In this document: in pieces, positions 1 to 33,849 of the stretch
How the letters are laid out: every line of letters starts with the position of its first letter
Position numbering within the stretch: the first letter of the stretch is position 1
Origin: Thermodesulfobacteriota bacterium
GTDB taxonomy: Bacteria; Desulfobacterota; Deferrisomatia; Deferrisomatales; JACRMM01
DNA: 33,849 bases
Direction of reading: 5' to 3'
NCBI GenBank assembly: GCA_040756475.1
Contig: JBFLZB010000010.1
Coordinates: 14,215-48,063 of the forward strand
Notes under the pieces: generated by a model
Told to the model about the DNA's origin: nothing
The model's input: only the letters and a program-made list of their open reading frames with translations
The model's database searches: none
Made by a program: the position numbers and the translations under genes

Positions 1-1
1 G

Positions 2-736
2 GCCCCGGCTGCGGGGCCGGAGGAGGAGCCGGAGCAGCCCGTGCCGGTCTTCGCCCTGGAGATGGAGCAGCCGGCGGCCCCAGGGGAGGGATCGGAGCCT
101 TCCGGCGAGGGCGCCCGGACGCCGCTCTGGGCCGACCGACCCGGGGAACCCGAGGAGGCCCGGGCGCCGTCCGAGCCACTGGAGCTCGCGGAGCCTCCAT
201 CGTGGGAGGAGACTTCGGCAGCCGGGGGCGCCGTCTCCGGGCGGGAGCGGGAGGACCTCTTCCCCGAGGAGCCCGCGGCGGCTCCGACGGAGCCCATCGA
301 GCTCCTGGCCGAGACCCGGGCCCGGGCTGACGAGCGGGAGACCTGGGGCGTCGAGCCGGCCGAGGTTGCCGGCGCTCCCTGGCCCGAGGAGCCTTCCCTG
401 TCCTTCGCCGAGGGACGAGGGGAAGAACGGGTTGCAGAACGGGCCGAAGCACGGATCGAGGGCGAGGCGTGGGCGGAGCCCCGGCCCGCGCCCCCTGCCG
501 AAGCGGCCTGGGATCGGGTGGCCCTCGAGCCGGAGGACGTGGCCACCCAGGTGGCCGCCGGCGCCGGAGAAGCGGTGCGCCGGGCCCTCTTGGAGAGCCT
601 CTCCCCCGACAAGCTCACTCCGCTGGTGGCGGCCACCGTGGAGCGGGTGGTGTGGGAGGTGGTCCCCCAGCTCGCCGAGCGCCTGATCCGGGAAGCCATC
701 GAGAAGCTTCAGGGCGAGCCGCCGGACGAAGCATAG
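2..736 (+). CDS. Acidic Pro/Glu/Ala-rich protein, C-terminal part (5' end outside window)
   Basis: The reading frame is open from the first bases of the window to a TAG at 734-736, so the gene starts upstream. About 165 residues are low-complexity and strongly acidic (Glu, Pro, Ala), probably a disordered linker. The last ~65 residues look folded: an amphipathic helical segment with the core VERVVWEVVPQLAERLI followed by a charged helix. From memory, tails of this type occur at the C-terminus of deltaproteobacterial response-regulator or zinc-ribbon proteins, often just upstream of valS, but no receiver or zinc-ribbon domain is visible here because the N-terminus is missing. The function is unknown. 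The codon bias matches the neighbours, so it is likely a real gene. A short heptamer repeat overlaps its stop codon. Confidence 0.7.
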   Translation, partial: APAAGPEEEPEQPVPVFALEMEQPAAPGEGSEPSGEGARTPLWADRPGEPEEARAPSEPLELAEPPSWEETSAAGGAVSGREREDLFPEEPAAAPTEPIELLAETRARADERETWGVEPAEVAGAPWPEEPSLSFAEGRGEERVAERAEARIEGEAWAEPRPAPPAEAAWDRVALEPEDVATQVAAGAGEAVRRALLESLSPDKLTPLVAATVERVVWEVVPQLAERLIREAIEKLQGEPPDEA

Positions 737-748
737 GGCATAGGGCAT
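731..748. repeat. Heptamer tandem repeat (GCATAGG, ~2.6 copies)
   Basis: Units of GCATAGG begin at 731 and 738, with a partial copy at 745-748. The repeat overlaps the stop codon (TAG, 734-736) of the upstream acidic protein. It is one of five short tandem repeats in the window that sit at or just behind stop codons. Confidence 0.7.
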
Positions 749-766
749 GCTCCCTGCCCTCCGCTC

Positions 767-795
767 TTGCACCTAGTCCGGCCGGTCCGTAGACT
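767..795 (+). promoter_or_regulatory. Sigma70-type promoter for valS-nadC
   Basis: A TTGCAC -35 box (767-772) and a TAGACT -10 box (790-795) are separated by exactly 17 bp, which puts transcription start near 802, about 50 nt before the valS ATG. The -10 resembles the TAGAnT elements seen at several other promoters in this window. Prediction by eye only. Confidence 0.55.
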
Positions 796-854
796 GGCGT
801 CCCTTTGTTGACGCCAGGCCGGCGCCCGCAGGCGCCCGGTTCCGAGGACCCACC

Positions 855-3551
855 ATGAGCGATTCCTCCCCCTGCGACCGGCCGGCCGAGCTCGGTTCCT
901 ACGATCCCCATCCCATCGAAGAGAAGTGGTACGCGCGCTGGGTGTCGGCCGGCGTCTTCCACGCCGACCCGGCCTCCCCCAAGCCCCCCTACGCCATCGT
1001 GATCCCCCCGCCCAACGTCACGGGCAACCTCCACATGGGGCACGCCCTGAACAACACCCTCCAGGACGTGCTCATCCGCTACAAGCGCATGGACGGGTTC
1101 GAGGCCCTGTGGATGCCCGGCACCGACCATGCGGGGATCGCCACCCAGAATGTGGTGGAGCGGATGCTGGCCCAGGAGGGGACCTCGCGCGAGGCCCTGG
1201 GCCGCGAGGCCTTCGTGGCCCGGGTGTGGAAGTGGCGGGAGGAGTCCGGCGGCACCATCATCCGCCAGCTCCGGCGCCTGGGAGCCTCCTGCGACTGGGA
1301 GCGGGAGCGCTTCACCATGGACGAGGGCCTGTCCCGGGCCGTGCGCGAGGTCTTCTGCCGTCTCTACGACGAGGGCCTCATCTACCGGGGGGACTACATC
1401 ACCAACTGGTGCCCCCGCTGCCACACGGCGCTCTCGGATCTGGAGGTGGAGCACGAAGACGCCCAGGGCCGCCTGTGGCACCTGCGCTACCCCTTCGCCG
1501 ACGGCTCGGGGGAGGTCGCGGTGGCCACTACCCGCCCGGAGACCATGCTCGGCGACACGGCGGTGGCGGTGCACCCCGAGGACGAGCGCTACCGCGGGCA
1601 GGTGGGCAAGACCCTGGTGCTGCCCCTGGTGGGGAGGGAGATCCCGCTCCTGGCCGACGCCGCGGTGGACCCCTCCTTCGGCACGGGGGCCGTGAAGGTC
1701 ACTCCGGCCCACGACCCCACGGACTTCGCCATCGGCCTGCGTCACGATCTGCCCCAGGTGGCGGTCATCGGCAAGGATGGGGCCATGACCCCCGAGGCCG
1801 GGGCGGCCTACGCGGGGCTCGACCGGTACGAGGCTCGAAAGAAGGTCCTGGCCGACCTGGAGGCCGCGGGCGCGCTCCTTCGCGAGGAGCCCCACGCCCA
1901 CGCCGTGGGGCACTGCTACCGGTGCCACACCGCCATCGAGCCCCTGGTCTCGCGCCAGTGGTTCGTGCGGGTGCAGACGCTGGCCGAGGCGGCGCTCGCG
2001 GCGGTGCGCGACGGGCGCACCCGCATCGTCCCTTCCCAATGGGAGAAGACCTACTTCCACTGGATGGAGAACATCCGCGACTGGTGCATCTCGCGTCAGA
2101 TCTGGTGGGGCCACCGTATTCCGGCCTTCACGTGCCGGGCCTGCGGGGCCCTGTCCGTGGTCCAGGACGATCCGGCCGCGTGCCCCCGCTGCGGGTCTCT
2201 GGAGATCGAGCAGGAAACCGACGTCCTCGACACCTGGTTCTCGTCGGCGCTGTGGCCCTTCTCCACCATGGGGTGGCCCGACCGCACCCCCGAGCTCGTC
2301 AAGTTCTACCCCACGAGCGCCCTGGTCACAGGGTTCGACATCCTCTTCTTCTGGGTCGCCCGGATGATGATGATGGGGCTGAAGTTCATGGGAGAGGTGC
2401 CCTTCCGGGAGGTGTACATCCACGCCCTGGTCCGGGACGAGGCGGGGCAGAAGATGTCCAAGAGCAAGGGCAACGTCATCGACCCCCTGGAGGTGATCGA
2501 TCGGCACGGCGCCGATGCCTTCCGCTTCACCCTGTGCGCCTTCGCGGCCCAGGGGCGCGACGTGCGCCTCTCCGCCGACCGGATCGAGGGGTACGCGCGC
2601 TTCGTCAACAAGGTCTGGAACGCGGCCAAGTTCGCCCTGATGAACGTGGCGGACCTGGATCCGAAGGCTCCCGAGGTGCCCTTCGGGGAGCTCCTGCCCC
2701 AGGACCGGTGGGTCCTCACCCGGCTTCGGGGGGCCGTTGCCGAGGTGCGCCGGGCGCTCGACGCCTACGAGTTCGACAAGGCGGCGGGGGCCGCGTACCA
2801 GTTCCTGTGGCGGGAGTTCTGCGACTGGTACATTGAGCTGGCCAAGCGGCCGCTCTACGGCGCCGGGGACTCCCGAGCCCGCCTGGGGACGCAGCAGACC
2901 CTGGTGCGGGCGCTCGACGCCATCTTCCGGCTGCTGCACCCCTTCATGCCGTTCGTCACCGAGGAGCTCTGGAGCCGGCTGCCCTGGCCCGGGTTCCTGG
3001 GGCAGCGGCCGGACTGCCTCGCCCGGGCCCCCTTTCCGCGCACGCAGGCCCTGCCCGCCGACGAGGCGGCCGCGGCCCGGGTGGAGCTCGTCCAGGCGGC
3101 GGTATCGGCGGTCCGAAACGTGCGGGGCGAGAGCAACGTGCCCCCCTCCCGGAAGATCACCGCCCTCTTCCAGGGGGAAGAGGCGGTGCTCGCGGTCCTT
3201 CGGGAGGAGCGAGAAGCGCTCTCGGCCCTGGCGGGGATCGGGGAGCTCGGGTTCTTCCCTGCGGATGCCCCCAAGCCGGAGAAGGCCGCCGTGGCCGTGG
3301 CTCCCGGCCTGGAGATCTTCCTGCCCCTGGCCGGCCTCCTGGACCTGGGGGAGGAGGAGCGGCGGCTGCGCAAGGAACTCGAGAAGGCCGAGGCCGAGTG
3401 GTCGAAGCTCGCGGCCAAGCTGGCGAACCCCCAGTTCGCAGACCGGGCCCCCCCCGCCGTGGTGGAGAAGGAAAAGGCCCGGGCGGCCGACGCCCAGGAG
3501 GCCCTCGCCAAGCTCCGGGCGAGCCTCGAGCGCGTCCTCTCGGCCGCGTGA
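855..3551 (+). CDS. valS: Valyl-tRNA synthetase
   Basis: This class I aminoacyl-tRNA synthetase charges tRNA-Val with valine in the cytoplasm and edits mischarged threonine. The 898-aa length is normal for the family. Visible landmarks are the HIGH-type motif HMGH at about residues 60-63, the editing (CP1) region with the [13 protein letters not shown] block, paired CXXC zinc-binding knuckles around residues 430-450, the GTDHAG block, and the KMSKS motif at about 533-537. A tRNA-binding anticodon domain follows, and the last ~70 residues form the charged coiled coil typical of ValRS. The ATG at 855 follows a GAGGA Shine-Dalgarno with 7-nt spacing. The stop codon lies inside the upstream part of nadC (see there), which suggests one transcript. 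Confidence 0.98.
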
Positions 3552-3565
3552 GGAGCCCGGACGCC

Positions 3566-4408
3566 GTGGACTTTCCCCGCCTTGCCGCCGACCGGGTGCT
3601 CCGGGCCGCCCTGGAGGAAGACGTGGGCCCCGGGGACGTGACCACCCAGGCCGCGGTCCCCGCCGGCACCCGGACCCGGGCGGCGCTGATCGCCAAGGAG
3701 CCCCTGCGCCTGGCGGGCCTGCCCGGCTTCGTGCGGACCTTCGAGCTCCTGGAGGGGGGGGAGCTTCGCTGGGAGCTCCTCTGCCGGGAGGGAGAGGAGG
3801 TGGCCGCCGGCGCCCGGGTCCTGCGGGTGGAGGGGGACGCCCGGGTCCTCCTCACGGGGGAGCGCACGGCGCTCAACCTCCTCCAGCGCCTCTCGGGGAT
3901 CGCCACCCTCACGGCCCGGTGGACCCGGCACCTGGCGGGCACCCGGGCGCGCCTGGTGGACACCCGCAAGACCACCCCGGGCCTGCGGGCCCTGGAGAAG
4001 TACGCGGTGCGGGTGGGGGGCGGGGCGAACCACCGCACGGGGCTCTTCGACGGGGTGCTCCTCAAGGAAAACCACCTTCGGGCCGCCGGGGGCATCGCCG
4101 CCGCGGTGGCGGGGGCCCGGCGCCGGGCGCCCCACACCCTGCGGATCGAGGTGGAGGTGACCAACCTCCAGGAGCTCCGCGAGGCCCTGGACGCGGGCGC
4201 CGACGCCGTGCTCCTGGACAACATGGGGCTCCCCGAGATGGCCGAGGCCGTGCGCCGGACCGGGGGCCGGGCGCTCCTGGAGGCCTCGGGGGGCGTCACC
4301 GAGGAGCGCCTGCGGGTCATCGCCGAGACGGGGGTTGATCTCATCTCCGCCGGTGCGCTCACCCACTCGGCCCGGGCCGTGGACCTCTCGTTGCTCTTCG
4401 AACCGTAG
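3566..4408 (+). CDS. nadC: Nicotinate-nucleotide pyrophosphorylase (quinolinate phosphoribosyltransferase)
   Basis: The enzyme converts quinolinate and PRPP to nicotinate mononucleotide in de novo NAD synthesis. The 280-aa product has the family signatures: DVGPGDVTT near the N-terminus, DTRKTTPGLR followed by EKYAVRVGGGANHRTGLFDG, a KENH loop, an EVEVTNLQE strand, LDNM, and LEASGGVT near the end. The GTG at 3566 was chosen because GAGGAG (3550-3555) lies 10 nt upstream and the resulting N-terminus (MDFPRLAADRVLRAAL) fits the family. A GTG at 3548, overlapping the valS TGA, is a possible alternative that adds six residues but lacks a Shine-Dalgarno. The GAGGAG begins at the second base of the valS stop codon, so translation is probably coupled. 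Confidence 0.96.
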   Translation: MDFPRLAADRVLRAALEEDVGPGDVTTQAAVPAGTRTRAALIAKEPLRLAGLPGFVRTFELLEGGELRWELLCREGEEVAAGARVLRVEGDARVLLTGERTALNLLQRLSGIATLTARWTRHLAGTRARLVDTRKTTPGLRALEKYAVRVGGGANHRTGLFDGVLLKENHLRAAGGIAAAVAGARRRAPHTLRIEVEVTNLQELREALDAGADAVLLDNMGLPEMAEAVRRTGGRALLEASGGVTEERLRVIAETGVDLISAGALTHSARAVDLSLLFEP

Positions 4409-4602
4409 CGGGTCTATGCCTCGGGCCATCGAGCCGAGAGCGGGCCGGGGGCCTCCCCTACGGCGGCACAGGATCCCGCAAGCCTCCCGCCGGTCCGTGA
4501 CAGCCGAGCGGGGAAGGGGAAGGGCATCCTGGGTCCGCTTGGGCATCGCCAAAACGGCCTGTGCCGCCTCCGGAGAGACCCCCGGCCCGCCCCGAAGCTT
4601 CC

Positions 4603-4640
4603 AAAAAAAAGAGGACCCCGGGCCAGGCCCGGGGTCCTCT
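4603..4640 (-). terminator. Rho-independent terminator of glnN
   Basis: A perfect inverted repeat, arms 4610-4624 and 4626-4640 (15 bp, so about 13 bp with a small loop), is preceded on the plus strand by eight A residues (4603-4610). Read on the minus strand this is a GC-rich hairpin running into a U tract, a textbook intrinsic terminator, about 30 nt past the glnN stop codon. Confidence 0.93.
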
Positions 4641-4669
4641 GTCCGCTTCGCCGTGGGGCGAACGAGGGA

Positions 4670-6766
<2,097 letters not shown>

Positions 6767-6855
6767 GATCTGTGCCTCCCTCGTGCCGGTGCGGAGATCT
6801 CTCTGCGAGGACCTCGCGGTGTGGTGGGGGCGGGCCCAGGGGCCGCCCGTCTCGA

Positions 6856-6898
6856 GACAATTTTGTTTTCTGAGCGCCTGCCGTTCTACAAACTTGTC
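6856..6898. promoter_or_regulatory. Paired ACAANNTTGT operator-like palindromes upstream of glnN
   Basis: ACAATTTTGT (6857-6866) and ACAAACTTGT (6888-6897) are each palindromic around two central bases and lie 31 bp apart, about three helical turns. Together the two 11-nt arms (6856-6866 and 6888-6898) also form an inverted repeat with one mismatch. They lie 90-132 bp upstream of the glnN start, in a locally AT-rich patch. A dimeric regulator binding cooperatively on one face of the helix would fit; the regulator is unknown. Confidence 0.45.
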
Positions 6899-6987
6899 GG
6901 TCCCGCGTCCTGCCTGCCAAGACCCGGAAAGCGCTCGTGGGGCGCAAAACCTCGTGCCGGAGGTCCTGCGCCCCGGGCGCGAGGGGT

Positions 6988-7118
6988 CCCTTGCAAGGAG
7001 CGGACCTCCCCCGTCGGGTTCCTGCTGGGAATGGAGAATCGGGTGCCCTTCTCCCCTTTGCGGAGCGGCCGAGTCGGGTTAGGATTCCGCGGACAGTATG
7101 CTCCCCTTTGCAGGGCGG
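6988..7118. repeat. Three related 16-nt elements in the ferredoxin leader
   Basis: CCCTTGCAAGGAGCGG (6988-7003), CCCCTTTGCGGAGCGG (7053-7068) and CCCCTTTGCAGGGCGG (7103-7118) are related; the last two match at 14 of 16 positions. A second direct repeat, GTCGGGTT, occurs at 7013 and 7073. The function is unknown: repeated regulator sites or remnants of a local duplication. Confidence 0.45.
7058..7085 (+). promoter_or_regulatory. Possible promoter of the ferredoxin operon
   Basis: TTGCGG (7058-7063) and TAGGAT (7080-7085) are spaced by 16 bp, with a predicted start about 45 nt before the ferredoxin GTG. The match is moderate, and the -35 lies inside one of the repeated elements. Confidence 0.3.
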
Positions 7119-7134
7119 GAAAGGACGGTGTGCC

Positions 7135-7320
7135 GTGAAGATCATCGTGGACCCGAAGAAATGCCGCGGGGCGGGGGCCTGTGCCCAGGCCTGCCCCGAG
7201 AAGGCCATCACCCTGACGGACGGGGTGGCCCGGATCGACGAGAAGAAGTGCGACCTCGACGGGATCTGCATCGCCGCGTGTCCCCACGAGGCGCTGTCTC
7301 TTTTCGAGGACGAAGCATAG
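7135..7320 (+). CDS. Small ferredoxin with two incomplete Cys motifs
   Basis: A 61-aa bacterial-type dicluster ferredoxin, presumably a cytoplasmic electron carrier. The two half-motifs are CRGAGACAQACP (Cys 10, 16, 20) and CDLDGICIAACP (Cys 39, 45, 49). In both, the second cysteine of the canonical CXXCXXCXXXCP is replaced, by Ala13 and Asp42, so only six cysteines remain. Known ferredoxins with this change carry [3Fe-4S] or Asp-ligated [4Fe-4S] clusters; which applies here cannot be seen. The GTG start has AAGGA (7121-7125) upstream with 9-nt spacing, and upstream codons in the same frame look non-coding. It heads a likely operon with the tautomerase (36-nt gap) and the 54-aa protein. Confidence 0.88.
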   Translation: MKIIVDPKKCRGAGACAQACPEKAITLTDGVARIDEKKCDLDGICIAACPHEALSLFEDEA

Positions 7321-7356
7321 CGGAAACCTGTCGCCGAGCCGCTGGAGGAGACCATC

Positions 7357-7539
7357 ATGCCCATCGTGAACATCGACTGGCTGGAAGGACGCACCGTAGA
7401 GCAGAAGCGGGTCATTTCGCGGAGGGTGACCGATGTGATCGTGGAGGTCTCGGGCTGCGCCCCCGAGGCGGTCACCGTGATCTTCACCGACCATCCCCGC
7501 CACGACATCGCCAAGGCGGGCAAGCTGCTCTCGGACTGA
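7357..7539 (+). CDS. 4-oxalocrotonate tautomerase family protein
   Basis: A 60-aa protein of the tautomerase superfamily. The mature N-terminus would be Pro (MPIVNID), the catalytic base of this family, followed by the usual beta-alpha-beta pattern (residues 1-8 strand, 13-32 helix ending in VSGCAPEAVTVIF, then a second strand). The length equals that of typical 4-OT monomers, which assemble as hexamers. The substrate is unknown; many small tautomerases outside aromatic degradation clusters have no assigned role, and no meta-cleavage genes are nearby. The start is set by GGAGGAG 6 nt upstream. Confidence 0.9.
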   Translation: MPIVNIDWLEGRTVEQKRVISRRVTDVIVEVSGCAPEAVTVIFTDHPRHDIAKAGKLLSD

Positions 7540-7556
7540 CGGCGGGGACGGCTGCC

Positions 7557-7721
7557 GTGAAATCCTCTCGTGAGCGCACCTACACCTGCTCGGACTATCG
7601 TGAAGAGATGCGCCTGCTCGGGCTCCGGCGCCGCCTGGAACAGGAGGGCGTGAGCCGCGAGGAGCGGGTGCGCCTGCTCCAGGAGATCGAGCAGCTGGAA
7701 CGGAACCTGGCGATGGGCTGA
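7557..7721 (+). CDS. Small charged protein (YTCSDYREEM family)
   Basis: A 54-aa protein beginning MKSSRERTYTCSDYREEM and continuing as a highly charged helix with Leu and Arg/Glu repeats (LRRRLEQEGVSREERVRLLQEIEQLER). The GTG at 7557 was chosen because GGGGA lies about 9 nt upstream and the gap to the tautomerase stop is only 17 nt. From memory, closely similar short proteins starting with a Y-T-C-x-D-Y-R-E-E-M block occur in Geobacter-like deltaproteobacteria; their function is not known to me. It has one cysteine, no membrane segment, and probably a coiled coil. The position in the ferredoxin-tautomerase transcript suggests a linked, possibly redox or regulatory, role; that is inference only. 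Confidence 0.75.
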   Translation: MKSSRERTYTCSDYREEMRLLGLRRRLEQEGVSREERVRLLQEIEQLERNLAMG

Positions 7722-7730
7722 CGCCGGGCG

Positions 7731-7736
7731 TATGAT
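7731..7736 (+). promoter_or_regulatory. Candidate -10 element for the ClC gene
   Basis: TATGAT is a near-perfect -10 located 48 nt before the ClC start codon; the -35 at the proper distance (TGGCGA) is weak. The gene could also be read through from the upstream operon. Confidence 0.35.
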
Positions 7737-7778
7737 CCCCGCCGCCCCCTCCGCTTCCGCTCCCCACGAGGATTGCCG

Positions 7779-9563
7779 TTGACCGCGACCCCCGGCCCGC
7801 CCCTGCGGGCCCGCGCCGAAGCCTGGCTGCGCGGCGCCAGGCCCAGCGAGAACACGGCGCTCCTGGCCATGGCGGTGGCCGTGGGGCTCCTGGGCGGGGT
7901 GGGCAACCTCGTCTTCCGCCGGCTCATCGACCTCTTCCACTTCCTGATCTTCCAGGAAGGCGGGCGCCTCCTCGGGGTGGAGGCGGGTTTCCCGGCGGTG
8001 CTCCTCCTGCCGCTCCTGCCCATGGCGGGGGCGGCGCTCCTGGTGCCCCTGGATCTCCTCTTTCCCGGGGAGGTCCGGGGCTACGGCCTGCCCCGCTTTC
8101 TGGAGGCGGTGAACCTCAAGGGGGCCGTCTTCCGGGCCCGCGCCCTGGTGGGGAAGTCCCTGGCGGCAGCGGTGACCATCGGCACCGGGGGCTCCGCCGG
8201 CATGGAGGGCCCCATCGCGGCGATCGGCGGGGCCATCGGCTCCCTGCTGGGGCAGGCCCTGCGGGTGGGGCACGAGCGCCTGCGCACCCTGGTGGCCTGC
8301 GGCGTGGCCGCGGGAGTGGGGGGGACCTTCAACGCCCCCATCGCCGGGGTCTTCTTCGCCCAGGAGATCGTGCTCCTGCGCTCCTTCGAGGCCACGAGCT
8401 TCACGCCCATCGTCATCAGCTCCGCCATCGGCACCCTGGTGACCCGCGCGGTGGAGGGGAACTTCCCCGCCTTCGCGGTGCCCCACTACGCCCTCCAGAG
8501 CCCCTGGGAAGTGGTCTTCTACGCCGTGCTCGGGGTGCTCGTGGGCCTCGCGGCGGTCCACTTCATCCGCAGCTTCTACGCCCTGGCGGATCGGTTCGCG
8601 GCCTGGCGCGCTCCCGCACGCCTCAAGCCCCTGGCCGGGGCCTTCGCAACGGGGGCCCTGGGGATCGCGCTCCCCCAGGTGCTCGGCAACGGCTACGAGC
8701 ACGTGGAGCTCGCCCTGGCGGGGCAGATGGGGGGGTGGCTCCTGCTCCTCGTGGCCGCCGCCAAGGTCTACGCCACGGGGCTCACCCTGGGGTCGGGAAA
8801 CGCGGGGGGCGTCTTCGCCCCGAGCCTCTTCGTGGGAGCGATGCTCGGCGGCGCCTACGGGACCCTCGTCACCGCCCTCTTCCCCGGAATCTCCGCGGGG
8901 GCCGGGGCCTACGCCCTGGTGGGGATGGGTGGCTTCCTCGCCGCGGCTACTCACGCTCCCATGACCGCGATCTTCCTCATCTTCGAGATGACCCACGAGT
9001 ACTCCGTCATCCTGCCCATCATGGTCTGCTGCGTCATCGGGTACACGGTGTCGCGCTACTTCCAGCGTGACTCCATCGACACCCTGGAGCTCGCCCGCCG
9101 GGGCATCCGGCTGGAGGAGGGCCGGGAGGTGAGCGTGCTCCAGTCCATCCGGGCCGGCGACGTGATGAACCCCGGTGTGGAGGTCATTCCCGAGGGGATG
9201 CACCTCAAGGAGATCCTCCAGTTCATCCCCCGCTCCCGCCACATGACCTTCCCCGTGGTGGACGCCGGCGGACGGATGACGGGGATCCTGAGCCTCCAGG
9301 ACTTTCGGGAGATCGCCTACGAAGAGGGGCTCGAGGACTTGGTGGTGGCCGGGGAGCTCGCCACCCGGGAGGTCATCGCCGTCTTCCCCGACGAGAGCCT
9401 GCGGGACGCCCTGGGGAAGATCGGGGTGCGCAACTTCGAGCACCTGCCCGTGGTGAGCCGGGAGGACCCCCGGCAGGTGCTCGGCATGCTGTCCCGCCGC
9501 GACATCGTCACCGCCTACAACAAGGCCCTCATCGACCGGAGCCTCCGGCCCGGGGAGGGGTAG
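7779..9563 (+). CDS. ClC-type chloride channel/transporter with C-terminal CBS domains
   Basis: A 594-aa integral inner-membrane protein that conducts or exchanges chloride. Residues ~25-430 form the ClC membrane core with many hydrophobic helices. Signature segments are GYGLPRF (in place of GSGIP), GSAGMEGP with the gating glutamate at about residue 143, and GGVFAPS at about 343-349. Residues ~455-585 hold two CBS domains (MNPGVEVIPEGMHLKEIL and TREVIAVFPDESLRDAL), which often bind adenine nucleotides and gate transport. The start is uncertain: TTG at 7779 has GAGGA 6 nt upstream, whereas the in-frame TTG at 7773 touches the Shine-Dalgarno. Whether it is a channel or an H+/Cl- exchanger cannot be decided from these motifs. 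Confidence 0.93.
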   Translation: MTATPGPPLRARAEAWLRGARPSENTALLAMAVAVGLLGGVGNLVFRRLIDLFHFLIFQEGGRLLGVEAGFPAVLLLPLLPMAGAALLVPLDLLFPGEVRGYGLPRFLEAVNLKGAVFRARALVGKSLAAAVTIGTGGSAGMEGPIAAIGGAIGSLLGQALRVGHERLRTLVACGVAAGVGGTFNAPIAGVFFAQEIVLLRSFEATSFTPIVISSAIGTLVTRAVEGNFPAFAVPHYALQSPWEVVFYAVLGVLVGLAAVHFIRSFYALADRFAAWRAPARLKPLAGAFATGALGIALPQVLGNGYEHVELALAGQMGGWLLLLVAAAKVYATGLTLGSGNAGGVFAPSLFVGAMLGGAYGTLVTALFPGISAGAGAYALVGMGGFLAAATHAPMTAIFLIFEMTHEYSVILPIMVCCVIGYTVSRYFQRDSIDTLELARRGIRLEEGREVSVLQSIRAGDVMNPGVEVIPEGMHLKEILQFIPRSRHMTFPVVDAGGRMTGILSLQDFREIAYEEGLEDLVVAGELATREVIAVFPDESLRDALGKIGVRNFEHLPVVSREDPRQVLGMLSRRDIVTAYNKALIDRSLRPGEG

Positions 9564-9577
9564 GGAAGCGGCGGTCG

Positions 9578-9593
9578 GCGTTCAGCGTTCAGC
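9578..9593. repeat. Heptamer tandem repeat (GCGTTCA, 2.3 copies)
   Basis: GCGTTCA at 9578 and 9585, then GC. It begins 14 nt after the stop codon of the ClC gene, in the 71-nt gap before the helicase gene. Confidence 0.65.
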
Positions 9594-9634
9594 CAAGGCG
9601 GCCCACCGCCCATGCGTGCCACGAGGATACCCAG

Positions 9635-11839
9635 GTGCACCTGACAACCGCCGAGGATCTCCAGCACCAGCTCAACCCCGCCCAGTGGGAGGCGGTCTCC
9701 CACCCGGGGGGGCCGCTCCTCATCCTGGCGGGAGCCGGGAGCGGCAAGACCCGGGTGCTCACCTTCCGGATCGCGTATCTCGTGTCCTTCGCCGGGGTCG
9801 ACCCCCGGGCGATCCTGGCGCTCACCTTCACCAACAAGGCGGCCCGGGAGATGCGCCGGCGGGTGGAGGCACTCCTGGGAAGCCAGTCCGCCGGCGCGTG
9901 GGTGGGCACCTTCCACGGCACCTGTCTGAAGATCCTCCGGAGCCACGGCCACCTCCTCCCCGTGGGGCCGGACTTTGCGGTGTACGACGGGGACGACCAG
10001 AAGAAGCTCGCCCAGGCCGTGGTCGCAGACCTCAACCTCGACCCCAAGCGCCACCCGCCCGCCGCGTTCCTCCACCAGGTGCACCGGGCCAAGGACGAGG
10101 GAAAGGGCCCCGGGGAGATCGAGGTGCCTTCCCGCGCCCCGGGCGCCCGGGCCTTCCTGGACTTCTACGCCCTCTACCAGGACCGCCTTCGGGAGGGCCG
10201 GGCCCTGGACTTCGGCGATCTCCTCCTGGAGACGCTGCGCCTGTTCCGGGCCCACCCTGAGGTAGCCGACCACTATCGGCGGCGCTTCGCCCACCTGCTC
10301 ATCGACGAGTACCAGGACACCAACCGGGTCCAGTACCGGCTGGCCCGGGAGATCGCCTCGGGCCACGGCAACCTCTGCGTGGTGGGCGACGACGACCAGT
10401 CCATCTATGGGTGGCGGGGGGCGGATCTGCGCAACATCCTCTCCTTCGAGGAGGACTTCCCGGGCGCCCGGATCGTGAAGCTCGAGCAGAACTACCGCAG
10501 CACCCGGGCCATCCTCGAGGCGGCCTCCTCCGTGGTCTCCAAGAACGTTTCCCGCCACCCCAAGACCCTCTGGACCGGCCGGGAGGGGGGCGAGCCCGTG
10601 GCGGTCCACGAGGCCGCCACCGAGGAGGAGGAGGCCGCCTGGGTGGCCGACACCATCCGGGAGGCCGCGGCCCGGGGCCTGCACCCCTCGGACGTGGCCG
10701 TCCTCTACCGGATGCACGCCCTCTCGCGCCCCTTCGAGGAGGCGTTCCTGCGCCGGCGCATCCCCTACGTGGTCTACGGGGGACTTCGCTTCTACGACCG
10801 GCGGGAGGTGAAGGACGCCCTGGCCTACCTGCGGCTCGTGCTCAACCCCGACGACCCGGTCGCCTTCCACCGGGTGGTGAACACCCCCCCCCGGGGGATC
10901 GGCCGCACCACCGTGGAGCTGGTGGAGGGGCTCGCCCGCCGCGAGGGGATCGGCCTGGGCGCGGCCCTGGAGCGGGCGGTGGAGGCCGGAGTGCTCCCCA
11001 CCCGGGGCGCCCGGGCGGCCGCCGGCTTCGCCGCGCTCCTGCGCGGCTGGCGGGAGGCCGCGGCCACCGCCACAGTGCGGGAGCTCCTGGCCCGGATCCT
11101 GGAGGAGTCGGGGTACGGCGACTATCTCCACACGGAAGGCCCCGAGCAGGCCGAGGAGCGCCTGGAGAACCTGGCCGAGCTCCTCAACGCGGCCGAGGCG
11201 TTCGAGGCCGAGGGCGAGGGGGGGCTTCGGGCGTTCCTGGACCGGGCGGCCCTGGTCACCGACCAGGACGTGGGGCCCGACCGGGCCGACGTGGTCACCC
11301 TCATGACCCTGCACTCCGCCAAGGGCCTCGAGTACCCGGTGGTGTTCCTGACGGGCCTGGAGGAGGGGGTCTTTCCCCACCACCGCAGCTCCGACTCCCC
11401 CGGGGAGCTCGAGGAGGAGCGGCGCCTGTGCTACGTGGGAATCACCCGGGCCCGGGACCGCCTCTACCTCACCCGGGCCCGGGTGCGCCGGGTCTACGGG
11501 GCCGAAGGGTACCTGCGGCCCCCGAGCCGCTTCCTGGAGGAGCTGCCCGAGGGGGTGTACCGGCGCCCGCCCCGGCCGGACCTTCCGCTTTGGGCGCAGC
11601 CGATCTCCGCTCCCCTGAGGGCCCCGGAGGGGGGAGGAGGCCGCTATCTTGTCCCCGAGCCCGGGGAGGAGTCCTTCCGCTCGGGCATGGGGGTGCGCCA
11701 CCCGCGCTATGGCGCGGGGACGGTGACCGCCGTGGAGGGGCGGGGTCCTATGGCCAAGGTGGCGGTACGCTTCTCCGGAGGGGAAACGAGGAAGTTCGTG
11801 GCCTCCCTGGCGGGGCTCGAGGTGGCGGTGGACGACTGA
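9635..11839 (+). CDS. pcrA: ATP-dependent DNA helicase, UvrD/PcrA family
   Basis: A superfamily 1A 3'-5' helicase for nucleotide-excision and mismatch repair and for clearing replication forks. All seven motifs are present in order in 734 aa: I (GAGSGKT, about residues 33-39), Ia (LTFTNKAAREM), II (LLIDEYQDTN), III (VVGDDDQSIYGWRGAD), IV (LEQNYRST), V (LMTLHSAKGLEYPVVFLTGLEEGVFPH) and VI (EERRLCYVGITRARDRLYLT). The C-terminal ~60 residues contain a GMGVRHPRYGAGTV segment, the Tudor-like tail of PcrA that contacts RNA polymerase. The start is GTG at 9635 with ACGAGGA 7 nt upstream. The length fits PcrA/UvrD (about 720 aa), not Rep. Confidence 0.95.
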   Translation: MHLTTAEDLQHQLNPAQWEAVSHPGGPLLILAGAGSGKTRVLTFRIAYLVSFAGVDPRAILALTFTNKAAREMRRRVEALLGSQSAGAWVGTFHGTCLKILRSHGHLLPVGPDFAVYDGDDQKKLAQAVVADLNLDPKRHPPAAFLHQVHRAKDEGKGPGEIEVPSRAPGARAFLDFYALYQDRLREGRALDFGDLLLETLRLFRAHPEVADHYRRRFAHLLIDEYQDTNRVQYRLAREIASGHGNLCVVGDDDQSIYGWRGADLRNILSFEEDFPGARIVKLEQNYRSTRAILEAASSVVSKNVSRHPKTLWTGREGGEPVAVHEAATEEEEAAWVADTIREAAARGLHPSDVAVLYRMHALSRPFEEAFLRRRIPYVVYGGLRFYDRREVKDALAYLRLVLNPDDPVAFHRVVNTPPRGIGRTTVELVEGLARREGIGLGAALERAVEAGVLPTRGARAAAGFAALLRGWREAAATATVRELLARILEESGYGDYLHTEGPEQAEERLENLAELLNAAEAFEAEGEGGLRAFLDRAALVTDQDVGPDRADVVTLMTLHSAKGLEYPVVFLTGLEEGVFPHHRSSDSPGELEEERRLCYVGITRARDRLYLTRARVRRVYGAEGYLRPPSRFLEELPEGVYRRPPRPDLPLWAQPISAPLRAPEGGGGRYLVPEPGEESFRSGMGVRHPRYGAGTVTAVEGRGPMAKVAVRFSGGETRKFVASLAGLEVAVDD

Positions 11840-11849
11840 TCGGCCCGGC

Positions 11850-12317
11850 TCAGAGCTGGGCGGGGACGAGAGAGACCTCGCCGGCGTAGTCGAAGGGGAG
11901 CCTGCCGTGGCCGCGCAGGGCCACGTGGCCTCGGAGCTGGTAGCGAAAGCTCTGGGCCTGGTTGCGCTCGAGCTCGGTGAGCTGCCGGAAGAGGCCGATG
12001 ATCGTGCTCGTAGCCTCCACCTGCATCGCGGCGGTGCCGTAGGCGGGAATGGTCACCGCCCGGTTGGTCACGCCGGTGGCGAAGCGCTGGCCGTTGAGGA
12101 GGAGCTCGCACGCCATCCCCTCTAGGGCCAGGTCGAAGGCGTTCGGGTTCTGGAGCTGGAAGTCCAGGACGTAGTGCTGGGCGAAGAGGGTTGCCCCCGA
12201 GAGGCGAAGGTCCGTCAGCACCAGGGAGGGGGGCTCCGGGCGGGCGCCGAGTCCTGCGCAGGAGGCCAGGAGCAGGAGGAGCAGCCCGGAGAGGAGGCGT
12301 GCGCCCGAAGTCGTCAT
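11850..12317 (-). CDS. LEA14/WHy-domain lipoprotein
   Basis: A 155-aa predicted lipoprotein. The N-terminus has a short charged region, a run of leucines and the lipobox LASC, so it is probably lipid-anchored in the periplasm or outer membrane. The mature part (LVLTDLRLSGATLFAQHYVLDFQLQNPN) is the beta-sandwich of the LEA14/water-stress-and-hypersensitive-response family, with the hallmark NPNAFDLALEG after the second strand. The molecular role of bacterial WHy proteins is poorly defined; stress protection is suggested. ATG 12317 was preferred over an upstream TTG at 12353, which would add 12 residues in front of an otherwise good signal peptide. Convergent with the helicase gene, only 10 bp apart. 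Confidence 0.82.
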   Translation of the reverse strand: MTTSGARLLSGLLLLLLASCAGLGARPEPPSLVLTDLRLSGATLFAQHYVLDFQLQNPNAFDLALEGMACELLLNGQRFATGVTNRAVTIPAYGTAAMQVEATSTIIGLFRQLTELERNQAQSFRYQLRGHVALRGHGRLPFDYAGEVSLVPAQL

Positions 12318-12435
12318 GGGCGCCAGTATGCCCACCGCCCCGGGGGCGCGCAAGGCGGGCGCCGCTCACGATTCACCGCGCGGACTTCCCTCCCCCCTCG
12401 ATTTCCCCGTTTCCCGTCTCATGTCTGCCGAGGCT

Positions 12436-12485
12436 CCTGCCGATCCTTGGGCCCGACGCGATCCGTGTTTCCTCGGGCCGGCAGG
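12436..12485 (+). promoter_or_regulatory. Bulged stem-loop in the leader of the outer-membrane protein gene
   Basis: CCTGCCG (12436-12442) pairs with CGGCAGG (12479-12485), and GCCCGA (12451-12456) pairs with TCGGGC (12473-12478). The right-hand arms are contiguous, giving a 13-bp stem with an 8-nt bulge on the left. It ends about 57 nt before the start codon. Possibly a leader RNA structure; I do not recognise a riboswitch class. Confidence 0.35.
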
Positions 12486-12542
12486 CGTCCCCGGCCACGA
12501 GCCCGGGCGGTTTTCGCCCCCAGCGAAGGCAAGGAGGCAAGC

Positions 12543-14060
12543 ATGCACCCAGTCGCCAAATCCCTGTCGGCGGTCGCCCTGCTGGCGTCTTCCGCCCTCC
12601 TCCTTCCGGGGTGGGCCGGGGCGCTCGACACGTTCCTGGTGGGGCCCCGGGCCATGGGGATGGGGGGGGCGACCATCGCGTCCGCCACGGACACGACGGC
12701 CCAGTACTACAACCCGGCGGCCTTTGGCTTCTTCGCCTGCCGAACGGCCTCCGGCGGCCGCATCGCCTGCGACAACAACGACATGGGCCGAAAGACCTGG
12801 GGCGTCGACCTCAACGCCAGCGGCGGATACCGCCTGCACAACGAGTTCGGCGTGTTCCTGGATGACCTGGTGGACATCGATTACGAAGACCTGAGCCGCC
12901 GGGGCGTGCGCAGCGAGTCCGACCTGCGCGAACTGATCGACCTGGTGAAGAACCTCGACGGGCTCGACGACCCAGGCAACGCCATCACCGCCGACGTCAA
13001 CGCCGGCCTGGGCATCCGGGTGAAGAACTTCGGGGTGGGCGTACGCGGCTTCTTCCAGGCCACCGGCCAGGTGGTGGAGCTCGACCGGGAGAACCTGGGC
13101 ATCGCGGCAGGAGATCTGGACGCCCAGATTGCCGCGGTCGCGGTGGCGGGCAACGACGGCGCCGTGCTCCTGCTGACGCCGGATCAGCAGGAGCAGCTCC
13201 GGGCGGCCGGCCTCAGCCAGGGCTCGATCCAAAAGATCGACTTCCTGGCCAGGGAACAGGGGGTCTCGCCGGCCCAGGTCGAGGGGATTACCGACCTCCT
13301 GGCCACGGTGACCGCCCAGTCGGGCGGGGTCGGCCTCGGGGGCACCCTGGACGACAACACCACCACGGTGGTGCTGCGCGGGTTCGCCGTGGCGGAGATC
13401 CCGGTCACCTACGGCTACGCCCTCAACGACCACTGGTCGGTCGGCGGAAACCTCAAGCTCATGCGCGGCCGGGTGTACGCCACCGAGATCCTCGTGTTCG
13501 ACGCCGATTCGGAAGACGTGTTGCGCGACGCGGACAAGCACTACCGGGAGACCACCACCTTCGGCATCGACCTGGGCGTGATGGGTCGATACCGCATGGT
13601 GAACTTCGGGGTGGTGGGCCGAAACCTCAACACTCCCAAGTTCGACGGCCCCACCCGGACCACGGAGCTGCCCGGAGGGCCGCGCACCACCCGGTTCCCC
13701 GACGTGAAGATCAAGCCCCAGTTTGCCGCCGGCGTCGCCTTCATCCCCTTCGAGACCCTGACCCTCGAGGTGGACTGCGACCTCACGGCCAACGAGACGA
13801 CCCTGCCCGGCTACAAGACGCGAAACCTCTCGGCTGGCCTGGAGTGGGACGCCTTCCGGTTCCTGGCGCTACGGGCCGGCGCGCGGAAGAACCTGGCGGA
13901 GAGCGACATCGGGGTGGTGTACACGGCGGGGCTCGGGCTCAATCTCTGGGCGGCCCGCCTGGACGTGGCCGGGGCGTTCGCGGCGAAGAGGGAAGAGTTC
14001 GACGGCAAGAACACCCCCACGGAAGCCCGCCTGGCCGCCCAGTTCAGCGTGGACTTCTAG
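12543..14060 (+). CDS. Outer-membrane beta-barrel protein, TraF/FadL-like
   Basis: A 505-aa exported protein. The signal peptide runs to about residue 26 (charged start, then a hydrophobic stretch, then GWAGA). The mature N-terminus VGPRAMGMGGATIASATDTTAQYYNPAAFG matches the conserved start of the conjugal-transfer TraF_2/UPF0164-type barrel family, related to FadL and PorV; the remaining protein shows alternating polar and hydrophobic beta strands and ends in Phe (AAQFSVDF), typical for BAM-dependent barrels. A helical insert (~100-260) is unusually long. The role is unknown; no conjugation genes are nearby, so the TraF name should not be taken as function. The start is firm: AAGGAGG lies 7 nt before the ATG. 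Confidence 0.85.
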   Translation: MHPVAKSLSAVALLASSALLLPGWAGALDTFLVGPRAMGMGGATIASATDTTAQYYNPAAFGFFACRTASGGRIACDNNDMGRKTWGVDLNASGGYRLHNEFGVFLDDLVDIDYEDLSRRGVRSESDLRELIDLVKNLDGLDDPGNAITADVNAGLGIRVKNFGVGVRGFFQATGQVVELDRENLGIAAGDLDAQIAAVAVAGNDGAVLLLTPDQQEQLRAAGLSQGSIQKIDFLAREQGVSPAQVEGITDLLATVTAQSGGVGLGGTLDDNTTTVVLRGFAVAEIPVTYGYALNDHWSVGGNLKLMRGRVYATEILVFDADSEDVLRDADKHYRETTTFGIDLGVMGRYRMVNFGVVGRNLNTPKFDGPTRTTELPGGPRTTRFPDVKIKPQFAAGVAFIPFETLTLEVDCDLTANETTLPGYKTRNLSAGLEWDAFRFLALRAGARKNLAESDIGVVYTAGLGLNLWAARLDVAGAFAAKREEFDGKNTPTEARLAAQFSVDF

Positions 14061-14087
14061 GGAGGCCGCCGGGCCCCCCCGTGCCCT

Positions 14088-16931
14088 TCAGCCCGCCAGC
14101 CGCTGCTCGATGGCCCGCTTGTAGAAGAGGTAGTGGCCGGTGGTGACGAAGCGGCCGCAGTGCTCGGCAATGAAGCGCTCATCGAGGAAGAGCCGGGTGA
14201 CGAAGACCCCGTAGTCGAGACCGGAACGGCGCGCTTCGCGGATGCGGCGCCGGGCCTCGGCCAGGGGGTTTTCCACCTCCCCGCTCTCGATGGTCTGCAT
14301 GCCCCAGGTGATGCGGTACCCGCCGGCACCCCCGCTCCTTCCCGACGTCCTCTCGATGGTGAGCCCCACCGGCCGCAGCCCCAGGGCGCGCACGCGGGCC
14401 AGGTGCTCGTGGGTGGCGCAGACGGCCCGGCAGGTGCCCTCGCGCACCAGGGTATGGATGCGCAGGACGTCCCCCAGTGCTCTTCCGTGGAGGGGGCTCT
14501 CCTCCTGGGTCGCGAGCTCGGGGACCACCCCCTCCAGGAACACCAGCAGGCGGGCCAGGGCGTAGGGGGCGTCTTCCCGGAGGCTCGTGAACCGCGCCAG
14601 GTTGCCCACCTCGTCCGCCACGAAGAGGGTCTCCTGGGCGGCTTCCTCCAGCACGAAGACGTCGATGCCCCCCGGAAGGGAGCTCTCGCACACCGCCCGC
14701 AGGGGCGCGAGCTCCGGCGAGAGGCTCTCCACCCGGGTCTCGACCCGGGCGTGGGGCCCCACCGCGCAGAGGAAGCGCAGGAGGTCCTCCCGGTCCTTGA
14801 AGGCCCGATACCGCAGCTCTGCCGGTGCGGTGCGGTCGAGCACGTAGGTGCCGGCCTCCGAGGCGCCCACGAACCGCCGGCGCAGGTGGGCTGCAAAGCT
14901 CGCTCCCCCCACGAACGCCGCGGCCGCCCCCAGCTCCCGCTGGAGCCGGCGGTGGCAGCCCCGCAGCACGCCGACCTTGCGCGGGGGGGCGAAGATCTCG
15001 AGGCGGTCGGGGGCGGGGCTCTCGAGGAGGAAGGCCACCAGGGCTTCCTCCACGAATCCCCGGAAGGCGTCCGGGCCCTCCCATCGGCGGTAGAAGGTCT
15101 CGCCCCAGGTGGTGGCGTGCACGGCGCCGAGGTCCCGGACCTCTTCTGCTTCCTCGAGGAGGTTGGGGACCGCCAGGAAGGCCGTGGGCACGGCGTCCCC
15201 CAGGAGGTCTTCGTGGGTGGGCTCGCGGCCCTGGGCCCTCTCGACGAAGGCGGTCAGCCCCTGGGCCAGGGCCTCCAGGTCGGCGGCCGGTAGCTCCCCG
15301 GCCAGGCCGTGGCAGAAGACCCGGGTGCGCGCCCCCAGGATGTGGTTCTGCGCCGCCCATACCAGGAGCTCGAGGGGATCGTTCGAGACGCGCAGGAGAT
15401 CCCCCTCCCGGCCGTCCACGGTCAAGGGGGTGACCCGGCCCCGGAACAGGCGCCAGGGCGCCTCGCCGTCGGGCAGCACCTCCTGGTAGAGGGACACGCT
15501 GGGCTCCTCCACCCCCTGCGTCACCAGGTGGAGGGTCTCCACCTTGTGGGGAGCCCGGCGGTACACGGCCTGGAGCTTGCGCCCCAGCACGGTGAGGTCC
15601 CGGGGAGTGATCCGCTGCACTTCTCCTTCTGCTTCCAGGGTCTCGCGAATGCGCTGGTAGGTGCGCAGGAAGTACCGATCCACCTCCCGGGCCAGGGCCT
15701 GCACCCACTCGAACTTCCAGGCGGAGAATCCGTTCAGGTGCTGGAGCCGGCGAGCCCCCCAGCCCCATGCGGCGGCGTACTCGGCCAGCACGGCTTCGTC
15801 GGAGCCGCCGGAGGCCCTGCGCCGGGGACCCGACTCCGCCTCCAGGCGGATGCCGGTCTTGAGGTAGAAGCACCGCGCCAGGAGGTCCTCGGAGCCCGAC
15901 TCCCCCAAGGCCCGGTAGTGGGCGAGCACCTGGTCGAACAGGAGCCGGTAGGGGTCGACCCGCTCCCCGGCCAGCACGCGCTGCTTGAGCTGCTCGCACA
16001 GGGGGGGGGCCTCCCGCCCGGAGGAAACGGCATACTCCAGCAGGCCCAGCTTGAGGGCCGACTTGAAGGGCGACTTCCACCCCTTCACGATCTGCCACAC
16101 CGCGGCCCCGAAGAGCTCCCCCGGGGGAACCCGGGCCACCCCCCCCAGGTCCACGTACTCGCCCGCGGGAAAGCCGGGGGTCGCGCGCAGGGCGTCCCAG
16201 TGGCGGCGGTACGCGTCCGGGTCCGCCAGGGGCGGCACCAGGCGCCACGCCGGAGCCTTGCCCGCCAGCAGGATGCCGGTGCGGTAGAACTCCTCCTTGA
16301 GCAGCGCGCCCAGGGCCGAGCCGCACCCCTCCACGCCGGTCTCCCCGAAGTCGTCGGCCCGGATGCGGCTGGCGGCCTGGAAGAAGAGGTGGACCTCGAG
16401 CCCCGCGTGCCGGTTGAGCCAGGCCTCCACGGAGAGGACCTTCCGGCGGTAGACGGTCAGGAGGGCGTCCGACGTGCCGGGGTCGTGGCACACCCACACG
16501 TCCAGGTCCGATTCGCCGGAAAAGCCGATGGTGCCGGCGCTGCCCATGACCGCGACCAGCTCCACCACCGGCCGGAGCACCCCCGAGCGGCGCAGGCGGG
16601 CCTCGGGAAACAGGCGCCGGGCCAGCCGCAGGTCGTCGGAGTGGGGGGAGAAGTCGGCGATTCCCGCCGGGCAGAGGGGGTCGTCCACGTACCCGGGGAG
16701 CCCGGGCTCGTTGACGTGGAGCAGCAGGGGGAGAAGCTGCAGGGCCTCCCTCCCCCGCTCGCCGATCTGGGCGGCCAGGCGGCCGCGGCGGTAGCGGTCG
16801 TAGGCCGCGAACGCCGCGGCGGCGGCCGCGGCCTCGGCCTCGGGCGTGCACGAGGTCGCGGGCGGCGCCGAGTCGCCCCCGGGGCTCCCGGCGGCCTCCC
16901 GGACGAAGAGCATCTCTCTCAGGTGGTTCAC
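14088..16931 (-). CDS. cyaA: Class I adenylate cyclase
   Basis: The product would make cAMP from ATP in the cytoplasm. Diagnostic segments are GSAGTIGFSGESDLDVWVCHD (GS at ~130 and the DxD-like SDLD at ~141-144, the nucleotidyltransferase active site) and YVDLGGVARVPPGELFGAAVWQ followed by KSPFKSALKLGLLEY, both closely matching the enterobacterial CyaA N-terminal domain. The remaining ~550 residues correspond to the regulatory C-terminal half. At 947 aa it is about 100 residues longer than the E. coli enzyme. The start is GTG at 16931, which has GGAGG 5 nt upstream; ATG 16913 is an alternative with no clear Shine-Dalgarno. The much longer open frame upstream runs over the divergent genes and is not coding. 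Confidence 0.88.
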   Translation of the reverse strand: MNHLREMLFVREAAGSPGGDSAPPATSCTPEAEAAAAAAAFAAYDRYRRGRLAAQIGERGREALQLLPLLLHVNEPGLPGYVDDPLCPAGIADFSPHSDDLRLARRLFPEARLRRSGVLRPVVELVAVMGSAGTIGFSGESDLDVWVCHDPGTSDALLTVYRRKVLSVEAWLNRHAGLEVHLFFQAASRIRADDFGETGVEGCGSALGALLKEEFYRTGILLAGKAPAWRLVPPLADPDAYRRHWDALRATPGFPAGEYVDLGGVARVPPGELFGAAVWQIVKGWKSPFKSALKLGLLEYAVSSGREAPPLCEQLKQRVLAGERVDPYRLLFDQVLAHYRALGESGSEDLLARCFYLKTGIRLEAESGPRRRASGGSDEAVLAEYAAAWGWGARRLQHLNGFSAWKFEWVQALAREVDRYFLRTYQRIRETLEAEGEVQRITPRDLTVLGRKLQAVYRRAPHKVETLHLVTQGVEEPSVSLYQEVLPDGEAPWRLFRGRVTPLTVDGREGDLLRVSNDPLELLVWAAQNHILGARTRVFCHGLAGELPAADLEALAQGLTAFVERAQGREPTHEDLLGDAVPTAFLAVPNLLEEAEEVRDLGAVHATTWGETFYRRWEGPDAFRGFVEEALVAFLLESPAPDRLEIFAPPRKVGVLRGCHRRLQRELGAAAAFVGGASFAAHLRRRFVGASEAGTYVLDRTAPAELRYRAFKDREDLLRFLCAVGPHARVETRVESLSPELAPLRAVCESSLPGGIDVFVLEEAAQETLFVADEVGNLARFTSLREDAPYALARLLVFLEGVVPELATQEESPLHGRALGDVLRIHTLVREGTCRAVCATHEHLARVRALGLRPVGLTIERTSGRSGGAGGYRITWGMQTIESGEVENPLAEARRRIREARRSGLDYGVFVTRLFLDERFIAEHCGRFVTTGHYLFYKRAIEQRLAG

Positions 16932-16949
16932 GCACCCCTCCAGCGGCGC

Positions 16950-16962
16950 ACACGCGGCGTGT
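16950..16962. promoter_or_regulatory. Palindrome in front of the adenylate cyclase gene
   Basis: ACACGC-G-GCGTGT is a perfect 13-bp palindrome ending 19 bp upstream of the chosen cyaA start. The position would let a dimeric repressor block transcription or initiation. It does not match the CRP consensus (TGTGA-N6-TCACA). Confidence 0.35.
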
Positions 16963-17021
16963 TCACGGCCTTCCACCCATCGGCACCGGAGGCGGGGGGG
17001 TTGAGGAGCGCAGGCCGTTTC

Positions 17022-17051
17022 TTGTTCGCTTCCCCCCGAAAGGGGTAGCCT
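17022..17051 (+). promoter_or_regulatory. Possible promoter of the metalloprotease paralogue operon
   Basis: TTGTTC (17022-17027) and TAGCCT (17046-17051) have an 18-bp spacer, and the gene starts 51 nt further on. Moderate match. A small CCCC-GAAA-GGGG hairpin lies in the spacer. Confidence 0.35.
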
Positions 17052-17102
17052 GGACGGGAAACGGGGGAGGGGAGAGCTGCCGAGCTCCTGGGGAGGTGGA
17101 CG

Positions 17103-17465
17103 ATGCGCGTGCCGATCCTGTTGGCCCTGCTCGGGGTGGCTGTCTGGGCCGCCGGGGCGTGTGCCCTGGGGGGGAGACCGGACGCTTTGCCCGAGGCTCC
17201 TGCCCCAGCGCCCCGCGCCGACAAGGATTCGGTACAGCTCATCGCCGAGGCGGTGGAGCGCGGGGAGATCGACGCTGACCGGGCGGTGCTCTACCGGGTG
17301 TACGCCGTGGTGGGCGACGCCGGACTGCCGCCCGCGTTCCGGAGCACCGTGCCCCTGCGCGACGGCACGCCCATCCTGCGCGAGGCCCGCAGCCGCTACG
17401 ACTCCCTGCGGCCGGAGATCCAGGCGGCGCTGGATCCGTATCTCTTTCCGAGGGGGAAGCCGTGA
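17103..17465 (+). CDS. Exported stand-alone copy of the paralogue N-terminal domain
   Basis: A 120-aa protein with an N-terminal signal segment (MRVPILLALLGVAVWAAGAC). The rest corresponds to the N-terminal domain of the next two proteins: GEIDADRAVLYRVYAVV, then LPPAFRS, then GTPILREARSRYDSLRPEIQAAL. The other two have GEL-D-x3-A-DLY-x-LYAV, LP-x2-[FY]-R and C-x-TP-[IV]-LR at the same spacing, but this copy lacks the cysteine and the whole protease domain. It may be a truncated paralogue or a dedicated partner. The Cys at residue 20 could serve as a weak lipobox. ATG 17103 has GGGGAGG about 8 nt upstream. The stop overlaps the next start (GTGA), so the two are translationally coupled. Confidence 0.8.
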   Translation: MRVPILLALLGVAVWAAGACALGGRPDALPEAPAPAPRADKDSVQLIAEAVERGEIDADRAVLYRVYAVVGDAGLPPAFRSTVPLRDGTPILREARSRYDSLRPEIQAALDPYLFPRGKP

Positions 17466-19132
17466 GAACATTTCGCCCGCTGGGGGCCCTGCTCGCCGCG
17501 TGCCTCCTGGTCGGGGCCTCCGGGGCCCCGCCCGCGCCCGCGGGGGGCCTGGACGGGCGCCTGGCGCAGCTCGTGGCCTCGGGTGAGCTCGATCCTTCCC
17601 GCGCCGACCTGTACCGGCTCTACGCGGTGGTGGCTGCGGAGCGCCTGCCCCCTGCCTTCCGGGCTGCGCCGCCGGACGACCGGGCGCCGCGGGTCGGGGG
17701 CGCCAGGGGGGAGGGCACCGCTTGGATGCACCGGTGCGGCACCCCGGTGCTCCGGGGCGTGAAGCATCGGCTGGCCGCGCTGAGCCCCGCGGACCGGGCC
17801 GAAGCCGAGGCGCTGCTGGCGCCGCCGGCCCGGGCCGCACCCCGCGCCGTGGTCTCGTCCGACACGGGAAAGACGGGGGAGACGGTGCTCCCCAACTTCG
17901 TCGTCACCCGAAACTTCACCGTCGAGTGGGGGCCCGCCCTCACCAACGAGGACGGCTCGCTCCCCCTGCGCGATCTCGACGCCAACGGCATCCCCGACGT
18001 GGTGGAGCGCTGGGCCGAGCTCTTCGAGGCGAGCTTCGAGGCCGTGGCGGAGGTGCTCAAGCCCGGGGACCCCGCGTCGGTCTACGCCGGCACCCCACTG
18101 GCCACCCGGCTCGTTCCCGTCTACCTCGGCAACTCCTCGGAGGCCGAGACCATCGAGAACATCTCGTCGGGCACTTACGCCTTCACCCAGGACAGCGCCC
18201 CGGTCCCGTACGTGGTGGTGAACAACGACCTGCGCTTCGTGCCCCCCAACGACGAGGGTGCGACAACGGCGGCTCGAATCCGGGGCGCCATGAAGATCAC
18301 CGCCGCCCACGAGTTCTTCCACGTAATCCACTTCGTCTACGAGCCCGCCGCCTGGATTCCCTCCGCCGACGACTGGTGGCTCGAGACCAGCGCCACCTGG
18401 ATGGAGGACGAGGTCTTTCCCGACGTGAACGACCACTACCAGTACTTCGGCATCAACGGTTGGCCTTCGACCGTGGAGGAAGGACTGGCCGTAAATTTCA
18501 GCGACAGCCGTTACGTGGTTCGCGCGTATGGGGGCGTGATCTTCGCCAAGTATCTATCTGAGCACGTGGGAGGAAGCGCGATGATGGGGGAGGTCTGGGA
18601 CCTGATACGTTCGGATCCCCCGCCAGGACGACGCATCTTGGATGCGCTGGAGGCCTATGCCATTAGCACGGGGTTCCGGGGATTGGGGGAGCTCTTCCTT
18701 GGTTTTGCCGGGGCAAATGCCGTCATGGATTACGAGGAGGGCCCGCACTACGGATCGGTACCCAGGACCTCCGGCATCGACGGGCTGAGGTTCTTTGGCC
18801 TGGGGTATCTCGGCGCAAGGTACCGGTTCGAAGACGCCGTGTCAGGAGAGATCGTACTGACTTACGCCACCCCCACCGAGAGCGGATGGGGAATCGCGGC
18901 CGTCTTTCAGGACCCTGCCACGGGTGCCTACGTGTACCGAACGGCGTTGGCCGCCGACGGAGAGGTGACGCTTCCCTTGGACGTGCCTTCCGGCGTTCGC
19001 CTGCATGTCGCTGCCGCCCGCGTCACTGCGGCGGCGGTACCCGCGGAGCCGCCGCCCGCTTCCAGCGGGGGCGGGGGAGGCGGTGGGTGTTTCCTTCAGG
19101 CGCTTCGGGGCGGCTTGTGGGGAGTCCCGTGA
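17462..19132 (+). CDS. Putative secreted metalloprotease, MXAN_6640 family (paralogue 1)
   Basis: A 556-aa exported protein: signal peptide (~1-28), the shared N-terminal domain (~30-120), a short calcium-loop-like stretch DANGIPDVVERW, then a metalloprotease-like domain with HEFFH at ~283-287 (zinc HExxH) followed by WWLETSATWMEDEV, whose glutamate is a plausible third ligand. This pattern matches the MXAN_6640 family; proteolysis is inferred, not proven. The tail is a Gly-rich linker ending GGGGGGGCFLQALRGG, reminiscent of the CFI-box C-terminal signature but shorter. Codon use becomes visibly less GC-biased after about 18460, unlike the 5' half. The GTG start overlaps the previous stop and is preceded by GAGGGGGAAGCC. 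Confidence 0.83.
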   Translation: MRTFRPLGALLAACLLVGASGAPPAPAGGLDGRLAQLVASGELDPSRADLYRLYAVVAAERLPPAFRAAPPDDRAPRVGGARGEGTAWMHRCGTPVLRGVKHRLAALSPADRAEAEALLAPPARAAPRAVVSSDTGKTGETVLPNFVVTRNFTVEWGPALTNEDGSLPLRDLDANGIPDVVERWAELFEASFEAVAEVLKPGDPASVYAGTPLATRLVPVYLGNSSEAETIENISSGTYAFTQDSAPVPYVVVNNDLRFVPPNDEGATTAARIRGAMKITAAHEFFHVIHFVYEPAAWIPSADDWWLETSATWMEDEVFPDVNDHYQYFGINGWPSTVEEGLAVNFSDSRYVVRAYGGVIFAKYLSEHVGGSAMMGEVWDLIRSDPPPGRRILDALEAYAISTGFRGLGELFLGFAGANAVMDYEEGPHYGSVPRTSGIDGLRFFGLGYLGARYRFEDAVSGEIVLTYATPTESGWGIAAVFQDPATGAYVYRTALAADGEVTLPLDVPSGVRLHVAAARVTAAAVPAEPPPASSGGGGGGGCFLQALRGGLWGVP

Positions 19133-19144
19133 TTCCGCTAGAGT
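19115..19144 (+). promoter_or_regulatory. Possible promoter of metalloprotease paralogue 2
   Basis: TTGTGG (19115-19120) and TAGAGT (19139-19144) with an 18-bp spacer. The same -10 hexamer and spacing occur upstream of the cytochrome gene. Confidence 0.4.
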
Positions 19145-19170
19145 AGCGCGTCTTTCTAGGGGAGATGAGG

Positions 19171-21327
19171 ATGCGAAGCCTTCTGGGGGCCTTGCTTCTG
19201 GCCCTGGCGGCCCTGCCCGCTGGGCCGGCGTACGCCGCAGAGCGGCTGTGGGCGACCGCAGCCTTTCCCGCGGCGGTGCAGGCGGCCGTGGCGGCCGGTG
19301 AGCTCGACCGCGCCGAGGCCGACCTCTACTGGCTCTATGCGGTCAAGGCCCCCGAGCGCCTGCCCGATGGGTACCGGGCCCCGGCGGCCGCCGCCCGGGC
19401 CGCGCGCTCCCCTGCGGGCGGCTTGGCACTCCTGGAGCTGCGCTGCGCCACCCCGATCCTGCGAGCGGTGCGAAGCCGCCTCGACCAGATGCCCCCTGCG
19501 GTGCGACGCGAGGCCGAGGCCCTGCTCCAGCGCCCTGCCTCCGGCCCCCGGGGGGCCCTGCGCCGAGCGGGGAAGTCCGTGACCCACGTACTGCCCAACT
19601 GGATCGAGACCGAGAACTTCTCCTTTGAGTGGGGCCCGGACCTCACCGCCGCCACCGGCCAGGCTGCCGTGGACGCCGACGGCAACGGCCTTCCCGACGT
19701 GGTGGAGCAGTGGGCCAGCTACTTCGAGACGGCGTACGCCCTGGCCCGGGAGCTGGGGTTCACACACCCGATTCTCGACCAGGAGCTCGTGCCCGTGTAC
19801 CTGGGCAACTCGGACCCCGACAGCGCCATCGACGACATCGGCGGCAGTTTCCTGGGCTTCACGGCCGGGGAACCCGGAGAGCTCCCCTACATCGTGGTCC
19901 AGGGCGACCTGCGCGTGGACACGTGGCTCAACGACGAGGGCAGCGCCGCCGGGGGCACCGCCTGGGACCGGGTGGAGGCCAACGTTCGGGGCACGATGAA
20001 GATCGTCGCCGCCCACGAGTTCTTCCACGTGCTCCACTTCCTCTACGAGCCCCCCGTGTGGAACTCCCGGGAGGACGACTGGTGGCTCGAGGCCACCGCC
20101 ACCTGGTTCGAGGACGAGGTCTTCGACGGGGTGAACCAGTACTACAGCCGCTTCGACGGGCCCACGGGGTGGGCGGGGACCGTGGAGCTGGGGCTGCCCG
20201 TGCCCCTCCTCCTGGACGACCCCACGGTGGACTACACCATCCGGGCCTACGGCGCGGTCATTTTCGCCAAGTACCTGGCCGAGCACGGGGGCGGGCGCGC
20301 GAGCCAGCGGGACCTCTTCGACCTCATCCGGGCCGGCCCGGAGGCGCCCCCGGGGCGACGGCCCCTGGAGGCGCTGGACGCCTATGCCCGCACCCTGGGC
20401 TACGACGGACTGGAGGAGCTCTACCTGGGGTTCGCCGCGGCCAACGCCGGGATGGACTACGAGGAGGGGGCGCACTTCGGCTTTCCCGGGGGCACCGTGC
20501 CCGTGCGCAAGCGCTCCCTCGACGCCGACAGCGCCGCCGACACCCTGCCGGACACGGACCCCGCCCGGCCCCTTCCCGTGCCGGCCTACCTGGGGGCCAC
20601 CTATCTCGCCGAGGGGGGCTTCTCCGGCGGCCTGCGGGTGGGTCTGCGGGGTACCTCCGAACCGGGCTCTTCCCCCTGGGGGCTCGCCCTGCGGGTGCGC
20701 CGAGCCGGCGGCTACGCGGTGGTCCTGGGGTCCCTGGACCCCGGGGGGCTTCCCGAGGCCGAAGTGTCCTCCCTGGGCCCCGGGGACGAGATCCTCGCCG
20801 CGGTGAGCTTCCTGGGCCCCGCGGAAACGCCCACCGGCTACGCCACCGAGGTGTCCGGGGCCGCTATCCCGGCATTTTCCCTCCCAGCCCCCGTGCTGGC
20901 TGCCCCGGTGGCCCTCCCCGGGCGCGGGGCCGACCGGGGGGGCGTGCGGCTGGCCTGGGCTCCCGTGGAAGGGGCGGCGGGCTACGTGCTCCGGTGGCGC
21001 TCGGGACCCCAGGAGCCTCTTGCGTCGCGCACCCTCTTCGGTCATCCCACCGACCCCCAGACGGGGCGGGTGGAGGTGGAGCTGCGCAGCCTGCAAGCCG
21101 GCGGCACGTACGAGGTGCGGGTGCTGGCCTACGGCCCCACGGGGGCCGCAGGGGCGGAAGCCGTCTTGCCCGGCGTGCGCGCGGGCGGTGCTCCGGCCAC
21201 CGGGCTTGCGCCGGTGCGGGTGCTGGCCCAGGACGTGTCGGTGCCGGGCATCAACGTGCCCGAGCGCTCGGCGGGGAGCAAGGGCATCGGCGGCGTCGAG
21301 TGCTTCCTCCGGGCCCTAGTCAGGTGA
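19171..21327 (+). CDS. Putative secreted metalloprotease, MXAN_6640 family (paralogue 2), with FN3 domain
   Basis: A 718-aa exported protein homologous to the preceding one along most of its length. Signal peptide with likely cleavage after AGPAYA; shared N-terminal domain with GELDRAEADLYWLYAV and CATPILR; calcium-loop-like DADGNGLPDVVEQW; HEFFH at ~282-286 followed by WWLEATATWFEDEV. It differs by carrying a fibronectin type III-like domain at ~573-670 (GYVLRWRSG ... LQAGGTYEVRVLAYGPTG). The very end, GGVECFLRALVR, repeats the CFLxAL tail of the paralogue. ATG 19171 was chosen over ATG 19165 because AGGGGAG lies 6 nt before it; the difference is two residues. Probably acts on the cell surface or outside the cell; the substrate is unknown. 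Confidence 0.85.
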   Translation: MRSLLGALLLALAALPAGPAYAAERLWATAAFPAAVQAAVAAGELDRAEADLYWLYAVKAPERLPDGYRAPAAAARAARSPAGGLALLELRCATPILRAVRSRLDQMPPAVRREAEALLQRPASGPRGALRRAGKSVTHVLPNWIETENFSFEWGPDLTAATGQAAVDADGNGLPDVVEQWASYFETAYALARELGFTHPILDQELVPVYLGNSDPDSAIDDIGGSFLGFTAGEPGELPYIVVQGDLRVDTWLNDEGSAAGGTAWDRVEANVRGTMKIVAAHEFFHVLHFLYEPPVWNSREDDWWLEATATWFEDEVFDGVNQYYSRFDGPTGWAGTVELGLPVPLLLDDPTVDYTIRAYGAVIFAKYLAEHGGGRASQRDLFDLIRAGPEAPPGRRPLEALDAYARTLGYDGLEELYLGFAAANAGMDYEEGAHFGFPGGTVPVRKRSLDADSAADTLPDTDPARPLPVPAYLGATYLAEGGFSGGLRVGLRGTSEPGSSPWGLALRVRRAGGYAVVLGSLDPGGLPEAEVSSLGPGDEILAAVSFLGPAETPTGYATEVSGAAIPAFSLPAPVLAAPVALPGRGADRGGVRLAWAPVEGAAGYVLRWRSGPQEPLASRTLFGHPTDPQTGRVEVELRSLQAGGTYEVRVLAYGPTGAAGAEAVLPGVRAGGAPATGLAPVRVLAQDVSVPGINVPERSAGSKGIGGVECFLRALVR

Positions 21328-21347
21328 CCGGTAGACCGGTGAACCGG
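21323..21347. repeat. Imperfect octamer tandem repeat behind the stop codon
   Basis: Three imperfect 8-bp units (GGTGACCG, GTAGACCG, GTGAACCG) overlap and follow the TGA stop (21325-21327) of metalloprotease paralogue 2; another GAACCG occurs just beyond. The unit differs from the other repeats of the window. Confidence 0.6.
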
Positions 21348-21349
21348 GG

Positions 21350-21379
21350 TTGAACCGGTTCGGCCCCCTCCGGTAGAGT
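21350..21379 (+). promoter_or_regulatory. Promoter of the multiheme cytochrome gene
   Basis: TTGAAC (21350-21355) and TAGAGT (21374-21379) with an 18-bp spacer, about 69 nt before the start codon. Both hexamers recur in the minus-strand ychF promoter. Confidence 0.5.
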
Positions 21380-21447
21380 GGCGGCGGTTTGAAGGGGGGC
21401 GACTCGCCGTGTGAAGGTTTCCTCAAGCTCGCCCCGTACGGAGAGCC

Positions 21448-23562
21448 ATGCCGCTCCCTCCTGCCCCCCGGATCGCGGTCGCCGTAGCCCTCCTTGCCGG
21501 GGTCCTGTTCGCCACCGCAGCGAGCGGGTCGCAGGTCATTGTCGTGTACCCCCTCCCCAACTCCCTCGTCACCGAGTCGCCCGCCGTGGTCCTGGGCTAC
21601 GTCCTCGGCGCCCCGGCGGAGGAGCTCGAGGCCCGGGTGGTGAGCTCCGACGGGAGGGCTCCGCCCCGGCGAGAGCCCCTCTACCTCTTCCGGGGAAAGA
21701 TCTTCTCGGGCTCGATCCCCCTGGAGCCCGGCCGCAACAACGTGGTAGTGGGCGACGTGGTGCTCCCCCTCCTCTACCGCCCCGGTTTCGAGGGGGACAG
21801 GGAGGGAGAGTTCCGCCGGCCGCTGGCCCACGGCGGCGGCATCGAGTCGTGCACCCCCTGCCACGGCTTCGGCCGGGGGGAGCTGACCCTCAAGGCCAAG
21901 CCTCCGGCCCTGTGCCGGGAGTGTCACAAGGTGGGCACCGAGTCTCTGCGCGCCGTGCTGCGCGACAACCACCACACCCGGTCGGTGACCCCGGACTGCC
22001 TGCGCTGCCACGATCCACACGCATCCTTCGAGCGGCGCCTGATCCGTTCCGAGGAAAACCTGTGCCTGCCCTGCCACCCGCACCGTGCCGCGGCGTCGCG
22101 CCACGACGGACTGGGCAGCCAGCCCTGCGCGGGGTGCCACGATCCCCACGCGTCGGCCTACCCCAAGATGCTCAAGGGGGAGGCGGTGCAGCTGTGCCGG
22201 GCCTGTCACCAGGAGGTGTCTTCCCCCGCCCGGTATCCCCGCGCCTATCACCGGCCCGCCGAGCAGGGGCGGTGCCTGGAGTGCCACGGACCCCACCCCG
22301 GGGAGGCCTCCGCCCTGCTGCGCTCGCCGGTACCCCAGCTCTGCCGCCGGTGCCATGCCGACGAGGACGAGGGCGCCCACGAGGGCCAGCTCGAGGAGTG
22401 CCGCATCTGCCATGTGCCGCACCTGTCGGGAATCCGGGGGCTCCTCGCGGACAACGTGGCCGACGCCTGCGTGCGCTGCCACGGGTCGTTTCCCCCGGGG
22501 GAGAGCCGGCATCCGGGCATCCAGGACGGGTGTGTCTCCTGCCACAACCCCCACAAGCCCCGCGCGCTGGCCGACCCGGAAAAGGTGTGCGGGAGCTGCC
22601 ACAGCCTGCGGATGGAGAAGTTCCGGTGGACCCACGGGCAGCTCGCCATGGACAACGTGCGCCAGTGCGCCTTCTGCCACGAGCCCCACCACTCCCGGTT
22701 CCCGTCGCTGCTCCGGGGCACCGTCCACTACCCCCTGAAGAACGGGGGCTGCAACGCCTGCCACGTCCAGGAAGGCAGGGGGATCGGCCTCAAGTACGAG
22801 GGCAGCAAGAACTGTGTGCGCTGCCACGGGCAGATCACCGGAACATCGACCATCATCGAGACCGACAAGGTGCACAAGCCGGTGTTCCAGATCGACTGTA
22901 TCGCCTGCCACAACCCCCACCTGGGGGCGAGGGACAACCTCCTCCTGGAGGATGCGCAGGTGCTCTGCGGGTGGTGCCACGGCATCCTGCTTCGGGGGGT
23001 GGAGAACATCCACGGCGTGTTCCGGAAGGACGGCAACTGCTACACGTGCCACGTCTCCCACATCAGCGACTTTCGCCCGCTCCTGACCGGCCCCCAGGGG
23101 GCGCTCTGCCTCCGCTGCCACCCGGACGTCGCGCCCGAGGCCCCGGCGGAGCGGCGCAAGCTGCACGGGGTGCTGCGCAGCGGCAAGTGCACCGGCTGCC
23201 ACAACCCCCACGGCACCAACACCGAGCGGTTGCTCAAGGGCAGCCGTGACGAGCTCTGCCGCGACTGCCACCCCCACGTGACCCAGGGCCCGGGCGCCAG
23301 GCCCTGGCGCTATCTCCACGGCCCCGTGGGCGCGAACAACTGCACCTCGTGCCACGACCTGCGGCATGCCCACGCCCAAAACCCCGACGACGGGTTCCTG
23401 CGCGCCAAGGGCAAGGCCCTGTGCAGCCTGTGCCACGACGTGGCCCCCGAGCACGTGCCGGAGCGCTACCGGTCCAAGATGCGCGAGGTGCGAAACGAGT
23501 GCCTGGCCTGCCACGTGCCCCACGGCGCCGCCAACCCGTTCCTGATGCGGGAGCGTTTGTAG
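21448..23562 (+). CDS. Secreted 24-heme c-type cytochrome
   Basis: A 704-aa exported protein with 24 CXXCH heme-binding motifs between about residue 135 and the C-terminus, roughly one per 24 residues in that part. The motifs come in pairs, alternating CXXCH-[DNEV]-PH with LCxxCH, the pattern of the doubled-CXXCH cytochrome family. The N-terminus is a signal peptide (hydrophobic VAVALLAGVLFATAASGS) followed by ~100 heme-free residues that look like an Ig-like beta domain. No membrane helix is visible after the signal. Such proteins carry electrons through the periplasm or to extracellular acceptors such as Fe(III); the specific acceptor is unknown. ATG 21448 follows GGAGA. Nothing suggests truncation. 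Confidence 0.93.
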   Translation: MPLPPAPRIAVAVALLAGVLFATAASGSQVIVVYPLPNSLVTESPAVVLGYVLGAPAEELEARVVSSDGRAPPRREPLYLFRGKIFSGSIPLEPGRNNVVVGDVVLPLLYRPGFEGDREGEFRRPLAHGGGIESCTPCHGFGRGELTLKAKPPALCRECHKVGTESLRAVLRDNHHTRSVTPDCLRCHDPHASFERRLIRSEENLCLPCHPHRAAASRHDGLGSQPCAGCHDPHASAYPKMLKGEAVQLCRACHQEVSSPARYPRAYHRPAEQGRCLECHGPHPGEASALLRSPVPQLCRRCHADEDEGAHEGQLEECRICHVPHLSGIRGLLADNVADACVRCHGSFPPGESRHPGIQDGCVSCHNPHKPRALADPEKVCGSCHSLRMEKFRWTHGQLAMDNVRQCAFCHEPHHSRFPSLLRGTVHYPLKNGGCNACHVQEGRGIGLKYEGSKNCVRCHGQITGTSTIIETDKVHKPVFQIDCIACHNPHLGARDNLLLEDAQVLCGWCHGILLRGVENIHGVFRKDGNCYTCHVSHISDFRPLLTGPQGALCLRCHPDVAPEAPAERRKLHGVLRSGKCTGCHNPHGTNTERLLKGSRDELCRDCHPHVTQGPGARPWRYLHGPVGANNCTSCHDLRHAHAQNPDDGFLRAKGKALCSLCHDVAPEHVPERYRSKMREVRNECLACHVPHGAANPFLMRERL

Positions 23563-23570
23563 GCGCGGCC

Positions 23571-23589
23571 CGTTGTCCGTTGTCCGTTG
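23571..23589. repeat. Heptamer tandem repeat (CGTTGTC, 2.7 copies)
   Basis: CGTTGTC at 23571 and 23578, then CGTTG. It starts 8 nt after the stop codon of the multiheme cytochrome gene. Confidence 0.7.
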
Positions 23590-23629
23590 GAGCCGAGGAC
23601 GGTGCTGGCCGCGGAAGGCGTGCGCTGCG

Positions 23630-24055
23630 TCAGTCGGGTGTGCTTTTCTCCAGGCGGCCGACGGCCTCCCGCAGGTAGTCCGGCACGGGCGTGGGGCGGC
23701 GCGACTCGTGACCCAGCACCACGTAGACCTCCACCCCCTCCGCCACCACCCGGCCGGTCTTCTCCTCCTCGATCCGCAGGGCGAAGGTGACCGACGTGTT
23801 CCCGAGGCGGGCGACGCGCACCCCGGTGAGCAGGGTCTCGCCGAAGGCGCCCGACGACCGGAAGTCGCACTCGGCGCGCGCAAGCACCAGGTCGTGCCCT
23901 CGGCGGGTGATCTCCTGGTAGGGCAGGCCCAGGGCTTCCAGGTAGTCCGTGACGGCGTCGTCGAAGTACACGAAGTAGTTGGCGTTGAAGACGTGCCCCT
24001 GGATGTCGGTGTCGGAAAACCGGACCTTGCGAACGTACTTCACCGGATGCTCCAC
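23630..24055 (-). CDS. Hot-dog acyl-CoA thioesterase (4HBT/YbgC type)
   Basis: A 141-aa protein with the 4-hydroxybenzoyl-CoA thioesterase fold. The N-terminal block FSDTDIQGHVFNANYFVYFDDA holds the catalytic aspartate of the family (D-x-x-G-H-x-x-N-x-x-Y pattern), and the later SVTFALRIEEEKTGRVVAEG and EVYVVLG segments are its beta strands. It hydrolyses acyl-CoA or acyl-ACP thioesters; the substrate is not evident. The GTG at 24055 was chosen because GGAGGA lies 6 nt upstream; it overlaps the end of the UbiB-like gene by 16 bp, so it is the last gene of a three-gene minus-strand operon. Confidence 0.9.
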   Translation of the reverse strand: MEHPVKYVRKVRFSDTDIQGHVFNANYFVYFDDAVTDYLEALGLPYQEITRRGHDLVLARAECDFRSSGAFGETLLTGVRVARLGNTSVTFALRIEEEKTGRVVAEGVEVYVVLGHESRRPTPVPDYLREAVGRLEKSTPD

Positions 24056-25458
24056 GGTGCGTCCTCCTTCGGCGCGGCAGTGGTCACGCCGGTGTGGGGT
24101 TCGGGGGGAGTGCGCGGGGCTCCCGCGCCCGGGGGCGGCGGAACCAGTGCTCCCGCGCCGACCAGGGCCAGGCCCCGCCAGCCGGCTTCCAGCAGCCGGC
24201 CGATTCCCAGCTCGCGGGCTCCGGCCTCCAGGAGGTAGCTCCGGGCGGCCGCCTCGAAGGAAAATCCCGGGTGGAGCAGACGCGCCGAGCCCTCGATGGT
24301 GAGCAGGGCCTTGACCAGGAGCGCGTACTTGCGCGGAAAGACCACCCGGTGGCGGTAGACCGCCGCGAGGACGCCCCGGCCGATGCGCGCGAGCGAGGTC
24401 TCCCCGAGGGAGGGGGCCAGCGCCTCGTCCATGATGTGGTCCACGGCGGCGGCGAATCCCGGTACCTCCTCGGGGGGCACCCGCACGCCGAGCACTCCGA
24501 GGTGGCGCAGGGCCAGGGGCGGATCGCGGGAGAGGAGCCCCGCCAGGGCGCCCAGCACGGCCCGGCGTTCCCCGGCGTCGAGGCGCCCTGCGATCCCGAA
24601 GTCCAGGTACGCGATCTCGCCGCGGGGCGTGATGAGGATGTTCGCGGGGTGCAGGTCCGCGTGGAACAGGCCCTCTCGAAGCACCTGTTTCAGGAAGACC
24701 CGCGCGCCGCGCTCGGCCAGTTCCCCATAGTCGGCCCGGGCCCGCACCGAGGGGTCCGAGATCTTGACCCCCTCCACGTACTCGGCCGTGAGGACCCGGC
24801 GGGTGGTCCAGCCCCAGTAGACCCGGGGAATCCGCACGCCGGGAACCGGCCGGAGGCTGCGGGCGATCGCCGCGCCCACCTCGGCTTCCCGGCGAAAATC
24901 CAGCTCGTCCGAGAACGTCTCCCGCAGTTCGTCCCAGAGGGCGGACGCGTCGACCCTCCCTCGCAGGGGCGTCAGGGGCACCAGCAGGGGGAGCACCGCC
25001 GCCGCTACCCGAAGGTCGCCCTCCATGGCCTCGGCGGCTCCCGGACGCTGCACCTTTACCGCGACCTCGTCGCCCGACGGGAGCACGGCCCGATGGACCT
25101 GGCTCAGGGAGGCCGCGGCCAGCGGCTCGGGGGCGAAGTCGCGAAACAGGCGCTCCAGGGGAGCTCCCAGCTCCCCTTCCACCCGGCGGCGAATCCGGGG
25201 GAAGGGCACCGGTTCGGCGCGATCCTGGAGGCGCTCGAACTCCGCCAGGGCGCTGGGCGGGAGCAGGTCGGGGCGCACCGAGAGAAACTGCCCCAGTTTG
25301 ACGAAGGCGGGCCCCAGGCCCTCGAAGGTGCGTCGCAGCTCGGCCGCCAGGGGAGCCCAGGACCCGGCCAGGGCGCTCGCCGCCCCTCCGGTGCACGCGC
25401 CTCGGCCCAGCGATGCCAGGATGACCGCGAGGCGCGCCGCGGTCCTACCCCTCCCCAC
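24040..25458 (-). CDS. ABC1/UbiB-family atypical kinase
   Basis: A 472-aa member of the UbiB/ADCK/ABC1 family, atypical protein-kinase-like ATPases linked to isoprenoid quinone synthesis and lipid transport. Visible motifs: the KxGQ-type FVKLGQFLSVRPDLLP, the Ala-rich loop AAASLSQVHRA (in place of a Gly-rich loop), the lysine in EVAVKVQRPG, catalytic HADLHPANILI and metal-binding YLDFGIAG. The C-terminus, with Leu/Ala and Gly/Pro-rich segments, could be membrane-associated. The start is uncertain: GTG 25458 lies 10 nt from GGAGAGG, while TTG 25467 is too close to it. It overlaps the upstream coiled-coil gene, so translation is coupled. A menaquinone link would suit an anaerobe but is not proven. 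Confidence 0.88.
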   Translation of the reverse strand: MGRGRTAARLAVILASLGRGACTGGAASALAGSWAPLAAELRRTFEGLGPAFVKLGQFLSVRPDLLPPSALAEFERLQDRAEPVPFPRIRRRVEGELGAPLERLFRDFAPEPLAAASLSQVHRAVLPSGDEVAVKVQRPGAAEAMEGDLRVAAAVLPLLVPLTPLRGRVDASALWDELRETFSDELDFRREAEVGAAIARSLRPVPGVRIPRVYWGWTTRRVLTAEYVEGVKISDPSVRARADYGELAERGARVFLKQVLREGLFHADLHPANILITPRGEIAYLDFGIAGRLDAGERRAVLGALAGLLSRDPPLALRHLGVLGVRVPPEEVPGFAAAVDHIMDEALAPSLGETSLARIGRGVLAAVYRHRVVFPRKYALLVKALLTIEGSARLLHPGFSFEAAARSYLLEAGARELGIGRLLEAGWRGLALVGAGALVPPPPGAGAPRTPPEPHTGVTTAAPKEDAPWSIR

Positions 25459-25792
25459 GGCCGGCAAACCTCTCCAGCTTGTCTTCCAGCCCCCGGAGGC
25501 GGTTCCTCAGGTCCTCCACCTCGGCGCGCAGATCCGCGCCGTCTTCCCGGTGCAGGAAGCCCAGTTGTCGAATCTCGGCCGCGAAGGCCTCGGAGAGGAG
25601 CCCCTTCAAGGCCTCCTTTTCCGCCTCAACCGCGAGGAGAAAGCTCTGGTATTGCTGGCGTACGTCCTCGGGGGTCTCCCGCGCGCGGCGCAGGGCGTCG
25701 CGGATCCAGTCGTCGGCCTTCTCGTGCAGGAGCAGCCAGGAGGCGAAAAACGCCAGACTGCCTTTTTCTGCGGGGGAAGGGGGTGTGTCCAT
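25445..25792 (-). CDS. Coiled-coil phasin-like protein
   Basis: A 115-aa soluble, largely helical protein. The first part has an aromatic helix (GSLAFFASWLLLHEKADDWI); the C-terminal third is a heptad-like coiled coil (RAEVEDLRNRLRGLEDKLERF). Short coiled-coil proteins of this composition are often annotated as phasin-like or polyhydroxyalkanoate granule-associated, but I see no decisive motif, and no PHA synthase is in the window. Its genetic coupling to a UbiB-like kinase suggests a partner role. ATG 25792 follows GGAGGAG with 4-5 nt spacing. Confidence 0.8.
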   Translation of the reverse strand: MDTPPSPAEKGSLAFFASWLLLHEKADDWIRDALRRARETPEDVRQQYQSFLLAVEAEKEALKGLLSEAFAAEIRQLGFLHREDGADLRAEVEDLRNRLRGLEDKLERFAGRGEG

Positions 25793-25929
25793 GCCGCTCC
25801 TCCGAAAGAAAGGTCGTGGGGGGTCGCCCGCCGCGGGCGGAGAGCTTCCTCGATGCCGGATTATGCACTACCCTGCCGCCCGGACCCAGGGGGGGATTCC
25901 GACCGCGGTCCGCCACCTCTGGGTGGCGA

Positions 25930-26088
25930 GCGGGGTCCGGGAGCCCCAGTGCTTCGCCCCGCAATCCGCGACGTTCCGAGGAATCGTCTCCGAGGGAACC
26001 GGTGCGCCGAGCCTCACGGGTTTCGGCCGAGCTGCCGCGGTTCGGTCGAGGCGGCACGGGGCCGCGCTTCAGGGCTCCCGGACCCCGC
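25930..26088. other. 159-nt structure bounded by 17-bp inverted repeats
   Basis: GCGGGGTCCGGGAGCCC (25930-25946) and its perfect complement (26072-26088) enclose 125 nt, which contain further short stems such as TGCCGC/GCGGCA. It could be a structured RNA or a small mobile-element relic; no target-site duplication is seen at its edges. Confidence 0.4.
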
Positions 26089-26203
26089 CCCGAAACTTGG
26101 TGGTCGATCTTGGTTCCGGCGGGCCCACGCCGACAGTGTCCGGCTACACGGACTGCCGCGAGGTTCCCTTGTTCGTGCTTTCGCGCCCGTGAGCGCCCGC
26201 GCG

Positions 26204-26232
26204 TTGACACCTCGAGCGGCTCCTGATAGAGA
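26204..26232 (+). promoter_or_regulatory. Promoter of the S51-like/GNAT/GT4/PIG-L gene group
   Basis: A perfect TTGACA -35 (26204-26209), 17-bp spacer, and TAGAGA -10 (26227-26232), about 42 nt before the start codon. This is the best sigma70-type promoter in the window. Confidence 0.65.
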
Positions 26233-26273
26233 CGAGTCCGCCATCCCCTTGCCCCCCTTCCGAGGAGTTTTCC

Positions 26274-27554
26274 ATGGCAGCGCCCCGGGGCGCGTTGGTG
26301 CTCATGGGCTCGGGCGAGCTCACGGCCACCATGGTCGAGGTCCACAAGGAGCTCCTGGGACGACTCGGGCCCGGGGCCCGGGCCGTGTTCCTGGACACTC
26401 CGGCCGGCTTCCAGCTCAACGCGGACCAGATCTCGGAGCGGGCGGTGGCCTACTTCCGGGAACGGGTCGGCCGCGGTCTGGAAGTGGCCTCCCTCAAGTC
26501 TGCGGCGGCGGCGAGGGCCTACGAGGGGGAGGTAGCCCTGGCCACCCTGCGCCGGGCGGACTACATCTTCGTGGGCCCCGGCAGCCCCACCTATGCCCTG
26601 CGCCAGTGGAAGGAAACCTCCGTGCCCGCGATCTTTGCCGAACGCGTCGAGGAGGGGGCGGTGCTGGCGGCGGCGAGCGCGGCGGCCTTGACCCTGGGGC
26701 GCTTCACCCTGCCGGTGTACGAGATCTACAAGGTGGGGGAGGAGCCCCGGTGGGCCGAGGGACTCGACCTCCTGGGGAAGTTCGGCCTTCCCGTGGCGGT
26801 GGTTCCCCACTGGAACAACGCGGAGGGCGGCACCCACGACACGCGCTTCTGCTACGCGGGGGAGATCCGCTTCCGGGCGCTCCAGGCCCTGCTGCCCGAG
26901 GACGTCGCGGTGCTGGGGATCGACGAGCACACGGCTTGCGTGCTCGATGTGGCCCGGGGAGTTGCGGAGGTCCGGGGGATCGGGCGGGTCACGGTGCGCC
27001 GGGGCGGCGGGGAGAGCACCTTCGCAAAAGGGGAGCGCTTCCGCCTGTCGCTCCTCGGAGGCCCGGCCCTCGCCCAAGGGGGTGAGGAGGGACGTTCCGG
27101 GCTTCCGAGTCCCTCGGAGGCAGCGCTTCGCGAGGAGGCATCGGGGGAGGAGGGCCTGGGGGGGGAAATCCGCCGGGCCGAGGCCGCCTTCGAGGCGGCC
27201 CTCGGCCGGGGCGACCCGGAGGCGGCCGCGGGAGCGCTCCTGGATCTGGATCACCTGCTCTGGGCCGCGCAGCGCAGGCCGGGGGACGAGGGCGATCTGG
27301 GGCAGGGGCGGGAGGCCTTTCGGGAGATGCTCGCGCTCCTGGGCCACGCCCACGGGGGAGCACAGCCCGAGACGGCGCCGTCCGCTCCGCTCGTGGAGGC
27401 TTTGGTGGCCCTGCGGGACGAGTGGCGCGAGGAGGGCAAGTGGACCGAGGCCGACGCGCTCCGGGATCGGCTGCGCGCGGCCGGCATCCTCGTGGAAGAC
27501 ACGCCGGCGGGGGCGCGCTGGCGCCCCCTTCCCGGCCCCCGTGACCCGAGCTGA
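26274..27554 (+). CDS. S51/cyanophycinase-like protein fused to a CysS-type C-terminal segment
   Basis: A 426-aa protein in two parts. Residues 1-~270 resemble the type 1 glutamine amidotransferase-like S51 peptidase fold (cyanophycinase/PepE relatives): MGSGELTATM, VFLDTPAGFQLNADQ, FVGPGSPTYALRQW, a candidate nucleophile Ser in LAAASAAAL (canonical GTSAGA has glycines here), and VPHWNNAEGGTHDTR. After a linker, the final ~50 residues, LVALRDEWREEGKWTEADALRDRLRAAGI followed by VEDTPAGARWR, match the extreme C-terminus of bacterial cysteinyl-tRNA synthetases. No HIGH or KMSKS catalytic domain is present. The enzymatic role is unknown; altered residues around the Ser make peptidase activity uncertain. 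GAGGAG lies 8 nt before the ATG. First gene of a four-gene plus-strand group. Confidence 0.82.
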   Translation: MAAPRGALVLMGSGELTATMVEVHKELLGRLGPGARAVFLDTPAGFQLNADQISERAVAYFRERVGRGLEVASLKSAAAARAYEGEVALATLRRADYIFVGPGSPTYALRQWKETSVPAIFAERVEEGAVLAAASAAALTLGRFTLPVYEIYKVGEEPRWAEGLDLLGKFGLPVAVVPHWNNAEGGTHDTRFCYAGEIRFRALQALLPEDVAVLGIDEHTACVLDVARGVAEVRGIGRVTVRRGGGESTFAKGERFRLSLLGGPALAQGGEEGRSGLPSPSEAALREEASGEEGLGGEIRRAEAAFEAALGRGDPEAAAGALLDLDHLLWAAQRRPGDEGDLGQGREAFREMLALLGHAHGGAQPETAPSAPLVEALVALRDEWREEGKWTEADALRDRLRAAGILVEDTPAGARWRPLPGPRDPS

Positions 27555-27578
27555 ACATCCGTGGGGCGTAGGGGAGCC

Positions 27579-28586
27579 ATGGAGACCAACGCCGAAGGAG
27601 CCGAGGACTGCGCCGTCGCCCCAGTGACCTTGCCGGAGCTGGCGGAGCTCTGGCGCGGCGGCGGGCTCGACTGGGACTGTCTCTTCGTCCTGCCCCCCTG
27701 GCTCGAGGCATGGTCCGAGACCCTCGGGAGGGGCGAGACGCCGGTCCTGCGGGCGGTGCGGCAGGGGGGACGGCTCCTGGGGGTCGCCCCCCTGCGCCGC
27801 CGGGGCGACAGGGCCTCGTTCCTGGGCAGCCCCGACGTGTGCGACTACCAGGATTTCGTCCTGGCCCGGGATGGCCCGACGGCGGCCCCGGCCTTCTTCC
27901 GGGCGCTCCTGGGGCACCTCGAAGGGCTCGGGGTGCGGCAACTGGACCTGGGGGCGCTGCGCCCGGATGCTGCGGCGCGCCGGTTCCTTCCGGACGCGGC
28001 CGAGGCGGCGGGGTGGGAGGTCGCTTGGGCGCCGGACGGGGTCGCGGTGGAGCTCGACCTTCCCGCGACCTGGGAGGCGTTCCTTGCCCGCCTCGACAAG
28101 AAGGAGCGCCACGAGGTGCGCCGCAAGCTGCGGCGGCTCGAACGGACGGGCCAGGTGCGCTATCGCCGCGCAGCACCTGGGGAGGCGGCCGGGGAGGGGG
28201 GCGAGCGCTTCCTGCGGTTCTTTGCCGGGTACCGGGAGGACAAGGCGTCGTTCCTCACCCCGGGGCGGGAGGCCTTCTTCCGGCGCCTCCTGGCGGCCAC
28301 GGCCCGGGAAGGGCTCGCCGAGCTGGCCTTTCTCGAGGTCGGTGGAGAGCCGGTGGCGGGGGTCCTGTGCTTCTCCTACCGGGACGCCACCTACCTGTAC
28401 AACAACGGATACGATCCGTCCTGGGAGCACCTGAGCGTGGGGTTTGCGAGCAAGGTGTGGAGCATTCGGGAGAGCATCGGCCGTGGGGCGCGCCGCTACG
28501 ACCTCCTCAAGGGCGACGAGGCGTACAAGCTGCGCCTCGGCGGCCGGCGGGTCCCCCTGGTGCGCTGCCTCCTGACGCGGCCCTGA
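27579..28586 (+). CDS. BioF2-like GNAT-family acyltransferase
   Basis: A 335-aa protein of the BioF2-like/FemAB-related GNAT superfamily (also annotated as CelD-like). Hallmarks are an N-terminal domain with the aromatic PPWLEAW and a C-terminal domain with WEAFLARLDKKERHEVRRKLRRLE, GEPVAGVLCFSYRDATYLYNNGYDP, and RRYDLLKGDEAYKLRLG near the end. Members transfer acyl or aminoacyl groups to small molecules, polysaccharides or peptidoglycan precursors; the acceptor here is unknown. ATG 27579 follows GGGGAG; an upstream in-frame GTG at 27561 would add six residues. Only 24 nt separate it from the S51-like gene. Confidence 0.87.
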   Translation: METNAEGAEDCAVAPVTLPELAELWRGGGLDWDCLFVLPPWLEAWSETLGRGETPVLRAVRQGGRLLGVAPLRRRGDRASFLGSPDVCDYQDFVLARDGPTAAPAFFRALLGHLEGLGVRQLDLGALRPDAAARRFLPDAAEAAGWEVAWAPDGVAVELDLPATWEAFLARLDKKERHEVRRKLRRLERTGQVRYRRAAPGEAAGEGGERFLRFFAGYREDKASFLTPGREAFFRRLLAATAREGLAELAFLEVGGEPVAGVLCFSYRDATYLYNNGYDPSWEHLSVGFASKVWSIRESIGRGARRYDLLKGDEAYKLRLGGRRVPLVRCLLTRP

Positions 28587-28630
28587 GGCCGGAGCAGGGA
28601 CGGCGAAGGGGAGCCTTCCCCCCGCCCCTC

Positions 28631-28685
28631 GAAATCGGTATCGGTATCGGGGTCGATACCGATACCGATAGCGATAGCGATTTCC
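28631..28685. repeat. Hexamer tandem repeats arranged as an inverted repeat
   Basis: ATCGGT-type hexamers run toward a GGGT centre and then reappear as their complement (CGATAC then CGATAG units). The arms 28636-28649 and 28654-28667 pair perfectly over 14 bp with a 4-nt loop; alternatively GAAATCG (28631-28637) pairs with CGATTTC (28678-28684). It lies 45 nt behind the GNAT stop codon and has no U tract. Confidence 0.75.
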
Positions 28686-28764
28686 ATCAGAACCCTGTGG
28701 CGCTCTGCCGGCTGGGTTCACCCGGGCCAGCCGGGAAGATGTTCCTTCTCCCGAGACATGACGC

Positions 28765-30036
28765 ATGAAGCCCACCCCCCTGCGCATCGCCATGCTGAGC
28801 CTTCACTCCAGCCCCTTCGGGGAGCTCGGGACCCGCGACACCGGGGGCATGAGCGTGTATGTGCGCGAGCTCGCGGGGGAGCTGGGTCGCCTCGGTCACC
28901 GGGTGGACGTCTTCACCCGTCGGCCCGTTCCGCACGCGCCGCGGGTGCAGCCCATGGGGCCCAACGTGCGCCTGGTCCACCTGGACGGAGGCGAGGGGGT
29001 GCACGACGGCAAGCTCGGCCTCTACCCGGGCCTGTCGCGCTTCCTGGCGTCGCTGGAGTCCTTCCGGGGGGGGGAGGGGGGGCGGTACGACCTGGTGCAC
29101 AGCCATTACTGGCTCTCGGGGTGCCTGGGGGCCGGGGCGGCGGGCGGCTGGGGGGTGCCCCACGTGGTCATGTTCCATACCTGGGGCGCCGCCAAGAACC
29201 GCGCGTCGTGCGGCGAGAACGAGCCGGCCCTGCGCCTGGATGCGGAACGGGAGCTCGCAAGGACCTGCGACCGGGTGGTGGCGCCCACCGCTCGGGAGCG
29301 CGACGAGCTCCTGCGCACCGGGGTCGCCCCGCCGGATCGGGTGACGGTCATTCCGTGCGGGGTGGACCTGGAGCGGTTCCGACCGCTCGACCGGGCCGAG
29401 AGCCGCCGGTGCCTGGGACTCGAGCGGGGCGGGCCGATTCTCCTCTACGTGGGGAGGTTTGTGCCGGTAAAGGGGGCGGACCGCCTCCTGGAGGCCCTCG
29501 CACACCTCGCGCCGCGCCCTGATCTGCGCCTCGTGCTGGTGGGGGGCGACGGCCTCGCGTCCCCCACGGCCCGCGCCCTCGAAGAGCGGGCGCGGGCCCT
29601 GGGGCTCGCCGGGAGCATAGGGTTTCGGGGGCGAGTGGACCAGGAGGAGATGCCCTCCTACTACGCCGCGGCCGACCTCTTGGTGGTCCCTTCCCACTAC
29701 GAGAGCTTCGGGCTCGCAACCCTGGAGGCCCTGGCCTGCGGAACCCCCGTGGCTTCGACCCGGGTGGGGGCGGCGCAGGACCTGCTGGATCCCGCGATCA
29801 ACGGCGTCCTCCTCGACCCGGAGCCCGCGGCCCTGGCCCGGGGGCTCGACGCCGCCTTGGGCCGAGGGCTCTCCGGTGCCTGGCCGCGGGCCGGGGTTCG
29901 GGCCTCGGTGGCGGCCTACGGCTGGCCGCGGGTGGCAGAGGCGGTGCTGGCGATGTACCGGGATGTCCTGTCCGGGGCCGGGGCGGAAGACAGGGCTTCC
30001 AAAGCGACGAGCGGCGCACACGCCGCGGGAGGGTAG
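28765..30036 (+). CDS. GT4-family glycosyltransferase, MshA-like
   Basis: A 423-aa retaining GT-B glycosyltransferase. The N-terminal half (RIAMLSLHSSPFGELGTRDTGG, YVRELAGELGRLGHRVDVFTR, YDLVHSHYWLSG, FHTWGAAKN) resembles MshA, which makes GlcNAc-inositol phosphate in mycothiol synthesis, more than BshA. The C-terminal half has the nucleotide-sugar site with LLYVGRFVPVKG and PSHYESFGLATLEALACGTPV, including the family E-x7-E. Residues that bind inositol phosphate in MshA (Lys, Tyr, Thr, Arg in these blocks) appear to have counterparts, judged from memory. Sucrose-phosphate-synthase-like enzymes share the same pattern, so the acceptor is open. Two nucleotides separate it from the PIG-L gene. 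Confidence 0.9.
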   Translation: MKPTPLRIAMLSLHSSPFGELGTRDTGGMSVYVRELAGELGRLGHRVDVFTRRPVPHAPRVQPMGPNVRLVHLDGGEGVHDGKLGLYPGLSRFLASLESFRGGEGGRYDLVHSHYWLSGCLGAGAAGGWGVPHVVMFHTWGAAKNRASCGENEPALRLDAERELARTCDRVVAPTARERDELLRTGVAPPDRVTVIPCGVDLERFRPLDRAESRRCLGLERGGPILLYVGRFVPVKGADRLLEALAHLAPRPDLRLVLVGGDGLASPTARALEERARALGLAGSIGFRGRVDQEEMPSYYAAADLLVVPSHYESFGLATLEALACGTPVASTRVGAAQDLLDPAINGVLLDPEPAALARGLDAALGRGLSGAWPRAGVRASVAAYGWPRVAEAVLAMYRDVLSGAGAEDRASKATSGAHAAGG

Positions 30037-30038
30037 GG

Positions 30039-30734
30039 ATGAAGCCGCTCTGCGACGCGCTGGTCATTGCCGCCCACCCGGACGACGCCGAGTTCGGCGT
30101 GGCCGGCACCGTGGCGGGCTGGACGGGGGAGGGCAAGCGGGTCGTCTACGTGGTGTGCACCGACGGGGAGAAGGGCACCACCGACCGGCGGGTCCGCCCC
30201 GAAGACCTGGCCCGGACCCGGCGAGACGAGCAGCGGGCCGCCGCGGCGGTGCTCGGAGTCGCGGAGGTGGTCTTCCTGGGCTATCCCGACCAGGGCCTGG
30301 AAGACACCCCTGAGTTTCGTAAGCGCCTGGTACGCGAGCTTCGCACCCACCGCCCGGCCATCGTGGCCACCTCGGACCCCTACCGGCGCTACATCTGGCA
30401 CCGGGACCACCGGATCGTGGGCCAGGTGGTCCTCGACGCGGTCTTCCCCTTCGCCCGGGACCACCTGGCCTACCCGGACCTCCTGGCCGACGGGTTGGAG
30501 CCCCACAAGGTCCAGGAGATCTGGTTCTTCGGCTCCGAGGACCCCAACCACCGGGTCGACCTGGCCCAGACCTTCGCGCGCAAGCTCGAGGCCCTGCGCT
30601 GCCATGAGAGCCAGGTGCGGGAGCTCAACCTCCCGGACCTGGAAGCGTGGCTGCGGCAGTGGTGCCGGGGCATGGCCGGCGGCTCGGAGTTCGAGCTCGC
30701 CGAGGCCTTCCACCGGGTGGTGGCGCCCCGGTAG
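30039..30734 (+). CDS. PIG-L (LmbE/MshB/BshB-like) deacetylase
   Basis: A 231-aa zinc-dependent N-deacetylase of the PIG-L family, cytoplasmic. The zinc-binding motif AHPDDAEFG is at ~11-19; the second histidine region IWHRDHRIVGQVV is at ~118-130. Relatives deacetylate GlcNAc-inositol (MshB), GlcNAc-malate (BshB) or other GlcNAc conjugates. The immediate coupling to a GT4 glycosyltransferase argues that it acts on that enzyme's product. The length fits the BshB-type short form better than MshB (about 300 aa). ATG 30039 follows GGGAGGGTAGGG. It ends 12 nt from the convergent ychF-like gene. Confidence 0.92.
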   Translation: MKPLCDALVIAAHPDDAEFGVAGTVAGWTGEGKRVVYVVCTDGEKGTTDRRVRPEDLARTRRDEQRAAAAVLGVAEVVFLGYPDQGLEDTPEFRKRLVRELRTHRPAIVATSDPYRRYIWHRDHRIVGQVVLDAVFPFARDHLAYPDLLADGLEPHKVQEIWFFGSEDPNHRVDLAQTFARKLEALRCHESQVRELNLPDLEAWLRQWCRGMAGGSEFELAEAFHRVVAPR

Positions 30735-30739
30735 GGGCG
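30724..30739. terminator. GC hairpin between convergent genes
   Basis: CGCCCC-GGTA-GGGGCG forms a 6-bp stem that overlaps the PIG-L stop codon and sits in the 12-nt gap to the ychF-like gene. It has no U tract on either side, so termination is only a possibility. Confidence 0.25.
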
Positions 30740-30746
30740 TACCCGC

Positions 30747-31832
30747 TCACACGCTGAAGCGGATGTTCAGGATGTCGCCGTCCTGCACCACATAGTCCTT
30801 GCCCTCCACCCGCAGGGTCCCCCGCTCCCGGCACGCGGCCTGGCTGCCGGCCGCCACGAAGTCGTCGTAGGCCACGGTCTCGGCTCGGATAAAGCCCCGC
30901 TCCAGATCCGTGTGGATGGCGCCGGCGGCCTGGGGGGCCCGGGTGCCCTGGCGCACGGTCCAGGCCCGGCACTCGTCCTCCCCCATGGTGAAGAAGCTGA
31001 TGAGCCCGAGCAGGGCGTAGGAGGTGCGGATGATCCGGTCGGTGGCGGGGGTGTCCAGGCCCAGGTCGTCCAAGAAGGCCCGGGCGTCCTCGGGGGAGAG
31101 GCGCGAGATCTCCTCCTCGATGGTCGCGCACAGATAGGTGACCGCCACCGAGGGGCCGGCCCACGCCGCCGCCACCGGCGCGGCGAGCTCCTCGCCCCGG
31201 GGCAGGTCGGCTTCCCCCAGGTTCAGGGCCACCACCAGGGGCTTCAGGGTCAGGAACTGGAAGCCCTTGAGGACCCGGGCCTCGTCGGGGGCAAACTCCA
31301 CGTCGCGCAGGGGTCGCTCGGCCTCCAGGGCCTCCCGGCAGCGCTCCAGGAGCTCCTTTTCCACCTCCAGGGATTTCTCCACCTTTCCCTTCATCTGCTT
31401 GGCGATGCGCTCCAGGCGGTTCTCGGTGATGATGAGGTCCGAGAGCAGGAACTCGCTCTGGAGGATGCCGAGATCCCGCAGGGGGTTCACCGTTCCCTCG
31501 GGGTGGGGCACCTGATCGCTCTCGAACGCCCGGATCACGGCCAGGAGCGCGTCGGTGTTCTTGAGGTGGGTGAGCATCTCCCCGGAAAAGCCCTCCTTGC
31601 CCGAGCCCTTCTCCACTCCGGCCACGTCCACGTACCGGATGGTGGCGTAGGTGGTCTTCTTCGGGCTCCAGATCTGGGAGAGCCGGTCGACCCGGGGGTC
31701 GGGCACCCGGCTCACCCCCATGTTGGCCTTCTTCTTGCCGGCGGCAAAGCCGGTCTCGGCGTCGGCGTGGGTGAGGAGGTTGAAGAGCGTGGTCTTCCCC
31801 GAGAGGGGAAGGCCGACGATGCCGATTTCCAT
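30747..31832 (-). CDS. YchF/OLA1-type P-loop NTPase (divergent form)
   Basis: A 361-aa Obg-superfamily protein, ATPase or GTPase associated with ribosomes and stress responses. G1 is GLPLSGKTT (usual YchF: GLPNVGKST); G3 lies in the DVAGVEKGSGKEG segment; the base-recognition position is ALNLGE, lacking the lysine and aspartate of NKxD, as in ATP-preferring OLA1. The C-terminal TGS region contains FFTMGEDECRAWTVRQGT, IHTDLERGFIRAETV and DGDILNIRF. Length equals that of canonical YchF, so this is a sequence-divergent but complete version; a second, canonical YchF may be encoded elsewhere. ATG 31832 has AGGAG 7 nt upstream and its own promoter. Confidence 0.9.
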   Translation of the reverse strand: MEIGIVGLPLSGKTTLFNLLTHADAETGFAAGKKKANMGVSRVPDPRVDRLSQIWSPKKTTYATIRYVDVAGVEKGSGKEGFSGEMLTHLKNTDALLAVIRAFESDQVPHPEGTVNPLRDLGILQSEFLLSDLIITENRLERIAKQMKGKVEKSLEVEKELLERCREALEAERPLRDVEFAPDEARVLKGFQFLTLKPLVVALNLGEADLPRGEELAAPVAAAWAGPSVAVTYLCATIEEEISRLSPEDARAFLDDLGLDTPATDRIIRTSYALLGLISFFTMGEDECRAWTVRQGTRAPQAAGAIHTDLERGFIRAETVAYDDFVAAGSQAACRERGTLRVEGKDYVVQDGDILNIRFSV

Positions 31833-31865
31833 GGGGGCGCTCCTGGGGAGGGGAAACGGGCCGAA

Positions 31866-31894
31866 ACTCTACCCCCTTCCCGGGCGGCGTTCAA
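31866..31894 (-). promoter_or_regulatory. Promoter of the ychF-like gene
   Basis: On the minus strand: TTGAAC (31894-31889), 17-bp spacer, TAGAGT (31871-31866), start codon about 34 nt downstream. The same two hexamers occur in front of the cytochrome gene. Confidence 0.6.
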
Positions 31895-31913
31895 CCGAGG
31901 CTTCCCGGCCGCC

Positions 31914-31943
31914 TTGCCGCTGCTCGCGGGCGCCTGCTAAGAT
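31914..31943 (+). promoter_or_regulatory. Promoter of the aminotransferase gene
   Basis: TTGCCG (31914-31919), 18-bp spacer, TAAGAT (31938-31943), about 36 nt before the ATG. It is divergent to the ychF promoter, with 19 bp between the two -35 elements. Confidence 0.5.
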
Positions 31944-31979
31944 CGCGCCGTTGCGCACAGGTTTCTCCCGGAGGGTAGG

Positions 31980-33173
31980 ATGACCGAGGACCGAGGCTGT
32001 CCGGGCACGGTGTCGCGCCGGGCCCAGGAGATGCCGAGCTTCATCGCCATGGACGTGCTCGAGACCGCCCAGGCCATGGAGCGGGGCGGGGCGAAGATCG
32101 TCCACCTGGAGGTGGGAGAGCCCGACTTCGACACCCCCCCGGCCGTGCGCCGGGCGGCCGCCCAGGCCCTGGAGCGCGGAGAGACCCACTACACCCACAG
32201 TCTGGGGCTCCACGAGCTTCGGGCGACCATTGCCGCCCATTACCGAGCCCGGTACGGGGCCGACGTGGACCCCGAGCGGGTGGTGGTCACCTCCGGGTCG
32301 TCCCCGGCCCTGTTCCTGGCCTTCGCGTCGCTGCTGGACCCGGGGGACCGGGTGGTGCTCACCAACCCCCACTATGCCTCCTACCCGCCCTTCATCGAGT
32401 TTCCCGGGGGTGTCCCGGTGTACGTGCCGGTGCGGGAGGAAGAGGCCTTCCAATTCGTCCCCGACGAGATGGAGCGGGCGCTCGCGACCCGCCCGAAGGC
32501 GGTGCTGGTGAACTCCCCGGCCAACCCTACGGGCACGGTCATCTCGGGGGAGCGGTTGGAAGAGGTCGTGGCCAGGGCCGAACAGGCCGGCGCCTACGTG
32601 GTCTCGGACGAGATCTACCACGGCCTCGTCTACGAGGGCCGGGAGCGCTCCGTGCTGGAGTTCACCGACCGGGCGTTCGTGATCAACGGGTTCTCGAAGC
32701 TCTACGCCATGACCGGGTGGCGGCTGGGCTACATGATCGTCCCTCCGGAGTTCGTGCGGCCCATCCAGAAGATCCACCAGAACTTCTACATCTCGGCCAA
32801 CGCCTTCGTGCAGCGGGCCGGCATCGCGGCGCTCACCGAGACGGCCGCCGACGTGGAGCGCATGGTGGCCACCTACGACCGCCGCCGCCAGTACATGCTC
32901 CAGCGCCTCGAGGCCATGGGGTTCGCCTTCCGCTGCCACCCCACGGGTGCCTTCTACGTCTTCGTCAACGTGGCTCACCTGGGGGAGGACTCCTACCGGC
33001 TGGCCTTCGACATCCTGGAGAAGGCCCGGGTGGGGTGCACGCCCGGGGTGGACTTCGGGAGCCGAGGAGAGGGGTATTTGCGGTTCACCTACGCCAACTC
33101 CCTGGAGAACATCCGGGAGGGCATGGACCGGCTCCGGGCGTACCTGGAGGCCCTGGGCCGGGCCGGGGCCTGA
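31980..33173 (+). CDS. Class I/II pyridoxal-phosphate aminotransferase
   Basis: A 397-aa fold-type I PLP enzyme, probably an aspartate or aromatic/branched-chain aminotransferase. Visible: HLEVGEPDFDTPPAV and THYTHSLGLHELR (substrate loop), SGSSPALFLAF, NSPANPTGTVIS, the DEIYHGLVYEG block with the PLP-binding Asp and Tyr, the lysine in NGFSKLYAMTGWRLGY that forms the Schiff base, and RFTYANSLENI near the end with the arginine that binds the substrate carboxylate. The substrate cannot be told from sequence alone. The ATG at 31980 follows GGAGGGTAGG. The DUF1178 gene starts 18 nt later and is likely co-transcribed. Confidence 0.93.
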   Translation: MTEDRGCPGTVSRRAQEMPSFIAMDVLETAQAMERGGAKIVHLEVGEPDFDTPPAVRRAAAQALERGETHYTHSLGLHELRATIAAHYRARYGADVDPERVVVTSGSSPALFLAFASLLDPGDRVVLTNPHYASYPPFIEFPGGVPVYVPVREEEAFQFVPDEMERALATRPKAVLVNSPANPTGTVISGERLEEVVARAEQAGAYVVSDEIYHGLVYEGRERSVLEFTDRAFVINGFSKLYAMTGWRLGYMIVPPEFVRPIQKIHQNFYISANAFVQRAGIAALTETAADVERMVATYDRRRQYMLQRLEAMGFAFRCHPTGAFYVFVNVAHLGEDSYRLAFDILEKARVGCTPGVDFGSRGEGYLRFTYANSLENIREGMDRLRAYLEALGRAGA

Positions 33174-33191
33174 GGCCCGCCCCCCCTCGCC

Positions 33192-33686
33192 ATGATCACC
33201 TTCGACCTGGCTTGCGACAAGGCCCACCGCTTCGAGGGGTGGTTCCGGAGCGCCCGGGACTTCGACGACCAGAAGGCCGCGGGGCTCCTGGAGTGCCCGC
33301 TGTGCGGTTCCCGAGCGGTTACCAAGCAGCTCAGCCCCGTGGCGGTCCACGTGGGGCGCCGCACGGCCCCGGAGCGCGCGAACAGCTTGCCGGCGCGAGG
33401 GGATGCGGGAGGTCCGCCGGAGGCTTCCGGTCCTTCCGGGGCCGCCCCCCCGGGCAGGGCCCCGGTCTCCCCCCGCCCCGAGGCGTTCTTCCGCGTCCTG
33501 GCCCGGTTCGTGGAGACCCACTTCGAAGACGTGGGGCCCGCGTTCGCCCAGGAGGCCCGCAAGATCGAGGCGGGGGAGGGCGAGGTCCGCAACATCCGGG
33601 GCACCACCACGGCGGCCGAGGAAGAGGCGCTGCGGGAGGACGGCATCGAGTTCCTCACGCTGGCCCTGCCCAAGTACGATGCCTAA
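33192..33686 (+). CDS. DUF1178 family protein
   Basis: A 164-aa protein. Residues 1-50 (ITFDLACDKAHRFEGWFRSARDFDDQ, then CPLCGS) form the conserved start of DUF1178, with a small CPLC zinc knuckle; the C-terminal part has RNIRGTTTAAEEEAL and DGIEFL, also typical. The middle (residues ~60-105) is a low-complexity Pro/Gly/Ser/Ala linker longer than usual. The function of the family is unknown. It overlaps the next gene by 8 nt. Confidence 0.88.
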   Translation: MITFDLACDKAHRFEGWFRSARDFDDQKAAGLLECPLCGSRAVTKQLSPVAVHVGRRTAPERANSLPARGDAGGPPEASGPSGAAPPGRAPVSPRPEAFFRVLARFVETHFEDVGPAFAQEARKIEAGEGEVRNIRGTTTAAEEEALREDGIEFLTLALPKYDA

Positions 33687-33849
33687 TTTCTCCGCGCCCC
33701 TGCGGGTTACCTGGGATCTGCCCGCGGACCCCGAGCGGGCCGCCCTCCTGTGGGGGCGTTTGACGGAGGGTCGGGTCCTCTTCGCAGAGGTCCGCGTGGG
33801 CCCGGATTCCCTGCCGGGCCTGGGGGGCCTGGCCGCGGCCCTGGGCGCG
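33679..33849 (+). CDS. N-terminal fragment of a gene cut by the window end
   Basis: An ATG at 33679 overlaps the DUF1178 stop by 8 nt and opens a frame of 57 codons to the window edge, starting MPNFSAPLRVTWDLPADPERAALLWGRL with coding-like codon bias. From memory, the RVTWDLP start resembles N-termini of some deltaproteobacterial radical SAM proteins, but no CxxxCxxC motif is reached, so the identity is open. Confidence 0.65.
   Translation, partial: MPNFSAPLRVTWDLPADPERAALLWGRLTEGRVLFAEVRVGPDSLPGLGGLAAALGA

Follow-up and report, generated by a model that had tools for sequence, protein, structure and literature searches.

Can a mycothiol-like cofactor be built without the dedicated cysteine ligase MshC, and what would then attach the amino acid? 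This question is raised by a group of four genes at positions 26274-30734 of a 33,849-nucleotide stretch from a Thermodesulfobacteriota genome (GCA_040756475.1, contig JBFLZB010000010.1, positions 14,215 to 48,063), referred to below as the window. The original prediction viewed the group as a candidate cluster for a thiol or glycoconjugate cofactor, and its presence on one strand is confirmed by the open reading frames and by Pfam domains above gathering score. We will argue, tentatively, that the product of the operon is a glucosaminyl-inositol bearing an amino acid, most probably the mycothiol-like thiol cysteinyl-GlcN-inositol, and that its GNAT protein takes the amino acid from an aminoacyl-tRNA.

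All four genes lie on the plus strand. The first (26274-27554) encodes a 426-residue protein, called S51-CysS_C here, which combines an S51-type serine hydrolase with a C-terminal region of the cysteinyl-tRNA synthetase (CysRS) type (PF03575 and PF23493). After 6 nt comes the gene of a tandem-GNAT protein with predicted FemX fold (27561-28586, 341 residues, Acetyltransf_6, PF13480), the start codon of which is GTG, with an in-frame ATG at 27579. The MshA-like GT4 glycosyltransferase (28765-30036, 423 residues, TIGR03449) follows after a gap of 178 nt, and the PIG-L/LmbE deacetylase (30039-30734, 231 residues, PF02585) is, as had been noted, only 2 nt further downstream. Within the 178-nt gap there is an imperfect inverted repeat of GATACC-like units (28629-28684, no strand), with 25-nt arms that are 84% complementary and a spacer of 4 nt; this is the sole occurrence of the repeat in the window. 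The strong promoter claimed for the group could not be recovered, as a sigma-70 consensus scan finds none and the TTGACA located upstream of the S51-CysS_C gene has no matching -10 element.

The gene order is well conserved. The S51-CysS_C alignment was scanned against one genome per species, which gave 261 relatives, and 80 of these loci were analysed. They belong mainly to Desulfobacterota (Desulfobacterales, Syntrophobacteria and others), with several Nitrospirota and two that carry the names Bacillota or Syntrophomonadaceae. The four genes keep the order S51-GNAT-GT4-PIG-L on a single strand in 41 of the 80, in both Desulfobacterota and Nitrospirota, while many of the other 39 stop at a contig edge. 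Since the same order also recurs in relatives of the source genome, the arrangement is more than chance, and the check on the neighbourhood that had been suggested thus comes out in favour of the prediction. One of the species with the complete, ordered set of four genes, Desulfacinum infernum DSM 9756, is in culture. A partial literature search found no published description of this operon.

Clustering of the neighbouring genes reveals that in Desulfobacterales a ThuA-Gfo/Idh fusion (37 loci) and a Gfo/Idh dehydrogenase (33 loci) are inserted between the S51 and GNAT genes. Found near the cluster are, furthermore, a second S51 protein (24 loci), a histidine phosphatase (13 loci), which in Desulfobacterales lies near the inositol-phosphate synthase gene Ino1, the synthase itself in two types (13 named loci, 9 and 4), a glyoxalase-II-like metallo-beta-lactamase (12 loci) and a glutaredoxin-disulfide reductase fusion (6 loci).

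The components also occur together irrespective of linkage. In a sample of 228 genomes of the phylum, with the GT4 called at E <= 1e-60, the enzyme is present in 33. The GNAT is found in 31 of these 33 genomes, often on an unlinked contig, compared to 16 of the 195 others, and S51-CysS_C in 25, frequently on a different contig, compared to 5 of the others; the corresponding Fisher P values of 4e-24 and 1e-21 ignore shared ancestry. Relatives of the PIG-L protein (E <= 1e-30) are present in 31 of the 33, and so is an inositol-phosphate synthase (25 by TIGR03450 and 6 by PF07994), the latter being common also where the GT4 is lacking (78 of 195 genomes by TIGR03450 alone). The co-occurrence of glutaredoxin reductase was discarded as uninformative, because ordinary thioredoxin reductases match in 171 of the 228 genomes.

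We now consider the enzymes one by one, starting with the GT4, for which both Pfam domains are above gathering score (Glyco_transf_4, 113 bits; Glycos_transf_1, 127 bits). The score of 283.7 bits against the MshA equivalog TIGR03449 is below the cut-off of 462.5, but this is still the best family by far, the next one reaching 118 bits. Four positions, K78, Y110, T134 and R154 (3c4q numbering), which we take to be the acceptor-phosphate residues in the structure of Corynebacterium glutamicum MshA, are K, Y, T and R in the window GT4. Among 83 orthologues, Y and R are present in all 83 and T in 82, and position 78 is K in 68 and R in 9. The description of the enzyme as MshA-like is therefore appropriate. 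The phylogeny that had been called for is less clear-cut: in a FastTree analysis the window clade is apart from BshA, but it does not fall within MshA; its sister is a mixed group containing MshA, sucrose-phosphate synthase of cyanobacteria and, from other families, GT4s that are GNAT-linked, and MshA and sucrose-phosphate synthase are not separated from each other.

The PIG-L protein (115 bits for PF02585, above gathering score) has HPDD and HxDH motifs that are invariant in its orthologues. Its best NCBIfam model is BshB1, at 100.3 bits with a cut-off of 182.5, and the MshB equivalog TIGR03445 gives 38.9 bits with a cut-off of 224. In the source genome, an inositol-phosphate synthase is encoded on an unlinked contig (C163; PF01658 above cut-off), with 429 bits for TIGR03450, below the equivalog cut-off, and in one family (f30, L042) the Ino1 gene adjoins a diverged GT4-GNAT pair. 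That the GT4 is partnered by a deacetylase and by Ino1 speaks for GlcNAc and inositol phosphate as its substrates. Formation of GlcN-inositol is the best-supported step of the proposal, and we consider it probable.

What is missing is the ligase. The predicted lack of an MshC or BshC catalytic domain holds for the source genome, where there is neither an MshC match above cut-off nor an MshC motif; the MshC profile matches there are CysRS and a divergent paralogue. The latter, found in the search for a second CysS paralogue or BshC that had been recommended, has no tail (contig C56, L141:4893-6428), adjoins a gapA-like gene and has lost a zinc-site cysteine (AWNVQD, compared to GWHIEC in normal CysRS). 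With its broken zinc site and different context, and with normal CysRS as the only other match, the idea of a hidden MshC in this genome was rejected. No BshC was found in the source genome, and in the sample it is present in only 1 of the 228 genomes, one without the GT4. The bacillithiol pathway (BshA, BshB, BshC) has a similar logic of GT4 plus PIG-L, the PIG-L protein scoring best with BshB1, but the operon GT4 is far from BshA (84.4 bits, with an equivalog cut-off of 273.7). This pathway was rejected on the basis of the weak BshA score and the lack of BshC.

All 228 genomes were searched for G-I-T-P-Y-D-x-T-H-L-G-H, a motif by which MshC can be told apart from the CysRS found in them. It is convincing only in genome G036 and, with one mismatch, in G142, the remaining six matches being CysRS of the GITAYD type. 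The MshC-like protein of G036 (VCGITPYDVTHLGHA) lacks the CysS_C tail, and its gene is flanked by those of a metallo-beta-lactamase and the GT4. In seven other genomes this very interval is filled by the GNAT, and a search of G036 finds no GNAT of the operon family. The absence of MshC and BshC from the source genome, together with this MshC-like gene beside the same GT4 in a relative, speaks for the earlier interpretation. The exchange of MshC and GNAT at this locus, seen in one genome, is suggestive. A strict mutual exclusion of the two is not upheld, since G142 carries the MshC-like protein, the GNAT and S51-CysS_C together.

The GNAT itself scores 102 bits for Acetyltransf_6, above gathering score, and its AF2 model, based on 46 sequences, has a pLDDT of 95.4. 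Foldseek and VIA give ranked lists, and the families named here are those among the matches listed. The best PDB matches of the model are FemX, Sbb17/Sba18, FemA, MprF and A-PGS/L-PGS. The VIA-align Z scores are 21.4 for FemX and FemA, 20-21 for Sbb17/Sba18 and 17-18 for MprF, the whole range for matches of the aminoacyl-tRNA transferase type being 21.4-16.7, whereas two MshD structures give 14.0 and 12.8. The superposition on 6snr (Z 21.4, rmsd 4.0 over 295 residues) corresponds to the tandem-GNAT FemX fold. Sequence searches yield less: the MshD family profile does not match the GNAT, Pfam FemAB_like gives 18.4 bits with a cut-off of 27, and a profile search of the PDB returned no true relative, and thus no relation to FemX by sequence. 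The acyl-CoA motif (R/Q)xxGx(G/A) is absent from the family, the consensus at the site being LSVGLLSK. Conserved in the family, on the other hand, are a helix in which 7-10 of 17 residues are basic and, near the C-terminus, an almost invariant Tyr-Lys.

In FemX the tRNA is bound by a basic helix and there is one reactive Lys, and Orf11 of BD-12 biosynthesis, which has the FemX fold, aminoacylates the amino sugar streptothrisamine from Gly-tRNA (review, PMC12945691). The aminoacyl-tRNA-dependent Sbb17/Sba18 was solved with streptothrisamine. The operon GNAT resembles these enzymes in its tandem-GNAT fold (Z 20-21), basic helix, C-terminal Tyr-Lys and proposed amino-sugar acceptor, and differs from them in having no sequence-level match and a cofactor-like gene context. 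Its conserved Lys (K323 of the 341-residue protein) may be the equivalent of FemX Lys305. It is important to point out that a FemX-like fold alone does not prove the use of tRNA, as Acetyltransf_6 proteins may share it generally. Many members of Acetyltransf_6 are uncharacterised. The original view that the GNAT is of a subfamily other than MshD fits these results, and because its predicted fold is closest to the aminoacyl-tRNA-dependent FemX-type transferases, the protein appears more likely to fill the place of the absent ligase than to act as an acetyltransferase.

The S51-CysS_C protein scores 35.6 bits for Peptidase_S51 (cut-off 23.9) and 32.4 bits for CysS_C (cut-off 23, residues 374-417), in agreement with the prediction of a CysS C-terminal segment at its end. 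In the AF2 model (pLDDT 83.7), the first 260 residues match PepE and cyanophycinase in the PDB with Z 20-26, and S135, H179, H188 and E218 are invariant in 46 homologues. The protein thus has the fold and the conserved Ser/His of Peptidase S51, from which it differs by the fusion to the CysRS region; a partial literature search returned no earlier account of this kind of fusion. The CysRS-like part turns out to be larger than originally described. The tail comprises residues 296-417 (27159-27524, plus strand), and residues 296-419 align with residues 332-461 of E. coli CysRS in the tRNA complex (1u0b, chain B), covering both the helical bundle and the anticodon-binding domain. The structural match has Z 8.0 with 116 aligned residues and an rmsd of 10.9, so that only parts superpose; for the last domain, another CysRS structure gives a match of 52 residues at 2.2 A.

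In E. coli CysRS, R427, W432 and D436 touch the anticodon base G34 of tRNA-Cys (PMC12684709). Their counterparts by pairwise alignment are R385, W390 and D394, which are conserved in 45, 41 (the remainder aromatic) and 46 of the 46 homologues, respectively. Judged from sequence, this is good evidence that the tail would bind tRNA-Cys, and it says nothing about the reaction. As a sole replacement for MshC the protein is a weakened candidate: the ligation does not strictly require it, because it is missing from 8 of the 33 GT4 genomes and occurs together with MshC in G036.

From the observed gene content, order, conservation and co-occurrence, together with the predicted folds and conserved residues, we infer the following course of the pathway. 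The GT4 would join GlcNAc to inositol 1-phosphate provided by the unlinked synthase, a phosphatase, perhaps the histidine phosphatase near Ino1 in Desulfobacterales, would remove the phosphate, and the PIG-L enzyme would deacetylate the resulting GlcNAc-inositol to GlcN-inositol. The FemX-fold GNAT, replacing MshC, would then load the free amine with an amino acid taken from aminoacyl-tRNA, most probably cysteine. S51-CysS_C would be an accessory protein that binds tRNA-Cys via the copied CysRS anticodon domain, and its hydrolase domain may serve to remove Cys-tRNA that is mischarged or in excess, to deliver Cys-tRNA, or to split the product or conjugates of it. The fold, the locus swap and the CysRS tail are explained most economically if the GNAT carries out a tRNA-dependent cysteine step, which we put forward with some reserve. 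The thiol is suggested by the MshC-like swap in G036, the CysRS tail, and the glyoxalase-II-like and glutaredoxin-disulfide reductase neighbours; the core of the cofactor idea (GT4 and PIG-L, Ino1 in 31 of the 33 genomes, a conserved cluster) is largely right, and we infer that a thiol is the likely product.

The closest known system is mycothiol biosynthesis (Ino1, MshA, MshA2, MshB, MshC, MshD), with which the operon shares the MshA-like GT4, the PIG-L deacetylase and the inositol-phosphate synthase; one relative also has an MshC-like ligase next to its GT4. It differs in the absence of MshC from the source genome, in the FemX fold of the GNAT, in the additional S51-CysS_C protein and in its occurrence in Desulfobacterota and Nitrospirota instead of Actinobacteria. 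Although it would operate in the manner of mycothiol synthesis, we do not assign it to that pathway, because the proteins are below the MshA, MshB and Ino1 equivalog cut-offs. One could still envisage a mycothiol-like pathway in which the GNAT is the final N-acetyltransferase, in the role of MshD, and CysRS, a CysRS paralogue or another ligase attaches cysteine. MshD, too, is a tandem GNAT and is listed among the fold matches (Z 14.0), and the tail-less protein on contig C56 could be such a ligase. However, the fold is nearer to the tRNA-dependent enzymes (Z 17-21), the CoA motif is absent, and the C56 protein has the defective zinc site and gapA-like neighbour described above. In six other genomes the sole CysRS-like match above 200 bits is the normal CysRS, and G036, having MshC and no GNAT, would be left without an MshD-type step. 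We consider this scenario unlikely, and the acetyltransferase role for the GNAT is unsupported.

The GNAT may, alternatively, transfer another amino acid. The product would then be an aminoacylated GlcN-inositol without a thiol, or a lipid form of aminoacylated glucosaminyl-inositol, with a role in the envelope or as an osmolyte. PIG-L and GT4 enzymes act on inositol lipids too. FemX-fold enzymes, moreover, use Ala, Gly, Ser or Leu (PMC12945691). Against such a product, which we regard as improbable, stand the anticodon-contact residues of the CysRS tail, the MshC-like ligase that G036 has at this locus, and the glyoxalase-II-like and glutaredoxin-reductase neighbours. Less probable still is that the genes serve a polysaccharide or the decoration of glycans. 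Acetyltransf_6 and GT4 proteins, like deacetylases, are common in exopolysaccharide and similar clusters, and eight genomes without the GT4 show weaker GNAT matches. The four genes stay together across Desulfobacterota and Nitrospirota, however, and the conserved neighbour families are Ino1, metallo-beta-lactamase, S51 and MshC, with no flippase, polymerase or priming enzyme among them.

Returning to cysteinyl-GlcN-inositol as the preferred product, it is conceivable, though rather speculative, that a widespread tRNA-dependent pathway to a low-molecular-weight thiol operates in anaerobic Desulfobacterota and Nitrospirota, with a FemX-fold enzyme, Cys-tRNA-Cys as the cysteine source, the S51 hydrolase with its CysRS-derived anticodon domain as helper, and GlcN-inositol as the acceptor. 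To our knowledge, it is not settled which small thiol predominates in most sulfate-reducing bacteria and their relatives. If our reading is true, the operon names concrete genes for one. It would also extend mycothiol-like chemistry beyond Actinobacteria, and would suggest that the cysteine of a redox cofactor can be obtained from tRNA instead of through activation by a dedicated ligase.

A second MshC-like protein in Desulfobacterota is encoded by genome G142 (locus L190, 4687-5940), directly followed by an OsmC/Ohr-like gene, and the same genome also holds the GNAT and S51-CysS_C. The source genome of the window has a CysRS-like paralogue on another contig (C56; locus L141, 4893-6428, minus strand), which lacks the C-terminal domain and one cysteine of the zinc site and is adjoined by a gapA-like gene. 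A second CysRS-like match is frequent among the genomes of the phylum (G028, G031, G048, G039, G057, G020 and others). Because it falls there within open frames of ca 740-835 residues, it suggests a larger protein that contains a CysRS-like domain.

BshC was found in only one of the 228 genomes, G029, where a GT4 gene adjoins it (contig C41, 349825-352625; locus L184). This GT4 is likely BshA, and the two genes make up a pair of the bacillithiol type.

Within the window, the gap between the GNAT and GT4 genes contains an imperfect palindrome of GATACC-like units, with four overlapping matches at 28629-28684 and none elsewhere when the whole window was scanned.

At several loci, a histidine-phosphatase gene adjoins Ino1 and PIG-L (for example L082, 7871-8527 and 8579-9682, both minus strand), and its product is a candidate for the GlcNAc-inositol-phosphate phosphatase of the MshA2 step. 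At about 35 loci (L070 and others of Desulfobacterales; neighbour clusters 4 and 5), the space between S51-CysS_C and the GNAT is taken by genes for two proteins, one a fusion of ThuA with Gfo/Idh and the other a dehydrogenase of the Gfo/Idh family that resembles inositol/glycoside dehydrogenase; the two perhaps modify or recycle the inositol part.
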